From Bacteroides fragilis (GTDB taxonomy: Bacteria > Bacteroidota > Bacteroidia > Bacteroidales > Bacteroidaceae), in contig NZ_CP018937.1 in NCBI RefSeq assembly GCF_002849695.1, positions 434,001-498,000 of the forward strand: a DNA stretch of 64,000 bases, given 5' to 3'. The notes beneath the pieces are model-generated. The model saw only the letters and a list, made by a program, of their open reading frames with translations. It was not told the origin of the DNA and made no database searches. Positions within the stretch are counted from its first letter, which is position 1; each line of letters begins with the position of its first letter. Position numbers and translations under genes: made by a program. Of this stretch, positions 1 through 64,000 are shown piece after piece.

Positions 1-706
1 CATACGTCATGAAGGGAATGTAACTGGGGGCATGCAGTGTGAATACCCATCCATTCACTCCTTTTTCGCGTGCTGTTTCGGCTGCGGCTTCTATAGCACT
101 TTCAGGCAGACCGTCCAGTTGGCTCTGGTCTGTCAGTGCCAGCTGATAGTTGTTGGTCTCTTTCAGGTTGTTTTCGCTGAAGTCCAACGTTAGTTTGCTC
201 AGGTCCCTGGTTAATTCACGGTATTTTTCTTTAGCTTCGCCTTGTAGGTTGGCTCCGCGACGGATGAATCCGTCATAGGCATTTTCCAGAAGTTTCATTT
301 GTTCCGGAGTCAGTCCTAAAGAATCTTTCTGCAGGTATACAGCTTTGATGCGTTCAAACAGTGCCTCGTTCAGGCTGATGTTATTGCTGTGCTCACTCAG
401 CAGCGGCATCATTTCCTGAGCAATCTGCTGCAAGTCATCATTAGTTTCGGCACTGCGTAAATTGCCGAATACGGTTGTTACCCGGTCGAGTAATTCTCCG
501 GACTGTTCGTAGGCCAGAATGGTGTTAGCAAATGTAGGAGTTTCCGGATTGTTGACGATGGCATCTATTTCTGCTGCCTGACGGCTGATACCTTCGCGAA
601 TGGCCGGTTCATAATGTTCTGTTTTTATTTTAACAAAAGGAACGGTCCCATGCGGAGTCGTATATTTCTCGAAGAATGGATTTTGTGCATTTGCTATATT
701 TGTCAT
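1..706 (-). CDS. M3 family peptidyl-dipeptidase (Dcp-like), C-terminal part outside window
   Basis: The first 235 residues of a zinc metallopeptidase of family M3 (oligopeptidase A / peptidyl-dipeptidase Dcp type) read from an ATG at 704-706 to the window edge. The start MTNIANAQNPFFEKYTTPHG, the phrase NPETPTFANTILAYEQSG and the helical region LSKLTLDFSENNL are typical of the all-helical N-terminal half of these enzymes. The HExxH zinc site would lie in the missing C-terminal half, so catalytic competence cannot be judged. Family members cut dipeptides or short peptides in the cytoplasm or periplasm; no signal peptide is visible here. A half copy of the CACCACAGAGT intergenic repeat lies just upstream. 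The family assignment is firm; Dcp versus oligopeptidase A is less so. Confidence 0.85.
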   Translation of the reverse strand, partial: MTNIANAQNPFFEKYTTPHGTVPFVKIKTEHYEPAIREGISRQAAEIDAIVNNPETPTFANTILAYEQSGELLDRVTTVFGNLRSAETNDDLQQIAQEMMPLLSEHSNNISLNEALFERIKAVYLQKDSLGLTPEQMKLLENAYDGFIRRGANLQGEAKEKYRELTRDLSKLTLDFSENNLKETNNYQLALTDQSQLDGLPESAIEAAAETAREKGVNGWVFTLHAPSYIPFMTY

Positions 707-745
707 ATCAAGTAATATCAATGTTACATTTACAAAATTACAAAT

Positions 746-772
746 TTCACCACAGAGTATCACAGACTTCCG
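746..772. repeat. Half copy of the CACCACAGA-type intergenic repeat
   Basis: TTCACCACAGAGTATCACAG resembles the left arm of the long inverted repeats at 15323, 26879 and 56169. I find no matching right arm before the GAPDH terminator, so this looks like a solo or decayed copy. Confidence 0.55.
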
Positions 773-892
773 TATAGTTTTCTTCTTATTTAACGTGTTT
801 CACTGTAGTTTTTGCTATGGGAGACGGAGAGAAGAGCTGAACTGTAAAATAAACATTCCGTGTCTTCGTACGTCTTTTAGGGTGAGCCGTAA

Positions 893-928
893 AATAAAAA
901 AGCTGTTTCAGTTTCCCGAAACAGCTTT
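893..928 (-). terminator. Rho-independent terminator of gap
   Basis: Read on the minus strand, AAAGCTGTTTC pairs with GAAACAGCTTT around an 8-base loop, and a run rich in U (TTTTTTATTTT) follows. It starts about 23 bases after the gap stop codon. Confidence 0.9.
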
Positions 929-951
929 CCATATATTGTATCTTAGCTTGA

Positions 952-2052
<1,101 letters not shown>

Positions 2053-2092
2053 TTATATTCGCATATTAAATTCATATTAAATATAAAAAAAG

Positions 2093-2533
2093 ATGGGAAA
2101 AAGTACTTTTTTACAAGACTTTAAAGCTTTCGCCATGAAAGGGAATGTGGTGGATATGGCTGTCGGTGTGATTATTGGTGGTGCCTTTGGCAAAATCGTT
2201 TCGTCGGTTGTAGCCGATATCATTATGCCTCCCCTGGGGTTACTTATTGGGGGAGTGAACTTTACGGACTTGAAATGGGTAATGAAAGCTGCGCAGTACG
2301 GAGCTGATGGGAAAGAAACTGCGGCTGCTGTTACCTTGAATTATGGTAACTTTCTGCAAGCAACTTTCGATTTCCTTATTATCGCTTTTTCTATATTCTT
2401 ATTTATTAAACTGATTACAAAGCTGACCCAGAAGAAAGCTGAGGCGCCTGCTGCTCCTGCTGCACCGCCCGCACCCACAAAAGAAGAGATATTGTTGACT
2501 GAAATACGTGATTTATTGAAAGAAAAGCAGTAA
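2093..2533 (+). CDS. mscL: Large-conductance mechanosensitive channel MscL
   Basis: A 146-residue inner-membrane channel that opens under membrane tension to release solutes on hypo-osmotic shock. The amphipathic N-terminus and first membrane helix carry the family signature ([21 protein letters not shown], residues about 13-33), followed by the periplasmic loop and a second membrane helix near 87-108. The tail has an alanine/proline linker (about 126-135) and a charged C-terminal helix ([15 protein letters not shown]), as in other MscL. Divergent from gap, with only about 140 bp between the two starts. Its stop codon overlaps the likely guaA -7 box. Confidence 0.97.
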
Positions 2534-2538
2534 TTTTG
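2531..2538 (+). promoter_or_regulatory. -7 element for guaA overlapping the mscL stop
   Basis: TAATTTTG matches TAnnTTTG; its first three bases are the mscL TAA stop. It would start transcription near 2545, about 20 bases before the guaA ATG. Confidence 0.55.
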
Positions 2539-2564
2539 CGCCAAATTCATAACATATCTATAAT

Positions 2565-4088
2565 ATGCAAGAGAAAATTATAATACTTGATTTCGGTTCA
2601 CAGACTACGCAGCTTATCGGTCGCCGGGTGCGCGAGTTGGATACGTATTGCGAGATTGTCCCCTATAACAAGTTCCCCAAAGACGACGAAACTGTCAAGG
2701 GAGTGATTCTGTCGGGAAGCCCCTTCTCCGTGTATGACGAGAGTGCGTTCAAGGTTGATTTGAGCGAAATCAGAGGTAAATACCCCATTCTGGGCATCTG
2801 CTATGGTGCACAGTTTATGGCGTATACCAATGGTGGCAAAGTAGAACCGGCAGGTACCCGTGAGTATGGACGTGCTCACCTGACTTCTTTCTGCAAGGAC
2901 AATGTGTTGTTCAAAGGTGTGAGAGAGGGTACGCAGGTATGGATGAGCCACGGTGATACCATTACTGCTGTTCCTGAGAATTTTAAAACGATTGCGTCTA
3001 CAGACAAAGTGGCTATTGCCGCTTATCAGGTGGAAGGTGAACAAGTGTGGGGCGTACAGTTCCATCCGGAAGTTTTCCACAGTGAGGACGGTACACAGAT
3101 GCTTCGTAATTTCGTTGTCGATGTATGTGGATGCAAGCAGGACTGGAGTCCGGCATCGTTCATCGAAAGTACAGTTGCCGAATTGAAGGCTCAGTTGGGC
3201 AATGACAAAGTAGTATTAGGTTTAAGCGGAGGAGTTGATTCTTCAGTAGCCGCTGTGCTGCTCAACAGGGCCATCGGTAAGAATCTGACTTGTATTTTCG
3301 TTGACCACGGTATGCTCCGCAAAGACGAATTCAAGAATGTAATGCATGATTACGAATGCCTCGGACTGAATGTGATCGGTGTAGATGCCAGCCGTAAGTT
3401 CTTCTCAGAACTGGAAGGTGTAACCGAGCCCGAACGCAAACGTAAAATTATAGGTAAAGGCTTTATCGATGTATTTGATGAAGAGGCACATAAACTGAAA
3501 GATGTGAAATGGTTGGCTCAGGGTACTATCTATCCGGATTGTATCGAGTCTCTTTCCATCACCGGTACTGTTATCAAGAGTCACCACAATGTGGGTGGAC
3601 TTCCTGAAAAGATGAACCTGAAACTTTGTGAACCGCTTCGTTTGCTGTTCAAGGATGAAGTTCGTCGTGTAGGCCGTGAGTTAGGTATGCCCGAGCACTT
3701 GATTACCCGTCATCCTTTCCCGGGGCCGGGACTTGCGGTTCGTATTTTAGGTGATATTACTCCCGAAAAGGTGCGTATCTTGCAGGATGCTGACGATATT
3801 TTCATTCAAGGTTTACGCGATTGGGGATTATACGATCAGGTATGGCAGGCAGGTGTTATCTTGCTTCCGGTTCAGTCTGTAGGAGTAATGGGAGACGAAC
3901 GTACATACGAGCGTGCGGTAGCTTTGCGTGCTGTGACTTCAACAGATGCCATGACAGCCGACTGGGCGCATTTGCCTTATGAATTCCTCGGTAAAGTGTC
4001 AAATGATATTATAAATAAGGTAAAAGGTGTAAACCGTGTAACCTACGATATCAGTTCAAAACCACCTGCAACGATTGAATGGGAATAA
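2565..4088 (+). CDS. guaA: GMP synthase (glutamine-hydrolysing)
   Basis: A 507-residue enzyme that converts XMP, ATP and glutamine to GMP. The N-terminal class I amidotransferase domain has the nucleophile Cys79 in GICYGAQ and the His167/Glu169 pair in VQFHPEV. The ATP-pyrophosphatase domain begins near 200 with the P-loop LSGGVDSS (220-227), and the C-terminal dimerisation region ends in PPATIEWE, the usual GuaA terminus. All catalytic residues are present and the length is normal. It has its own -7 element inside the end of mscL and a terminator at 4118-4153. Confidence 0.98.
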
Positions 4089-4117
4089 GCCGTTTGAAGA
4101 TGGTATATATAAAAGAC

Positions 4118-4153
4118 AGCCGTTCGGAGAAATTCGGGCGGCTTTCCTTTTTT
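4118..4153 (+). terminator. Terminator of guaA
   Basis: AGCCG and CGGCT close an imperfect hairpin (4118-4143) followed by TTTCCTTTTTT, 30 bases past the guaA stop. Confidence 0.7.
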
Positions 4154-4185
4154 GATGTACGTACAATGCGATTATGATTTAACAG

Positions 4186-4230
4186 AAAAGGGACATCCTC
4201 ACGGACCTCCCTTCCCTTTTTTCCTTTTTT
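4186..4230. terminator. Possible second hairpin between guaA and susD
   Basis: AAAAGGGA at 4186-4193 pairs with TCCCTTTT at 4213-4220, followed by TTTCC and six T on the plus strand. It may back up the guaA terminator or end the susD transcript on the other strand; the minus-strand U run is poor. Confidence 0.4.
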
Positions 4231-4341
4231 AAACCTTATGTAGTTGCTATAAATCTCTTACCGCAACATTTTATTATTATACTAAAAATCAATACTTAGT
4301 AAAATTCTATATTATTATACTTCGTTCCTATTGGAAAACTT

Positions 4342-6393
4342 TTACTCCAGTGCTTTGCCGGCAGCCATCGGCCAATACGGGTTCTGATACATTACCGTAG
4401 TATTGATGTCTTCCGGATTGGTAGCTGTCAGTTGCATGTCTTGTAAACCGATCGGATCCAGATAGTATGCTTTGCGCCAAGTCAGACCGTCATACAACTG
4501 GTTGTTTGTTTTCGTTCTGCGAAGCGGGCGTAAATACTTGCTGTCTTCTTTCTGCGAGACATTAGCTTCTGTTGTACCATCGGCAACTACTGCCGAAACT
4601 TCTTTACCGTCTACTGTTTTTGTATAGTTCTTGTAAGCGGCATCCCAGAAGTTTACACCTTCAATGATGTAAGGCTTTGTAAGCAGCTGATCCCATGAAC
4701 GCCATCTTTTCAAATCATCCCAACGCATACCTTCACCGATAAATTCACAACGGCGTTCGCGACGGATATTGTAGAGAGTGGCATCAATCATTTTGTCACC
4801 GGAGTAGACTGCCAGGTCGTTTTCCTGTGTCAGATCTGTAGCGGCGATTGTTTTGGTGTAATCTTCATCTACACCGGCACGGCGGCGAAGTGCTTTCCAG
4901 TATCCTTGGGCTTTGGCATCCAGCGAACCGGTCTTTTCGTAGCAGGCTTCCATGTAATTCAGGTTAGCTTCTGCCGTGCGGAAAATAATGCAAGCATTGC
5001 TTCCCAACAATTCGTCACTCTTACTCTGATCGTCATCGTATGTATAGGCTTTGCGTGGGCGATATCCTGTTACATCACGAGTCTGTTCCTGTTCCGAAAT
5101 GATACCTGGTTTTTCGAAGTGGATCACTACACCCGTATCAGCCACTGCCGTATTCTTGGTATCAGTAAGTAACGCATCTTTTTCACCCCATACAAACAAT
5201 TGCAGACGTTCGTCGCGGTCTTGTTTTTCTTCTGAGATGGTAACGTCTCCATGATAGCCTGAGCCGGAAGCATAGATAGGTAAACCGTTCTTCATTACGA
5301 AACTATTGATAAGTGCGCGAGTGAGTCCGGTGCGGTCACCGTTCTTCAAACGTGCCGGAACGCAATGGGAAACACTCAATGATTTGATATATTGTTTCCA
5401 CAACAACACTTCGTTGTAACCGGAAGCATCGGGGGTACTGAACATTTCGAAATATGGATTCCAGTCATATATCTGTCCGTATTCAGGACCCATCACATGA
5501 GAATTTTCCGTCAGTGTGCCCCGATCGGCTACTGCTGCGGCAGCGTTCATGGCTTCGGTCAGGAAGAAGTCTATTTCACCTGCGATATTAAAGGTTTTAC
5601 CACTGTTGTAACTCATCTTAGCACCCGGCCAATCCGTATCTCCCGGTACGCGTCCTGTCCCTTGGTGATATTTTTCAAAAGTGGCTTCAAACAGAGCGAC
5701 TCTCGATTTAAATAACTGAGCCACCTGTTTGTTGATGCGTTGATTGTCTTTAAAACCCTGATCTTTCAAGCGGCTGATAGCAGTATCCAGATCTTTGAGA
5801 ATAAAACGGGCCACCTCGTTACGGGGTGCACGTTTGCTGTTTTCAATCAATACTTCGTTCTGGTCCGGCAATACTTTTTCAATAATTGGATAATCTCCGA
5901 ATTTCACTAAAGCATTGTAGTAGGCCAGTGCCCTGAAAAAATAAGCTTCGCCAATATAATGGCTCAACTCTTCGGCAGAGCCTTGGATGGTACCGGCTTC
6001 TTCTTTAGGTAACACTTGCTCAAGCAAATAGTTCCAGGTACGAATACGATTTAGCGGGGTTTGTATTGTTTTACCTTCACTTACTTGCCAGTTGCCTGCA
6101 AAGTAATTCAGGTTACTTTCATCAGCCAACAGGTTGTCCGTGTTGGCATCATTGCGTTGTACACCCGAGTTCCATGCTGTCTGATGATACATTTTGGTAC
6201 CATTGGAGTTTTCAAGATAGTCATTATAGTAATTAATGATATAGCTTCCTACCTGGTCCACCGTAGTGAAGTAGGCTTCCGGAGTCACTTGGCTGAGTGG
6301 TGCCCGATCCAGGAAGTCTTCACACGAAGTCATTGCCAATCCGCCCATTCCTATTAATGAGCAGAAGTATATATGTTTTAATTTTAGTCCCAT
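4342..6393 (-). CDS. SusD/RagB family nutrient-binding outer-membrane lipoprotein
   Basis: A 683-residue surface lipoprotein that, in the family, sits as a lid on its SusC partner and binds the glycan or peptide substrate. The signal peptide ends in a lipobox (LAMTSC, lipidated Cys24) followed by EDFLDR and the typical start QVTPEAYFTT. The N-terminal helical TPR-like region contains the family phrase EAYFFRALAYYNAL (about 150-163), and the C-terminal half has RRERRCEFIGEGMRWDDLKRW, near-universal in SusD proteins. At 683 residues it is longer than the archetype. Its start is 15 bases after the susC stop, so the two are co-transcribed. The substrate cannot be inferred because no degradative enzyme is linked. 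Confidence 0.96.
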   Translation of the reverse strand: MGLKLKHIYFCSLIGMGGLAMTSCEDFLDRAPLSQVTPEAYFTTVDQVGSYIINYYNDYLENSNGTKMYHQTAWNSGVQRNDANTDNLLADESNLNYFAGNWQVSEGKTIQTPLNRIRTWNYLLEQVLPKEEAGTIQGSAEELSHYIGEAYFFRALAYYNALVKFGDYPIIEKVLPDQNEVLIENSKRAPRNEVARFILKDLDTAISRLKDQGFKDNQRINKQVAQLFKSRVALFEATFEKYHQGTGRVPGDTDWPGAKMSYNSGKTFNIAGEIDFFLTEAMNAAAAVADRGTLTENSHVMGPEYGQIYDWNPYFEMFSTPDASGYNEVLLWKQYIKSLSVSHCVPARLKNGDRTGLTRALINSFVMKNGLPIYASGSGYHGDVTISEEKQDRDERLQLFVWGEKDALLTDTKNTAVADTGVVIHFEKPGIISEQEQTRDVTGYRPRKAYTYDDDQSKSDELLGSNACIIFRTAEANLNYMEACYEKTGSLDAKAQGYWKALRRRAGVDEDYTKTIAATDLTQENDLAVYSGDKMIDATLYNIRRERRCEFIGEGMRWDDLKRWRSWDQLLTKPYIIEGVNFWDAAYKNYTKTVDGKEVSAVVADGTTEANVSQKEDSKYLRPLRRTKTNNQLYDGLTWRKAYYLDPIGLQDMQLTATNPEDINTTVMYQNPYWPMAAGKALE

Positions 6394-6408
6394 AGTTCGT
6401 TCGATGAA

Positions 6409-9400
6409 TTAGAAGTTAACATTTAAACCGATTGAAATAGTTCTCTGCAACGGATACAGTTTTCCATCACCCCAGTCGCTACCCAGCAATTCCGGGTCGA
6501 ATACACCACTGATATCAGATAACGTCAGCAGATTGTCTCCTGATACATAGATACGTACCGATTCCATAGCGGCTTTCTTGGTCCATGCTTTCGGCAAAGT
6601 ATATCCGATTTGCATGTTCTTCAGACGGCAATAAGCAGCATTTTGCAGATAACCGCTTTGTGTGCGCTGGTTTTTGTCGGTGTTGAAGTAAGGTTTCGGA
6701 TAGTAAGCTCCCGTGTTGGCTCCCAGAGGGTCACCTTCCGGGCGCCAGTAATCCATGTGCTCTGTGAAGGCGGCAGATTGCCATTGTCCGCCATTGGCTC
6801 CCCAGAAGTACGGGCCGTCCAGCCAGTAGTCTCTTTTCATTACCCCTTGCAGGAAGATAGAGAAGTCGAGGCCTTTCCAGGATCCGTCCAGTGTTAAACC
6901 AAAGTTGTAGCGCGGAGTATTATTGCCGATTACCTTCAGGTCACCGTGGTCGTTCAGTGTGTTTGAGCCGTTGTTAACACCATCTTTACCGTCGATATTG
7001 CCATACATGATGTCACCTGCACCCCAGGCTGTTCCCCAGTTCGGTGTACCGCCATTTGCCAAATGCTTATCCATTTCTTCCTGGCTCTGTGCGATTCCTA
7101 CTGTTTCGTATCCCCAGATATCTCCAAGAATCTTACCGCCATAGTGTTTATCCAGAGACATTGTCGGATTCGGATACTTCAGGATTTTACGCATGTTGTC
7201 CGACAGTACAAAACGAACACCGTAGTTGAATTGTTGAACACGGTCTCTCCATGAGAGTTCGAGTTCCCATCCGTAAGACTTCATGTCACAGTTGTTGATG
7301 GCAGGAGCGCTGGCACCCAAAACAGAAGGCAGTGTAGGAGCCGGGCCGATCATGTCGTAAGTGTAACGGTTGTAGTAGTCAAACGAACCGGTCAAGCGGT
7401 TATTGAACAATCCCCAGTCGAGACCTACGTTCCATGATTCGATGGTTTCCCATGTCATCAAGCTGCTAACGATGCCCGGAAGACCTGCTGTGTTCTGTTT
7501 TTTACCACCCAGCAACCATCCTGAAGAGGCTGTTCCGGTTGGCATATTCTGATAGAACGGATACCATGCGTCTGTATTGTCCGTATTATTGTTACCGAGC
7601 TGTCCCCAAGAACCTCTCAGTTTCAATGTGCCGACCACTTTGGTCAACGGTTCGAAAAATGTTTCGCGTGCAATGTTCCATCCGGCAGAGAATGAAGGGA
7701 AGAGTCCCCAGCGTTTGTCACCGATAAAGCGGGAAGAGCCGTCGTAACGTAAGTTAGCTTCCAGCATATAACGTTCTTTGTAGCTATAGTTGACACGTCC
7801 GAAGAAACCGGCGATAGCTCTTTCACGTTGCCATGCGCTGGCCTTTTTGTTGTCTTGAGTCAATCCCAGTGAGGGAACTTCCGGACTGATCAGATCTGTA
7901 CCGAAACCGGTCAGGCCGCTTGGACGATAAAGTTCGGCATTGAAACCACCCATAACTTTAAAGTAATGATCGCCCAGTGTTTTGGTGAAGTCCGAATAGA
8001 TGTTGGTAGAGAAGTAGTCTTCGTCTTCACGTGAATCCTGCACTTCCGAATAACCTGCGGCACCACCGTTCCAAGAAAGAAGATATGGTTCGTTGTTTAC
8101 ATCGTAAGCATAAATAGGCAATACAGCCCAATGTTGTTTGCGGATATATGTGCGCATACTTCCTTCTGCCACGATGCGCCAGTCTTTAACCGGTTCGAAA
8201 ACAGCCTGTAACTGTTGCGTATACCAGTTCTTCTGGCTTGTCTGTTTACCTCCGTCTTCCAGCTGAACGATTTCCATGTCACGCTGGTAATGTCCATTCG
8301 GGTCAATTACCGGGCAAGTCGGCCAGCGGCGTGCAATATTGTGGAAGAATAAACCGGTCAGGTATGTCGGGCGGTGATAGTCCTCACGTGTCCATTTGCT
8401 GGTATAATTCAAAGTGACCCAGTCTGTCAGCTTTGCCGAGATTTTTGCATTCAGGGTGTAACGGTTGAATTTGTCTTCACCATGTTTCAGCAAGCCGGTC
8501 TGGTCAAGGAAACTTCCACTGATCATGTAAGTCAGTTTCTCAGTACCTCCACTGATGCTGAGGTTATGTTCTGTAGAAGGTACCCAGTCGCGGTAAAACT
8601 CGGAGAACCAGTCAGTGTTGGCAAAAGCACCGCCGTAATTTTGCCACTTCCCATCGGTTCCGGCTACGGTTCCGTAGTATTCGGGTTGTGTCGGGTCAGT
8701 GTATTTTCCATCGATGTAGTTTTTAATTCTGGTCATGGCATCGTCGTTAAACACCGGATTACCTCCACCATTTGTACTTGCTCTGTTAAAGTATTGTGCG
8801 AATGTATAAGAGTCTACCATTTCGGGTACTTGGATCGCGTCCGAGAAACGTACATTACCCGAGTAGTTGACTCTGGTTTTACCGGCTTTACCGCTTTTGG
8901 TTGTGATCATGATAACACCAAACGAAGCACGTGCACCATAAATAGAAGAGGAGGCAGCATCTTTCAATACCGAAATATTTTCAATATCATTTGGATTTAC
9001 TGTGTTCATATCGCCTTCGATACCGTCAATCAGCACTAATGGACTGCCACTTGAACCTTCGCCTATGGTACCACCACCGCGGATATTGATATTCAGGCTA
9101 CTGTCCAGAGTACCACCACTGCTTCCCACTGACATGTTTAATCCCGGGATTACACCTTGAAGTGCTTGAGATACGTTTTGTACCGGACGAGACTCAATCA
9201 CTTTAGAGTCCACCATGCTGACAGAACCGGTCACATTGACCTTTTTCTGTGAGCCATAACCCACTACGACCACTTCATCCAACTGTTGTGAATCTTCTTT
9301 CATCGTAATGTTGATAGGAGAGCCGTCTACCTTCACTGTGACGGTTTTGTAACCGATAAATGAAATTTCAATTGTGCTTCCTTTAGGGGCGTCGATAGAG

Positions 9401-9675
9401 AATTTTCCATTCAGGTCCGTGATTGTACCTGTATTGTTTGCCAGGACTTTTACGGATACGCCGATCATGGGTTCTCCGGTTTCGTCCACTATTGTACCTT
9501 TTACTTTGGTGTTGGCTTGCTGTACAGTTTCAATTCCGTGTTCTTCGTAAGTATTGGCTGCTGCTTGCTGCGGTGTTGCACACCATAGCATGATAGAAGC
9601 AGCGATTGCCATTTTCAGGCGATTTGTTTCTCGAAACCGGATTAGGCTCGGAAACAGGTTAGTTTTTTCTGTCAT
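6409..9675 (-). CDS. SusC/RagA family TonB-dependent outer-membrane transporter
   Basis: A 1088-residue outer-membrane receptor that imports substrate captured by SusD using TonB energy. After a signal sequence with a long N-region (hydrophobic part about 22-40) come a carboxypeptidase-regulatory-like domain (about 58-127), the SusC signature LDEVVVVGYG (132-141), a plug domain (PLVLIDGIEGD, VLKDAASSSIYGARA) and a beta barrel ending in an aromatic-rich strand (TISIGLNVNF). There is no STN domain, so it is not expected to signal to an ECF anti-sigma factor. It is first in an operon with the SusD gene. A 970-bp non-coding region with operator-like sites lies upstream; no regulator or hydrolase is linked. 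Confidence 0.97.
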   Translation of the reverse strand: MTEKTNLFPSLIRFRETNRLKMAIAASIMLWCATPQQAAANTYEEHGIETVQQANTKVKGTIVDETGEPMIGVSVKVLANNTGTITDLNGKFSIDAPKGSTIEISFIGYKTVTVKVDGSPINITMKEDSQQLDEVVVVGYGSQKKVNVTGSVSMVDSKVIESRPVQNVSQALQGVIPGLNMSVGSSGGTLDSSLNINIRGGGTIGEGSSGSPLVLIDGIEGDMNTVNPNDIENISVLKDAASSSIYGARASFGVIMITTKSGKAGKTRVNYSGNVRFSDAIQVPEMVDSYTFAQYFNRASTNGGGNPVFNDDAMTRIKNYIDGKYTDPTQPEYYGTVAGTDGKWQNYGGAFANTDWFSEFYRDWVPSTEHNLSISGGTEKLTYMISGSFLDQTGLLKHGEDKFNRYTLNAKISAKLTDWVTLNYTSKWTREDYHRPTYLTGLFFHNIARRWPTCPVIDPNGHYQRDMEIVQLEDGGKQTSQKNWYTQQLQAVFEPVKDWRIVAEGSMRTYIRKQHWAVLPIYAYDVNNEPYLLSWNGGAAGYSEVQDSREDEDYFSTNIYSDFTKTLGDHYFKVMGGFNAELYRPSGLTGFGTDLISPEVPSLGLTQDNKKASAWQRERAIAGFFGRVNYSYKERYMLEANLRYDGSSRFIGDKRWGLFPSFSAGWNIARETFFEPLTKVVGTLKLRGSWGQLGNNNTDNTDAWYPFYQNMPTGTASSGWLLGGKKQNTAGLPGIVSSLMTWETIESWNVGLDWGLFNNRLTGSFDYYNRYTYDMIGPAPTLPSVLGASAPAINNCDMKSYGWELELSWRDRVQQFNYGVRFVLSDNMRKILKYPNPTMSLDKHYGGKILGDIWGYETVGIAQSQEEMDKHLANGGTPNWGTAWGAGDIMYGNIDGKDGVNNGSNTLNDHGDLKVIGNNTPRYNFGLTLDGSWKGLDFSIFLQGVMKRDYWLDGPYFWGANGGQWQSAAFTEHMDYWRPEGDPLGANTGAYYPKPYFNTDKNQRTQSGYLQNAAYCRLKNMQIGYTLPKAWTKKAAMESVRIYVSGDNLLTLSDISGVFDPELLGSDWGDGKLYPLQRTISIGLNVNF

Positions 9676-9887
9676 ACACTAAATTGTTCGGTTAAACATA
9701 AATTTGAATAGTTTGTTTTTAGGTTTTCCGATGGAGCTTGGTCGCTTCGGAGTTTGAGTTAAAAGTTTCTTTCTGTTTTTTTATTTCATAAGCTTATCGA
9801 ATTAGGGTTATTGTATTTCTCCTGTATTTCCTTTCTCGTTTTTCTCCTCTCTGAACTGTGCTGATAATCCCAATCTCTTTCATTTTT

Positions 9888-9912
9888 TATTAAGTACTCC
9901 AGGTACTTAATA
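9888..9912. promoter_or_regulatory. Operator-like dyad in the susC upstream region
   Basis: TATTAAGTAC and GTACTTAATA form perfect 10-bp arms around TCCAG. On the minus strand the hairpin is followed by A, not T, so it is not a terminator. An 18-bp core recurs at 10272-10289. The site is about 215 bp upstream of the susC start. Confidence 0.5.
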
Positions 9913-10178
9913 GATCATGAAGCATTAAACTTGTTTATCGAAGTTCCAGACACGACTAAAATCATAATTTATTTAATCCCTGAATTTTATTTTGTTTTCT
10001 CTGCTTTGAGATTTGCCTGTTAGAAACCGAATTATGGGCTTTTAGCGATAACATTGTGTATTACTAATAGTCTACTTTGTTTTGTGAATAGTTGAGTCTT
10101 TTATAAAACCCGAGAACATATTTTATGATATAAATAAAAAAAAAGCTTTTAAATTTATCGTTTATTAAAAGTTCTTCT

Positions 10179-10186
10179 TATCTTTG
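10179..10186 (+). promoter_or_regulatory. Isolated -7-like element
   Basis: TATCTTTG matches the consensus on the plus strand, but there is no clear -33 box and no gene for 460 bases. It could drive a long fabI leader or a non-coding transcript. Confidence 0.3.
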
Positions 10187-10271
10187 CCTCGAAACAGAGT
10201 GACTTGTTATGAATACAATGTATTTGTTAACTTAATATTAGGTAAAGATATTCTGGACCGTTAATTATAGA

Positions 10272-10289
10272 TAAGTACCTGGAGAACTT
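10272..10289. promoter_or_regulatory. Second copy of the TAAGTACCTGGAG site
   Basis: TAAGTACCTGGAGAACTT matches, with one mismatch, the minus-strand reading of 9892-9909. The two copies point in opposite directions with centres about 380 bp apart. Confidence 0.5.
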
Positions 10290-10433
10290 TGCTGTTTTTT
10301 TTATTTTTCTTGAATTACTTCTCTTTTTTTATTTCCACGACCAATCTCTCTTATCTTCAATCCCGATAAACAATTGTGAATAATATATCTGCTCTTATGG
10401 ACTACTGATATGGACAGGGCAGGAGACTCTGTA

Positions 10434-10477
10434 AATGCAGCCGGCATTAACGACGAATGCTGCCGTCATTTAAGGTG
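10434..10477. repeat. Two-unit 22-bp repeat upstream of fabI
   Basis: AATGC-AGCCG-GCATT starts at 10434 and AATG-CTGCCGT-CATT at 10456, exactly 22 bp later; each unit has an internal dyad. The next 22 bp (10478-10499) shows only weak similarity. Confidence 0.6.
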
Positions 10478-10616
10478 ACAGACGGTTGCTTTAATAATCC
10501 GGCCTTTGTGGCGACGGAAGTGGCTGTTATGTGTAATAAAGACCCTATTTCAGTGTATTTTTTGTGGTTTCGGTCTTTTCTTTGCACACTTTTCATGCTT
10601 TTATGCAGAAAATCTA

Positions 10617-10624
10617 TATCTTTG
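10617..10624 (+). promoter_or_regulatory. -7 element of fabI
   Basis: TATCTTTG followed by CA, about 25 bases before the fabI ATG. A TTTG at 10581 is too far away for a standard -33 box; TTTTC at 10590 is a weak alternative. Confidence 0.55.
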
Positions 10625-10648
10625 CAACCTAATTTAACATTAAAAGGT

Positions 10649-11506
10649 ATGAGTTACAATTTGTTGAAAGGAAAAAGAGGTATTATTTTCGGTGCATTAA
10701 ACGAGCAGTCTATTGCCTGGAAAGTAGCCGAAAGAGCCGTTGAAGAAGGTGCTGTTATTACATTATCAAATACTCCTGTTGCTGTCCGCATGGGACAGGT
10801 TTCTGCTTTGTCTGAGAAGTTGAATTGCGAAGTGATTGCTGCAGATGCCACTAACGTAGAAGATTTGGAGAACGTATTTAAACGCTCGATGGAAGTTCTC
10901 GGTGGTCAGATTGATTTTGTATTGCACTCTATCGGTATGTCACCGAACGTTCGTAAGAAACGTACTTACGATGATCTCGACTATAATATGTTGAATACTA
11001 CCCTGGATGTTTCAGCTGTTTCATTCCATAAAATGATTCAGGCTGCCAAGAAACAAAACGCAATTGCCGAATACGGTTCTATCGTGGCATTGAGTTATGT
11101 AGCTGCACAGCGTACTTTCTATGGATACAACGATATGGCTGACGCTAAGGCATTGCTCGAGTCTATTGCCCGCAGCTTTGGTTACATTTATGGTCGTGAG
11201 CACAATGTACGTGTAAATACGATTTCTCAGTCGCCTACCTTTACCACAGCCGGTTCCGGTGTGAAGGGCATGGATAAACTGTACGATTTTGCCAACCGCA
11301 TGTCTCCGTTGGGCAATGCTTCTGCCGACGAGTGTGCAGATTATTGTATCGTAATGTTCTCTGATCTTACCCGTAAGGTGACCATGCAGAACCTGTTCCA
11401 CGATGGTGGTTTCTCGAGTGTTGGTATGAGTCTTCGGGCGATGGCTACTTACGAAAAGGGTCTGGACGAATATAAAGACGAAAACGGTAATATCATTTAC
11501 GGTTAA
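10649..11506 (+). CDS. fabI: Enoyl-[acyl-carrier-protein] reductase FabI
   Basis: A 285-residue short-chain dehydrogenase-fold enzyme that performs the last reduction of each fatty acid elongation cycle in the cytoplasm. The nucleotide-binding start KGKRGIIFGALNEQSIAW has the insertion typical of FabI, and the catalytic pair appears as Tyr160-x6-Lys167 in YGYNDMADAK, the FabI-specific spacing. C-terminal phrases SPTFTTAGSGVKGMD and DGGFSSVGM also match the family. The ATG at 10649 is chosen over an upstream-open frame because it begins the conserved fold and lies just after a -7 element. A lipoprotein gene starts 4 bases after the stop, so the two are likely co-transcribed. Confidence 0.95.
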   Translation: MSYNLLKGKRGIIFGALNEQSIAWKVAERAVEEGAVITLSNTPVAVRMGQVSALSEKLNCEVIAADATNVEDLENVFKRSMEVLGGQIDFVLHSIGMSPNVRKKRTYDDLDYNMLNTTLDVSAVSFHKMIQAAKKQNAIAEYGSIVALSYVAAQRTFYGYNDMADAKALLESIARSFGYIYGREHNVRVNTISQSPTFTTAGSGVKGMDKLYDFANRMSPLGNASADECADYCIVMFSDLTRKVTMQNLFHDGGFSSVGMSLRAMATYEKGLDEYKDENGNIIYG

Positions 11507-11510
11507 GGCA

Positions 11511-12524
11511 ATGAAAATACGGAAGAACTATATTCTCCTTGTTTTGCTAAGTCTGCTTTTCGCATCCTGCCGGGTGGGGAAGGCAGAGCCTGTCGCAGAC
11601 CCAATGGAGGAAGAGGGGATTTCCGTAGTCAGATATGATAAGCTGTTGGACGAATACGTTCGTTTCAACAGCTTTTCTGCTTTACAAAAAATGAATCTGG
11701 AATATTCTCTGCCTACTAAACTGCTGATTGAAGATGTACTGGCCATCGGGCAGGTAAGTGACGATCATATATTCCAGCGACTGAAAACATTCTATTCGGA
11801 CACCACTCTGATCCGTCTGATAGAGGATGTGGAAACCAGATATCCCGAATTGGGATCTGTCGAGAAAGAGTTGACCAAAGGCTTCGGGAAACTGCAAAAG
11901 GAAGTGCCGGATATCATGATCCCCATGATATACACACAAATTTCGGCATTCAATGAATCCATCGTTCTGTCCGACAGCGTACTGGGCATCAGCCTTGACA
12001 AGTATATGGGTGAAGATTATCCGCTTTACAAGCGTTTCTATTATGGTTATCAGCGACGCACCATGCGTCCCGACCGGATTGTACCCGATTGTCTGGTGTA
12101 CTATCTGATGAGCCAGTATCCTTTCCCGATGGATTACTCCCGTACACTGCTCGATGTGATGATGCACTTCGGTAAAATTAATTATGTGGTGCAGCACCTG
12201 TTGGATTATTCCTCTTCGGAAGAAGCATTGGGCTATTCGGATGTAGAGAGAGAATGGTGCAAAGAGAACCAGCAGCAGATGTGGAGATATATTCTTGAAA
12301 AAGATCATCTGCATGCAACAGATCCGATGGTGGTACGCCAATATACCCGTCCGGCTCCTTTCACTAATACTCTGGGCGAGAATGCGCCTTCGATGGTGGG
12401 TACCTGGATTGGTACAAAAATCATCACTTCGTATATGAAACATCATAAAAAAACAACCTTACGGCAATTGCTCGAAATGAACGATTACGAACGTATGTTC
12501 ACCGAATCTCGTTTTAATCCGTAA
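11511..12524 (+). CDS. GldB-like lipoprotein
   Basis: A 337-residue predicted lipoprotein with a signal peptide and lipobox ending LFASC (Cys20). The body is mostly helical, with aromatic-rich segments (YPLYKRFYYGYQRRTMRP, PDCLVYYLMSQYPFP). It resembles the GldB lipoproteins of Bacteroidota, which in gliding species belong to the gliding/secretion apparatus; non-motile Bacteroides keep a relative of unknown role. The assignment rests on overall similarity and context. The C-terminal part (SMVGTWIGTKIITSYMKHH) recalls the helical protease-like fold of DUF2268 proteins. It follows fabI by 4 bases and precedes the methylase by about 27. Confidence 0.65.
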   Translation: MKIRKNYILLVLLSLLFASCRVGKAEPVADPMEEEGISVVRYDKLLDEYVRFNSFSALQKMNLEYSLPTKLLIEDVLAIGQVSDDHIFQRLKTFYSDTTLIRLIEDVETRYPELGSVEKELTKGFGKLQKEVPDIMIPMIYTQISAFNESIVLSDSVLGISLDKYMGEDYPLYKRFYYGYQRRTMRPDRIVPDCLVYYLMSQYPFPMDYSRTLLDVMMHFGKINYVVQHLLDYSSSEEALGYSDVEREWCKENQQQMWRYILEKDHLHATDPMVVRQYTRPAPFTNTLGENAPSMVGTWIGTKIITSYMKHHKKTTLRQLLEMNDYERMFTESRFNP

Positions 12525-12551
12525 AATTCTTATTATAAAAATCCCTTGTTC

Positions 12552-13256
12552 ATGGATACCGCTCTCTATCTTTTGCCCGTTACATTGGGCGACACTCCCA
12601 TCGAGTCTGTATTACCACCCTACAATAAAGAAATTATTCTGGGAATCAAGCATTTTATTGTCGAAGATGTCCGTTCGGCCCGCCGTTTCCTGAAAAAGGT
12701 GGATCGTGAGATTGACATCGATTCGCTCACCTTTTATCCCTTAAACAAGCACACTTCTCCTGAAGATATTTCCGGTTACCTGAAACCGTTGATCGGTGGA
12801 TTGTCTATGGGAGTGATTTCGGAAGCCGGTTGTCCGGCCGTTGCCGATCCGGGAGCCGATGTCGTGGCTATTGCGCAACGTAAGAACCTGAAGGTAGTGC
12901 CGTTGGTGGGCCCTTCGTCTATCATTCTTTCTGTGATGGGATCGGGATTTAACGGACAAAGCTTTGCCTTTCACGGATATCTGCCTATAGAGCCGACTGA
13001 GCGTGCCAAAAAGCTCAAAGCTCTTGAACAACGGGTATATGCCGAACATCAGACACAGCTGTTTATAGAAACGCCCTATCGGAATAATAAGATGGTGGAG
13101 GATATTTTGCATAACTGCCGTCCGCAAACACGTCTTTGCATTGCAGCTAATATCACCTGTGAGGGTGAGTACATCCGCACCAAGACCATCAAAGAGTGGC
13201 AGGGAAAAGTGCCCGACCTGACTAAGATACCTTGTATTTTTCTCTTATACCAATAA
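12552..13256 (+). CDS. SAM-dependent methyltransferase of the RsmI/tetrapyrrole methylase family
   Basis: A 234-residue protein from the ATG at 12552; an in-frame TTG six bases earlier is less likely. The motif ISEAGCPAVADPG (89-101) and VPLVGPSSIILSVMGSG are the signature of RsmI, the 2'-O-methyltransferase of cytidine 1402 in 16S rRNA, but the protein is shorter than typical RsmI and lacks its C-terminal domain. Bacteroides carry both a full RsmI and this shorter paralogue, so its exact substrate is uncertain. Its last 35 bases overlap the end of the convergent gene at 13222. Confidence 0.85.
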   Translation: MDTALYLLPVTLGDTPIESVLPPYNKEIILGIKHFIVEDVRSARRFLKKVDREIDIDSLTFYPLNKHTSPEDISGYLKPLIGGLSMGVISEAGCPAVADPGADVVAIAQRKNLKVVPLVGPSSIILSVMGSGFNGQSFAFHGYLPIEPTERAKKLKALEQRVYAEHQTQLFIETPYRNNKMVEDILHNCRPQTRLCIAANITCEGEYIRTKTIKEWQGKVPDLTKIPCIFLLYQ

Positions 13257-14340
13257 CCTGTTTCAGGTGTTCATATTCCAACTCAAAGCATTCGCTGAAG
13301 AAGTGAGTGCCTAAGTTGTGTTCTATCTGTTGGAAAGTCCACAGTTTTCCTCCTTTGAACCGTGGATCGCAGAGGATAGAATCATCTTCCATGTCGACAA
13401 TAAACAGATAAATCAGACGGTTGGTCTGTGCATTTTCGAAATGATAGGAGATGGTAAATGTCGGTTTCAGATCCGAAGCTTTTGGGAAAGCATTACTCAA
13501 TAAACGGTTGGCACCTTCGGCCAGCGTCTCTCCGTACCGGAGGTAACATTCCATCGGTATATCCACTTTGAACTTATCGAGAATACAGCTTTGCGGACGA
13601 TTGCAAAGAAATAGCATGCCGTGGGTAGAAACGGCAATGCGTATTACCGGGTTAATATAAGCATTCTTGTAGTTGATAGCTTCTACAGCCAGGCTTTTTC
13701 CAATTACGTCGCCACGAGTGTTGACGATGGGCACGTATTCTGTATGGGCCATTACATGATTAAAATAACGGATGCCTATCTGGTTGAACAGAATGCTGAG
13801 GATAAATATGGCAGGAGGCAATATGTGGTAAAGCACTAACGTGGAAGTCGGGGTGAGAGGGTGTGCTATCAGGATAGTCAGACTGATAACGGCAAAGTGC
13901 AGAATACCCAGAATCAAAACAACCCGTGCCGATACGACAGCCGATTCCGCTCCCTGGGCAAACAGGCGGCGGTTGCACTGGGCACTCTGGCGCAGGTAGT
14001 GGTTAATGAACCTTCTCCTGTGTAAGAAAAGAATAACCATTGGAATCAGTATACTGACTTCAAGTGTCAGGGGCAAAGCTCCTACCGGGACAAAATCTCC
14101 GGGAATGAGACTTGCCAGAGTCAGTAGTGTCAAAATTCCCGTAGAGATATAAAGGATAAAATTGGGTATGCGCGCCCCTTTACGGGACAGGGACCTGTAT
14201 GAAAAGATAAGTCCGATACCTGTACCGATATAGATTGATATGTCCTGTGTTATAAATTCGCATAAAAGGATGGAAACAATAACAGGGATAAAGCCCAATG
14301 ACATATTAAATGCGGAAGAAAGTACTCCTTTGTTACCCAT
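13222..14340 (-). CDS. Membrane protein with C-terminal degenerate Nudix-like domain
   Basis: A 372-residue protein not recognised as a named family. Roughly the first 195 residues hold about six hydrophobic helices (for example 12-31, 57-79, 89-106, 140-160, 167-187). The C-terminal 175 residues resemble a Nudix fold: VPIVNTRGDVIGKS, then an NPVIRIAVSTHGMLFLCNR strand pair, then CYLRYGETLAEGANRLL in the Nudix-box place. The box lacks the REUxEE metal-binding glutamates, so hydrolase activity is doubtful. It overlaps the convergent methylase gene by 35 bp at the 3' end. Next minus-strand gene upstream is lipA, whose stop precedes this start by about 65 bases. Confidence 0.7.
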   Translation of the reverse strand: MGNKGVLSSAFNMSLGFIPVIVSILLCEFITQDISIYIGTGIGLIFSYRSLSRKGARIPNFILYISTGILTLLTLASLIPGDFVPVGALPLTLEVSILIPMVILFLHRRRFINHYLRQSAQCNRRLFAQGAESAVVSARVVLILGILHFAVISLTILIAHPLTPTSTLVLYHILPPAIFILSILFNQIGIRYFNHVMAHTEYVPIVNTRGDVIGKSLAVEAINYKNAYINPVIRIAVSTHGMLFLCNRPQSCILDKFKVDIPMECYLRYGETLAEGANRLLSNAFPKASDLKPTFTISYHFENAQTNRLIYLFIVDMEDDSILCDPRFKGGKLWTFQQIEHNLGTHFFSECFELEYEHLKQVIGIREKYKVS

Positions 14341-14405
14341 ATGTTTTTTATTGTATTATTTTGCCGTTTACTTGTAAAACAAACAAGGAGCCTGTTATGT
14401 TCTTA

Positions 14406-15272
14406 CTACTTCTTATTAAATCGGATATGTTTCTCCGCATGATATGATGAACGTACTAATGGTGCGCTTTCTACTTGTTCGAATCCCTTTTTGAGCCCTG
14501 TTTCTTTATAGATGGCGAATTGTTCCGGGGTAATGTATGCCACAACCGGATAGTGTTTATGGGTCGGTTGCAGGTATTGTCCGATGGTGAGGATTTTGCA
14601 ACCGACGGCAATCAAGTTGTCCATTAACTCCTCCACTTCGGCAGGAGTTTCGCCCAAACCGACCATAATACCCGATTTGGCTGTTGTACCGCTCTCGGCT
14701 ATCTGACGGATCACCTCCAGGCTGGTGTGATAATTGGCCGCACTACGCACTTGTGGGCTGATACGTTTTACGGTTTCCATATTGTGGGAAATGATTTCCG
14801 GACCGGCTTCTATCACTTGGGTAACCAGTTCTTTGCGCCCCTGGAAGTCGGGGATCAGTACTTCGGTGGTCGTTTCCGGATTCAGGCGTTTGATTTCACG
14901 AATTGTTTGCGCCCAATGGGCAGCGCCCAGGTCGGGTAGATCATCGCGGTCCACCGATGTGATGACTGCATGTGAGAGCTTCATCAAGGCAACCGATTCT
15001 GCAACGTGCAACGGTTCGTCGGGGTCCAGAGGCAAAGGACGCCCGGTCCGGGTATTACAGAATTTACAACTGCGGGTACAGATGTCACCGGCAATCATGA
15101 ACGTGGCCGTACCTTTTCCCCAGCACTCGCCCATGTTAGGGCAGCGCCCGCTGCTGCAAATGGTGTGCAGGCAGTGCGATTCGACAATACGTTTGGTTTC
15201 CGTATAGCGTTCGTTGGCTCCGATACTGATCTTAAGCCATTCGGGTTTGCGTACCCGTTGATCGTTTCCCAT
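14406..15272 (-). CDS. lipA: Lipoyl synthase
   Basis: A 288-residue radical SAM enzyme that inserts two sulfurs into octanoyl groups on lipoyl-dependent enzymes. The auxiliary cluster motif C-x4-C-x5-C is present at Cys39, Cys44 and Cys50 (CSSGRCPNMGEC), the radical SAM CxxxCxxC at Cys65, Cys69 and Cys72 (CTRSCKFC), and the C-terminal RSSYHA motif supplies the serine ligand. Complete and of normal length. It follows the dipeptidyl peptidase gene on the same strand after a 170-bp gap that holds a large inverted repeat. Confidence 0.97.
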   Translation of the reverse strand: MGNDQRVRKPEWLKISIGANERYTETKRIVESHCLHTICSSGRCPNMGECWGKGTATFMIAGDICTRSCKFCNTRTGRPLPLDPDEPLHVAESVALMKLSHAVITSVDRDDLPDLGAAHWAQTIREIKRLNPETTTEVLIPDFQGRKELVTQVIEAGPEIISHNMETVKRISPQVRSAANYHTSLEVIRQIAESGTTAKSGIMVGLGETPAEVEELMDNLIAVGCKILTIGQYLQPTHKHYPVVAYITPEQFAIYKETGLKKGFEQVESAPLVRSSYHAEKHIRFNKK

Positions 15273-15322
15273 ATGATAGTACTGTTTTGTTTAATGATAG
15301 AGAGGCTGTCTCAAAAGTTATA

Positions 15323-15418
15323 TTCACCACAGATTACACAGATTAACACAGAATTAGTTTTCAAATCGTTGATTATCAACATGAATAATCTGTGTTAATC
15401 TGTGTAATCTGTGGTGAA
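15323..15418. repeat. Intergenic inverted repeat with 30-bp perfect arms
   Basis: The left arm 15323-15352 begins TTCACCACAGATTACACAGA and the right arm 15389-15418 is its exact reverse complement; the spacer is 36 bases. Within each arm ACAG recurs every 9-10 bases. Imperfect relatives lie at 26879-26970, 56169-56256 and 59138-59219, with a half copy at 746. It lies between dipeptidyl peptidase IV and lipA. Confidence 0.9.
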
Positions 15419-15443
15419 CTCTGACATCTCTTCGAACGATTTC

Positions 15444-17654
15444 TTATAAATTGTTCAGGAAAAAGTTCGTTAACCTCGTATACAGATGGTTCCGAGTATT
15501 TCCGCCATAAATGCCGTGATTCCGGTTGGTATATACCTGCATGTCGAACTGTTTTCCAAGCTGCACCAGGTGTTCAGCATATTCGGTACAGTTCTGGAAG
15601 TGAACGTTGTCATCTGCCATACCGTGTACCAAAAGCAGGTTTCCATGCAAGTTGTCTGCACGACTGAATGCTGAAGCAGCTTTGTAGCCTTCGGCATTTT
15701 CTTTCGGAGTACGCATGAAGCGTTCGGTATATACAGTATCGTAATATTTCCAGTCTGTAGGTGCGGCAACAGCGACTCCGGCTTTAAATACCGGTGTACC
15801 TTCGCTCATACTCATGATGGTCATGTATCCGCCGAAGCTCCATCCCCAAATACCGATGCGTCCTTTGTCCACATAAGGCAGGCCACCCAGATATTTGGCG
15901 GCTTCCACTTGGTCTTTTGCCTCTTTTACGCCCAGGTTCAGATAGGTGCACTTCTGGAATTCACTTCCACGGCCTCCTGTGCCGCGACCGTCCACACAAG
16001 CCACTACGTAGCCAAGACTTGCCATGTATGTTTCCCAGCTGATTCCCCATTTGTCCAGAACCTGTTGCGAACCCGGACCGCTATACTGGAACATCAGTAC
16101 CGGATAGCGTTTTGAGGGATCGAAGTTCACTGGTTTCATCACCCATCCGTTCAGGTCCACTCCTTCTGTGGTCTTGAAAGTGAAGAATTCCTTTTGCGGT
16201 ATGGCATATCCGGCTAACTTTTCTTTCAGTTTATCATTGGTCACCAGAGTTTTCAATACTTTACCCGTATTGTCATTCAGTGTAATCAGCATCGGAGTAT
16301 CGAGGCTGGTAAACTTGTTCATAAAATATTTCATCGAACTGCTGAAGATCGGGCTGTTGGTTCCTTGCTGATTGCTCAGTTTCACCTTCTTGCCTTTACG
16401 GTCTATCTTGTATACAGCCTGGCGCATCGGACTCTCTTCGTTGCTGGTGTAATAAAACTCGTTGGTATCCGGATTCCATCCGATGAAGCTTTTTACTTCA
16501 TAATTGCCGCTGGTCACCTGCTTAATCAGATTGCCGTTCATGCTATACCAGTACAGGTGCGGATATCCGCTCTTGTCGCTTACAAAACTGAAATTGTCCG
16601 GATAGAACCGGATGTTGTCGAATACGTTCTCGTTGATGTAATAAGGAGATTCATCACGTAAAGCCAGCTTGCATACTGTACTGCGGGGATCGGCAAAATA
16701 CATGTCGAAGCGGTTTTGATGACGGTTCAGCGTCATAATGGCCAGTTTGTTCGGATCTTGTGTGAAACGGATGCGTGGGATATAACCATCGGCGTCTATC
16801 GGCAGTTTTACCTGACGGGTCACTTTTGATTTGATGTCGAACGTATGTACCGATACCTTAGAGTTGGGATAACCTGCCTTGGGATATTTGTACGTATATT
16901 CGCCCGGGTAGTCCTGCAACGCATTGTTGCGTGGAGCCTCGCCGGCAAACAGCGGGAAGGTGTATGATGGCACTTCCGACTCGTCGAAGCGGACATAAGC
17001 CAGCATGGTATTGTCGGCATTGAACTCCAGGGCACGGTTGAAACCGAACTCTTCTTCATATACCCAATCGGGAATACCGTTCAGCACGCTGTTCAGTTTG
17101 CCGTCTTCCGTCACCTGCGATTCGCTGTTGCCATACAGGAGCTTCACCAGGAAGATGTTATTGTCGCGGACAAATGCCACCAGATTGCCGTCCGGTGAGA
17201 ATACCGGAGCTTGTTGCGGGCCGCCATCCGAGAGTTTTTCTACGATATTGTTGGTAGTAACCCCTTTATCGTTCCGTTTCACCGGATACAGATAGTGGAC
17301 TGCCGTATAAGAGTGACGGTAGATAGGGGTTGTTTCCGTTGCAATCAGAATTTTTGATCCGTCCGGTGAAAACTGATAGCTGTCGAATTTCTTGAAAGGA
17401 CATTCGCGAGCTTTGGCCACATCGAATACCACTTCCACCGGTTCACCCGTGCGGAAGGAATATTTCACGATTTGTGTGCCTTCGGCATTTCTTTGTGTGT
17501 AGTGTTCGCCGTCCGGCATGGGAACCACACCATAGATGTTTTCGGGACTGAACTTGCCTGAGTTGATCTCTTTCAGGTCGAGCGCTTTGCCTCCTTGTGC
17601 GAAGCCGGCAAGGCAGCACAGACAGAAAAACAGAAAAATGAATTTTCTTTTCAT
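15444..17654 (-). CDS. Dipeptidyl peptidase IV (S9B family)
   Basis: A 736-residue exported serine peptidase that releases X-Pro or X-Ala dipeptides from peptide N-termini. A signal peptide ends near AGFAQ (20). The N-terminal beta-propeller carries the DPP IV glutamate motif DWVYEEEF, which binds the substrate amino terminus. The C-terminal alpha/beta hydrolase has the nucleophile Ser606 in GWSFGGY, the aspartate near 681 in HGMADDNVHF and His713 in NRNHGIYGG. All active-site elements are intact. Gut Bacteroides DPP IV enzymes are reported to act on host peptides such as incretins; the sequence supports only the enzyme class. A -7 element lies about 40 bases upstream. Confidence 0.95.
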   Translation of the reverse strand: MKRKFIFLFFCLCCLAGFAQGGKALDLKEINSGKFSPENIYGVVPMPDGEHYTQRNAEGTQIVKYSFRTGEPVEVVFDVAKARECPFKKFDSYQFSPDGSKILIATETTPIYRHSYTAVHYLYPVKRNDKGVTTNNIVEKLSDGGPQQAPVFSPDGNLVAFVRDNNIFLVKLLYGNSESQVTEDGKLNSVLNGIPDWVYEEEFGFNRALEFNADNTMLAYVRFDESEVPSYTFPLFAGEAPRNNALQDYPGEYTYKYPKAGYPNSKVSVHTFDIKSKVTRQVKLPIDADGYIPRIRFTQDPNKLAIMTLNRHQNRFDMYFADPRSTVCKLALRDESPYYINENVFDNIRFYPDNFSFVSDKSGYPHLYWYSMNGNLIKQVTSGNYEVKSFIGWNPDTNEFYYTSNEESPMRQAVYKIDRKGKKVKLSNQQGTNSPIFSSSMKYFMNKFTSLDTPMLITLNDNTGKVLKTLVTNDKLKEKLAGYAIPQKEFFTFKTTEGVDLNGWVMKPVNFDPSKRYPVLMFQYSGPGSQQVLDKWGISWETYMASLGYVVACVDGRGTGGRGSEFQKCTYLNLGVKEAKDQVEAAKYLGGLPYVDKGRIGIWGWSFGGYMTIMSMSEGTPVFKAGVAVAAPTDWKYYDTVYTERFMRTPKENAEGYKAASAFSRADNLHGNLLLVHGMADDNVHFQNCTEYAEHLVQLGKQFDMQVYTNRNHGIYGGNTRNHLYTRLTNFFLNNL

Positions 17655-17693
17655 TGGCTTTAGATGATTTTTAGGTTGTTTCTATAGTGCCGG

Positions 17694-17701
17694 CAAAGGT
17701 A
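17694..17701 (-). promoter_or_regulatory. -7 element of the dipeptidyl peptidase IV gene
   Basis: TACCTTTG on the minus strand, about 40 bases before the start codon; matches TAnnTTTG. Confidence 0.5.
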
Positions 17702-17772
17702 AGGATAAACGGTGAGCCTTCAAAACGAGAGGGTTAAAATATCTGTGAAATAGCGTTCGGAAACGAAAAAAA

Positions 17773-17860
17773 CAGAGCCTCTGTTGGCTCCGGGCAGAGG
17801 CTCTTTCGGGTACAGACAGAGCCTCCGGAGAGCAGAAACGGAGGCTTCGTCCCGGACGTT
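17773..17860. repeat. Four-unit 22-bp repeat array
   Basis: CAGAGCCTCTG (17773), CAGAGGCTCTT (17795), CAGAGCCTCCG (17817) and CGGAGGCTTCG (17839) begin exactly 22 bp apart. Each opening is an 11-bp quasi-palindrome, with CC and GG alternating at the centre. The remainder of the units is only partly similar (units 1 and 2 agree at about 15 of 22 positions). Confidence 0.8.
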
Positions 17861-18109
17861 GGAGACACGGAAAGTGGACCAGCCTCCGAGCCACCTCTCA
17901 AACAGTGCTGTATCCCTTTATTCATGGGTGTTTGAGCGTGTTCGAAAAACTGACTGAAATCGATTGGTGGGCCATATAATAAATACTAACAAAAAAAGAT
18001 ATATGAATATATCAGTTCAGATCGTGCGCAATCGGTGAGAAATGATTCCGGATTTGTCGGGAGTTATCCCCCTTTCATCGGTTTTGCTACCGTTATTGAC
18101 GAAAAAGCC

Positions 18110-18140
18110 TTTCCGGGTGGTGGCAAATGACCTATCTTTG
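18110..18140 (+). promoter_or_regulatory. Promoter of the LiaF-like gene
   Basis: TTTC at 18110-18113, 19 bases, then TATCTTTG at 18133-18140: the Bacteroides -33/-7 layout with one mismatch. Transcription would start near 18147, leaving a 35-base leader. Confidence 0.65.
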
Positions 18141-18181
18141 TGGACGAAGATTAAATGAAATAATTAACAATGAAATGATAT

Positions 18182-18910
18182 ATGGAAAAGAAAGAGTTTT
18201 CATCTCCCGCTCGGAGATACGGTAAGTTTTTTATTGCCTTTATTTTTATAACGGCAGGAGTGCTTCTACTGGCCCGTAATCTGGGATGGATTACTTATGC
18301 CCTGTTTGACCTATTGGTGTCCTGGCAAATGCTTCTGATTCTCTTGGGAGTATACCTTATGTTGCGCCGTCAGATTCTGCGGGGATTGATTCTGGTTGGC
18401 ATCGGGGCTTATTTATTAAGCCCGCATCTGGGATGGTTTCCGGCGGGAGTCCATATCACTCTTTTCCCGATTATATTGATTGTTATTGGACTCGCTTTTT
18501 TATTCAGGCCGAAACGTGCCCGGCACGAACGGATGCGGAGGGGAAACTTTGCCAGCAGCCAATATAACTCTACGGATGGAGTGCTTCACTCGGAGAATAC
18601 CTTCAGCGGTATCAGGCAAGTGGTGCTCGATGAATTCTTTAAAGGCGGGACGATACAGAATTCGTTTGGCGGGACGATTATTGACCTGCGGCGTACGACC
18701 CTTCCCGAAGGTGAAACGTTTCTCGATATTGATTGTACATTTGGTGGAATAGAAATTTATGTGCCTTCCGATTGGAAAGTAGTGTTTCGGTGTAACACCT
18801 GTCTGGGCGGATGTCAAGACAAACGTTTTGGTGGAGGTGTGATCGACCAGAACCGGATATTGGTCATCCGGGGCGACTTGACATTCGGAGGTATTGAAAT
18901 AAAAAGTTGA
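18182..18910 (+). CDS. LiaF-like membrane protein
   Basis: A 242-residue protein with about four membrane helices in residues 15-108 and a C-terminal soluble beta-rich domain built from repeats of the type NTFSGIRQVV, NSFGGTIIDLR, CTFGGIEIYVP and LTFGGIEIKS. This is the layout of LiaF / cell-wall-active antibiotic response proteins, which in Firmicutes restrain a two-component system that senses envelope stress. The next gene, 9 bases downstream, encodes a membrane LytTR regulator, so the pair probably forms a sensing unit. A promoter lies just upstream. Family-level call good; role by analogy only. Confidence 0.8.
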   Translation: MEKKEFSSPARRYGKFFIAFIFITAGVLLLARNLGWITYALFDLLVSWQMLLILLGVYLMLRRQILRGLILVGIGAYLLSPHLGWFPAGVHITLFPIILIVIGLAFLFRPKRARHERMRRGNFASSQYNSTDGVLHSENTFSGIRQVVLDEFFKGGTIQNSFGGTIIDLRRTTLPEGETFLDIDCTFGGIEIYVPSDWKVVFRCNTCLGGCQDKRFGGGVIDQNRILVIRGDLTFGGIEIKS

Positions 18911-18919
18911 AAATAAAAC

Positions 18920-19762
18920 ATGGATATACATCCTATACAAGAATCTTCCCGACGGTGGATGACGGCATTGATATTGGCCGTTGCCGCAGCAGGGATACAA
19001 ACAGCATTACTTTGGGGCTATGCCGGAGCTGATACGCTTCCGGCTGCAATAGACGGCTTTTTATCCGTCGGTTTGCTTTGCCTCCTGGCCTATCTGGCAT
19101 GGTATGTCATCGGCCTCGTCTCCATATTGCAAACAGATCTGCTGATAGCCGCCCTGGCGCTGCTTTTTTGGCTGGCGGGAGGATTTGCCGTGCAATATGT
19201 GATGGAACAGAACCTGGGACAAGTCTATGCGTCTTTCGGAGAGACGCTCCCTTTCCGCATACTGTTCGGAGCATTGGCTTGGGGAGTGATGATGTTGTGG
19301 TATCGTTTGCAGTCGTTGAGCACTGTTCAGGAGGAGATATTAGAAGAGGCTGTTTCAAGAGAAGAAGCCCTTCGTGAAGAACTGAAGCAGGCCGGATGCC
19401 GCGAAGAGAAAGCGTCGCCGGAAGAGGCGGAATGCATTGACCGCATCACGGTGAAAGACGGTACGCATATTCATCTGATCTGTACCGACGAATTGCTGTA
19501 CATACAGGCATGTGGCGATTACGTCACATTAGTGACCCCTTCGGGACAATATGTCAAAGAGCAGACGATGAAGTACTTCGATGCCCATCTGCCGTCGGCC
19601 GGATTTGTGCGCGTACATCGCTCTACGATAGTAAACGTGACACAAATATCACGGGTGGAACTCTTCGGGAAAGAGAACTATCAACTCTTACTGAAAAATG
19701 GGGTCAAGCTGAAAGTGAGTAACTCCGGATATAAGCTGCTGAAAGAGCGGCTGGAGCTATAA
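18920..19762 (+). CDS. Membrane-anchored LytTR transcriptional regulator
   Basis: A 280-residue protein with four predicted membrane helices (about 14-34, 43-68, 72-92, 110-127), a charged glutamate-rich helical linker (about 133-170) and a C-terminal LytTR DNA-binding domain (about 178-280: ELLYIQACGDYVTLVT, FVRVHRSTIVNVTQI, LKLKVSNSGYKLLKERL). It lacks a receiver domain, so it is not a conventional response regulator; DNA binding would be controlled from the membrane. It starts 9 bases after the LiaF-like gene, its likely partner. A 22-bp repeat array follows the stop codon. Confidence 0.85.
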   Translation: MDIHPIQESSRRWMTALILAVAAAGIQTALLWGYAGADTLPAAIDGFLSVGLLCLLAYLAWYVIGLVSILQTDLLIAALALLFWLAGGFAVQYVMEQNLGQVYASFGETLPFRILFGALAWGVMMLWYRLQSLSTVQEEILEEAVSREEALREELKQAGCREEKASPEEAECIDRITVKDGTHIHLICTDELLYIQACGDYVTLVTPSGQYVKEQTMKYFDAHLPSAGFVRVHRSTIVNVTQISRVELFGKENYQLLLKNGVKLKVSNSGYKLLKERLEL

Positions 19763-19786
19763 TAACTCCTATCTGGGAATAAACGG

Positions 19787-19877
19787 AAGGGTGTAGCCAT
19801 ACGAAGCGGATGGCTACACCCTTTTGTGCCCGGGGCTACACCCTTTCCTCCGGATGGCTACACCCTTTCATAAAAAT
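19787..19877. repeat. 22-bp repeat array GGCTACACCCTTT with inverted copy
   Basis: GGCTACACCCTTT occurs at 19812, 19834 and 19856, exactly 22 bp apart. An inverted copy, AAGGGTGTAGCC, lies at 19787-19798 and can form a hairpin with the first direct copy. The nine bases that complete each unit are not conserved. It begins 25 bases after the LytTR gene stop. Confidence 0.85.
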
Positions 19878-19914
19878 CTTATGGAGAAAGGACCGGTAGC
19901 CGGAATAGATTTAT

Positions 19915-19922
19915 TATATTTG
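19915..19922 (+). promoter_or_regulatory. -7 element of the radical SAM gene
   Basis: TATATTTG followed by CA, about 27 bases before the start codon. Confidence 0.5.
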
Positions 19923-19948
19923 CACTAATTGCAAAAATATGATATTCT

Positions 19949-20884
19949 ATGACTGAATCGGCTCCGATGCCTTTATACAACGAGTTTACTTTCTTTCTGA
20001 AAAAATATTTTCCTTACAAGGTGCAGAAGATATCTCTCAATGCGGGTTTTACATGTCCCAACCGGGACGGAACGAAGGGGCTGGGAGGCTGTACATATTG
20101 TAATAACCAGACATTCAATCCCGAATACTGCAAAACGGAGAAATCCGTCACCCGGCAACTTGAAGAGGGGAAGCAGTTCTTTGCCCATAAATATCCGGAT
20201 ATGAAATATCTGGCCTATTTTCAGGCTTATACCAATACTTATGACGAACTTGAAGGACTGAAACGGAAATACGAAGAAGCTCTGAGCGTAGATGGTGTAG
20301 TGGGATTGGTCATCGGTACACGTCCCGATTGCATGCCGGATCCTCTGCTGCATTATCTGGAAGAGCTGAATAAACACTCTTTCCTTTTGGTGGAGTATGG
20401 CATTGAAACCACCCGGGATGCTACACTCAAACGCATTAACCGGGGGCATACCTATGCCGATACGGTAGAAGCCGTTCAACGGACCGCAGCTTGTGGTATT
20501 TTAACCGGGGGGCACGTCATTCTCGGTCTTCCGGGAGAGAGTCGCGAAGAGATCATAGCCCAGGCGACAGAGTTGTCACGTTTGCCCCTGACCACTCTCA
20601 AAATGCATCAGTTGCAGCTGATACGTGGCACGAAAATGGCACGTGAGTTTGAACTCCATCCCGAAGATTTTCATCTCTTTAGTGTCGACGAGTATATCGA
20701 TCTGGTAATCGACTATGTGGAACATCTGCGTCCCGACCTGATACTCGAACGGTTCGTTTCACAATCACCTAAAGAACTCTTGATTGCACCCGACTGGGGA
20801 TTGAAGAATTATGAATTTACAGCCCGCGTGCAAAAAAGAATGAAAGAAAGAGGTGCTTATCAGGGAAAGGCATACTCGGTTTAG
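19949..20884 (+). CDS. YhcC-type radical SAM protein (TIGR01212 family)
   Basis: A 311-residue radical SAM protein. The cluster cysteines are Cys36, Cys48 and Cys51 in CPNRDGTKGLGGCTYC, the expanded C-x11-C-x2-C form characteristic of the YhcC/TIGR01212 group rather than the usual CxxxCxxC. Other family markers are ARTRPDC-like IGTRPDCMPD, EYGIETTRDATLKRINRGH, GGHVILGLPGE and LKMHQLQLIRGT. The reaction is not established to my knowledge. Two ATG codons (residues 1 and 7) could start it; the first is used. A -7 element precedes it and a flavodiiron protein gene follows with its own promoter. Confidence 0.88.
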   Translation: MTESAPMPLYNEFTFFLKKYFPYKVQKISLNAGFTCPNRDGTKGLGGCTYCNNQTFNPEYCKTEKSVTRQLEEGKQFFAHKYPDMKYLAYFQAYTNTYDELEGLKRKYEEALSVDGVVGLVIGTRPDCMPDPLLHYLEELNKHSFLLVEYGIETTRDATLKRINRGHTYADTVEAVQRTAACGILTGGHVILGLPGESREEIIAQATELSRLPLTTLKMHQLQLIRGTKMAREFELHPEDFHLFSVDEYIDLVIDYVEHLRPDLILERFVSQSPKELLIAPDWGLKNYEFTARVQKRMKERGAYQGKAYSV

Positions 20885-20895
20885 AAAAAAAGAAC

Positions 20896-20903
20896 TATTT
20901 TTG
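20896..20903 (+). promoter_or_regulatory. -7 element of the flavodiiron protein gene
   Basis: TATTTTTG followed by C. Transcription would begin near 20910, placing the 7-bp repeats at 20914-20948 in the 5' leader. Confidence 0.5.
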
Positions 20904-20913
20904 CGAAGCGAAT

Positions 20914-20948
20914 GAGTTGCGAGTTACGAGTTGCAAGTTTAGAGTGCC
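20914..20948. repeat. Heptamer repeat in the flavodiiron leader
   Basis: GAGTTGC, GAGTTAC, GAGTTGC, AAGTTTA, GAGTGCC: five contiguous 7-base units with the pattern RAGTTNC, decaying toward the 3' end. Confidence 0.65.
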
Positions 20949-20997
20949 GTTGGGTGTTGTTACTCGTGCCCCGTAATTAATTAAACTAAAATATAGA

Positions 20998-22197
20998 ATG
21001 GAACAGAAAACAAGAATTAAAGGAAACGTTCATTATGTGGGAGTTAACGACCGTAACAGGCACCTCTTTGAGGGAATGTGGCCTTTACCCTATGGAGTTT
21101 CATATAACTCTTATCTGATTGATGATGAAATGGTGGCACTGATCGATACAGTGGATATTTGCTATTTCGAAGTATATCTTCGTAAAATTAGAAGTATCAT
21201 AGGCGACCGTCCTATCAACTATTTGATTATAAATCACATGGAACCGGACCATTCAGGTTCTATCCGATTGATTAAACAGCACTATCCCGACATTGTAATC
21301 GTTGGCAATAAGCAGACTTTCGGAATGATCGAAGGCTTCTATGGTGTGACCGGCGAGCAATATCTGATAAAAGATGGTGATTTCCTTGCTCTCGGACGTC
21401 ATAAACTGCGTTTTTACCTTACTCCGATGGTGCATTGGCCGGAAACGATGATGACATTTGACGAAACGGATGGTGTACTCTTCTCCGGTGATGGGTTCGG
21501 CTGCTTCGGTACGCTGGATGGCGGGTTTGTGGATACACGCATGAACATCGATCACTATTGGGGCGAAATGGTGCGTTATTATTCCAATATCGTCGGAAAA
21601 TACGGTTCGCCCGTACAGAAAGCTTTGCAAAAACTGGGAGGACTTCCCATTTCGACCATTTGCTCTACACACGGTCCGGTATGGACTGAAAATATCACTA
21701 AGGTGGTAGGCATTTACGATAAACTGAGCCGTTACGATGCAGACGAAGGTGTGGTGATTGCTTACGGAAGCATGTATGGCAATACCGAACAGATGGCGGA
21801 GGCCATTGCTGCCGAACTGTCGGCCCAGGGCATTAAAAACATCGTGATGCACAACGTCAGCAAGAGCAATCCTTCTTATATCCTTGCCGATATCTTCCGT
21901 TACAAAGGATTGATTGTCGGTAGCCCGACTTACAGCAACCAGATTTTCCCGGAAATAGAGTCGCTTCTGTCCAAAATACTGGTACGTGAGTTGAAAGGAC
22001 GTTATCTGGGCTATTTCGGTTCGTTCACATGGGCCGGTGCCGCCGTGAAACGCATGGCTGAGTTTGCCGAAAAAAGTAAATTCGAACTGGTCGGCGACCC
22101 TGTAGAGATGAAACAGGCCATGAATGATATCACCTATCAACAGTGTGAGAATCTGGCGCGTGCCATGGCCGACCGTTTAAAAAAAGACAGAGTATAA
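20998..22197 (+). CDS. Flavodiiron protein (FprA/A-type flavoprotein)
   Basis: A 399-residue cytoplasmic enzyme of the class that reduces oxygen to water or nitric oxide to nitrous oxide, useful to anaerobes. The metallo-beta-lactamase domain keeps all diiron ligands: His80, Glu82, Asp84 (NHMEPDH), His146 (VHWPE), Asp165 (SGDGFG) and His225 (STHGPVW). The C-terminal flavodoxin domain starts near 255 with the FMN loop YGSMYGNTEQMAEAI. No rubredoxin or flavin reductase extension is present, so electrons come from a separate donor. Transcribed from its own promoter; nagB follows after 39 bases and might share the transcript. Confidence 0.96.
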   Translation: MEQKTRIKGNVHYVGVNDRNRHLFEGMWPLPYGVSYNSYLIDDEMVALIDTVDICYFEVYLRKIRSIIGDRPINYLIINHMEPDHSGSIRLIKQHYPDIVIVGNKQTFGMIEGFYGVTGEQYLIKDGDFLALGRHKLRFYLTPMVHWPETMMTFDETDGVLFSGDGFGCFGTLDGGFVDTRMNIDHYWGEMVRYYSNIVGKYGSPVQKALQKLGGLPISTICSTHGPVWTENITKVVGIYDKLSRYDADEGVVIAYGSMYGNTEQMAEAIAAELSAQGIKNIVMHNVSKSNPSYILADIFRYKGLIVGSPTYSNQIFPEIESLLSKILVRELKGRYLGYFGSFTWAGAAVKRMAEFAEKSKFELVGDPVEMKQAMNDITYQQCENLARAMADRLKKDRV

Positions 22198-22236
22198 GTT
22201 ACCCCTAATTTATTAACCTGATAAAAACAATCGAAC

Positions 22237-23049
22237 ATGAGACTAATCATTCAGCCGGACTATCAGTCCGTTTCTCAATGGGCAGCACATTATGTTGCTG
22301 CTAAGATCAAAGCTGCCAATCCTACTCCGGAAAAACCTTTCGTATTGGGTTGCCCCACCGGATCATCTCCTCTGGGTATGTATAAGGCACTGATCGGCCT
22401 GAATAAAAAAGGAATCGTATCGTTCCAGAATGTTGTTACTTTCAACATGGACGAATATGTGGGACTGCCGAAGGAACATCCGGAAAGCTACTATTCTTTT
22501 ATGTGGAACAACTTCTTCAGCCATATCGACATCAAACCGGAGAACACGAACATTCTGAATGGGAATGCTGCCGATCTGGATGCTGAATGTGCACGTTATG
22601 AAGAGAAGATCAAATCGTATGGTGGTATCGACCTGTTTATGGGAGGTATCGGTCCCGACGGTCATATCGCTTTCAACGAGCCGGGTTCTTCACTGAGTTC
22701 TCGCACTCGTCAGAAGACACTGACTACGGATACGATTATCGCTAACTCCCGCTTCTTCGATAATGATATCAACAAGGTTCCCAAAACTTCGTTGACAGTC
22801 GGAGTAGGTACTGTGCTTTCTGCCCGTGAGGTGATGATTATCGTAAACGGCCACAACAAAGCACGTGCATTGTATCATGCCGTAGAAGGTGCTATTACTC
22901 AGATGTGGACTATCAGTGCGTTACAGATGCACGAGAAGGGTATCATCGTTTGTGACGATGCTGCTACTGCCGAACTGAAAGTAGGTACTTACCGTTACTT
23001 CAAGGACATCGAAGCAGATCATCTCGATCCGCAATCGTTGCTGAAGTAA
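22237..23049 (+). CDS. nagB: Glucosamine-6-phosphate deaminase
   Basis: A 270-residue sugar-phosphate isomerase/deaminase that converts glucosamine-6-phosphate to fructose-6-phosphate and ammonium. The motifs [27 protein letters not shown] and [22 protein letters not shown] cover the phosphate site, the catalytic aspartate and the histidine-containing active-site lid. Length equals E. coli NagB (266) within a few residues. The gene ends in a strong terminator at 23068. No nagA or amino-sugar transporter is adjacent. Confidence 0.97.
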
Positions 23050-23067
23050 TACATAAGCATAAAAATA

Positions 23068-23117
23068 AAGAAGAGGATAGGTCAATCGTTTTTTCGGCCT
23101 ATCCTCTTCTTTTTATC
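23068..23117 (+). terminator. Terminator of nagB
   Basis: AAGAAGAGGATAGG pairs perfectly with CCTATCCTCTTCTT around a 16-base loop, followed by TTTTTAT. Confidence 0.92.
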
Positions 23118-23148
23118 GGTCTGATACATGAAGCCCGGTTGGGCGGGA

Positions 23149-23574
23149 CTAATCTTTCAGACCGTCTTTGATCCCTTCCATTGCTTTCTCGCCTTTCTTC
23201 ACAGCTTTTTGGGTACCTTCTTTCACATCTTTTGCTGCATCCTTCGCTGTGTCTTTGGCTTTCTCAAAAGCGTCTTTGGCACCCTCTTTCAAGTCATTGC
23301 CTATTTTCTTCAGCTTCAGGGCGGCATAAGTGGATTCCAGTTTTACTATCTCGTCCTTTTCGTTCGAGGTCATTTGCTCACTGAATTTGTTATAACTGTC
23401 TTTTAGCTTCGTAAATTGCTCGTCAGCTTTTTCCCAGTCGGCTTTTGTATAGTCCTGGGCGTTTTTCTGTACGCTTTCGACAAAAAGCTTGAAGCCGTCC
23501 AGATACGACTCCTTTGTTTGGCTGCATGCGGTGGCAATGGCCAGTACTAATGCAAGGAATAATACTTTCTTCAT
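23149..23574 (-). CDS. Small lipoprotein with lysine/alanine-rich helical tail
   Basis: A 141-residue lipoprotein, counted from the third codon of the open frame (MKKVLF); an ATG two codons earlier is possible. A lipobox (AIATAC) gives a mature protein that begins CSQTKESYLDGF. Residues about 20-90 look like a helical bundle; the last 50 residues are short repeats of the type EGAKDAFEKAKDTAKDAAKD, an amphipathic lysine/alanine helix similar to LEA proteins. Function unknown; it resembles a group of small Bacteroides lipoproteins. It is the last gene of a run AsmA-like, Sua5/YciO, lipoprotein with a 64-base gap. Confidence 0.75.
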   Translation of the reverse strand: MKKVLFLALVLAIATACSQTKESYLDGFKLFVESVQKNAQDYTKADWEKADEQFTKLKDSYNKFSEQMTSNEKDEIVKLESTYAALKLKKIGNDLKEGAKDAFEKAKDTAKDAAKDVKEGTQKAVKKGEKAMEGIKDGLKD

Positions 23575-23638
23575 AATCAAATACTATTGTTTAGGTTTTA
23601 TATATTAACACCGTGTATTTGAAAATTGTTTGCCGGGG

Positions 23639-24253
23639 TCAGGCTTCTTCCAGTTCCCCTTTGCCTTGCCGGACGATGGTTACCTCTCCGTCAGTACAGT
23701 TTACGATGGTCGAAGGTTCGATTCCGCCGATTCCTCCGTCGATCACAAGATCTACCTGGTCACCGAACTTCTCGTCAATCAGCTCCGGGTCAGTGATATA
23801 CTCTATGTCTTCGTGTTCGTCATGAGGCAGGGTAGTGGTCATGATCGGAGCATCCAGCAGACGCGCGATCTCCCGGATGATGTGGTTGTCCGGCATACGG
23901 ATGCCCACTTCCTTCCGGTTACGGAAGATTTTAGGCAACCGGTTCGTTCCGTTCAGAATAAAGGTGAAGGGACCAGGCAGGTTGCGTTTCATCAGTTTGA
24001 AGATGTTATTGTCTACCTTGGCATATTCGCTGATACTGCTCAGGTCGTAGCAGATGATAGAGAGATTGTTTTTCTTTGGGTCTATTTCCTTAATCCGGCA
24101 GATGCGCTCGATGGCACGTTCCTTCAGGCCGTGGCAACCGATGGCATACATGGTATCCGTGGGATAGATAATCAGTCCCCCGTCATTCAGCAGGTCTACA
24201 ATCCGTTGCAGGTCCTGGGGATTATTGTTTTTCTCGTAAAGTTTGAGTATCAT
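23639..24253 (-). CDS. Sua5/YciO/YrdC family protein (threonylcarbamoyl-AMP synthase-like)
   Basis: A 204-residue protein with the YrdC fold: IIYPTDTMYAIGCHG near residues 28-42, KKNNLSIICYDLSSISEYA, LPGPFTFILNG, GIRMPDN. TsaC/Sua5 enzymes make threonylcarbamoyl-adenylate for the t6A37 modification of tRNA; the KRxxxxP-type loop here is DPKKNNLSI, closer to YciO, so it may be the paralogue rather than the essential synthase. It begins 9 bases after the AsmA-like gene and is likely co-transcribed with it. Confidence 0.85.
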   Translation of the reverse strand: MILKLYEKNNNPQDLQRIVDLLNDGGLIIYPTDTMYAIGCHGLKERAIERICRIKEIDPKKNNLSIICYDLSSISEYAKVDNNIFKLMKRNLPGPFTFILNGTNRLPKIFRNRKEVGIRMPDNHIIREIARLLDAPIMTTTLPHDEHEDIEYITDPELIDEKFGDQVDLVIDGGIGGIEPSTIVNCTDGEVTIVRQGKGELEEA

Positions 24254-24262
24254 AATTGTTCG

Positions 24263-26776
24263 TTATTTAATCTTCTTTTTTAAGAAATCAAGTGCTTTTT
24301 CTACGGCTTTTTCCTTTACTTTTTCCTTCACGGAATCTTTATTGGCCGTAGTTGCCGAATCCAGTCCCAGTTTTTTCCCTATTTCGCTTATTGCCTTATC
24401 TGTGACTGCTTCCACTGCCTGGTTGGTCATGCTTTTCGTATCCAGTGAAACTTTGGGCGAAGAGAAAGTGCCCCCTATTTTCAGGTCGAGTGTAGTCAGT
24501 TTGGCAATATCACCCGCTGATGCCGGCAGCTTGATTTTTCCCGAGTAGTCGATGCTCTGGTCAAGTCCCGTACTTCCTGAAAGGTTCATCACATAGTCTC
24601 CTAACTTAATGTCGAACGGTTCGGTAGACACCCTTCCCTCTTTGATGGTGAAGTCCAGCGTCATGTCCTTCACTTTCATATCTTTGAGTTCAGGCTTCTT
24701 CACGGCATCGGCTATCTGGTCGATAACCTTTACACCGCTGAGGCTAAGGTCTTTGGTCGAAAGGCTGCCATTGCCTTGCATCGTATCCATGACGGGCTCC
24801 ATCCGGTTGTCGAGCAAAGTCTGCACATGCATGTTGCCGGAGAAGTTTCCTTTCAGATTCTCGAAAATAGGAGCCATTTGCTGTACCATATTCAATTCTT
24901 TGTAGGCTTGTGCAAAGCTGAGTCCCTCCAGGCGGAACCCCGCATTCATCTCCGGTTTTTTTAAGTCGGCGGTAGAATAATATCCGTTCATAATAGCCTT
25001 GCCTCCCATGGTGTTCATCGACAGGTTTTTCATATCCACTTTTCCGTCTTTTACAACCAGTTTTCCATTCATATTCGTAAAGGCCATCTTGTCGAACAAT
25101 ACCTCTTTCAGGTTGGCATCCATCTGGAAATCGATATTGCGTGGAACCTCTATCAGGCTGGCTGCTTCATTGGGCGAAGCTGCCTGTGCCGTTTGGGTGG
25201 TACTGTCGGTTGAGGCTGTCATAAAGTCGTTCAGATTGAGATGGTTCGACCGGACATTCAAGGTACCTTTCAATGTAGTGCCTTTCAGAGCATAACCCAT
25301 GTAATTTTCAAATCGGCTGTCGGTAGTAAGGTCGTTCTTGCCAATAGCTACTGTGGTCTCGCTGAGTTGCAGATATTTCGGAGTGAAAGTGAACAGGGAT
25401 TGTCTGATTTCTACATCAGGTATCTCTTTCATTTTTAGTTTCATGTCGCTAAGGGCGATGGTACCCGATGCGGAGAAACGGTCATATTGCTCTTTTTCGA
25501 TGTACGAAAGGCGTCCGCCCATCTTCATATCCGCACGAATGGTGCCATTCAGTTCCATGTCGTCCAACGGGTATACTTGCTTGATCATTCCTAAATTAAG
25601 CACTCCCTTTGCTTCGGCTGTAAAGTCCGGATCGCTGACCGGTGTCTTTATATCGGCAGTCAGGCTAAACGGGTTGTTTGCCAGACGGAAGCTGAAAGGA
25701 CGAATGTTGATTTCTGTCAGGTCGATATTACCTCCCGGGTTACGTACTTGTGCGTCAATGTTGATCTGGTCGACTCCTGCCGGCAGGGACGGATAACGGA
25801 ACATGGCATTCTTTACTGATAATCGCACATCGAACCGGGGGACGGTATCACCTTGCAATACTCCTTTTGCCGTGGCTTCGAGGGTAGCGGTTCCGTCTGT
25901 TTTCAGATTCTTGAATTCTTTGGAGTAGATGGCTGGTATCAGGGACAGAATTTCCTTAAAGCCCACTTCGCTGGTATTGAGCTTCAGGTCCATGTCGATG
26001 GCAGGATCTTTCAGTTCTACCCATCCGTCGATGCCTGCCTTAATGGCGTTGAGGCGAAATTCATTCTTTTTCAGTGTGAATTTGTGATGTACGAGGTCAG
26101 CGTCCACGTCCATTTTGGCATAGATGTTGGCTTGTGAGAGGAAGGGAATACCATTCATCTTATAAGTCAGGGCTTCGGTCTCTGCTTCTAAATTGAGCAA
26201 AGTCTGGTCGCTGCCCAGGTCGCCCGAGCAAAGCGCATTGAAATTGTGTATGTCGGCATACATGACGGACTGCCGGTCGTCATACACCACATTCATGTTC
26301 TTGATAACAAAGCGCTGAAGTTTAACCCGGAAGGGAGAAGATTCGCTGCTCTCCGATGTCTCGCTGACGGTGGCTGAATCGGGTTTCATGATATCCCAGT
26401 TGGCTTTGCCGTCAGGAAGTACGATGGCATATAGCCAGGTATCTGTGACAGATACTTTGGAAACATCGTATCCGCTGTCTCCGAAGAGCGAAAACAGGTT
26501 AATGGCGGCAGTAACTTCACCGGCTTTCACCAGCGTGTCGTTTTCAAACGCTCCTGTTCCTTTCAGCCAAAAATCGTTTAGGGTAACGGAAGCTTTCGGG
26601 AAATTACGGAACAGACTGATGTCGAGGCTGCTGAAATCGAACCGGGCGTTCAGCATTTTGTTTCCTTCGGCTTTTACGATACCTTCAATTTTGCCACGGA
26701 AGGCAAAAGGAAGGAGAAACATCAGTATCAGGATGACACCGATGACGATTGTTGTAATTTTGAGTCCTTTTTTCAT
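24263..26776 (-). CDS. AsmA family protein
   Basis: An 837-residue envelope protein with a single N-terminal membrane anchor (ITTIVIGVILILMFLLPFAF) and a long beta-rich body. The opening after the anchor (LNARFDFSSLDISLFRNFPKA) and the C-terminal AsmA_2-like region (MNGKLVVKDGKVDMKNLSMNTMGGKA) are typical. AsmA/TamB-type proteins are now viewed as bridge-like lipid carriers between membranes. It ends in a lysine-rich helix (KEKVKEKAVEKALDFLKKKIK). The ATG at 26776 is preferred over one at 26839 because the -7 box at 26809-26816 lies between them. First gene of a probable three-gene run. Confidence 0.88.
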   Translation of the reverse strand: MKKGLKITTIVIGVILILMFLLPFAFRGKIEGIVKAEGNKMLNARFDFSSLDISLFRNFPKASVTLNDFWLKGTGAFENDTLVKAGEVTAAINLFSLFGDSGYDVSKVSVTDTWLYAIVLPDGKANWDIMKPDSATVSETSESSESSPFRVKLQRFVIKNMNVVYDDRQSVMYADIHNFNALCSGDLGSDQTLLNLEAETEALTYKMNGIPFLSQANIYAKMDVDADLVHHKFTLKKNEFRLNAIKAGIDGWVELKDPAIDMDLKLNTSEVGFKEILSLIPAIYSKEFKNLKTDGTATLEATAKGVLQGDTVPRFDVRLSVKNAMFRYPSLPAGVDQINIDAQVRNPGGNIDLTEINIRPFSFRLANNPFSLTADIKTPVSDPDFTAEAKGVLNLGMIKQVYPLDDMELNGTIRADMKMGGRLSYIEKEQYDRFSASGTIALSDMKLKMKEIPDVEIRQSLFTFTPKYLQLSETTVAIGKNDLTTDSRFENYMGYALKGTTLKGTLNVRSNHLNLNDFMTASTDSTTQTAQAASPNEAASLIEVPRNIDFQMDANLKEVLFDKMAFTNMNGKLVVKDGKVDMKNLSMNTMGGKAIMNGYYSTADLKKPEMNAGFRLEGLSFAQAYKELNMVQQMAPIFENLKGNFSGNMHVQTLLDNRMEPVMDTMQGNGSLSTKDLSLSGVKVIDQIADAVKKPELKDMKVKDMTLDFTIKEGRVSTEPFDIKLGDYVMNLSGSTGLDQSIDYSGKIKLPASAGDIAKLTTLDLKIGGTFSSPKVSLDTKSMTNQAVEAVTDKAISEIGKKLGLDSATTANKDSVKEKVKEKAVEKALDFLKKKIK

Positions 26777-26808
26777 AATTGCACTGGTTGTTAGGTTGAT
26801 AGTGGTAA

Positions 26809-26816
26809 CAAAGTTA
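26809..26816 (-). promoter_or_regulatory. -7 element of the AsmA-like gene
   Basis: TAACTTTG on the minus strand, 33 bases before the chosen start; it argues against the longer open frame. Confidence 0.5.
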
Positions 26817-26878
26817 ATAATAAAAGACGAGAAGTCCAAGGTGATGATGGATTATGTTTGGATAGGAGCAAGTTAAGC

Positions 26879-26970
26879 TCACCACAGAGTAACACGGAGT
26901 CTCACAGAAATTTTAAGTACCTATAATAAAAGATTAAAACTCTGTGAAGTTCCGTGTTACTCTGTGGTGA
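26879..26970. repeat. Intergenic inverted repeat, 30-bp arms with three mismatches
   Basis: Left arm 26879-26908 begins TCACCACAGAGTAACACGGA; right arm 26941-26970 ends GTTACTCTGTGGTGA. Same family as 15323-15418, with G replacing T at the recurrent position. It sits between the helicase 3' end and the AsmA-like promoter. Confidence 0.88.
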
Positions 26971-27005
26971 ATCGACTTCAAGACCATTGCAGAAATGAAC
27001 TTATC

Positions 27006-29006
27006 TTATTTCTTCTTTTTTCGTAATTCTTCTGCGATTCGCCATTGTATGGCCGCTTCTGTTTCTTTTCCCACCTTCAGCAGTGCATCTCCAAAAAGTT
27101 CGTGTGCACCCGGATGTTCTGGTTTCAAGGTGGTTGCTTTGTCAAGATCGGCCAAGGCGCCTTCCGTATTCTCTGTTTTCAGACGGAGTTTGCCCCGGTT
27201 GTAGAGTGCCTTGAAATCTGTCGGACGAAGACTGACTGCCCGGTTCAGGCAACTCTCGGCATCAAAGAACTCTTTCTCGTTGAAAAGTGTGATTCCTTTC
27301 CGTATCCATGCATCGGTGTATTCGGGATAAAGTTCGATTGCTTTGTCGTAATTGGCCAGTGCAGCCCGGGTATCATGTGCCTGGGTGATGCATTCGTTGC
27401 CCATCAGCAGATATTCCCGTGCGTACTTTTGCAGACTTTTTTGCTGTGCGGCCATTTGTTCCTGTAACTTCCTTTTCTGTTCACGCAACAGGTTGATGAC
27501 ACCTAGTTTCCGGCGGATCAGTCTCCGGGCGGTAGGCTTTTCTATGTCGTAACGGGAGTGGATGGCCAAGAAAAACTGTTCAAGACACGCTTCGAAATCT
27601 CCTTTGTCGAAAGCACGGGCAGCTGCGGCATATTGCACATCGGCTTGTGCCTGTTTCAGAGCTTTGTCGATAGCTTGCCGGTTATTGAACCTTCCGGAAA
27701 AACTTACGATTTCGGGACGGACAAAGATGTCGGCACGGCTGACAGGCTTTTTTAATTGAATGCCTTCGAGCGAGGTACAACGGCTGAGAGCTACGTATGC
27801 CTGTCCTCCGGCGAACACTCCGCCGGTGAAGTCGATAACTACGCGACTGAAGGTCAATCCCTGACTTTTGTGTACGGTGATGGCCCATGCCAGCCGAATG
27901 GGATATTGAGTGAAGGTGCCTAACTCTTCTTCTTCGATCTCTTTCTTTTCTTCATTGTACTTATAGCGAATGTTTCGCCATGATTCACGGTGGACATCGC
28001 ACTCTTTACCGTCATCGGTGATGACATAGATGATACCGTCGTTATCGATTCCGCTTACTACACCGATGGTCCCGTTTACCCAGCGGCGTTCAAAATCGTT
28101 CTTGATAAAGATGATCTGTGCTCCGGGTTTCAAAGTCAGGTCCTTGGATGTCGGCAGGCTGCTTTCGGGAAAATCTCCGTTGATTTCGCCTTCGAATACT
28201 ACCGGATCTCCGGGGAGTTCGGCAAGCCGTCGGTCATTGATGGTTTCCACCGTATCGCGACGGGTGGCAAGGGTGATGTACATATCCTCTTCCGAGGCAT
28301 CGATGGGAGCGCCATAACGGGTATTGAGCAACTGAAGGTCGGCGGCTCCGGCAGCTCCGCTGCGAATGTGATCGAGTACGCTGACAAAAACCGCGTCCGA
28401 CTGCCGGTATACCTTTTGCAATTCGATGGATACCAACTCTATTTCGTTGAAAACCCGTGCCGAAAAAAAGTAAGGAGTGGGATAGAAGCGGTTGATAATT
28501 TCTCGTTCGTCTCCTTTGATCACCGGTTCCAGCTGGAATACATCGCCCACCAGTAAAACCTGTTTCCCGCCGAATGGGTCACGCAGGTTGCGGCTGTATA
28601 CTCGCAGGATGCGGTCTACGGCATCAATCATATCTGCCCGCACCATCGATATCTCGTCGATAATGACCAACTCTACCTGTTCCAACAGCTTCCGATGGGG
28701 CTTGGTATACTTGAAGAATTCGTGGATACGTCCCCGTTGCAGGCTTAGGTTGGGGTCGTCGGGCAGCAATGGATGGAAGGGGAGCTTGAAGAAACTGTGT
28801 AAAGTACTGCCACCGGCATTAATGGCGGCGATGCCGGTGGGGGCCAGTACGATATGCTTTTTCTTGGTGTTCTTGCAGATATACTTCAGGAAAGTCGATT
28901 TACCCGTCCCCGCTTTTCCGGTGAGGAAAACCGATTGCCGGGTGTACTGAATCAGGTTCAGTGCATCCTGAAATTCTTTATTGCCAGTGTCTATAGTAAA
29001 TTCCAC
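27006..29006 (-). CDS. Pif1/RecD-like helicase with C-terminal TPR repeats
   Basis: A 666-residue superfamily 1 helicase. Walker A is at 30-38 (GKAGTGKST), Walker B at 114-118 (IIDEIS), motif III-like LLVGDVFQLEPV near 151-162; motifs V and VI are ITVHKSQGLTFSRVVIDF and YVALSRCTSLEGI near 400-430. After a coiled linker (RKLQEQMAAQQKS) the last 120 residues carry three TPR units (ALANYDKAIELYPEYTDAW and two more). The only sensible start is GTG at 29004-29006, one base after the TGA of the upstream HAD gene, pointing to translational coupling. TPRs suggest a protein partner. Function in repair or replication is inferred from family. Confidence 0.9.
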   Translation of the reverse strand: MEFTIDTGNKEFQDALNLIQYTRQSVFLTGKAGTGKSTFLKYICKNTKKKHIVLAPTGIAAINAGGSTLHSFFKLPFHPLLPDDPNLSLQRGRIHEFFKYTKPHRKLLEQVELVIIDEISMVRADMIDAVDRILRVYSRNLRDPFGGKQVLLVGDVFQLEPVIKGDEREIINRFYPTPYFFSARVFNEIELVSIELQKVYRQSDAVFVSVLDHIRSGAAGAADLQLLNTRYGAPIDASEEDMYITLATRRDTVETINDRRLAELPGDPVVFEGEINGDFPESSLPTSKDLTLKPGAQIIFIKNDFERRWVNGTIGVVSGIDNDGIIYVITDDGKECDVHRESWRNIRYKYNEEKKEIEEEELGTFTQYPIRLAWAITVHKSQGLTFSRVVIDFTGGVFAGGQAYVALSRCTSLEGIQLKKPVSRADIFVRPEIVSFSGRFNNRQAIDKALKQAQADVQYAAAARAFDKGDFEACLEQFFLAIHSRYDIEKPTARRLIRRKLGVINLLREQKRKLQEQMAAQQKSLQKYAREYLLMGNECITQAHDTRAALANYDKAIELYPEYTDAWIRKGITLFNEKEFFDAESCLNRAVSLRPTDFKALYNRGKLRLKTENTEGALADLDKATTLKPEHPGAHELFGDALLKVGKETEAAIQWRIAEELRKKKK

Positions 29007-29007
29007 G

Positions 29008-29793
29008 TCAGATGATACCGAAATGTTTTAATGCTTTTTGTATGCCGTCTTCGTCCACCGATGCAGTCACATAATCGGCTGCCTCTTTGACTTCGTCGTT
29101 TGCGTTGCCCATGGCCACTCCAATGGCTGCATGGCGCAGCATGCTGATGTCGTTGCCTCCGTCACCGAATGCCATTGTCTCTTCCAGGCGGATGCCGAAA
29201 TGGCGGATGATTTCGTCTATCCCTTTTTGCTTACGGATACCTTTTGCCACAACATCTGTGAATGCCGGAAACCAACGTCCGGACTCGCAGTGCGGGAGTA
29301 AAGGCAATATGTTTTTTTCGTCTTCGGTGGTGATGAACGGGGTCATCTGGAAGATTTCGGTTTGGGTAGCTTCGGCAGTAGTCTGGACGGGCAGGATGTC
29401 TACATGCAGGAACTCGTGGAAAATTTGGTTTACCAGTTCGTTGGGGTTGCAGACGGCTACGGTATGTTCGGCGACAAAGATGCAGGGAAAACCTTTCTCG
29501 TCCGAAAGGGCAGCAAGTGTCTTGACATCTTCTGCCGGGATGGAATGTTTGTAAATCACTTCATCTCCTACAAAGCAGTATCCTCCGTTCATGGTGATGT
29601 AACCGTCTATCAAACTTTGTTTCTGGAGAGCCGACAGGTTGTTAATAATCGCTTTCGGACGTCCGGTAGCAATGAAAATCTTAATTCCTTTAGCTTTGGC
29701 TTCGGTTATGGCCGAGAGGGCAGACGAAGGAATTTCGTGCGTGTTGAAACTAACCAACGTCCCGTCTATATCAAAAAACAGGGCTTTTATCAT
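29008..29793 (-). CDS. Cof-type HAD hydrolase
   Basis: A 261-residue HAD-superfamily phosphatase with the type IIB cap. Motif I is FFDIDGTLVSF (nucleophile Asp8, acid Asp10), motif II IFIATGRP, motif III the lysine in AKGIRKQKG and motif IV MAFGDGGNDISML. Cof-type enzymes dephosphorylate small phosphosugars, nucleotides or cofactors; the substrate here cannot be read from sequence. A -7 box (29816-29823) lies 23 bases upstream, and the helicase gene follows with a one-base gap. Confidence 0.93.
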   Translation of the reverse strand: MIKALFFDIDGTLVSFNTHEIPSSALSAITEAKAKGIKIFIATGRPKAIINNLSALQKQSLIDGYITMNGGYCFVGDEVIYKHSIPAEDVKTLAALSDEKGFPCIFVAEHTVAVCNPNELVNQIFHEFLHVDILPVQTTAEATQTEIFQMTPFITTEDEKNILPLLPHCESGRWFPAFTDVVAKGIRKQKGIDEIIRHFGIRLEETMAFGDGGNDISMLRHAAIGVAMGNANDEVKEAADYVTASVDEDGIQKALKHFGII

Positions 29794-29815
29794 ACGTCTT
29801 TTCTTTAATGGAGCA

Positions 29816-29823
29816 CAAATGTA
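29816..29823 (-). promoter_or_regulatory. -7 element of the HAD-helicase operon
   Basis: TACATTTG on the minus strand, 23 bases before the HAD start. Confidence 0.5.
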
Positions 29824-29903
29824 CTGAAAAAGCCTGATATAGAGTAACTGAATACCACAATGATGGTAAATTTTAACTGCTGTCTGCTAAAATAGCTCAT
29901 TTG

Positions 29904-29936
29904 GTTTCATTATGAAACAGATGAATTGTACATTTG
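29904..29936 (+). promoter_or_regulatory. Promoter with overlapping palindrome upstream of the MalY-like gene
   Basis: TACATTTG at 29929-29936 is a -7 box. Twenty bases upstream TTTC (29905-29908) is a -33-like box embedded in GTTTCAT-T-ATGAAAC (29904-29918), a perfect 7-bp-arm dyad. A repressor bound there would block the promoter. Confidence 0.55.
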
Positions 29937-29963
29937 CAGGCTGAACTTAAAAAGAGAACCCTT

Positions 29964-31148
29964 ATGAAATATAACTTTGATGAAGTGATAGAACGCCGGG
30001 GGACAGACTCGGTGAAGTATGACGCAGTGCCGGAACGTTGGGGACGAAATGACTTGCTTCCGATGTGGGTGGCCGACATGGATTTCCGTACTCCACCTTT
30101 TGTGATAGAAGCTATCCGTCGCCGGTTGGATCATGAAGTGTTGGGATACACTTTTGCCTGCGAAGCCTGGTATACATCCATTATCAATTGGCAGAAAGAA
30201 CGCCATGGGTGGAATATTACCCGGGAGATGCTGACATTTACTCCGGGAATTGTGCGTGGACTGGCTTTTGCTTTGCAATGTTTCACTGCTCCGGGCGATC
30301 GGGTGATGGTGATGCCTCCTGTCTACCATCCGTTTTTTCTGGTAACGGAACATAATCATCGGGAAGTGGTCTATAGCCCGTTGGTTTTGGAAGATGGACA
30401 GTATCAGATCGATTTCGAACGTTTCCGTACCGATGTGAAAGGATGCAAAATACTGATCCTTAGTAATCCGCATAATCCGGGAGGACGTGTATGGACCCGG
30501 GAAGAGTTGGCTGAGATTGCGGAAATCTGTTATGAGAATCAGGTTTTGGTCATTTCGGACGAAATCCATGCCGACCTGACATTGCCCGGATATACGCATC
30601 CCACTTTTGCGTTGGTATCGGAGAAAGCCCGTCGGAATTCACTCGTGTTTATGTCGCCCAGTAAAGCTTTCAACATGCCGGGACTTGCCAGTTCGTACTG
30701 TATTATAGAGGATGAAGACATTCGTCGTCGTTTCCAGGCGTATATGGAGGCCAGTGAGTTCAGTGAAGGACATTTGTTTGCTTATCTTGGAGTGGCCGCT
30801 GCTTATAGTAATGGAACGGAGTGGTTGGATCAGGTGTTGGAATACATTCAGGGAAATATTGATTTTACGGACGAGTATCTGAAAGCGAATATCCCTGCAA
30901 TACGGATGATTCGTCCCCAGGCTTCTTACTTGATTTTCCTGGACTGTCGCGAACTGGGACTGTCGCAGAAAGAATTAGTAAGTTTCTTTGTTGATGATGC
31001 ACATCTGGCACTGAACGATGGTGCAATGTTTGGTAAAGAGGGAGAAGGATTTATGCGTCTTAACGTGGCTTGTCCGCGGAGTGTGCTGGAGCAGGCACTG
31101 GATCAGATAAAGCAGGCATACGGGAAGAAGCATGACACAATAGCATAA
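29964..31148 (+). CDS. MalY/PatB family PLP-dependent aminotransferase or cystathionine beta-lyase
   Basis: A 394-residue fold-type I PLP enzyme. The start DEVIERRGTDSVKYD and the phrase LPMWVADMDFRTPP are diagnostic of the MalY/PatB group. The cofactor lysine is Lys234 in SPSKAFNMPGL, and NPHNPGGRVW and ISDEIHADL give the remaining PLP contacts. MalY-type enzymes split cystathionine to homocysteine, consistent with the next gene, which encodes a sulfhydrylase/gamma-synthase-like enzyme 31 bases downstream. The ATG at 29964 is chosen because an upstream in-frame alternative overlaps the -7 box. Confidence 0.92.
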   Translation: MKYNFDEVIERRGTDSVKYDAVPERWGRNDLLPMWVADMDFRTPPFVIEAIRRRLDHEVLGYTFACEAWYTSIINWQKERHGWNITREMLTFTPGIVRGLAFALQCFTAPGDRVMVMPPVYHPFFLVTEHNHREVVYSPLVLEDGQYQIDFERFRTDVKGCKILILSNPHNPGGRVWTREELAEIAEICYENQVLVISDEIHADLTLPGYTHPTFALVSEKARRNSLVFMSPSKAFNMPGLASSYCIIEDEDIRRRFQAYMEASEFSEGHLFAYLGVAAAYSNGTEWLDQVLEYIQGNIDFTDEYLKANIPAIRMIRPQASYLIFLDCRELGLSQKELVSFFVDDAHLALNDGAMFGKEGEGFMRLNVACPRSVLEQALDQIKQAYGKKHDTIA

Positions 31149-31179
31149 TTTGTGGAATTTATATAAAAAGACTTTCAGG

Positions 31180-32415
31180 ATGAAAAAAAATAGTTTCGAG
31201 ACACAAATACTGCATACTCCTTTTGAGAAAGAGGATGCACATCATTCTCTTTCCATGCCGGTATATCATACTGCTGCTTATGAATTTGAAACTGCTGAAG
31301 AGATGGAAGCTGCTTTCTGTGGACGGACAGCCGGACATGCTTATTCACGAATTACAAACCCTACGGTGCAGTACTTCGAGCAACGTGTACAGGCTGTGAC
31401 CGGTGCGCTGAGCGTGACGGCGTTGAATTCCGGAATGGCTGCCATCAGCAATGCTCTGATCACTTTGGCAAGTGCAGGAGCTAATATCGTGACTTCGGCG
31501 CATTTATTCGGCAATACCTATTCATTCCTGAAAAGTACGTTAGGAGCTTTTGGGGTAGAAGTACGTTTCTGTGACCTGACATGCCTTGAAGAAGTGGAGA
31601 GGCAGATCGATGAAAATACTTGCGCGCTTTTTCTGGAGGTTATTACCAATCCGCAGCTGGAAGTGGCCGATTTGAAAGCCCTTGCCGGTATTGTCCATAG
31701 TGCCGGAGTACCATTGCTGGCAGATACAACGGCAGTTCCTTTCCATGTGTTTCGTGCGGCGGATTTCGGAGTCGATATTGAGATTGTGTCCAGTACGAAA
31801 TATATTTCGGGAGGTGCTACCTGCATTGGAGGACTGATAATTGACTATGGCACCTTTGATTGGGGGCATTCCGGTAAGTTGGCAGCTTTGAGTACAGATA
31901 CCGGGAAGGAGGCTTTTACCGCCAAACTCCGTAGGGAGATTCATCGTAATCTCGGAGCATACATGACTCCCCAGGTAGCTTATATGCAGACACTCGGGCT
32001 TGAAACAATGGAAGTCCGGTTTGCCCGGCAGGCGGAAACATGTTTGAAACTGGCACGGTGTTTGCAAGAACTGCCGGAGGTTGAGTCGGTGAATTATACC
32101 GGCTTGGAGACCAATCCGTTTTATGAATTAAGTATCCGGCAGTTTGGTTCTCTTCCGGGCGCGATGTTGACGTTCGACCTTCCATCGCGTGAAATATGTT
32201 TTCGTTTCATAAATCGGTTGAGAATCATACGTAGGGCCACGAACTTATTTGATAATAAAACGTTAGCTATCCATCCGGCAAGCACAATCTACGGTTCGTT
32301 TACCGAGGAGCAGCGCCGGGATATGGACATCAGTCAGAAAACCATTCGCCTTTCGGTGGGGCTGGAACGGACTGATGACCTGCTGGAAGATATCATACAG
32401 GCTCTGAAAAGCTAA
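31180..32415 (+). CDS. Cys/Met metabolism PLP enzyme, O-acetylhomoserine sulfhydrylase-like
   Basis: A 411-residue enzyme of the trans-sulfuration family. PLP is bound by Lys207 in SSTKYISGG; YSRITNPTVQYFEQRV, NSGMAAISNAL and the C-terminal IRLSVGLERTDDLLEDI are family hallmarks. The pattern fits O-acetylhomoserine/O-succinylhomoserine sulfhydrylases best, but cystathionine gamma-synthase or methionine gamma-lyase cannot be excluded from sequence. It begins at the ATG at 31180, 31 bases after the MalY-like gene, so the pair probably cooperates in homocysteine/methionine synthesis. Confidence 0.9.
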   Translation: MKKNSFETQILHTPFEKEDAHHSLSMPVYHTAAYEFETAEEMEAAFCGRTAGHAYSRITNPTVQYFEQRVQAVTGALSVTALNSGMAAISNALITLASAGANIVTSAHLFGNTYSFLKSTLGAFGVEVRFCDLTCLEEVERQIDENTCALFLEVITNPQLEVADLKALAGIVHSAGVPLLADTTAVPFHVFRAADFGVDIEIVSSTKYISGGATCIGGLIIDYGTFDWGHSGKLAALSTDTGKEAFTAKLRREIHRNLGAYMTPQVAYMQTLGLETMEVRFARQAETCLKLARCLQELPEVESVNYTGLETNPFYELSIRQFGSLPGAMLTFDLPSREICFRFINRLRIIRRATNLFDNKTLAIHPASTIYGSFTEEQRRDMDISQKTIRLSVGLERTDDLLEDIIQALKS

Positions 32416-32440
32416 ATTTATCATTTACAAACTTTATACA

Positions 32441-33025
32441 ATGCTGCCAAAAAAAGAAAACCTGGAAGAAAAAGAGAGAACGAAACATACGGTTGATAGT
32501 CTGTATAAGGACTATGTCGACGACTTGTTTTCGTATGCTTTAGGATTCGGGTTTGATAAACAGGCAGCGATGGATGCCATTCATGACGTGTTTTGCAGGG
32601 TATGTATTCGTGAGAAGGATGTTCAGGAGATACAGAATCCTAAATTTTACTTGTTGCGTGCCCTGCGAAACCAATTGATTGACACCTATAAACTTAAACG
32701 GAACTATTCGGAGGTTCTTACCGGTGAGATTACCGATGAACTTCCATACAGAATCAAAATCACCGTGGAGGATGAAATGATCGCGGCGGAAGAACAGGCG
32801 GAAGTGTCACAGAAAGTCGATGAAATTCTGAGTGTGCTGACCGAACGCCAACGCGAGATTATTTATTTACGCTACATGCAGGAATGTTCCTATGAGGAAA
32901 TTGCGGAGATCATGCAAATCAGTGTTCCTGCTTGTCGTAAACTGCTCTATCGGACCTTACTTAAACTGAAGCACAATAATACGTTAGTGCTCTTCTATCT
33001 CTTGCTTTCTATTAATGTTGGTTAA
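32441..33025 (+). CDS. ECF-type RNA polymerase sigma factor
   Basis: A 194-residue sigma-70 family factor. Region 2 spans about 18-90 (LYKDYVDDLFSYALGFG, AIHDVFCRV, NPKFYLLRALRNQLIDTYK) and region 4 about 127-180 (LSVLTERQREIIYLRYMQECSYEEIAEIM). It is the Bacteroidota-type ECF factor usually paired with FecR anti-sigma proteins, as here: the FecR gene starts 109 bases downstream. Such pairs normally answer to a SusC receptor bearing an STN domain; the locus has only an isolated STN protein. It begins 25 bases after the sulfhydrylase gene with no terminator seen. Confidence 0.94.
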   Translation: MLPKKENLEEKERTKHTVDSLYKDYVDDLFSYALGFGFDKQAAMDAIHDVFCRVCIREKDVQEIQNPKFYLLRALRNQLIDTYKLKRNYSEVLTGEITDELPYRIKITVEDEMIAAEEQAEVSQKVDEILSVLTERQREIIYLRYMQECSYEEIAEIMQISVPACRKLLYRTLLKLKHNNTLVLFYLLLSINVG

Positions 33026-33134
33026 ATAAGGCACCAATTTAAATTTTATTCGGGAAAAGTGGGTATGAAACCTGTGCCCGTTCGTGTTCTATGCAGACAA
33101 TAGTGTTATTAAACTCTTTAAGCACCTATTCTGA

Positions 33135-34241
33135 ATGGAAAAAACGAAGCGGGATAGCAGACATATTGATCCTTTGAAAGATGAAGAGAAATTCTTCCAG
33201 TGGTTAAAATTCAAGAGCGTTCGGATGAACAGGGAGCGCCTCTCGAAAGATGATCATGAGCGTCTTCGTCAGCGGATCCATGCTTCTCTGCGCATGTTGC
33301 GACGGAAACGAACCATCAGGAGGGGCGCTTATTATGGTATATCCGTGTGCATCGTTATTGCATTAGGAATCATTTCTTATTTGAATCGTTATGAGAGAGT
33401 GGAACCGGTAACGCCTGTTACTGAACAAAAAGCGGAGATTGTCTGGCAACCTTTGAAATCAGAAGATATCCGTCTGGTAAGTGGCGACAGTATAACTTCG
33501 TTCCGGCAAAATGTGCACCTGCTCTTGAGTAAGGATGGATCAGCCATGGTCTACCACCCCAACAGCGGGCAAGAAAAGATCAGGATGGAACAGAATGAGG
33601 TCAATGAGTTGGTGGTTCCTTACGGTAAACGGTCGAAGGTGAAGCTGGAGGACGGAACAGAAATCTGGTTGAATTCCGGTTCTGTTCTTAAGTTTCCTAC
33701 CCATTTCTCGGGAGAGAAGAGGGAAGTGAGCCTGAAAGGCGAAATGTATGCCGAAGTAGCCGCAGATAGCAAGAAGCCTTTCATAGTGCATACGGCACAT
33801 TTCGATGTGCAGGTATATGGCACCCGATTTAATGTATCGGCTTATGAAGACGAGGCGGTTCCTTCGTGTGTACTTGTGGACGGCATAGTCGGATTTCGGC
33901 CGGAGTCCGGTCCTGAGATACGCATGAAAGCAAATGAAAAAGTGCTCTACGATGGGAAGCAATGTGAAAAAAGAAAAGTTAGTGCCTCCAGATATACCTG
34001 TTGGAAGGAAGGTTATTTGGAATTGGATGATGCCAATATGGTGGATGTACTGAATCGGATAGGACGATATTATAATCTGTCGTTTAACTTCGGTGACAAG
34101 AAGCAACTGACCGGTAAGAGATGTTCGGGAAAGATCTATTTATCCGATAATATTGATAATGTATTGACGACTATATCATTGCTGTATTCTACTGATTACA
34201 GGAAAGAAGAGCGGACTATTTTTATATCTGAGAACCCATAA
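33135..34241 (+). CDS. FecR family anti-sigma factor
   Basis: A 368-residue single-pass membrane protein. A basic N-terminal cytoplasmic region (1-60) binds the sigma factor in homologues; one membrane helix follows (about 64-82, YGISVCIVIALGIISYL). The periplasmic FecR domain contains VVPYGKRSKVKLEDGTEIWL, FSGEKREVSLKGEMYAEVA and FDVQVYGTRFNVSAY, then a C-terminal DUF4974-like region (YLELDDANMVDVLNRIGRYY). Full length. It would transmit receptor occupancy to the upstream ECF factor; the adjacent candidate receptor is truncated. Confidence 0.95.
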   Translation: MEKTKRDSRHIDPLKDEEKFFQWLKFKSVRMNRERLSKDDHERLRQRIHASLRMLRRKRTIRRGAYYGISVCIVIALGIISYLNRYERVEPVTPVTEQKAEIVWQPLKSEDIRLVSGDSITSFRQNVHLLLSKDGSAMVYHPNSGQEKIRMEQNEVNELVVPYGKRSKVKLEDGTEIWLNSGSVLKFPTHFSGEKREVSLKGEMYAEVAADSKKPFIVHTAHFDVQVYGTRFNVSAYEDEAVPSCVLVDGIVGFRPESGPEIRMKANEKVLYDGKQCEKRKVSASRYTCWKEGYLELDDANMVDVLNRIGRYYNLSFNFGDKKQLTGKRCSGKIYLSDNIDNVLTTISLLYSTDYRKEERTIFISENP

Positions 34242-34259
34242 AATGGTAGAGCCTATGGA

Positions 34260-34402
34260 ATGACACTGAACACTATGACACACGCACACACACAACCCCC
34301 ACAAAAAGGATAGAGTGATATCCTTCCTCTAACTTACACACACGACTACATATCAGAGCCGGGAAGCATGGTTATGCCCTCCGGGAAGGGATGCAATGGC
34401 CT
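34260..34402. repeat. CA-rich tract and 22-bp duplication upstream of the STN gene
   Basis: An ACACAC-rich stretch (about 34271-34346) is followed by CCGGGAAGCATGG at 34359 and CCGGGAAGGGATG at 34381, exactly 22 bp apart; both 22-bp units end in CCT. The STN gene starts 32 bases after the second unit. Confidence 0.65.
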
Positions 34403-34433
34403 GAAATTAGTATTATAACAACTGGAACAAAGC

Positions 34434-34877
34434 ATGAAAAGAGAACGTATAGTAAGAACTGAAAACATTGATAAACAGAGAATAAAATATAGAGTATTGT
34501 TTGGCTTTATTTTCATTATGTGCTGTAATGGGGCAGCTTTATCGTCAGAGGATGTTAAGATGCCGGACTGGAAATTTTCTTTTAATCTGAGACGTGTGCC
34601 GATCATCCGGGTTTTTGATGAAATCGAGCAAAAGAGTGATTTTGTCTTTGCGTGGGCTTGCGATATAGACACCGAGATTCATAAGGAAATAAGTATTTGT
34701 GTTTCGGAAGAACCTATCCAAAGAGTGATGGAGAAGGTTTTAGAAGGATCGGGACTCGTTTTTCAGAGACTCGACAGGCAAATCGTGGTTTATCGTTTGT
34801 CGGAGCACAATGCCTGTAGAGCAACTGTTCGCAAGGATAGTGTGAGGGTAATGACAAAGGTGGGACCAAACGACTGA
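34434..34877 (+). CDS. Orphan STN-domain protein, probable remnant of a SusC-type transducer
   Basis: A 147-residue protein with a signal peptide (hydrophobic core VLFGFIFIMCCNGAAL, about 21-36) and then one secretin/TonB N-terminal (STN) domain, about 47-124 (FSFNLRRVPIIRVFDEIEQ, SICVSEEPIQRVMEKVLEGSG, LVFQRLDRQIVVYRL). STN domains normally form the first periplasmic module of TonB-dependent receptors that contact FecR. Here the protein stops at TKVGPND with no plug or barrel, and a second stop follows at once. The opposite-strand Crp-family gene begins 22 bases later. It may be a broken receptor or a retained stand-alone periplasmic sensor. Confidence 0.8.
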   Translation: MKRERIVRTENIDKQRIKYRVLFGFIFIMCCNGAALSSEDVKMPDWKFSFNLRRVPIIRVFDEIEQKSDFVFAWACDIDTEIHKEISICVSEEPIQRVMEKVLEGSGLVFQRLDRQIVVYRLSEHNACRATVRKDSVRVMTKVGPND

Positions 34878-34899
34878 TAGAGGGATTGGCACCGACTCT

Positions 34900-35583
34900 T
34901 TATCGTTTTTCGTTCCACTCTGTCAGGAGTGCTAAGTCGGGTATGCGGATTTCTTTCCGGTGGAGTTCCAGCAGATTTAATTCCTGCAATCCGTTGAGGG
35001 CTTTTGATACGTTCAGGCGAGTATCATCCAGTATGCGTGCCAGATCATCCATTTTCACTTTAAACAGTTTTTCACCTGTCATTCTTTCGATATGGGCCAA
35101 TATGAAACGTATTATTTTATCTTCAATGTCCTTGGGAGCTCTATCCCACAAACGAGTGTAAAGGTTCTGTGCACGATTGCTGACGATATTCATATAGTTG
35201 AGGCGGAAAATATCGTATTTGAACAGTTCACCCATAACGAATGATTTGCTGATGCTTACCATTTGTGCTTCTTCATTATGAGGAATGTAGGTAGATATAT
35301 ACCGGGTGTTCATTCCAAACATGGAGTAAGGTTCCAATACGGCAGGAGCTTCGAAATACTCTATGACAGTCAATGTCTCGTCTTCCGATACGGTGACGGA
35401 AGAGAGCTTACCTTTTAGCAAAAAAAGTAACTGGTCACATACTTCACCACTTTTTATCAACGGTTCTCCTGCTTTATGACGGGTGAAATGAAGTTTTACT
35501 TTTTCTAATATATTTGTGAAATCCTCATGACAAAGTCCCTGAAACAGGGGGAGTTGTAACAAGGTGTCGAACATGGTTTCCAT
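34900..35583 (-). CDS. Crp/Fnr family transcriptional regulator
   Basis: A 227-residue regulator. Residues about 10-125 form a cyclic-nucleotide-binding-like beta-roll ([41 protein letters not shown]). The C-terminal winged helix (about 150-220) has [20 protein letters not shown] as recognition helix. No FNR-type cysteine cluster is present. The start at 35583 fits the -7 box at 35609-35616; a longer open frame to 35643 would begin upstream of the promoter. An alternative ATG is at 35574. It converges on the STN gene. Confidence 0.9.
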
Positions 35584-35608
35584 ATATCGTAATCTTCTAA
35601 TTTGAAGG

Positions 35609-35616
35609 CAAATGTA
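35609..35616 (-). promoter_or_regulatory. -7 element of the Crp-family gene
   Basis: TACATTTG on the minus strand, with TTTC about 18 bases further upstream as a -33-like box. It fixes the translation start at or below 35583. Confidence 0.55.
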
Positions 35617-35731
35617 ACGATAATAGGGGTTGACTGAAACCATCTTCCCCTTCTTTTTGTTTTTTTTATTATTTCTTAAAGATGGTAGTGATTACCTAAA
35701 ACAATCTCTTGCGAGATGCATAAAAATGAAG

Positions 35732-35761
35732 TATATTTGCGGGAAAAAGGAGGAAGTCATG
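35732..35761 (+). promoter_or_regulatory. -7 element and strong Shine-Dalgarno of the MarC gene
   Basis: TATATTTG at 35732-35739, with CTTG 20 bases upstream, and AGGAGG at 35749-35754 just before the ATG at 35759-35761. A consensus Shine-Dalgarno is unusual in this window and, with the short leader, decides the start. Confidence 0.65.
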
Positions 35762-36355
35762 TTTGCAAACTTTAATTTTCAACAGATGGTCAGTGCGTTT
35801 ATCGTGCTTTTTGCTGTGATTGATATTATTGGTTCTATTCCTATTATCATCAATCTGAAGGAGAAGGGAAAAGATGTGAATGCCACGAAAGCGACCGTTA
35901 TTTCGTTTGCATTAATGATTGGCTTTTTTTATGCCGGTGACTTTATGCTGAAACTGTTCCATGTTGATATTGAGTCCTTTGCCGTGGCGGGAGCATTTGT
36001 TATCTTCCTGATGTCTTTGGAGATGATTCTGGATGTGGAAATCTTTAAGAACCAGGGACCGATAAAAGAGGCTACGCTTGTACCTTTGGTATTCCCTCTG
36101 CTGGCAGGTGCCGGTGCATTTACTACATTGCTTTCTTTGCGGGCCGAATATGCCAGTATCAATATTGTGATCGCTTTGATCCTGAATATGTTGTGGGTGT
36201 ATTTCGTTGTCAGTATGACAGGACGTGTGGAACGCTTTTTGGGCAAGGGAGGCATCTATATTATTCGTAAATTCTTTGGTATCATTCTGTTGGCTATTTC
36301 TGTCAGATTGTTTACCGCCAATATCACATTATTGATTGCTGCATTACAGAAGTAA
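35759..36355 (+). CDS. MarC family integral membrane protein
   Basis: A 198-residue protein of the MarC (UPF0056) family, with six predicted membrane helices (for instance ALMIGFFYAGDFML, VFPLLAGAGAFTTLL, IALILNMLWVYFVV). Family features are the early FAVIDIIGSIPIII and the central VPLVFPLLAGAGAFTTLL repeat. The function is unsettled; the old link with multiple antibiotic resistance was withdrawn for the E. coli protein. The frame is open to 35630 but the ATG at 35759 has the Shine-Dalgarno and promoter. Convergent with the rhomboid gene. Confidence 0.93.
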   Translation: MFANFNFQQMVSAFIVLFAVIDIIGSIPIIINLKEKGKDVNATKATVISFALMIGFFYAGDFMLKLFHVDIESFAVAGAFVIFLMSLEMILDVEIFKNQGPIKEATLVPLVFPLLAGAGAFTTLLSLRAEYASINIVIALILNMLWVYFVVSMTGRVERFLGKGGIYIIRKFFGIILLAISVRLFTANITLLIAALQK

Positions 36356-36490
36356 TAGGTATCCCCATTAATCTGTTGTAGAAACCGGGGTGAAAAACTA
36401 TTCTTTTTCACACTCTGTGTCTTTTTGGTCCGTTTCGTCGCTATTGATTTTGTCGTTATCGGTTTCATTTGCTTCATTGGCAACCTCCTC

Positions 36491-37090
36491 CTATTCCTCT
36501 TCATTTGCGAATGGTTCAGGCTTTTGTGGACCATGATTCATAAAAGCAAGGGCACAGATGGTACCGGTGACAGCTCCACTCAGATGTCCCTCCCACGAAG
36601 TACCCGATGGTGCGAAATAAGGAAGCATATTCCACACCAGTCCACCATAGAGGAATGTTACTAAAAGAGAGATCGCAATCAGGGGGACATATTTTCGTAA
36701 GAGTCCGCTGAAGAAAAGAAAAAAAGCCAAACCGTAAATAATGCCGCTGGCCCCGATATGCCAACCGGGCTTACCGATAAGGAACGTGATGGTTCCGCAT
36801 CCTATCCAGATGATAAAAAAAATCAGAGGTGCAATGTTCCTGTAAAAGTAAAAAAGACACCATGACAGGAAGAATAGAGGTAAAGTGTTGGCCAGTAAAT
36901 GTTTGAAGCCACTGTGTATAAGAGGATGCGCGAAAATACCAAACATCCCTTTTTTTGACAATGGGTATACTCCTAATCTGGTAAAGTCCCAGTCCATGCC
37001 CACCTCTAAAACTTTTATTGTATAAAGGATAAAAATTAGGAACATAGGAAGCACCATCGCTATCAGGATTCGTCGAACATCTGACTTCAT
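36491..37090 (-). CDS. Rhomboid family intramembrane serine protease
   Basis: A 199-residue polytopic protein with about six membrane helices. The catalytic dyad is Ser115 in GASG and His169 in WEGHLSG; the oxyanion asparagine is Asn68 in HLLANTLPL with the upstream HPLIHSG pair. This is the bacterial GlpG-like core with no accessory domain. It would cut membrane-protein helices; substrates are unknown. The 3' end converges with marC with about 135 bases between, holding a small hairpin (GTGAAAAA/TTTTTCAC at 36390-36411). Confidence 0.93.
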   Translation of the reverse strand: MKSDVRRILIAMVLPMFLIFILYTIKVLEVGMDWDFTRLGVYPLSKKGMFGIFAHPLIHSGFKHLLANTLPLFFLSWCLFYFYRNIAPLIFFIIWIGCGTITFLIGKPGWHIGASGIIYGLAFFLFFSGLLRKYVPLIAISLLVTFLYGGLVWNMLPYFAPSGTSWEGHLSGAVTGTICALAFMNHGPQKPEPFANEEE

Positions 37091-37166
37091 ATTGGCATAT
37101 TTCTTTAAATTTTATACAATGCTACGAATATTTGCCTTGAAAATAAAAAATAAAGTTCCTTTTTAT

Positions 37167-37196
37167 TTTGTTTTTTACCTTTAATTCGTATTTTTG
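37167..37196 (+). promoter_or_regulatory. Promoter of the glycogen debranching operon
   Basis: TTTG at 37167-37170, an 18-base spacer and TATTTTTG at 37189-37196. Predicted start near 37203 with a 58-base leader. Confidence 0.7.
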
Positions 37197-37260
37197 GGCA
37201 TCATACTTATATTATATACTATGATAACCGAAATAATTAACCTTTAAATAATGCACAACT

Positions 37261-39201
37261 ATGAGTTATTTACATTTTGACAAGACTCTGATGATAAATC
37301 TTGAGGAATCTTTACCAAGGGAGATTCTCCGGACGAATAAATCAGGAGCTTATCATTGTACAACGATTGTAGATTGTAACACACGCAAATATCATGGATT
37401 GCTGGTGATTCCCGTACCCAATCTGGACGATGAAAATCATGTGCTGCTGTCTTCTTTGGATGAAACGGTAATTCAACACGGTGCGGAGTTTAACCTGGGA
37501 TTGCATAAGTATCAAGGAAATCACTTTAGTCCGAATGGACATAAGTATATCCGTGAGTTTGACTGCGAACATATTCCGGCAACAACTTACCGTGTGGGAG
37601 GAGTCATACTTCGTAAAGAAAAAATCTTTGTACATCATGAGAATCGGATCCTGATCCGTTACACCTTGGTCGATGCACACTCTGCTACCACTCTTCGCTT
37701 CCGCCCGTTCCTCGCTTTCCGCAGTGTACGCGAATATACACACGAGAATTCGCAGGCGAGCCGTGACTATCAATTGGTAGAGAACGGCATTAAAACTTGT
37801 ATGTATCCCGGATATCCGGAACTATTCATGCAATTGAATAAGAAGAATGAATTCCACTTTGATCCGAATTGGTATAGAGGAATTGAATATCCGAAAGAAC
37901 AAGAGAGAGGATATGACTTCAATGAAGACCTTTATGTTCCCGGATATTTCGAAGTTGATATAAAGAAAGGAGAGAGTATTATTTTCTCTGCCGGTATTTC
38001 AGAAATTTCTCCACGTCGGCTAAAGCAAACTTTTGATGCGGAAGTGGCCGACCGCACGCCGCGTGATAGCTTCTATCACTGTTTGAAGAATTCTGCCCAT
38101 CAATTCCATAATAAGCAGGAAGATGACCATTATATTCTGGCCGGATACCCCTGGTTTAAATGCCGTGCCCGCGATATGTTCGTGGCTTTGCCGGGATTGA
38201 CGCTTGCTGTGGACGAGACAGATGAATTTGAAGATGTGATGGAGACAGCCCGTAAAGCGATTGGTAACTATATTAAAGGTGAACCGATTGACTGTAAGAT
38301 ATACGAGATGGATGATCCGGATGTATTGTTGTGGGCTGTATGGGCCTTGCAGCAGTATGCAAAGGAGACAAGTCGTGAACAATGTCGTGCCAAATATGGT
38401 TCTTTGTTAGAAGAAATCATTGATTTTATTCGTCAGCGTAAACATGATAATCTGTTCCTGCACGAAAACGGGTTGCTTTATGCCAATGGTGCAGATAGGG
38501 CGATCACATGGATGAATTCCACGGTAAACGGGCGTCCGGTTATTCCACGCACGGGTTATATTGTAGAGATAAATGCTTTGTGGTATAATGCTTTGCGGTT
38601 TATTGCCGATTTAGTTCGCGAGGGTGGTAACGGACTGTTGGCCGACTCGCTGGATGCACAGGCTGAAGTAACTGGAAAATCGTTTGTGGAAGTATTCCGC
38701 AATGAATATGGATATCTGTTGGATTATGTAGACGGAAATATGATGGACTGGAGCGTACGTCCCAACATGATATTTACGGTTGCCTTCGATTATTCTCCTC
38801 TTGATCGGGTGCAGAAAAAACAGGTACTCGATATTGTGACGAAGGAATTACTTACTCCGAAGGGACTCCGAACATTGAGTCCGAAGAGCGGCGGATATAA
38901 TCCGAATTATGTGGGTCCTCAGATCCAGAGAGACTATGCTTATCATCAAGGTACGGCTTGGCCGTGGTTGATGGGGTTCTACATGGAGGCTTATCTGCGA
39001 ATCTATAAGATGAGCGGTATCTCGTTTGTAGAACGCCAGTTAATCGGCTTTGAAGACGAGATGACCAGCCATTGCGTTGGTTCACTGCCTGAATTGTTTG
39101 ATGGAAACCCGCCTTTCAAAGGTAGAGGAGCGGTATCGTTTGCAATGAATGTGGCAGAGATTTTGCGTATCTTGAAGCTGTTGTCTAAATATAATTTATA
39201 G
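37261..39201 (+). CDS. Glycogen debranching enzyme (amylo-alpha-1,6-glucosidase, GDE type)
   Basis: A 646-residue cytoplasmic enzyme. The N-terminal bis-GDE domain (about 1-225) has LPREILRTNKSGAYHCTT and NTRKYHGLLV; the C-terminal (alpha/alpha)6 GDE domain (about 265-640) has YPWFKCRARDMFVALPGLTL, TWMNSTVNGRPVIPRTGYIVEINALWYNAL and QGTAWPWLMGFYMEAYL, which hold the acidic catalytic residues of GH133-like enzymes. It removes alpha-1,6 branch stubs from glycogen. First gene of an operon with a GT4 and a GH57 enzyme, 14 bases upstream of the GT4. Confidence 0.94.
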   Translation: MSYLHFDKTLMINLEESLPREILRTNKSGAYHCTTIVDCNTRKYHGLLVIPVPNLDDENHVLLSSLDETVIQHGAEFNLGLHKYQGNHFSPNGHKYIREFDCEHIPATTYRVGGVILRKEKIFVHHENRILIRYTLVDAHSATTLRFRPFLAFRSVREYTHENSQASRDYQLVENGIKTCMYPGYPELFMQLNKKNEFHFDPNWYRGIEYPKEQERGYDFNEDLYVPGYFEVDIKKGESIIFSAGISEISPRRLKQTFDAEVADRTPRDSFYHCLKNSAHQFHNKQEDDHYILAGYPWFKCRARDMFVALPGLTLAVDETDEFEDVMETARKAIGNYIKGEPIDCKIYEMDDPDVLLWAVWALQQYAKETSREQCRAKYGSLLEEIIDFIRQRKHDNLFLHENGLLYANGADRAITWMNSTVNGRPVIPRTGYIVEINALWYNALRFIADLVREGGNGLLADSLDAQAEVTGKSFVEVFRNEYGYLLDYVDGNMMDWSVRPNMIFTVAFDYSPLDRVQKKQVLDIVTKELLTPKGLRTLSPKSGGYNPNYVGPQIQRDYAYHQGTAWPWLMGFYMEAYLRIYKMSGISFVERQLIGFEDEMTSHCVGSLPELFDGNPPFKGRGAVSFAMNVAEILRILKLLSKYNL

Positions 39202-39215
39202 GAGGAGGGACGAAG

Positions 39216-40490
39216 ATGAAAGTTTTAATGTTTGGATGGGAGTTCCCCCCGCATATCTTAGGAGGTTTAGGAACTGCCAGCTATGGTTTGACGAAAGGGA
39301 TGTCTCAACAAGAGGATATGGAGATTACGTTCTGTATTCCCAAACCTTGGGGGGATGAAGACCAAAGTTTCCTGAGAATAATCGGTATGAATAGTACACC
39401 GATTGTGTGGAGGAATGTAGATTGGGATTATGTGAAAGGACGTGTCGGTTCGTACATGGATCCCCAGTTATATTTTGACCTGCGCGATCATATTTATGCT
39501 GATTTCAATTATCTGAATGCAAACGATCTGGGATGTATTGAGTTTTCTGGGCGTTATCCGGATAACCTGCACGAAGAAATCAATAACTACTCGATTGTGG
39601 CAGGAGTAATAGCACGCCAGCAGGAGTTTGAAATCATCCACTCACATGACTGGTTAACTTATCCGGCAGGAATACATGCAAAACAGGTATCGGGTAAACC
39701 ATTGGTGATTCATGTACATGCTACCGATTTCGACCGTAGTCGTGGCAATGTGAATCCAACTGTATATGCCATCGAAAAAAATGGTATGGATCACGCCGAT
39801 CACATCATGTGTGTGAGTGAACTGACTCGTCAGACAGTGATTCATAAATATTTCCAAGACCCGAAGAAAGTGTCGACAGTGCACAATGCAGTCTCTCCTT
39901 TATCACAAGAGATACAGGATATTGTACCCAATAAGAATCCGAAAGAAAAGGTTGTCACTTTTCTGGGACGTATCACGATGCAGAAAGGACCGGAATATTT
40001 TGTGGAGGCAGCTGCAATGGTGTTGAAGCGTACGCGGAATGTACGTTTTGTGATGGCCGGTAGCGGTGATATGATGGATCAGATGATTCGTCTGGCTGCT
40101 GAAAGGGGGATTGCGGACCGTTTCCATTTCCCGGGATTTATGAAAGGAAAACAAGTATACGAGGTACTAAAAGCCAGTGATGTATACATTATGCCTTCGG
40201 TATCCGAACCTTTTGGTATCTCCCCGTTAGAGGCCATGCAGTGTAGTGTGCCAAGCATTATTTCCAAACAATCCGGTTGTGCCGAGATTCTGGAAAAGTG
40301 TATTAAGACCGATTACTGGGACATACATGCTATGGCGGATGCTATCTATTCTATCTGTACCTATCCGGCTATGTACGAGTATCTCCGTGATGAAGGTAAG
40401 AAAGAGGTGGATGAAATTAAGTGGGAGAATGTAGGCTACAAAGTTCGCGGCATCTACGACGAGGTTATAAAAAATTATGGAAAACAATAA
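39216..40490 (+). CDS. GT4-type glycosyltransferase of the glycogen operon
   Basis: A 424-residue GT-B transferase. The start MKVLMFGWEFPPHILGGLG carries the glycine-rich acceptor loop; the C-terminal half has FLGRITMQKGPEYF, RFVMAGSGDM and the donor EX7E element in SVSEPFGISPLEAMQ. Between a debranching enzyme and a GH57 amylase it most likely works in storage glucan synthesis, perhaps as the real glycogen synthase, since the GT5-like protein at 43622 lacks half the fold. Preceded by AGGAGG (39203-39208), a strong ribosome site. Confidence 0.88.
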   Translation: MKVLMFGWEFPPHILGGLGTASYGLTKGMSQQEDMEITFCIPKPWGDEDQSFLRIIGMNSTPIVWRNVDWDYVKGRVGSYMDPQLYFDLRDHIYADFNYLNANDLGCIEFSGRYPDNLHEEINNYSIVAGVIARQQEFEIIHSHDWLTYPAGIHAKQVSGKPLVIHVHATDFDRSRGNVNPTVYAIEKNGMDHADHIMCVSELTRQTVIHKYFQDPKKVSTVHNAVSPLSQEIQDIVPNKNPKEKVVTFLGRITMQKGPEYFVEAAAMVLKRTRNVRFVMAGSGDMMDQMIRLAAERGIADRFHFPGFMKGKQVYEVLKASDVYIMPSVSEPFGISPLEAMQCSVPSIISKQSGCAEILEKCIKTDYWDIHAMADAIYSICTYPAMYEYLRDEGKKEVDEIKWENVGYKVRGIYDEVIKNYGKQ

Positions 40491-40502
40491 AACAATATAG
40501 AT

Positions 40503-41891
40503 ATGAGAACAATCTGTCTTTATTTTGAGATACATCAAATTATTCATCTGAAACGTTACCGCTTCTTCGACATTGGTGCCGATCATTACTATTATGATGA
40601 TTATGCCAATGAGACAGGTATAAATGAGGTTGCCGAACGTTCTTATATTCCGGCTCTCAATGCATTGATTGAAATGGTGAAGAATTCCGGGGGGGCCTTT
40701 AAAGTAGCTCTTTCTATTTCGGGAGTAGCATTGGAACAACTCGAAATTCATGCACCTGCTGTAATTGACTTGTTACATGTATTAAACGATACAGGCTGCT
40801 GCGAATTTTTGGCCGAGCCATATTCCCATGGGTTATCATCATTGGCCAATGAAGACTGTTTCCGTGAAGAAGTGATGCGTCAGAGCGACAAGATGAAACA
40901 GATGTTTGGTAAAGCACCGAAAGTGTTCCGCAATTCCAGTCTGATCTATTCGGATGAAATAGGAGCTACGGTAGCAAGCATGGGTTTCAAAGGTATGCTG
41001 ACTGAAGGCGCTAAACACATATTGGGTTGGAAGAGCCCGCATTATGTATACCATTGCAATCAGGCTCCCAGCCTGAAACTGCTGTTGAGAGACTTTAAGC
41101 TGTCTGATGATATCAGTCTGCGTTTCTCTAATTCCGATTGGAGCGAGTATCCGTTATTCGCTGATAAATATATTGGTTGGATTGATGCTTTGCCACAAGA
41201 AGAGCAAGTAATCAATATCTTTATGGAGCTGAAAGCACTGGGGATGGCTCAGCCGTTATCATCCAATATCTTGGAATTCCTGAAAGCTCTTCCGTATTGT
41301 GCAAAAGAAAAAGGAATCACATTCTCTACCCCGTCGGAGATTGTTTCAAAATTGAAATCAGTTTCTCAGTTGGACGTACCATATCCGATGTCATGGGTGG
41401 ACGAAGAAAGAGATACCAGCAGTTGGTTAGGTAATGTCCTACAGCGTGAAGCATTCAATAAGTTATATAGTGTGGCCGAGCGTGTACATCTCTGTGATGA
41501 TCGCCGTATCAAGCAAGATTGGGATTATCTGCAGGCCAGCAATAACTTCCGCTTTATGACTACCAAGAATACCGGTGTAGGGTTGAATCGTGGTATTTAT
41601 GATTCTCCTTATGATGCGTTTACCAACTATATGAATATTTTGGGTGACTTCATTAAGCGTGTAAATTCTCTCTATCCTGAAGATATTGACAATGAAGAGT
41701 TGAATTCATTGTTGACAACGATCAAGAATCAGGGAGAAGAAATTGCCGAGTTGCATAAGGAGGTTGATAAACTGGAAGCAAAGGCAGCAAAGGCTACCAA
41801 AGCAAAAGCGGAACCCAAAGCTACTGCTCCTAAAAAGGCAGCAGCAAAGAAACCTGCGACGAAGAAGACAGCTGCAAAGAAAGAGGATTGA
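40503..41891 (+). CDS. GH57 family alpha-amylase-like glycosidase with lysine/alanine tail
   Basis: A 462-residue protein whose first 390 residues match family GH57: CLYFEIHQIIHLKRYRFF at the N-terminus, ELLYS-like EFLAEPYSHGLSSL, and VFRNSSLIYSDEIGATVASMGF with its acidic active-site region. After a coiled coil (about 400-425) the last 35 residues are almost pure K, A, P and T (KKAAAKKPATKKTAAKK), like histone H1 tails. The enzyme is expected to cut or transfer alpha-1,4-glucan; the tail may bind polyanions or aid anchoring. It ends the debranching-GT4-GH57 operon with a terminator at 41935. Confidence 0.9.
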   Translation: MRTICLYFEIHQIIHLKRYRFFDIGADHYYYDDYANETGINEVAERSYIPALNALIEMVKNSGGAFKVALSISGVALEQLEIHAPAVIDLLHVLNDTGCCEFLAEPYSHGLSSLANEDCFREEVMRQSDKMKQMFGKAPKVFRNSSLIYSDEIGATVASMGFKGMLTEGAKHILGWKSPHYVYHCNQAPSLKLLLRDFKLSDDISLRFSNSDWSEYPLFADKYIGWIDALPQEEQVINIFMELKALGMAQPLSSNILEFLKALPYCAKEKGITFSTPSEIVSKLKSVSQLDVPYPMSWVDEERDTSSWLGNVLQREAFNKLYSVAERVHLCDDRRIKQDWDYLQASNNFRFMTTKNTGVGLNRGIYDSPYDAFTNYMNILGDFIKRVNSLYPEDIDNEELNSLLTTIKNQGEEIAELHKEVDKLEAKAAKATKAKAEPKATAPKKAAAKKPATKKTAAKKED

Positions 41892-41934
41892 ATATAGTGC
41901 AAGTTTGCTTTAGCGAAAGCTTTTCAAATAGAGA

Positions 41935-41969
41935 GGGCGGAGGATTTACATTCTCCACCCTTTTTTTAT
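41935..41969 (+). terminator. Terminator of the glycogen operon
   Basis: GGGCGGAG and CTCCACCC form a hairpin with one mismatch around TTTACA-rich bases, followed by seven T. Confidence 0.8.
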
Positions 41970-42038
41970 AGGAGAAGCAGCATTTGATGATTATATTTCT
42001 GTCTCATCTCAGAATCAATGAAAAGGAAGGGGGCGTAT

Positions 42039-42089
42039 AAAAAACAATCAGGGCGGTGTAAAGGGAAAACTATTTACACCGCCCTGATT
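42039..42089 (-). terminator. Terminator of the DUF4270 gene
   Basis: Perfect 17-bp stem: AATCAGGGCGGTGTAAA at 42046-42062 and its complement at 42073-42089, loop 10. Read on the minus strand it is followed by GTTTTTT. Confidence 0.93.
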
Positions 42090-42111
42090 ATATAATGAAA
42101 ATCTCTTGTTA

Positions 42112-43599
42112 TTATTTACCGTTGAAGTTGGTGTATGTCACTTCTAACTTCAGTTTTGGACCATTCTGGCCACCTTCCAGTTTTACATATCCCGGTTGTA
42201 AATCGTGCTGAATACTGATCATGTTCTTGTTGGAAGAACTGTCATACTGTACAAGTACCGGAATAAGTACTACTTTGTTCCAATCCGGGTTTTCAGCTTC
42301 CCAAGCTACTTCATTCCAACTGGCTCCAGCTTTTTTCTTGGCCTCCAGCTTTTCGTTGACACAAGTGTTGATCAGACGAGTCAAATTGGTAAACACATAC
42401 TGATTGGTTGTAGGTTTACTGTTAATTGTTGCATTGTGTACCGCCAGATAAGAAGTGATATTATCTGTAAGTTTATTCTCCTCAAAGAAACTTTGCCGTT
42501 CTTTTTCACGCAATAACAGCACATATGTAGGTGCTTGCATGCTGAATTGCCCATTATCTACTTGGTTATAGTTGTTGAAAGTCAACTTCACTGCATTAAT
42601 GGTGTCGTTGCTTAATTCCTCATAAATCTTGTTGATGGGCAATGTAGCTTGAGTGAAGATACCCGCCGGAGATTTCAGATAAGTACAATCAGTCTTTTTG
42701 GCTATTTCCTCTAACTTAGCGGAGTTCGTAAACTTGTTGGCTTGAATAACCTCTTTTGTTGTAGCGAAAGTACGGGTTGTGTAGTACAGAGAATCAGTAC
42801 CGTCTTTTTTCTTCAGGTTATTTCCTAAACTGTCTTTTTCGTGGCATCTGATTACAACGTTCAGGTTGATTTGGTCAACATAAAGAACTGTTCCGTTACC
42901 ATAATCATTTTTGGCATAAATACCTTTGAACACATTGTTGATAAAAGCTTCCGAACTTTTGAAATATTCAGGATGATTTCTGTTTAATCGATAAATCTTT
43001 TTACCTAAATTAGTAATCTCCTCAGACGTCAGACGGACATTGGGATAAAAATTCTCAGTTTTTCTGATGGAATCACTGAGTGATTGATCGACCGCAGTGT
43101 AGGCTTTCCGTGCAAGTAAGTTGTTCGGATTATAATATTCCAATGGGTTTATGTCTGTATAATAATTCTGGGTTAGGTTTTTGTCCAGTTCGTACACAGT
43201 CATACGGCACGGGCTTATAGAATCGCCAAAATAGCTTTGATAGTACAATATCAATTCAGCAGTGTGGATAGAGTCTCCTGCCATAACACCTTTGGGATTG
43301 GTTTCCGGATCGTAAACCGAGGGAAAGGAAATTCCATCCGGACTATTCAATTGTGCGAGGAAACTGGCTTCGTAATCTCCGAACTCCTTATCGGTGAATT
43401 TACCGACATAACCTACGCTGGTTTTGGCAAAAACAGGACCTGATAAATCGGAATTTGTAGTCAACTCGTAAGTGGTGTATCTTCCATTGATATTTTGGTC
43501 GCTTTCCGGAAGCATTCCCAGTCCGAGAGTACCTGTATTATCATCACACCCGAAGAAAGTCAAGGCAAGCAGTGCCACCCATACATATTTTGCTTTCAT
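42112..43599 (-). CDS. DUF4270 family lipoprotein
   Basis: A 495-residue lipoprotein with signal peptide and lipobox (ALTFFGC, about residue 18). DUF4270 features include SIHTAELILYYQSYFGD, the repeated beta-strand phrases and the closing LEVTYTNFNGK. Such proteins are found widely in Bacteroidota and no molecular function is established to my knowledge. It starts 22 bases after the GT5-like gene and shares its transcript, an odd pairing of a cytoplasmic glycogen-type enzyme and a surface lipoprotein. The frame is open further upstream, but the signal peptide begins at the ATG at 43599. Strong terminator follows. Confidence 0.85.
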   Translation of the reverse strand: MKAKYVWVALLALTFFGCDDNTGTLGLGMLPESDQNINGRYTTYELTTNSDLSGPVFAKTSVGYVGKFTDKEFGDYEASFLAQLNSPDGISFPSVYDPETNPKGVMAGDSIHTAELILYYQSYFGDSISPCRMTVYELDKNLTQNYYTDINPLEYYNPNNLLARKAYTAVDQSLSDSIRKTENFYPNVRLTSEEITNLGKKIYRLNRNHPEYFKSSEAFINNVFKGIYAKNDYGNGTVLYVDQINLNVVIRCHEKDSLGNNLKKKDGTDSLYYTTRTFATTKEVIQANKFTNSAKLEEIAKKTDCTYLKSPAGIFTQATLPINKIYEELSNDTINAVKLTFNNYNQVDNGQFSMQAPTYVLLLREKERQSFFEENKLTDNITSYLAVHNATINSKPTTNQYVFTNLTRLINTCVNEKLEAKKKAGASWNEVAWEAENPDWNKVVLIPVLVQYDSSSNKNMISIQHDLQPGYVKLEGGQNGPKLKLEVTYTNFNGK

Positions 43600-43621
43600 G
43601 ATCGTCGTATCTTGGTTCTTA

Positions 43622-44446
43622 TTATTTTTGTTCAGTTTCCCACACCTGATCGTAGAAGCTGTTGCAAGCGTCTGCAAGAGCGTCGGGAGCCTGATAGTCA
43701 AGAACCAATTTACCCGATTGACGGGCATAGTTCATGACTTCTTCATTTACATGTTCGCTATTCTGTACTACTCCGTCTGAGTAATCAACAGCCAATTTGC
43801 AAAGTGTAGCGTAATCTACCGGATCTTTCAAAGTAGCCACATCCTTTTTATTAATGCCTTTCAGCATCAGTTTAGTTGCGAAATCAGGGTTGAACGTACC
43901 TTTGAAATCATCCTCGTATACGGAGAATACCACTTTCGCATCACGGAACGAAGGTTCGTCTTTATACGCTTTTTTGATATATAAAGGAGCCAGAGCAGTC
44001 ATCCAGCCGTGACAGTGAATCACATCCGGACACCAACGCAGTTTCTTTACCGTTTCCAACACTCCTCTTGCATAAAAAATAGCCCGGCTGTCGTTATCAT
44101 CGTATTCTACTCCGTTTTCGTCTGCTGTTTGTAGCCGGTTCTGGAAGTAATCATCGTTGTCGATAAAATAAACCTGCATACGTGCTGACTGGATGGAAGC
44201 TACTTTGATGATAAGAGGATGGTCGGTGTCATCGATAATCAGGTTCATACCGGAGAGTCGTATCACTTCGTGCAATTGATTTCTGCGTTCGTTGATATTT
44301 CCCCATTTGGGCATGAATGTTCTGATTTCTCTGCCTTTTTCCTGGATAGCTTGTGGTAGATGTCTGCCTATATTGGCCATCTCGGATTCTGAAACGTAAG
44401 GAGTAATCTCTTGTGTAATAAATAAAACCTTGTTAGCCTTTGTCAT
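43622..44446 (-). CDS. GT5-like starch/glycogen synthase catalytic-domain protein, single domain
   Basis: A 274-residue protein resembling only the N-terminal domain of GT5 glycogen synthases: KVLFITQEITPYVSESEMANIGRHLP, MPKWGNINERRNQLHEVIRLSG, PDVIHCHGWMTAL. Full GlgA is about 480 residues and needs a C-terminal Rossmann domain for ADP-glucose; that half is absent. The usual KTGGLADV donor motif is replaced by SESEMANI, so the lysine and glycines are missing. It may bind glucan without synthesising it. First gene of a two-gene operon with the DUF4270 lipoprotein; diverges from panC. Confidence 0.85.
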   Translation of the reverse strand: MTKANKVLFITQEITPYVSESEMANIGRHLPQAIQEKGREIRTFMPKWGNINERRNQLHEVIRLSGMNLIIDDTDHPLIIKVASIQSARMQVYFIDNDDYFQNRLQTADENGVEYDDNDSRAIFYARGVLETVKKLRWCPDVIHCHGWMTALAPLYIKKAYKDEPSFRDAKVVFSVYEDDFKGTFNPDFATKLMLKGINKKDVATLKDPVDYATLCKLAVDYSDGVVQNSEHVNEEVMNYARQSGKLVLDYQAPDALADACNSFYDQVWETEQK

Positions 44447-44474
44447 AATAACAATCGTTCTCGTAAATATTCTG

Positions 44475-44482
44475 CAAAGATA
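44475..44482 (-). promoter_or_regulatory. -7 element of the GT5-like/DUF4270 operon
   Basis: TATCTTTG on the minus strand, 29 bases before the start codon. Confidence 0.55.
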
Positions 44483-44692
44483 TAAAAAAAAACGGGCATT
44501 AAAGCAAGTTCTCGGGCGGTATAATTCCTTATGAATTGTTAAGTGCTTGTCTTTCAGTTGTAAACCGTCTGGTTGTTAAGGTTCCTACTTCGGTATCTTT
44601 TGCATTAATTTACGATATTTCTTCTTTATATGGTAAATTATGGTTTATTTTGCACCGTTTTTCAAACGACTAAGAATCATAAACCAATTAAA

Positions 44693-45541
44693 ATGAAAGT
44701 AATACATACGATCAAGGACTTGCAGGCTGAACTGTCGGTTTTGAAAGCCCAGGGTAAAAAGGTAGGTTTGGTACCTACTATGGGTGCTTTGCATGCAGGG
44801 CACGCATCTCTTGTAAAACGTAGTGTAAACGAGAATGAAGTAACGGTGGTGAGTGTTTTTGTGAACCCTACCCAGTTTAATGATAAAAATGACCTTGTAA
44901 AGTATCCCCGTACGTTGGATGCCGATTGCAAATTACTCGAGGCTTGCGGAGCGACTTATACTTTTGCTCCTTCGGTGGAAGAAATGTATCCGGAACCGGA
45001 TACCCGCCAATTCAGTTATGCTCCTCTGGATACTGTGATGGAGGGTGCTTTCCGTCCGGGACACTTTAACGGGGTATGCCAGATCGTAAGTAAACTGTTT
45101 GAAGCAGTAAAACCACATCGCGCATATTTTGGTGAAAAAGATTTTCAGCAGTTGGCCATCATCCATGAGATGGTTCGCCAGATGCAGTTCGATCTTGAAA
45201 TTGTAGGTTGTCCCATTGTCCGTGAAGAGGATGGGCTGGCTTTGAGCAGCCGGAATGCTCGGCTGTCGGCAGAAGAACGTGAAAATGCATTAAAAATATC
45301 TCAGACCTTATTTAAAAGTCGTACCTTTGCAGCCACTCACACAGTGAGCGAAACGCAAAAGTTTGTGGAAGATGCTATTGTTGCCGCACCGGGATTACGC
45401 CTGGAATATTTTGAGATAGTAGATGGAAACACTTTGCAGAAGGTTGGGAATTGGGACCAAACATCCTATGCAGTAGGCTGTATTACAGTGTTCTGTGGAG
45501 ATGTCAGACTGATTGATAATATTAAATACAAAGAATCTTAA
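44693..45541 (+). CDS. panC: Pantothenate synthetase
   Basis: A 282-residue enzyme joining pantoate and beta-alanine with ATP. The nucleotide-binding GALHAGH motif (His34, His37) lies in [28 protein letters not shown] and [16 protein letters not shown] are also family hallmarks. The ATG at 44693 starts the conserved [11 protein letters not shown]; the frame is open upstream to 44630. panD follows 21 bases downstream, so the two enzymes for beta-alanine supply and use are co-transcribed. Divergent from the GT5-like gene. Confidence 0.97.
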
Positions 45542-45562
45542 ACTAAAAAAGACGAAGTCCTT

Positions 45563-45916
45563 ATGATGATTGAAGTGTTGAAGTCGAAAATTCATTGTGC
45601 CCGTGTTACGGAAGCCAATCTGAATTATATGGGTAGTATCACGATTGATGAGGATTTGCTGGATGCAGCCAATATGATTGCCGGTGAGAAGGTATACATC
45701 GCTGATAATAATAACGGTGAGCGTTTCGAGACCTACATTATCAAAGGTGAACGCGGATCAGGTAAAATCTGCTTGAATGGTGCTGCTGCCCGGAAAGTAC
45801 AACCGGATGACATTGTGATTATTATGTCGTATGCGTTGATGGATTTTGAGGAAGCAAAGACATTTAAACCAACGGTGATTTTTCCGGATCCAACTACAAA
45901 CAGTGTGGTGAAGTAA
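45563..45916 (+). CDS. panD: Aspartate 1-decarboxylase proenzyme
   Basis: A 117-residue pyruvoyl enzyme that makes beta-alanine from aspartate. Self-cleavage is expected between Gly24 and Ser25 in NYMGSITID, which creates the pyruvoyl group. Further motifs are [39 protein letters not shown]. Spacing from the first methionine to the cleavage site equals E. coli PanD. Co-transcribed with panC and ended by a strong terminator. Confidence 0.97.
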
Positions 45917-45941
45917 GAAACCATTCAACCGAAGAATATAA

Positions 45942-45984
45942 AAAATCCCTGCTAATATCAGAATATTAGCAGGGATTTTTTTAT
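45942..45984 (+). terminator. Terminator of panCD
   Basis: AAATCCCTGCTAATAT pairs with ATATTAGCAGGGATTT around a 4-base loop, followed by seven T. Confidence 0.93.
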
Positions 45985-46099
45985 TGGGTAGATCCGTGTT
46001 GATGCTACTTTCTGTTCAAAGAGTCTATTTGTGGTCGGTAAGCAATTGGTTGTGAGATCACGAACCGTAGATTACTTACCAACACAGATTTCCGATTCT

Positions 46100-48388
46100 T
46101 TATTTAGAGCTTAACTGTTCGTTCATCGCTGCTGCAGCACGGCGTCCGTCTCCCATGGCAAGGATTACGGTAGCCCCTCCTCGTACAATGTCTCCTCCTG
46201 CATAAATGGTAGGGATAGACGATTGCATCTGGTCATTAACGGTAATCGTACCTTTACGTCCCAATTCCAGACCTTTGATAGAGCTGGGAACAATGGGATT
46301 GGGTGACACGCCTACACTGACAATGGCAAGATCGATATCGATGGTTTCTGTCGCTCCTTGAATGGGTACCGGACTGCGTCGCCCTGAAGCATCCGGTTCG
46401 CCCAGTTCCATTTTCTGTAAAACCACTTGTTTCACACGTCCTTGCTCATCAGCCAGATATTCGATCGGGTTGTGCAGGGTCAGGAATTCTATCCCTTCTT
46501 CTTTAGCATGCTTCACCTCTTCCAGACGTGCCGGCATTTCTTCTTCCGAACGACGGTAGATAATCATGGCACGTTCTGCTCCCAGGCGTTTGGCTGTACG
46601 GACAGAGTCCATAGCGGTGTTGCCACCTCCAATTACAGCAACGTTTTTACCGAAAGCTACCGGAGTATCGGAATCGGGACTGGCCGCATCCATCAGGTTT
46701 ACGCGAGTCAGATATTCGTTGGAAGACATAATATTGATAGAATTTTCTCCCGGTATATTCATGAAGTTAGGGAGTCCGGCACCGGAAGCCACAAAAATGC
46801 CTTTGAAGCCTTCTTCCTCCAATTGTTCCACACCGATTGTTTTTCCTACGATGCAATCCTTGATGAAAGTAACCCCCATTTTGGCAAGATTCTCAATTTC
46901 AACGTCTACAATCTTGTTGGGCAGACGGAATTCAGGAATACCGTATTTAAGTACACCGCCGATTTCGTGCAGCGCTTCGAATACAGTTACATCATATCCG
47001 TATTTGGCCATATCCCCGGCAAATGACAGTCCGGCAGGACCTGAGCCGATGACAGCTACTTTGATACCGTTCTTCTCACCAATTTCCGGAACAGAGATTT
47101 GTCCGCTTTCGCGTTCGTAGTCGGCGGCAAACCGTTCGAGATGACCGATGGCTACAGCTTCTTTACCCATTTTCAAATGGATGCACTTTGACTCACATTG
47201 TTTTTCTTGTGGACATACACGGCCACATACGGCAGGCAGGGCACTGGTTTCTTTCAGTGTCTTAGCCGCTTCAAGAATTTCTCCACGTTCGATGTTCTTG
47301 ATGAAACGGGGAATATCGATACCTACCGGACAACCGGTCATACAACCTGGATTGGCACAATCCAGACAACGTTGTGCTTCTGTGACTGCCTGTTCTTTAG
47401 TTAATCCCTGGTTAACTTCCTCTTTGCGGCTGTGTGAACGATACTCCGGATCGAGTTCATTCATTTTGCAGCGTTCGATGTTTGCACGGTCTTTTGCTTT
47501 TATTGCTTTACGGAGTTCTTCGCGCCAAGGAGCGGTACGTCCGTTTTCGTCTATGGTTTTAGTTGCTTCACATTCGTCGAGTTTGTGCAGTTCTTCACGT
47601 TCAATGGCTTTAAAAGCGCCCATGCGTTTCAACATTTCGTCGAAATCCACCTGATGACCGTCAAACTCCGGACCGTCTACACATACGAATTTGGTTTTTC
47701 CTCCGATGGTGATTCGGCAAGCACCACACATTCCGGTACCGTCCACCATAATTGTGTTCAACGATACTTCGGTCGGAATTTCGTATTTTTTCGTCAGCAA
47801 ACAAACAAATTTCATCATGATAGCCGGGCCGATAGCAAAACATTTGTCCACTTTCTCCCGCTTGATCACTTCCTCTACTCCTTCTGTAACCAGACCTTTG
47901 CGGCCATATGATCCGTCATCGGTCATAATGATCACTTCATCCGAACTTTCGCGCATTTCTTTTTCAAGAATAATCAGTTCTTTGCTGCGTCCGGCCAATA
48001 CAGTGATCACACGGTTGCCGGCTGCTTTAAGCGCTTGTACGATCGGTAGCATCGGAGCAACTCCCACACCTCCTCCGGCACATACAACGGTTCCGAAGTT
48101 TTCAATGTGCGTAGCCTGTCCCAGCGGGCCTACTACGTCAGTGATATAGTCTCCTTCGTTTAGTTCGCAAAGGCGGGTAGAAGAGAGTCCTACCTCCTGA
48201 ACAACCAGTGTGATGGTTCCTGCCTTCGGGTCGGCGGCTGCAATGGTCAGTGGCATGCGTTCTCCCTTTTCACCGACACGCACAATCACGAAATGACCAG
48301 CCTTGCGTGATTTTGCTATCAACGGAGCTTCAATTACAAGTTTGAATACTTTCTCCGAGAAATGTTCTTTGCTAATGATTTTGTTCAT
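46100..48388 (-). CDS. Fused NfnA-like ferredoxin-NADP reductase and GltD-like glutamate synthase small subunit
   Basis: A 762-residue two-part flavoprotein. Residues 1 to about 285 match the dihydroorotate dehydrogenase electron-transfer / NfnA type: FAD site RMPLTIAAADP, NAD site AGGGVGVAPMLPIV and a [2Fe-2S] motif in GTGMCGACRITIGGKTKFVC. Residues about 290-762 match the NADPH-dependent glutamate synthase small subunit / NfnB: CLDCANPGCMTGCPVGIDIP and CGRVCPQEKQC for two [4Fe-4S] clusters, the dinucleotide site IGSGPAGLSFAGDMA and the NADP site IGGGNTAMDSVRTA. In other bacteria these are two genes. The best guess is a fused electron-bifurcating transhydrogenase, not glutamate synthesis, as no large subunit is nearby. 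Confidence 0.93.
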   Translation of the reverse strand: MNKIISKEHFSEKVFKLVIEAPLIAKSRKAGHFVIVRVGEKGERMPLTIAAADPKAGTITLVVQEVGLSSTRLCELNEGDYITDVVGPLGQATHIENFGTVVCAGGGVGVAPMLPIVQALKAAGNRVITVLAGRSKELIILEKEMRESSDEVIIMTDDGSYGRKGLVTEGVEEVIKREKVDKCFAIGPAIMMKFVCLLTKKYEIPTEVSLNTIMVDGTGMCGACRITIGGKTKFVCVDGPEFDGHQVDFDEMLKRMGAFKAIEREELHKLDECEATKTIDENGRTAPWREELRKAIKAKDRANIERCKMNELDPEYRSHSRKEEVNQGLTKEQAVTEAQRCLDCANPGCMTGCPVGIDIPRFIKNIERGEILEAAKTLKETSALPAVCGRVCPQEKQCESKCIHLKMGKEAVAIGHLERFAADYERESGQISVPEIGEKNGIKVAVIGSGPAGLSFAGDMAKYGYDVTVFEALHEIGGVLKYGIPEFRLPNKIVDVEIENLAKMGVTFIKDCIVGKTIGVEQLEEEGFKGIFVASGAGLPNFMNIPGENSINIMSSNEYLTRVNLMDAASPDSDTPVAFGKNVAVIGGGNTAMDSVRTAKRLGAERAMIIYRRSEEEMPARLEEVKHAKEEGIEFLTLHNPIEYLADEQGRVKQVVLQKMELGEPDASGRRSPVPIQGATETIDIDLAIVSVGVSPNPIVPSSIKGLELGRKGTITVNDQMQSSIPTIYAGGDIVRGGATVILAMGDGRRAAAAMNEQLSSK

Positions 48389-48445
48389 TATCTAATTAAT
48401 TTGTTGGATTTATTACGTAATTGCTATCAGAATGTTCTTAGTGTG

Positions 48446-48475
48446 CAAAGATACTGCTAATTTGTAAATAACAAA
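48446..48475 (-). promoter_or_regulatory. Promoter of the Nfn-like gene
   Basis: On the minus strand TTTG (48472-48475), 18 bases, then TATCTTTG (48446-48453). The -33 box lies in the U-run region of the upstream gene's terminator. Confidence 0.75.
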
Positions 48476-48506
48476 AGAAAAGCCATCCTTTTGAAGGGAT
48501 GGCTTT
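48470..48506 (-). terminator. Terminator of the MFS transporter gene
   Basis: AAAGCCATCC and GGATGGCTTT form a perfect 10-bp stem around an 8-base loop; the minus-strand RNA continues TCTTTTG. Confidence 0.85.
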
Positions 48507-48529
48507 GTCCTCAAGGTGAGTATATTTGT

Positions 48530-49741
48530 TTATTTTGTTCTGATTTTATACCCCGCCATTCCATAATAGAGGATAAAGAGGAAGCAGGGGAGGCAGATCC
48601 AGTAAGCATTTTGTGCTCCTGCTATATCTTTGATATATCCGAACAGGGTAGGAATGACAGCACCGCCGGCCATAGCCATTATCAACAAAGAAGAACCGGC
48701 CTTGGTGAATTTGCCTAAGTCTGCCATGGCGAGCGGCCAAAGTGCAGGCCACATCAGTGAACATCCCAATGCTATGAATGCTATGAAGTAGATCGAGATA
48801 TCAGCCGGAGTCAATACTACCAGGATAGAACCTGCAATGGCAAGAATGGAACAGATTTTCAATGCTGTAGCCTGATTGAGGTATTTAGGTATGAAAATGA
48901 TGCCGCAGATATATCCGATTACAATTCCGATTGGAGCAATCCAGGCATAAGCTGCTGCGTTTTCCAGATGCAGGCTGTTGGCGTAGTCAACAAGAGTACC
49001 TAATGAAACCGTTTCTACACCTACGTAGAGGAAGAGTGCAAGACATCCCAACAGCAGATGCGGGAATTGCCATACAGACGTTTTGCCGGCTGCATACGGA
49101 CAAGCCTCTGCACCACCTTCGCTGTCATCTTCGCCGGCTGCTTTTACTTCCGGCAGTGGAGCCATCAGCGAGATGATTCCTAATAAGATGAAGGCGGCGA
49201 TGATTACATAAAACGGAGTAAATAAGTCTGATACGGTAATGTCGCTGACTTCCTTACCGATCAGGAAGGCCAGGAACAATGGAGGAATCGGCCATGCTAA
49301 CTTGTTACAGATACCCATGATACTGATACGTTTGGCAGCACTGTCCAATGGGCCGAGGATAGTGATATACGGATTGACAGATGCTTGTAAGAATGCATTT
49401 GCCGTACCGCTAACGAAAGATGCTACCAGGAAAAGTGCAAAACTTTCCTGACTGGCAGACGGAATGTACAAACCGAAAGCAATGGCAAACATGGCGAATG
49501 AGAGTGCCATGGTACGTTTGTACCCGATAGCTTTGATAGTCATCGAAGCCGGATAACCAAAAATAAGAAAAGGTACGAAAGTGGCTGCGATAATAAGATA
49601 AGATTCAGCGGAAGTGATGCCTAAAGAACCTTGTAAAACCGGAATCAGAACGGAGTTAATTCCTAATGCGAATCCGATGGCAAAGAACATGATGCCGATA
49701 AATGCTAACGGCAGAGCAAAGTTTTTTTGAGTAGAGCTCAT
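48530..49741 (-). CDS. MFS sugar transporter (FucP/GluP family)
   Basis: A 403-residue inner-membrane protein with twelve predicted helices. The start FALPLAFIGIMFFAIGFALGINSVLIPVLQ and the segments SGTANAFLQASVNPYITILGP and GCSLMWPALWPLAMADLGKFT place it in the FucP/GluP group of proton-sugar symporters. The acidic and asparagine positions in helices 1 and 4 that bind hexoses are compatible with glucose or galactose but the substrate is not proven. Single gene ended by the hairpin at 48470. Confidence 0.9.
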   Translation of the reverse strand: MSSTQKNFALPLAFIGIMFFAIGFALGINSVLIPVLQGSLGITSAESYLIIAATFVPFLIFGYPASMTIKAIGYKRTMALSFAMFAIAFGLYIPSASQESFALFLVASFVSGTANAFLQASVNPYITILGPLDSAAKRISIMGICNKLAWPIPPLFLAFLIGKEVSDITVSDLFTPFYVIIAAFILLGIISLMAPLPEVKAAGEDDSEGGAEACPYAAGKTSVWQFPHLLLGCLALFLYVGVETVSLGTLVDYANSLHLENAAAYAWIAPIGIVIGYICGIIFIPKYLNQATALKICSILAIAGSILVVLTPADISIYFIAFIALGCSLMWPALWPLAMADLGKFTKAGSSLLIMAMAGGAVIPTLFGYIKDIAGAQNAYWICLPCFLFILYYGMAGYKIRTK

Positions 49742-49781
49742 AAAATAGGAGTTTTGAGGTTAGTAAAAATGTGTTTTAAGG

Positions 49782-49819
49782 TAAAAAAAGAGCAACCCCT
49801 GTATCGGAGTTGCTCTTTT
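49782..49819 (-). terminator. Terminator of serS
   Basis: AAAAGAGCAAC and GTTGCTCTTTT close a hairpin; the minus-strand RNA ends in TTTTTTT. It lies 15 bases past the serS stop. Confidence 0.9.
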
Positions 49820-49833
49820 ATCTTGTTTTGTTT

Positions 49834-51108
49834 TTAGTCGATAATGTCAAATCCGCAGTAAGGAACCAATGCTTTCGGGATCCGAATGCCCTCCGGGGTC
49901 TGATGATTTTCCAGCAGGGCTGCTACGATACGGGGTAACGCCAGCGCTGATCCGTTTAGTGTATGGCAAAGCTCGGTCTTTTTTTCTCCGTTGCGATAAC
50001 GGCATTTCAACCGGTTAGCTTGGTAAGTATCGAAGTTGGATACGGAGCTGACTTCCAGCCAGCGTTTCTGTGCTTCGGAGTATACTTCGAAATCAAAGCA
50101 GAGAGCAGCGGTAAAACTCATATCACCGCCACAAAGACGGAGAATGCGGTAAGGAAGTTCTAATTTCTGGAGCAAACCTTCAACGTGATCCAGCATTTCC
50201 TGATGTGACTGGCGGGAGTGCTCCGGCTTATCTATACGTACCAATTCTACTTTAGAAAATTCGTGGAGACGGTTCAGGCCGCGTACATCTTTACCGTAGG
50301 AACCGGCTTCACGGCGGAAGCATTGTGTGTAAGCACAGTTTTTAATAGGAAGTTGTTTTTCATCCAGAATCACGTCACGGTAGATGTTGGTTACCGGAAC
50401 TTCGGCTGTCGGGATCAAATAAAGATCGTCTACTTCGCAGTGGTACATTTGTCCTTCTTTGTCCGGAAGTTGTCCCGTTCCGTAACCGGAAGCTGCATTG
50501 ACAACCGTTGGGGGCATGATTTCAGTATATCCCGATTTACGTGCTTCATCCAGGAAAAAGTTAATCAGTGCACGCTGCAATTGAGCACCTTTACCTTTGT
50601 ATACCGGAAAACCTGCACCGGTAATTTTTACACCCAGGTCGAAATCGATCAGGTCGTATTTCTTAGCCAGCTCCCAGTGAGGAAGTGCATCTGTTGGGAG
50701 TTGAGTTTCCATGCCTCCCATTTTTTCTACAACATTATCCTCGGCGCCAACACCCTCGGGTACGCTGTCATAAGGAATATTGGGAATAGTATACAGCAGA
50801 TTCAGCATGTCGTTGGCCGCCTGATCCATGTCAGCCTGTAGTGTTTTGTTGGTCTCCTTTATTTCGGCTACACGGGCTTTTGCAGCTTCGGCTTCTTCCT
50901 TTTTGCCTTCTTTCATCAACTGACCGATGGTTTTCGAAAGCGAATTTACCTCTGCCAGGTTTTTATCTAATTGGTTTTGTGTATTACGTCTTTTGTCATT
51001 CACTTCAATCACTTGGGCAATTGTTTCTTTGGCTCCTTTGAAGTGTTTTTTTTCCAGACCGCGGATTACCGCATCTGTGTTTTCTGTAATTTGTTTAATG
51101 GTAAGCAT
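49834..51108 (-). CDS. serS: Seryl-tRNA synthetase
   Basis: A 424-residue class II synthetase. The N-terminal helical arm (about 1-110, coiled coil NQLDKNLAEVNSLSKTIGQ) contacts the tRNA-Ser variable loop. The core has class II motif 2 (CFRREAGSYGKDVRGLNRLHEF) and motif 3 (LNGSALALPRIVAALLENHQ). Length and motifs are normal. A -7 box lies about 40 bases upstream, and a strong terminator follows. Single gene between rpmA and the MFS transporter. Confidence 0.98.
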   Translation of the reverse strand: MLTIKQITENTDAVIRGLEKKHFKGAKETIAQVIEVNDKRRNTQNQLDKNLAEVNSLSKTIGQLMKEGKKEEAEAAKARVAEIKETNKTLQADMDQAANDMLNLLYTIPNIPYDSVPEGVGAEDNVVEKMGGMETQLPTDALPHWELAKKYDLIDFDLGVKITGAGFPVYKGKGAQLQRALINFFLDEARKSGYTEIMPPTVVNAASGYGTGQLPDKEGQMYHCEVDDLYLIPTAEVPVTNIYRDVILDEKQLPIKNCAYTQCFRREAGSYGKDVRGLNRLHEFSKVELVRIDKPEHSRQSHQEMLDHVEGLLQKLELPYRILRLCGGDMSFTAALCFDFEVYSEAQKRWLEVSSVSNFDTYQANRLKCRYRNGEKKTELCHTLNGSALALPRIVAALLENHQTPEGIRIPKALVPYCGFDIID

Positions 51109-51146
51109 ATCTATACTTTATTTATGAACTTTCTTCTTTGAGTTTA

Positions 51147-51154
51147 CAAAGATA
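51147..51154 (-). promoter_or_regulatory. -7 element of serS
   Basis: TATCTTTG on the minus strand, 39 bases before the serS start. Confidence 0.55.
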
Positions 51155-51185
51155 TATAAAAATAAGATAAGAGGATACGTCTTGT

Positions 51186-51229
51186 ATAAAAAAGAAAAGA
51201 GACGCAATCAACCGATTGCATCTCTTTCT
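51186..51229 (-). terminator. Terminator of rplU-rpmA
   Basis: AGAGACGCAATC and GATTGCATCTCT form a stem with one mismatch around AACC, followed on the minus strand by TTTTCTTTTTT. Confidence 0.85.
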
Positions 51230-51264
51230 TCAATTTCTTACAATTTCCTTTAAACTCCGGAAAT

Positions 51265-51534
51265 TTATGCTTCTGTTGCTTCAGCAGGGATGATAGAAAC
51301 ATATCTTCTGTCTTCTCTACCTACTTTGAAACTTACAGTTCCGTCTACTAAAGCGAAAAGAGTGTGGTCCTTACCCATACCGATGTTTTCACCCGGGTGG
51401 AATTCAGTACCTCTTTGACGAACGATGATGTTACCTGCTTTGCAAGCTTCGCCACCAAATATCTTAACGCCTAATCTTTTGCTCTGTGATTCGCGGCCGT
51501 TCTTAGAACTACCGACACCTTTCTTATGTGCCAT
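51265..51534 (-). CDS. rpmA: 50S ribosomal protein L27
   Basis: An 89-residue L27: [20 protein letters not shown], then [21 protein letters not shown]. The N-terminus reaches the peptidyl transferase centre. No Firmicutes-type cleavable leader is present. Follows rplU after 23 bases in the usual L21-L27 operon. Confidence 0.98.
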
Positions 51535-51557
51535 TTCTTCTTACTTTTAAAAATTGA

Positions 51558-51875
51558 TTAAGCTACTACTTCTGTAATTGTTAACTCTGTGAACTGCTGA
51601 CGGTGACCGTTCAACTTTCTGTGGCCTTTTCTTCTTTTCTTGTGGAAAACAAGTACTTTGTCACCTTTAACCAGGCTTGAAACAATCTGGCAAACTACTT
51701 TTGCACCGTCTACAGTAGGAGCGCCTACAGTAACGTTTCCGTCTTTGTCTACCAAAAGAACTTTGTCAAATTCTACAGTTGCACCATTCTCAGCATTCTG
51801 AATGTGGTGAACGAACAATTTCTGGCCAGCTTCAGCTTTAAATTGCTGACCGTTGATTTCTACAATTGCGTACAT
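51558..51875 (-). CDS. rplU: 50S ribosomal protein L21
   Basis: A 105-residue L21 starting at [18 protein letters not shown]; the frame is open 16 codons further upstream but the family start is the ATG at 51875. The signature [21 protein letters not shown] is intact. First gene of the L21-L27 operon, with a -7 element about 92 bases upstream, leaving a moderately long leader that could host autoregulation. Confidence 0.97.
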
Positions 51876-51966
51876 CTTATATAAATAAATGTAAGTTAGC
51901 TCCGTCGGGTGGTCTTTAATCACTTAAAAAACACTTGCTCAAACCCGGTGCGGAATAATCAGGGCA

Positions 51967-51974
51967 CAAAATTA
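51967..51974 (-). promoter_or_regulatory. -7 element of rplU-rpmA
   Basis: TAATTTTG on the minus strand; CTTG about 21 bases upstream could serve as the -33 box. Confidence 0.5.
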
Positions 51975-52376
51975 CTGCTTTTATTTGTTTCGGACAAGTT
52001 TTTCTTTTTCTTTTTTGTTGTTCAGTATGTTATTTTACTCTTTTTCTTCTTTCAGGCAAGGGCAGTTAGAAGGTTGATTACTAAATGGAATATGACTTTA
52101 TTCATTCTGTCACTTTGATAATCGGAACTCCTCAGAATCGTTTATTTCGGACGGGGACGCTTGCCCGAATGAAAAAACGCGCTCTACAGTTTTTCCCTGA
52201 TGACATATTTCTTTGGATTTTTGATTGATTGTATGCATGAGGAAAGAAAAGATGTCTTGACGGCGGTGAAAGTGTTGCGGATGGGATCGTATCCCGGTTA
52301 TTCTGTCATTCCAGAAAGCTCTGCCTGCGGGTGCCAACCGGAAGATGGAGTGTTCCTTTCAAGCCGGATTTTGAAT

Positions 52377-52574
52377 AACAATAGGAGATATTGGAGAAAA
52401 CAATAGGAGATATTTTCAAAACACAAGGACATTTTTGGTAAATGCTTACTTCTTTCCGGGTAAATGCTTACTTCTTTCTGCTAAAATGCCTGCTTCTTTT
52501 CGCAAAAAGCCCGGCTTTTTCAACCTCGGAAGCCCGGCTCTCCGGCCCCTTAAGCCTCCGTTGGGCTTTTTTCT
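52377..52574. repeat. Nine consecutive 22-bp frames of three repeat types
   Basis: AACAATAGGAGATATT starts at 52377 and 52399. TGCTTACTTCTTTC starts at 52443 and 52465, with TGCCTGCTTCTTTT at 52487. The following 22-bp frames open GCCCGGCT (52509), AGCCCGGCT (52531) and AGCCTCCG (52553). Frames 2-6 all end in AAA. The three repeat types share no sequence but keep one 22-bp register (one step is 23 for the AGCCCGGCT core). Confidence 0.8.
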
Positions 52575-52678
52575 TCTCTCCGAGCATTGGAAACGGACAA
52601 GGACTCTGTTATAAAAAACGGATGTTTGCTTTCTTTTTGCACCGTTATTCGGCGAATGGATGACATCCGGTTGATTGC

Positions 52679-53347
52679 TCAGAGCGAACAGTCGGCTTTG
52701 TCGTCCGGAACGGAAATTAGCTGACCAAGGGAACTGATGATTCTGTCGTAGGGATAAGCCTGAAACTCTTCGGCAGTGGTCATACCGCTGGTAACACCGA
52801 CAAAAGAAACTCCGGCAGCGGCGGCCGTTCCTGCATCCACTGTACTGTCACCGATGTATAATACTTCTTCGGGGCATGCCTTCAATCGGCCGATGGCAAG
52901 TAACAAACCTTCAGGATCGGGTTTATGATGTGTCACATCTTCACCTCCGATAATAATGTCAAGCCAATCATCCGGCATGTGATTTTTCAGGAAACTCAGT
53001 ATCCGGAACCGGTATTTGGTTGAAATGATTCCGATACGGGCCCCTTGTTTTTTCAGGTACGTAAGCGTGGGGAGAGTATCCGGGAAAAGGATGGTGTTTG
53101 CATTCATATATACATCTGCCTCTTTGGCATACTCTTGTCTGAATGCTTCCAGTTGACTGGCATCAGTAATTCCTGTAAGGATGCTGAATGATTCTTCAAG
53201 CGTTTTCCCAATGGTACGTTTAATGGTATCATCGGTGACACCGGTGTAGCCGTGTCTCTTGAGCACGCTTCTGAAGCAGGTTACGATACCGCGTGAAGAG
53301 TCTGCTAACGTATAGTCAAAGTCGAATAAATAAACCGTGTATTTCAT
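52679..53347 (-). CDS. HAD family hydrolase (phosphoglycolate phosphatase-like)
   Basis: A 222-residue HAD phosphatase with an alpha-helical cap. Motif I LFDFDYTLADSS (nucleophile and acid aspartates), motif II IISTKY, motif III lysine in HHKPDPEG and motif IV LYIGDSTVDAGTAAAAG. It resembles Gph/PpaX-type enzymes acting on phosphoglycolate, pyrophosphate or beta-phosphoglucose. The ATG at 53347 is chosen because the -7 element at 53363-53370 excludes the longer frame. Confidence 0.92.
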   Translation of the reverse strand: MKYTVYLFDFDYTLADSSRGIVTCFRSVLKRHGYTGVTDDTIKRTIGKTLEESFSILTGITDASQLEAFRQEYAKEADVYMNANTILFPDTLPTLTYLKKQGARIGIISTKYRFRILSFLKNHMPDDWLDIIIGGEDVTHHKPDPEGLLLAIGRLKACPEEVLYIGDSTVDAGTAAAAGVSFVGVTSGMTTAEEFQAYPYDRIISSLGQLISVPDDKADCSL

Positions 53348-53362
53348 TTGCGGAATTTTCGG

Positions 53363-53370
53363 CAAAGATA
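53363..53370 (-). promoter_or_regulatory. -7 element of the HAD gene
   Basis: TATCTTTG on the minus strand, 16 bases before the start codon, between the NlpC/P60 stop and the HAD gene; it implies a very short leader. Confidence 0.55.
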
Positions 53371-53394
53371 GTGATTTTTTTATTTTAATAAAGT

Positions 53395-53910
53395 TTATTT
53401 GCGCACTCTGCCTCCCGATATCCAATGGGTACGGTAATAAGGCTCATTGAGGCTGCTGACAATTACCCCTTGGCTGGTGCTGGCATGAACAAACTTTCCA
53501 TCCTTGAGATAGATGCCCACGTGGGCCACTTTTCTGCGCGATTTCCGGCTGCTGAAAAATACCAGATCACCTTCCCGAAGATTCCGCCGGGCAACTTTGC
53601 TGCTTTCTTTCTTCTGGCCGTCTGTACTTCGTTGCAGTTTGATGTGATACACCTTTTTATAAATCTGGCAAGTCATTCCCGAGCAGTCAGTACCACGTTT
53701 CGTCTCCCCACCTCCCCGGTAAGGGGTACCTATCCACTGGGCCGCCTCCAGATAAAGTTTGTGATTATCTTCCATTCCGATGTCCACACCCAGGCGTACA
53801 GAGGCGCGGGCGAGTGCCTTATAATCAAGTCTGGGGACAGAAGTACGGCAAGCACTCAGGCTGACAACCAAAGCAGTAAGGAGCAACAGATTAAAAAGAT
53901 GTCTCTTCAT
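53395..53910 (-). CDS. NlpC/P60 family lipoprotein
   Basis: A 171-residue lipoprotein with a lipobox (SLSAC, Cys21) and an NlpC/P60 cysteine peptidase domain. The catalytic cysteine lies in TDCSGMTCQIY, the histidine in AHVGIYLKDGKF and the third polar residue in VHASTSQG. Such enzymes cut the D-glutamyl link in peptidoglycan stem peptides. It begins 6 bases after the ABC ATPase gene and so may be expressed with the exporter. Confidence 0.93.
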   Translation of the reverse strand: MKRHLFNLLLLTALVVSLSACRTSVPRLDYKALARASVRLGVDIGMEDNHKLYLEAAQWIGTPYRGGGETKRGTDCSGMTCQIYKKVYHIKLQRSTDGQKKESSKVARRNLREGDLVFFSSRKSRRKVAHVGIYLKDGKFVHASTSQGVIVSSLNEPYYRTHWISGGRVRK

Positions 53911-53916
53911 ACGTTT

Positions 53917-54621
53917 TTATTCTTCTACATTAAAGTAATCTTCCAGTTCTTTTTCAGCCGAATTATTCTCGTTCACAATGTCACGGATGATAATTCCGTG
54001 TTCAAGTACTGCGATGCGGGGACAAACATCTACCGTGTGGTTCAGATTATGGCTCGAAATGATGACTGTGGCATTATGTTCTTCATTATACTTTTTCAGC
54101 AGGTGCTTGATTACGGATTGCGAACTCGGATCGAGAAAGTTGAATGGTTCATCCAAAATTATCAATTTGGGATAATGCAACATGGCCGATATGATTCCTA
54201 TTTTTTGCTTATTTCCCGCGGAAAAATTACGGATAAACTTCTTTTGCCCCAGTACTTCTCCGTTCATAAAACGTTCGAAAGCGGTCAAACGTTCATCCAC
54301 CTCCTCTTTTTTCAGTCCATACATTTTGCCGATGAAATAGAAATACTCCTCCGGAGTCAGGTAGCCGATCAGAAAGCCATCATCGATAAATGCACCGGTG
54401 AAACTTTTCCAGTCTTCACTTTGATTCACATGGATGTCATTAATAATGACCTCTCCGGAGTCAGCTTTCAGCAAATCTAACATTAAACGGAATAAAGTTG
54501 TTTTTCCGGCTCCATTGTTACCTACCAGGCCAATCATTTCTCCTTGATTGATTGTGTAGCTATCGATATCGATAGCTGTTTGGGTACCGAAATTTTTTTG
54601 GAGGTTATGTATGGTAATCAT
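53917..54621 (-). CDS. ABC transporter ATP-binding protein
   Basis: A 234-residue nucleotide-binding domain. Walker A GNNGAGKTTL near 35-44, signature NFSAGNKQKIGII near 128-140, Walker B LIILDEPFNFLD near 153-164, and a switch histidine in IISSHNL. It starts 30 bases after the DUF5687 permease gene and is followed directly by the NlpC/P60 gene. The substrate is unknown; the single ATPase plus single permease suggests an exporter homodimer. Confidence 0.95.
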   Translation of the reverse strand: MITIHNLQKNFGTQTAIDIDSYTINQGEMIGLVGNNGAGKTTLFRLMLDLLKADSGEVIINDIHVNQSEDWKSFTGAFIDDGFLIGYLTPEEYFYFIGKMYGLKKEEVDERLTAFERFMNGEVLGQKKFIRNFSAGNKQKIGIISAMLHYPKLIILDEPFNFLDPSSQSVIKHLLKKYNEEHNATVIISSHNLNHTVDVCPRIAVLEHGIIIRDIVNENNSAEKELEDYFNVEE

Positions 54622-54651
54622 ATTCTTTTTTGTTTGATAAATATTGAATCG

Positions 54652-56133
54652 TTATTTACTATCTCTGAATCCTTCCATATTTTCGTAGCGGCGTTGCATG
54701 AAACGGACATATACATTGTTTATCCACATAGGGGAGGTCAGGGTGAAGCCTAATCCGATGATTAATATAACAATGTAGGCCCATGTTTGTCCCAGCAGCA
54801 TGGGGAGCGTACCATAGAGTGTGGTTGGTACGATGAAAACTCCAAGACTGATTAGCATCTGCATTCCGCTATTCGTGCTTTGTTTGCCTGTGATGCTTTC
54901 ATTGAGTGGTACGGTTTTATGGTTGTATACCGTCAGTTGGAACAAGATGCAATAGACGGGACCTGTTGTCAGAAAGATTAGTGCGACAGCACCCAGCAGG
55001 CTGGCTTTTCCCATCACAAAAGCCGGTATCAGCAGGATCAGCGGAATGATTTCCGCCAAGCTATAGATATAATATTTGGCTGTCAACAGGCTTTTGATAG
55101 ATTCTTTGCGAGTCATCAGTCCGTCGATATAGTTTCCTTCAAATCCCATAAGTTGTATCAGAATCACCATACCGAATCCAAGGAAAGAGTATACCAGGAC
55201 AAAACTCTTCATGTGGTCATACGTACTGCTGAAACTCAGTATGATGGAGAAGATGATTACGAGCATTGCTACCGATCGGAGTGAGGCCTTACAGCGTTTG
55301 TTTCGTAGGAGCATTTTCAACTCCAGGCGCATGTATTCGCCCACCTCTCCGTAACGTTCCAGGAAACGGTATTCGGATACGGTTTTTACCTTTGTGTCTT
55401 CTACTTTATTGATTTCGTTGTATACTAAACCGCTCATCACTTTGCGGTTGATACACCATATCAGAACAGTGGCTGCCAATGTACCCAGGTAAGCAAGTAG
55501 ATTTCCTTCGATATAACTTTCTCCTAAGTTCATGAAAAAGTCGCTTATAAATCCCGTTTTGGGAATAAAAATAGCGATGGCAATTCCACTGTAGATAACG
55601 ATGGGAAGTAACACCCACCAAATATGTTCGTTAATCAGCGTACGGCAAAGCAGATACCAATATCCGTTGAAAACCATCAGTAACCAAATGCCGATGCTGT
55701 AAGTGAGAACTCCTGATATTCCATAAAGAGGAAAGACTGTGAGTGCTGCGAACGGCACGAACAGGAACAGCCAGATAAGATTGAAAGAGCTGAGCCCGTG
55801 GCGGAGAAGCAGAAAGTCGAGTATACGGCTTCGTTTTACGGGAAGTAGCAGGTAAGGTTTTACTTCTTGTGTAGGAGTTTTTTGGAAGGGGAAACGTATT
55901 ACAAAGTCCAGGGCAAGCGCAAATATCAGTCCACTGTTCAAAATATGATAGGCTTCCATATTGGGAACTTCTGTGCTGATGGCTTTTGCCAGACCGATGC
56001 CAATTAATATAAAGTAAGCACCCCAGAAAATAAAGGAGGCATACATGATGTATTTGCCGATTTTATTCTTTTCGTACATCGGATGCCGTTTGGCAGCAAG
56101 TTTGCCGTGTCGACGCAATTCGTTGAATAGCAT
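54652..56133 (-). CDS. DUF5687 family ABC permease
   Basis: A 493-residue polytopic membrane protein with about twelve hydrophobic segments, some long and paired (IMYASFIFWGAYFILIGIGLA, LIWLFLFVPFAALTVF, MLVIIFSIILSF). The N-terminus (MLFNELRRHGKLAAKRHP) and the motif KPYLLLPVKRSRILDFLLLRHGLS fit the DUF5687 family, permeases next to ABC ATPases in Bacteroidota. First gene of a probable operon with the ATPase and the NlpC/P60 lipoprotein. Cargo unknown. Confidence 0.88.
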   Translation of the reverse strand: MLFNELRRHGKLAAKRHPMYEKNKIGKYIMYASFIFWGAYFILIGIGLAKAISTEVPNMEAYHILNSGLIFALALDFVIRFPFQKTPTQEVKPYLLLPVKRSRILDFLLLRHGLSSFNLIWLFLFVPFAALTVFPLYGISGVLTYSIGIWLLMVFNGYWYLLCRTLINEHIWWVLLPIVIYSGIAIAIFIPKTGFISDFFMNLGESYIEGNLLAYLGTLAATVLIWCINRKVMSGLVYNEINKVEDTKVKTVSEYRFLERYGEVGEYMRLELKMLLRNKRCKASLRSVAMLVIIFSIILSFSSTYDHMKSFVLVYSFLGFGMVILIQLMGFEGNYIDGLMTRKESIKSLLTAKYYIYSLAEIIPLILLIPAFVMGKASLLGAVALIFLTTGPVYCILFQLTVYNHKTVPLNESITGKQSTNSGMQMLISLGVFIVPTTLYGTLPMLLGQTWAYIVILIIGLGFTLTSPMWINNVYVRFMQRRYENMEGFRDSK

Positions 56134-56168
56134 AGTTCGTTATAGTTTAAGGAGGGGGGAGAGCAAAA

Positions 56169-56256
56169 CCACCACAGATTACACCGGTTTTCATTGTCTG
56201 AGTTTCATTCTCGGATTTTGAATGACTGTGATTCTAATCTGTGAAATCTGTGGTGG
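56169..56256. repeat. Intergenic inverted repeat, 12-bp perfect outer arms
   Basis: CCACCACAGATT (56169-56180) pairs with AATCTGTGGTGG (56245-56256); inner parts are only partly complementary. Same family as 15323-15418. It separates the M16 peptidase 3' end from the DUF5687 start. Confidence 0.8.
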
Positions 56257-56292
56257 AAAAGATTTTTTGATGCTCTTTGCTTTTAGGATTGA

Positions 56293-59112
56293 TTATTTAT
56301 TTTCCGCACTGACCATTGTCACTTCCACCTCGTTCTTTTGTTTGAACAGGTCGTCTGCGAATTTCCGGATATCATTTACCGTAATGCTGTTGACTATCTT
56401 TTCGTAGTCATTCACACGGTTAACGCCGGTATACAGGTATTCGTCGATACTTCCCAACCAGTAGCTATTCTCTTTCAGGTCCTCGGTATGCTTTTTCAGC
56501 ATGTACTCTTTCACCTTATTCAAGTTGGTTTCTGACGGACCGGTTTTCGCTATGTTGGTTATCTCGTCAAAGATGATTTTCATCAATTTCTCTTTTTTAT
56601 CGGGGGCTGTATCGAAGATAATCTGCAAAAATATTTTTTCTTTGGGATATTTTTGTAACCTTCCACCTACGTATACTCCATAGGTACCTCCCTCGTCTTC
56701 ACGTACTTTTTCTGTGTAAACCAGATCGAGTATCTGGCTTGTCATGCCGAGCAGAAGGTTGTTTCTCAGATCATATTTGCAGTCTCCGCTATAAAACACG
56801 AATACCGAAGCTTTGGGCGTTTCCTGTTTCTTGGTGAATTCGTTCTTGTAAACACCCTGACGCACTTCTATTTTGTTATCTTTGAAAGTCTCCTGACGAT
56901 TGATGGCAGGGAGTGCACCCAGGTATTCTGCGATGACCGGTTTCATCTTTTCTACATCTACATTGCCGACAAAGATGAATGTGAAGTCGCTTGCATCTTT
57001 AAAACGATCCTGATACATAGACAGAATCTTATTGTAATCCATCTGATCCACCATATCGGCTTTTATGCGTTTGGCTCTCGGATGATTCATATAAACACCG
57101 GCCTGAATGGAGTCGTTGAATGCCACATTCGGGTTCAGTTCCTGATTTTTTAACGCTGCTTTACTACGACTTTTATAAGATGCAAATGCATCGTTGTCTC
57201 TGCGCGGGGCGGTGAATGTGAGATAAGTGAGCTGCATCATCGTTTCAAAATCCTTGGGAGAGCAACTTCCTGAAACGTTTTCGGTCGTGAGTGAGATGTT
57301 GTAATTGACCGATGCTTTTTTTCCGGCAAGCACTTTCTCAAGATCTACCGCACTGAAGTTACCTAAGCCACCAGCGCCGACAGCATCCAGACCGCTTATA
57401 TTAATGATTTCCGAATCGGGGAATAAAGAACTGCCTCCCAGACTGACACCTTTCATACGGATTTCGTCTGCTTTGAAATCGGTCTTTTTTATAATTACCT
57501 TTACCCCGTTAGATAGAGTCAGAGTAGTTGTTCCAAAGATGTCATCTTTCGTTTCGGAAACAATTTTCCCCCCTTTCGGAGCTTCGGCCATCAAAGGTTC
57601 ATCTGATACCTTGTCTACATAAGCAGTCAGTTTCTCCGCTTTTGTATCTTTCAGCAGTTTGTTTATGGTCGCTTCGGAAGGCAGTTTCAGACCTTCTTTT
57701 TCAGGAGCGAAAAGAGCTACTACCTGATTATTGTCCGTAATAAGCCCTTTCATCAATTGGTTGATTGCTGCCACCGGAATATTCGGAGCTATCTGATTGA
57801 TAAAAGTATATTCGTTTTCAATACCCGGTATTGGTTCGTTATCAAGGAAATGACGGACATATTCGTTTACATATTTATTATTTTTCTGCTTATCCCGTTC
57901 GTTGTAGGCCGATTCCAATTGGCGTAGGTATTCCGCACGGGCACGGTTGTATTCCGTTTCGGTAAAGCCGAACTGACGGGCACGTTCTATTTCGCGCAAC
58001 AAGGTAGCGATGCCGTTATCAATACTGTCTTCTTTGCATACTACAACTCCGAGAAAGGCATCCTTGGTTTTGGCTACGAAAAAGTTGCCGTCTTGCGTTC
58101 CGGCATAGATATAGGGCGGATTGGCCGTTTGTGCCAATTCATTTAAACGTGCGTTCAGCATACTGCTGATCAGATCCTTGGCATACTGCTGTATCAGGTA
58201 GTCCACATTGCCTTTCTGATTGTCAGGAATTGCTTCGTGCTTATTGAAATGAAGAACTTGTACATGAGGTTGTTCCTTATCTTTCAGGATACAGATGATC
58301 GGTTCTTTATTATCGGCAACCGGATAATAGATGCGTTCGGCGGCATTCGGCTGTGCCGGAATATCGGTGAACATTGTTTTGATCTTGGCTTCTACGGCAT
58401 CTACGTCGATATCACCGACAATGACGATTCCCTGTAGGTCCGGACGGTACCACTTTTCATAGTAGTCTCTCAGTGTTTGTGGCTTGAAGTTCATCACTAC
58501 GTCCATGGTGCCAATGGGGAAACTGTTGGCATATTTATCGCCCGGATACATCATCGGTAGAAGTTTCTCTTGCATACGCATCATGGCACTCATACGGGTA
58601 CGCCATTCCTCATTGATGACACCCCGTTCTTTATCAATTTCCTTCGGATCGAGGGTCAGGTCATTGCTCCAGTCGTGGAGGATCAGTAAACAAGAATCTA
58701 CTGCTCCGGGGGTGTTGACCGGTACATTGGAGATGTTGTAAACCGTTTCGTCGATGGCAGTATATGCATTCAGATTCTCACCGAACTTTACTCCGATACG
58801 TTCCAGATACTGTTTCAGCGCATCACCCGGGAAGTGAGTGGTCCCATTGAAACACATATGTTCCAGAAAGTGTGCCAATCCACGTTGGTTTTCTTCTTCT
58901 TGAATAGAGCCCACTTTCTGGGCAATGTAGAAGTCGGCACGGTTGGCGGGCAGATTGTTCTTACGGATGTAGTAAGTCAGACCATTGTCTAACTTTCCGA
59001 TACGTACGTTCTTGTCGATAGGGATGGGCGGCATTTGCTGTGCAAAGGCCTGCTGGAAGTTGCAGCACAGGATGACTGCAACGAAAAGTAAACCACGGAA
59101 TAAATGTTTCAT
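56293..59112 (-). CDS. M16 family zinc peptidase (pitrilysin/insulinase type)
   Basis: A 939-residue exported peptidase made of two M16 halves. The signal peptide ends near FAQQ (25). The inverted zinc motif HxxEH is at His81, Glu84 and His85 (HFLEH) with the third ligand glutamate in RGVINEEW. The second half (from about 500) lacks HxxEH, as is normal, and keeps the R/Y pair region (SGSCSPKDFETMMQLTYL). It probably degrades peptides in the periplasm. Full length. It lies downstream of kdsA with a repeat between. Confidence 0.95.
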   Translation of the reverse strand: MKHLFRGLLFVAVILCCNFQQAFAQQMPPIPIDKNVRIGKLDNGLTYYIRKNNLPANRADFYIAQKVGSIQEEENQRGLAHFLEHMCFNGTTHFPGDALKQYLERIGVKFGENLNAYTAIDETVYNISNVPVNTPGAVDSCLLILHDWSNDLTLDPKEIDKERGVINEEWRTRMSAMMRMQEKLLPMMYPGDKYANSFPIGTMDVVMNFKPQTLRDYYEKWYRPDLQGIVIVGDIDVDAVEAKIKTMFTDIPAQPNAAERIYYPVADNKEPIICILKDKEQPHVQVLHFNKHEAIPDNQKGNVDYLIQQYAKDLISSMLNARLNELAQTANPPYIYAGTQDGNFFVAKTKDAFLGVVVCKEDSIDNGIATLLREIERARQFGFTETEYNRARAEYLRQLESAYNERDKQKNNKYVNEYVRHFLDNEPIPGIENEYTFINQIAPNIPVAAINQLMKGLITDNNQVVALFAPEKEGLKLPSEATINKLLKDTKAEKLTAYVDKVSDEPLMAEAPKGGKIVSETKDDIFGTTTLTLSNGVKVIIKKTDFKADEIRMKGVSLGGSSLFPDSEIINISGLDAVGAGGLGNFSAVDLEKVLAGKKASVNYNISLTTENVSGSCSPKDFETMMQLTYLTFTAPRRDNDAFASYKSRSKAALKNQELNPNVAFNDSIQAGVYMNHPRAKRIKADMVDQMDYNKILSMYQDRFKDASDFTFIFVGNVDVEKMKPVIAEYLGALPAINRQETFKDNKIEVRQGVYKNEFTKKQETPKASVFVFYSGDCKYDLRNNLLLGMTSQILDLVYTEKVREDEGGTYGVYVGGRLQKYPKEKIFLQIIFDTAPDKKEKLMKIIFDEITNIAKTGPSETNLNKVKEYMLKKHTEDLKENSYWLGSIDEYLYTGVNRVNDYEKIVNSITVNDIRKFADDLFKQKNEVEVTMVSAENK

Positions 59113-59137
59113 TGCTATACTGTTTTTGAATTCTATC

Positions 59138-59219
59138 TACCGCAGCATACACTGATCACACTCTCGTTTTTGATGTTTTTATATACAAGATTCTGTGCTT
59201 TCAGTGCGTTCTGTGGTGA
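59138..59219. repeat. Degenerate member of the CACCACAGA inverted-repeat family
   Basis: TACCGCAGCATACACTGAT on the left and GTGCGTTCTGTGGTGA on the right are recognisable but mismatched arms; the right end is closest to the family. Confidence 0.6.
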
Positions 59220-59267
59220 ATAATCTTGTTTCTGTTTTTTCTATCAGTCGCATTGCCGGGAAGTAAA

Positions 59268-60071
59268 TCACATAATCGCTTCTCTAATTTTCACCAGTTT
59301 AGTCAATAATCCTTCCAATAGGTCAAGCTTCAGCATATTGGCACCGTCACTTTTGGCTACTGTGGGATTTTCGTGCGTTTCAATGAAAAGTCCGTCGACA
59401 CCGACAGCGATACCGGCTTTGGCCACCGTCTCAATCAATTGCGGCATTCCTCCCGTTACTCCATTTGTCTGATTAGGTTGTTGCAATGAGTGGGTTACAT
59501 CCAGAATGACCGGATAACCAAAAGATTGCATTTCCGGTATACCCCTGTAATCAATCACCAAGTCCTGATAACCAAATGTTGTTCCACGTTCAGTCAGCAT
59601 CACGTTCTTGTTTCCGGCTTCTATCACTTTGTCGGCTGCAAATTGCATGGCGAGTGGGGAGAGAAACTGTCCTTTTTTGATATTAATCGTTTTTCCGGTT
59701 TTAGCTGCCGCCACCAGCAAGTCCGTCTGTCGGCACAAGAAGGCCGGGATTTGCAGAATATCTACATAACTGGCCGCCATGCCCGCTTCGTCGGCAGCGT
59801 GAATATCTGTTACGGTAGGTATTCCGAAGGTTCTGTGCACTTTTTCGAGAACCTTTAATGCCTTTTCATCACCAATTCCCATGAATGAATCCATGCGTGA
59901 GCGGTTAGCTTTGCGATATGAACCTTTGAATACATAAGGAATTCCCAGTTTATCGGTGATGTTTACTATTCTTTCGGCAATTCGCATGGCCATCTCTTCA
60001 CCTTCGATAACACATGGTCCGGCCAATAGGAAGAAGTTTCCCGTCTTATTGTTTTTCAGTTGTTCTATCAT
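59268..60071 (-). CDS. kdsA: 2-dehydro-3-deoxyphosphooctonate aldolase (KDO-8-P synthase)
   Basis: A 267-residue enzyme that condenses phosphoenolpyruvate with arabinose-5-phosphate for lipopolysaccharide. Motifs: LLAGPCVIEGEEMAMRI, FKGSYRKANRSRMDSFMGIG, TDIHAADEAGMAA, NVMLTERGTTFGYQDLVIDYR, VILDVTHSLQQPNQ. It lies 15 bases after the lipid kinase gene and is likely in the same transcript. Confidence 0.97.
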   Translation of the reverse strand: MIEQLKNNKTGNFFLLAGPCVIEGEEMAMRIAERIVNITDKLGIPYVFKGSYRKANRSRMDSFMGIGDEKALKVLEKVHRTFGIPTVTDIHAADEAGMAASYVDILQIPAFLCRQTDLLVAAAKTGKTINIKKGQFLSPLAMQFAADKVIEAGNKNVMLTERGTTFGYQDLVIDYRGIPEMQSFGYPVILDVTHSLQQPNQTNGVTGGMPQLIETVAKAGIAVGVDGLFIETHENPTVAKSDGANMLKLDLLEGLLTKLVKIREAIM

Positions 60072-60086
60072 AACATTTATATTTTA

Positions 60087-61013
60087 TCAATTGGGTATAA
60101 TCAATGTGGTTGCTTCCGGAATAATTCCTATTTCGATGGGAAAATGACGTGGCAGGAGACGTCCGTCAAGGTCGACTGCGGCATTTTGTGCACGCAATAC
60201 CTTTACTTTCCGGGTGCGATAAGACTTCACGACTTTATGATTCAGGATACGTCCCTGGATAAGCATCCAAAGTCCGGATATTATTTGCAGGAACTCAGGA
60301 CGGTAGATGACTGATACATCTAACCAGCCATTATAAGGAACAGCGCTTGGAGTTTGTCCGTATCCGGTAGCGCTTCCTACACAGACTGTCATGATTCGGC
60401 CGCGTATATGTTCGTCGTTAATCTTGAGATGTGAGCGATATAGCTTACGTTCGAATATCAACAGGAAAAGAGCTGCCAGGTAGGAGAGGAACTTTACGCC
60501 CCAGAAACGTTTGGTTTGATCGGTGATTTTTACGATACGTGCCCCTAACCCTATGTTAACGGCATTCAGGAAATAACGTCGCCGGTGCTTCTCGCCATCG
60601 TAAAAATTGCAGTAACCTACATCTATTTTCTTTCGGCGGTTGTTAATGATCCAGTCCACTGCCTGCTTATATTCCAGGTTCAGTTCCCAATATCTGGCAA
60701 AGTCGTTTCCAATTCCGTTAGGGATGATACCAATGGCTATTTCGTCTTTTTTTTCTGCATTCGAGCTCATAATGCCGTTGATGGCGTCATTCAGTGCACC
60801 GTCTCCCCCCACAACTACGATGGTTCGGTAACCATTGTTGGCCAAAATTCCGGCAAGTCGTTCTACTGAACCGAAACCTTCGGACTGCACATAGTCGTAT
60901 GACACTCCTTTAGAGTCCATGTACTCTTTAATTTCTTTCCATCGTTTCTGCACTTTTCGTGTGCCTGCTTTGGGATTGTAGATTACACCCCATTTCCCAG
61001 GTTCTACGCTCAT
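60087..61013 (-). CDS. Diacylglycerol/sphingoid-type lipid kinase family protein
   Basis: A 308-residue DagK/YegS-like kinase. The catalytic-domain motifs are IYNPKAGTRK, the glycine-rich VVVGGDGALNDAINGI, and GIIPNGIGNDFARYW; the C-terminal beta domain has VCVGSATGYGQTPSA and LDGRLLPRHFPIEIGIIPEA. No membrane helix. In Bacteroides, which make sphingolipids, a sphingoid base or ceramide substrate is possible; sequence alone cannot tell. Upstream of kdsA by 15 bases. Confidence 0.93.
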   Translation of the reverse strand: MSVEPGKWGVIYNPKAGTRKVQKRWKEIKEYMDSKGVSYDYVQSEGFGSVERLAGILANNGYRTIVVVGGDGALNDAINGIMSSNAEKKDEIAIGIIPNGIGNDFARYWELNLEYKQAVDWIINNRRKKIDVGYCNFYDGEKHRRRYFLNAVNIGLGARIVKITDQTKRFWGVKFLSYLAALFLLIFERKLYRSHLKINDEHIRGRIMTVCVGSATGYGQTPSAVPYNGWLDVSVIYRPEFLQIISGLWMLIQGRILNHKVVKSYRTRKVKVLRAQNAAVDLDGRLLPRHFPIEIGIIPEATTLIIPN

Positions 61014-61303
61014 GGATTTTACATTTATTATTTCGTACTTTTAATTCAATCTCTCTGTCAGCGAACCGGTTTCTTGCTTAAGCGGTAGATCATTCGTTTA
61101 TTAACAACGGACTTACCGTACTTTAACCGTCTGACATTGGTTATTTATTAGCTTTTCCCTCGTCCTTTAGCTCGTCCCGCATACGCGGGCTCATCGTCCC
61201 GCCTGCCTGGGCTCATTAGCCCGCGTACGCGGGCTAATGAGCCCAGGCAGGCGGGACGAGTTGATGAACAAAGCAAAGGCTGTTAAGAACTTCGCCAAAG
61301 TTA
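61014..61303. other. Intergenic region with GC-rich palindromic array
   Basis: About 290 bp between miaA and the lipid kinase. AT-rich flanks surround the GC-rich block at 61173-61260. No gene seen. Confidence 0.7.
61173..61260. repeat. Four 22-bp units forming a 66-bp perfect palindrome
   Basis: Units begin CGTCCCGC (61173), CGTCCCGC (61195), TAGCCCGC (61217), GAGCCCAG (61239); GGGCTCAT, GGGCTCAT, GGGCTAAT and GGGACGAG occur at 61187, 61209, 61231 and 61253, all 22 bp apart. Bases 61194-61226 and 61227-61259 are exact reverse complements with no spacer, centre GCGT/ACGC. Strongly GC-rich in an AT-rich gap. Confidence 0.92.
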
Positions 61304-62230
61304 CTAAAACTCTTTGAGTTTCTGCTTTACAAAGTTAATCTTTTCCTCCATCGGAAGTGAAGCATTTACCCAATGAATGGTAAAGCCCCTTCGCTCCATT
61401 CCCCTAAACCAGGTCATTTGCCGTTTGGCAAACTGATGAATGGCAGTTTCCAAGCCCGTGAACATTTCCTTATACGTCATTTTCCCAATAACATGCAGAG
61501 TCAGGTATTTGTATTCCAACCCATAATAAATCAGATCATCCGGATGGATTCCTTGTGCCAATAAGCGGCGTACCTCTTCTATCATGCCGTCATCCAGCCT
61601 TTGCTTCAGCCGGCGGGTGATTTTTTCCCGTCGTAACTCCCGGTTGATGTCCACTCCGATAATCAGGCTGTTCAGTTGTGGAAACTCTCTTTCTTCTATC
61701 GGCGTCTTTGCGTAATATTCTTCAATTTCGATGGCGCGGATTGCCCGTTTAACGGTATCTACATCTGTCGAGTTATGAAGTGTCTTATACTGGCTTAATA
61801 TGCCGGTCAGTTCTTCCAATGATTTTTCCGCCAGACGTGTGCGCAATTCTTGATTTTCGGGGACGGGAATCAGGCGATATCCTTTCAGTACCGATTCCAG
61901 ATACAGTCCCGTACCTCCACATAGAACGGGAAGGCGCCCTTTTTGTTTAATAGTCTCGTAAGCTGTCAGGAAATCACGTTGATACTCAAAAACATTGTAT
62001 TTATAACCCGGGTCGGCAATATCGATCAAGTGATAGGGAATTTGCTGCCCGTTGATGGTGTAATCTTCCAGATCTTTGCCTGTTCCGAGGTCCATTCCCC
62101 GGTAAATCTGGCGTGAATCGGCACTGATGATTTCAGTATCTAAGTCTGCAGCTAATGCGGCAGCAAAAGGGGTTTTACCTGAAGCGGTGGGGCCAAGTAT
62201 GGCAATCAGATCATAGTCCGGCATGGTCAT
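61304..62230 (-). CDS. miaA: tRNA dimethylallyltransferase
   Basis: A 308-residue enzyme that adds the dimethylallyl group to A37 of tRNAs reading UNN codons. P-loop ILGPTASGKT (11-20), the ISADSRQIYRGMDLGTGK block, CGGTGLYLESVLKGY, and the C-terminal FAKRQMTWFRG motif are intact. Start MTMP or the second methionine. A -7 box on the minus strand lies at 62250-62257. Confidence 0.97.
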   Translation of the reverse strand: MTMPDYDLIAILGPTASGKTPFAAALAADLDTEIISADSRQIYRGMDLGTGKDLEDYTINGQQIPYHLIDIADPGYKYNVFEYQRDFLTAYETIKQKGRLPVLCGGTGLYLESVLKGYRLIPVPENQELRTRLAEKSLEELTGILSQYKTLHNSTDVDTVKRAIRAIEIEEYYAKTPIEEREFPQLNSLIIGVDINRELRREKITRRLKQRLDDGMIEEVRRLLAQGIHPDDLIYYGLEYKYLTLHVIGKMTYKEMFTGLETAIHQFAKRQMTWFRGMERRGFTIHWVNASLPMEEKINFVKQKLKEF

Positions 62231-62249
62231 AACTTTATTAATGATTGGA

Positions 62250-62257
62250 CAAAGATA
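62250..62257 (-). promoter_or_regulatory. -7 element of miaA
   Basis: TATCTTTG on the minus strand, 20 bases before the miaA start; no standard -33 box was found. Confidence 0.5.
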
Positions 62258-62329
62258 TGAAAAAGGAAGTGAAAAGCAGATGTTAAACTCTTAAATGGTG
62301 TTATAAAACATGCTTTTTTTCTTGTATTA

Positions 62330-62360
62330 TTTGCAGATAACCAAAGAGTGAGTATCTTTG
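62330..62360 (+). promoter_or_regulatory. Consensus promoter of a candidate small RNA
   Basis: TTTG at 62330-62333, a 19-base spacer and TATCTTTG at 62353-62360: a perfect Bacteroides -33/-7 pair on the strand opposite to both flanking genes. Confidence 0.75.
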
Positions 62361-62366
62361 CAATGT

Positions 62367-62427
62367 GTTTTTCATAGTATTAGATTTAAGGTTAACAAAG
62401 GTTGGAGCAAGGCGTTGCTCCTTTTTT
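62367..62427 (+). ncRNA. Candidate small RNA of about 60 bases
   Basis: A perfect promoter 62330-62360 is followed at 62404-62427 by GGAGCAA-GGCG-TTGCTCC and six T, a compact intrinsic terminator. Nothing between can encode more than a few codons. The body is TTCATAGTATTAGATTTAAG then GTTAACAAAGGTTGG. It lies antisense to neither gene, between miaA and the ABC permease. Either a stable small RNA or a transcription stub. Confidence 0.6.
62404..62427 (+). terminator. Intrinsic terminator of the candidate small RNA
   Basis: GGAGCAA and TTGCTCC form a 7-bp stem closed by GGCG, followed by TTTTTT on the plus strand. No plus-strand protein gene precedes it. Confidence 0.85.
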
Positions 62428-62443
62428 TATGTCCTAATCTCTC

Positions 62444-63648
62444 TTATGCGTTGTGCATCCATATAGATAACATCTTCTTTTTCAAAACAATAATATTGAT
62501 GAATGATACCAGTAAGAACAGCAATATGCCGATAGTGAATGTGGGCCAAAGTGATCCGGAGGGTATCTGTGGGAAAAGTGAGTTTAGTGTTTCGAGATAA
62601 GATGCACGTGTCCACGAAACAATTCCTATGGATAATAACATCACTACAATATTAAGTCCTACTGTCAGGGTCTGATAGGGGAGTGCCACTTTCGAAGGGC
62701 TGTATCCTATCAGAAGCAGGCTTTCCAGCTTGGTGGTGTTTTTTTGCAGTAACAAGAAAATGCTGAGCATCAATATATAGAAAGAGAGCAAGCTGATGAA
62801 TAGTCCCACAGCCAGAACGATACCCACAATCAGTCTCAGGAAATAAGTCGTTTTACCGGCATCCAGTTTCCCGTCTTCCGTTTCATAACCTTTCTGCTGA
62901 AAATATTTTGCGATAGAGGCGTCAGCCGGGTTGTTTACTTCAACAATCAGTCGTGAAGGATCTGCCTGACGATCCGGTGCGAAGTTCTTGTTAGCCCAAT
63001 CCATGAAAGACTGTGGAACCAGAATGGTGTTCAACCGGTTGGAAAAGCCGACGATATTCCCCTTGTATTGCTCTACCCGTCCATTCCCCTTCATCAGGAT
63101 GTCCATCTGGATCAGACTCATCAGACCTTCCGAGAGTTTAGGCAGGTTTCGGCTTTGGGCAAAACCAAAGTTATATAGGTTCAGATAATTGCGTGGAATG
63201 ATGATGGGGAGGGTATGGGTATTTTCATCGAAGTACCATTTGTCGAGGTTGACGTCTACGAATTCGTCAGGGACGGCTTCGAAAAACATTTCCGTAGAAA
63301 GGTGTACTCCTGCTTCCTGCATTCCCAGACCGGCGGATACTTTAAATTGCGAAGGGGTGAAAGCGCCTACTGTTCGGGTGAATGACTGTTGTTTCAGTTC
63401 CTCGATTTCTTTGGGGAGAAGGTATTATTCTTACCTGCGAAAGTGCCTAATGTGCTGATTTTCTTGGTAGCAATAATATAATCTTTCTTCATGAAACTAT
63501 CCCCTTCGGTAAAGATGGGAAGTACATCTTTGTAGAATTGTGCGCTGAGCAACACAATGACCATCCCGAAAAGGTTGGCAAAAAAGAAACCGGTCAACTG
63601 ACCGATGCTGATATGCTGGCGGAGCAGCTTCCAGACTAAGTTGTTCAT
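62444..63648 (-). pseudogene. Frameshifted FtsX-like ABC permease
   Basis: Two adjacent frames together make one permease of about 401 residues. The first frame (63648 down) runs MNNLVWKLLRQHISIGQLTG, a membrane helix and a periplasmic start, then hits TGA after FSPKKSRN. Shifting by one base at the run GGGG at 63413-63416 (CCCC on the coding strand) continues FSPKEIEELKQQSFTRTVGAF and reads through the rest: a periplasmic domain and three membrane helices near the end (IVGIVLAVGLFISLL, VALPYQTLTVGLNIVVMLLS, TFTIGILLFLLVSFINIIVL), the FtsX/MacB-like layout. Its ATG overlaps the ATPase stop (ATGA). Mutation or sequencing error; the downstream frame is otherwise undamaged. Confidence 0.85.
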
Positions 63649-64000
63649 AATTTTAATATTCTGTCATACTTTAACTCGATATGCTTTCCGATGGACGTCA
63701 CGATGATACCCGCCCCTTGTTTCTCGGCTTCTCCCGTCACTAACTCTTCCATGATATGTGCGTTGTCATCGTCAAGATGGCTGATGGGTTCATCCAGGAA
63801 AATAAAGTCGAAGGGTTGACAAAGTGACCGGATGAACGCCACTCTTTGTTGTTGTCCGAAAGATAGTTTTCCTGCTTTTACATTCAACTTGTCCGAAAGT
63901 CCCAGTGCTTCGAACAATGCCAATACCTCTTTCCGGGTTTTATATCCGGTTAGGTTATTCTTTAACCGGATATTTTCGATGGCAGTCAGCTCTGTGAAAA
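63645..64000 (-). CDS. ABC transporter ATP-binding protein, N-terminal part outside window
   Basis: The C-terminal 118 residues of an ATPase, open to the window edge. It shows TAIENIRLKNNLTG, the signature LSFGQQQRVAFIRSL, Walker B FDFIFLDEPISHLDDDN and an H-loop-like VTSIGKHIEL in which the usual SH pair reads as IGKH. The Walker A lies beyond the window. The stop TGA overlaps the permease ATG, so the two are translationally coupled. Confidence 0.9.
   Translation of the reverse strand, partial: FTELTAIENIRLKNNLTGYKTRKEVLALFEALGLSDKLNVKAGKLSFGQQQRVAFIRSLCQPFDFIFLDEPISHLDDDNAHIMEELVTGEAEKQGAGIIVTSIGKHIELKYDRILKL

Follow-up and report, generated by a model that had tools for sequence, protein, structure and literature searches.

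The window, the stretch of 64,000 nucleotides of the Bacteroides fragilis chromosome analysed here, contains an array of four 22-bp units in the spacer between miaA and a dagK-like lipid kinase gene, with kdsA next after the latter (Table 1). The product of the dagK-like gene does not reach the NCBIfam cut-offs for assignment to a named lipid kinase. Directly after the miaA stop lies TAACTTTG, in agreement with the -7 consensus of Bacteroides promoters, TAnnTTTG (PMC7366714, extract); since this promoter match precedes the array, the latter is probably part of the dagK 5' UTR. A dagK homologue adjoins miaA in 24 of the 26 relatives examined, at distances of 15 to 182 bp, and TAnnTTTG is present at the corresponding position in 15 of the 26. 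Inspection by eye revealed no array in the miaA-dagK spacers of those 24 relatives, and a score scan over the 80 miaA loci was likewise negative, at a threshold (29/36) that also misses the degenerate arrays of the sister genomes (score 25). Just upstream of the miaA start and divergent from this gene, a match to BTncRNA_FopS, a paralogous Bacteroides sRNA family, lies above the Rfam gathering score (window 62365-62431, + strand).

Table 1. Features of the miaA-dagK region, in window coordinates.
Feature	Coordinates	Strand	Remarks
dagK-like lipid kinase gene, downstream of array	60087..61013	-	PF00781, PF19279
Array of 22-bp units with 8-nt ends TTAGCTCG...CGAGTTGA	61167..61264	.	4 units
Unit outside the perfect palindrome	61172..61193	+	unit 4 in dagK sense
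66-bp perfect palindrome	61194..61259	.	centre 61226/61227, inside third + strand unit; two arms of 33 nt (61194-61226 and 61227-61259), 100% complementary, no spacer
Exact inverted copy of 61238-61259	61194..61215	+	unit 3 in dagK sense, where its core reads GGCAGG
Central self-palindromic unit	61216..61237	+	core CGTACG
Unit 1 in dagK sense	61238..61259	+	core CCTGCC
Likely dagK promoter TAACTTTG	61296..61303	-	fits Bacteroides -7 consensus TAnnTTTG, inferred
miaA, upstream gene	61304..62230	-	TIGR00174 over cut-off

An earlier note on this DNA had described a 66-bp spacer-less perfect palindrome built from 22-bp dyad units, and both observations hold, the four units filling positions 61172-61259. 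In the dagK sense, unit 2 alone is a perfect palindrome, the reverse complement of unit 3 equals unit 1 exactly over 22 bp, and unit 1 differs from the reverse complement of unit 4 at four positions. The array-end motif GGGACGA also occurs inside the window array, where it is carried by unit 3. Scanning 932,096 bases from 99 sources (the window, 80 miaA loci and 18 stretches of the sister genome G105) gave 36 bp as the next longest spacer-less palindrome, and among 44 arrays of the family described below the length is 66 bp in the window, 34 bp in L058 and at most 16 bp in the other 42. The 66-bp palindrome is far beyond chance expectation. It was also correctly said not to be a terminator: with no T run and 0 terminator-like sites in 60950-61400, an intrinsic terminator is ruled out. 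What that reading missed is the membership of the array in a dispersed family and its placement in the spacer of a gene.

The further claim that such a palindrome is normally unstable, and hence recent or protected, was overstated as regards stability. The palindrome is short, the rule of thumb placing inviability at around 150 bp, and a nuclease search that covered SbcD of SbcCD found this protein encoded in the window genome (TIGR00619, 180 bits), so a missing nuclease is not needed as an explanation. Special protection of the 66-bp palindrome need not be invoked and the argument from instability is weak. Work on chromosomal palindromes in Escherichia coli made use of a perfect palindrome of 460 bp (PMC4245961, extract), and the extract of this SbcCD paper holds no passage on length limits.

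A dispersed repeat family built of 22-bp hairpin units

The window array, standing alone, belongs to an interspersed family in which 22-bp hairpin units are arranged in tandem. A search of its own genome (G000) with the 88-nt array returned 18 matches at 15 places, its own place included, and a unit pattern returned 55 matches vs 0 for the reversed control, two places in the latter list (L059, L060) resembling chance matches. We catalogued 23 arrays in G000, located in spacers, of which the window copy is L041; 22 of these G000 arrays overlap no open reading frame (ORF) of at least 100 aa and one overlaps a mechanically called ORF of 105 aa. The unit has arms GCCCG and CGGGC around an asymmetric core of 6 bp, which reads GGTATG or, reverse-complemented, CATACC, and is completed by YNATNR; an array usually reads TTATC-YC-(22-bp unit)n-GR-GATAA, its ends showing variants. 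Arrays were chained at the 22-bp step, the end motifs falling in register in most of them, and a single unit in L196, judged spurious, was left out of the counts. The resulting 46 arrays (23 from G000, 20 from the sister genome G014 and 3 from G105) contain four units in 37 cases, three in 4, two in 3, five in one and a single unit in one; degenerate arrays, such as L185, L188, L192, L202, L231-L233 and L291, stand outside this set. GGTATG is the core of 42 units and CATACC of 35, together with variants, and core positions u6 and u11 are complementary in 10 of 114 units vs 47.4 expected, so the core is asymmetric and found in both orientations. Among the units of the 46 arrays, the core CCTGCC in dagK-sense orientation occurs once, in window unit 1, and GGCAGG four times, one of them in window unit 3.

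At almost all other places the array is embedded in a non-coding repeat of ~370 bp with a conserved ATCTTCCATCTTCCACC module, whole or split. The window array stands alone: a 410-nt query from one of these repeats matches the window locus over the array only, and in some copies weak similarity extends past the array. Two near-identical copies of the outer module (L289 and L290, at 3.785 and 3.942 Mb of G000) have no GC-rich 22-bp array behind them, and in one copy of the repeat (L047:1485-2423, L206) a gene for a HU-HIG DNA-binding protein (PF18291) lies between array and outer module.

The family has a restricted distribution in the genomes searched. The array consensus matches 2 of 61 genomes, its own and G014; G017 is among the misses, so diverged arrays escape this search. 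A 280-nt module query matches 7 of 119 genomes, three of them weakly (G001, G032, G086), and an exact 17-nt stretch of the module 4 of 95 (G000, G014, G105 and G017). The arrays of G017, compared partly by eye, keep the 22-bp step and a CATG-type junction and have a different core. A generic pattern matches 4 of 301 genomes of the bacterial family, a draw from which G014 and G105 were absent, and the matches in G359 and G386 are at single places with three mismatches and look like chance; its reversed control also matches G000 (23 and 23) because the generic pattern is nearly its own mirror image. A phage or plasmid origin was discarded, as plasmid and phage collections gave no match, and one exact two-junction pattern found none in viral contigs. 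Word searches of an open-access library on REPs, Bacteroides repeats and interspersed repeats did not bring up the array family. What was a lone curiosity becomes a repeat family, unreported in the literature searched and a more interesting object than the palindrome itself.

REP and BIME elements of enterobacteria are short, GC-rich intergenic dyads, present in many copies, paired or clustered, and able to form hairpins. The arrays resemble these elements and REPINs (PMC3116915, extract) in being short, intergenic, GC-rich and multicopy with hairpin-capable dyads, and the 23 G000 arrays are short multicopy intergenic palindromes, as are RAYT-associated REPs and REPINs. Unlike REPs and REPINs, they are built of tandem 22-bp units in arrays of 1 to 5 with an asymmetric core in both orientations and are mostly part of the ~370-bp repeat, and their genome has no RAYT match. 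Movement of a REP by such a transposase was rejected on the search for PF01797 (Y1), which matched 0 of 1 genome here and 5 of 14 control genomes. The constant GTAG tag of REPs was not found at the ends and junctions, which carry TTATCYCG-type and YNATNR motifs; GTAG is sporadic inside some cores. REPINs moreover show compensatory changes (PMC3116915, extract), whereas the 22-bp arrays have no convincing ones.

CGTC-REPs offer a second comparison. These are reported, in Bacteroidetes among five phyla, mainly as head-to-head dimers with stems of 8-9 bp that open with complementary A/T, loops of 4-5 nt and mostly CCA tails (PMC3733652, extract). Like them, the arrays have CGTC at the array end beside the palindrome, as TCGTCCCG in the window and several other copies, and no dedicated transposase is known (PMC3733652, extract). 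Other copies differ at the tag position (e.g. TCAGCCCG, CCGGCCCG), and assignment to the CGTC-REPs was rejected as a misfit, the 22-bp arrays having 5-bp GCCCG/CGGGC arms, a 6-bp core and tandem units.

Eight G000 copies (L007, L040, L042-L046 and L050) ride in a MITE of ~560 bp with ends CACGGCTCTTTCATTTAACAACC, for which target duplications of 9 bp were read by eye in two copies (L042, L044). This MITE has captured one copy of the array repeat and spread it through the genome. The window copy was rejected as a member (end score 14 in L041 vs at least 21/23 in the eight MITE copies); unlike the MITE-borne copies, it and the other native copies lack the ends of this MITE. Outside the MITE subfamily no duplicated target site was seen, and none of the non-MITE copies yielded a clean empty site: in other species the miaA spacer differs too much for an insertion point to be recognized, and the one G105 locus without an element (the L052 locus) differs throughout the spacer. 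A counterpart at the same place in G014 was found for 15 of the 23 G000 copies (16 with the partial match L210/L198), seven (five MITE-borne, L048 and L052) lack one in the set of 24 G014 loci fetched, and several G014 copies lack one in the set of G000 loci fetched. Most copies are thus common to the two genomes, and some were gained or lost.

Dispersed copies of this kind could also be hairpin ends or recognition sites of a REPIN-type mobile element, moved in trans by a putative transposase. The inverted end motifs TTATC...GATAA of most arrays, the existence of one solo array in the window beside ~370-bp repeats elsewhere and the copies lacking a match in either direction between the two genomes are consistent with such an element. 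We nevertheless consider it unlikely, given the missing Y1/RAYT match, the target duplications confined to the MITE subfamily and the 15 copies that share their place with G014.

Unit turnover and origin of the perfect palindrome

At miaA-dagK, genomes G014 and G105 (dagK-like protein 99% identical) have an array that is as long as that of the window, has diverged from it and forms no perfect palindrome. Their two arrays agree at 91 of 97 positions. The window and G014 are identical at 58 of 92 aligned positions of the array, at 127 of 168 of the leader and at 623 of 708 of dagK. Because both sisters have an array at this locus, it is older than the split of the window and sister haplotypes; the perfect state is seen in the window only, and the suggestion of the earlier note that it is recent is probably right, because the arrays of equal length at the same place are imperfect. 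These loci also bear on the possibility that the inverted half was created by misassembly. Palindromes can mislead assembly and the exact perfect state is known from the assembled sequence, but at this locus two other genomes also have an array of that length and 66 bp is less than common read lengths, which leaves an artefact extremely improbable. The array as such is unlikely to be one, because three genomes have an array there.

Elsewhere in G000 and G014 the number of units differs at 5 of 14 orthologous loci, by whole units, in two cases (L045/L193 and L058/L201) between flanks that are 99-100% identical and in the other three in less similar flanks. At L047/L206 the number is kept and the array is 71% identical inside surroundings that are 94-99% identical. 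The sisters provide natural before/after pairs of 22-bp units gained, lost and replaced. Unit pairs were counted within 24 of the 46 arrays, after removal of 15 orthologues and 7 MITE copies. Exact inverted pairs (16-mers) number 4 vs 1.24 expected (P=0.033) and exact direct pairs 1 vs 1.41 expected. This inverted-pair excess is marginal and favours hairpin-driven copying without proving it; its loss when one mismatch is allowed (8 observed vs 9.0 expected) speaks against template switching.

We regard it as probable that a REP/BIME-like hairpin array had one unit overwritten by an inverted copy through template switching, a process of quasipalindrome correction. During replication the array would fold back as a quasipalindrome, the nascent strand would switch template, and one unit would be overwritten by the inverted copy of another; in the simplest direction unit 1 would have overwritten unit 3, thereby making an imperfect inverted repeat perfect. 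This is in agreement with work in which quasipalindromes become perfect, or more nearly so, by template switching, although the reporters used there correct a 4-bp difference whereas the event in the window would overwrite a whole 22-bp unit (PMC7202029, extract). Template switching would also flip cores and, with slippage, change the number of units. The window is the clearest case of an inverted copy, units 1 and 3 sharing the family-rare core CCTGCC/GGCAGG and unit 3 bearing the array-end motif in an internal position. No bacterial case of small inversions of hairpin loops was among the matches listed. With the before/after pairs from the sisters, the rewriting of DNA through hairpins becomes open to study in Bacteroides.

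Alternatively, the array could have been imported already perfect at miaA-dagK, or the sister copies may simply have decayed. In support of import or decay, the miaA-dagK haplotype differs by 12-15% from G014 in its genes, while at 10 of the 14 other loci compared with G014 both flanks are at least 93% identical. The same genes differ by 12-15% from both sisters (window 59000-63500 vs L185 and L240), and a replacement of the haplotype by recombination is likely for this region.

As RNA, the 66 nt fold at -73.4 kcal/mol (z -14.7) with 31 pairs and a 4-nt loop, and as DNA the 104-nt array region folds at -53 kcal/mol (z about -13). The palindrome would thus be a double-stranded stem of 31 bp in the lipid-kinase mRNA, where under template switching it might have at most a cis effect, through RNase III-type processing or insulation of the 5' end, this being the weakest step of the proposed mechanism. 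A stronger version holds that a very stable hairpin in the dagK 5' UTR regulates or processes the mRNA and is kept by selection. The fold itself, the position of the array behind the putative promoter and the good folding of another array (L053, z -7.7) agree with this version, but the sister arrays fold to just -39.6 and -37.4 kcal/mol and the frames around other copies may be convergent, divergent or co-directional (mechanical ORFs). Pairing tests used 31 of the 46 arrays, near-identical ones being removed, and 23 four-unit arrays for unit-to-unit comparisons; for compensatory change, 1 of 8 unit-register pairs reached P=0.04, and neither the junction register nor the unit-to-unit comparisons gave any such pair. 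A conserved RNA stem was rejected for want of convincing compensatory change in any of these registers, and selection for an RNA-level element seems distinctly improbable. Rfam 15 matches at the array were below gathering score only (microRNA precursors and Termite-flg).

Chromosomal distribution and neighbouring repeats

Sampling twenty 20-kb stretches of G000, we found two sign changes of the GC skew, one near 4.49 Mb and the other at 1.84 to 2.08 Mb, the stretch at 0.52 Mb being an exception. By the usual convention the 4.49-Mb switch, with G>C and T>A downstream, would be the origin, a tentative assignment in view of a DnaA-type Walker motif near 3.644 Mb. Twelve of the 15 native (non-MITE) copies lie within 0.56 Mb of the 4.49-Mb switch (P=1.2e-5, tested as 'within a quarter of the half-chromosome', the pattern having been noticed post hoc). 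The figure becomes 12 of 16 when the degenerate L291 is included (P=3.8e-5) and 13 of 18 when the two array-less repeats are added (P=3.4e-5), and the eight MITE-borne copies showed no clustering (KS P=0.80). In G105, whole-genome searches gave 12 copies, any MITE-borne ones included, and 7 of these are no farther from the contig start than a quarter of the half-chromosome; the KS value for this genome is biased, since extra copies were sought where G000 has them. Better survival of older insertions in stable regions would be a plain explanation of the clustering.

Such a distribution raises the possibility that the units are DNA-binding sites, in which a dimeric protein reads the GCCCG/CGGGC arms and the asymmetric core, with arrays of sites about two helical turns apart serving chromosome organisation or regulation and the symmetry of the window copy being incidental. 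The conservation of sequence rather than of pairing, the constant 22-bp step and the position of native, as opposed to MITE-borne, copies near the skew switch all point in this direction. On the other side, few of the Bacteroides genomes sampled have the array, it is strongly changed relative to G014 at 2 of 15 loci (L047/L206 and miaA-dagK), and the clustering is post hoc and open to the survival explanation, so that we hold both parts of this reading, taken jointly, to be rather doubtful. More speculative still, and in our opinion very improbable, is that the arrays are lineage-specific chromosome address sites around one replication switch, read by a putative protein, with evenly spaced, direction-bearing dyads whose units are rewritten by template switching, once into a perfect palindrome. 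The likeness of such putative chromosome-organising arrays to parS and matS would be one of role, the analysis having covered their clustering near the skew switch. If this clustering holds, it would offer a test for chromosome-organising sites in Bacteroides.

Two other repeats were encountered around the arrays. An element of ~520 bp with ends GGTTCTTCTTCAAATTTGGTGGTAA lies inside, or replaces much of, the conserved module of G105 array repeats, and was recognized by sequence in L273, L276 and L278 (G105), by BLAST in L231, L283, L293 and L295, and in L291 of G000; it seems to be drawn to array repeats. Another dispersed inverted repeat family, TTCACCACAGATTACACAGA..., occurs in the window at 15323-15418, 26879-26970 and 746-787, and letters similar to it were seen by eye inside one MITE copy (L046) and next to one in G105 (L276).
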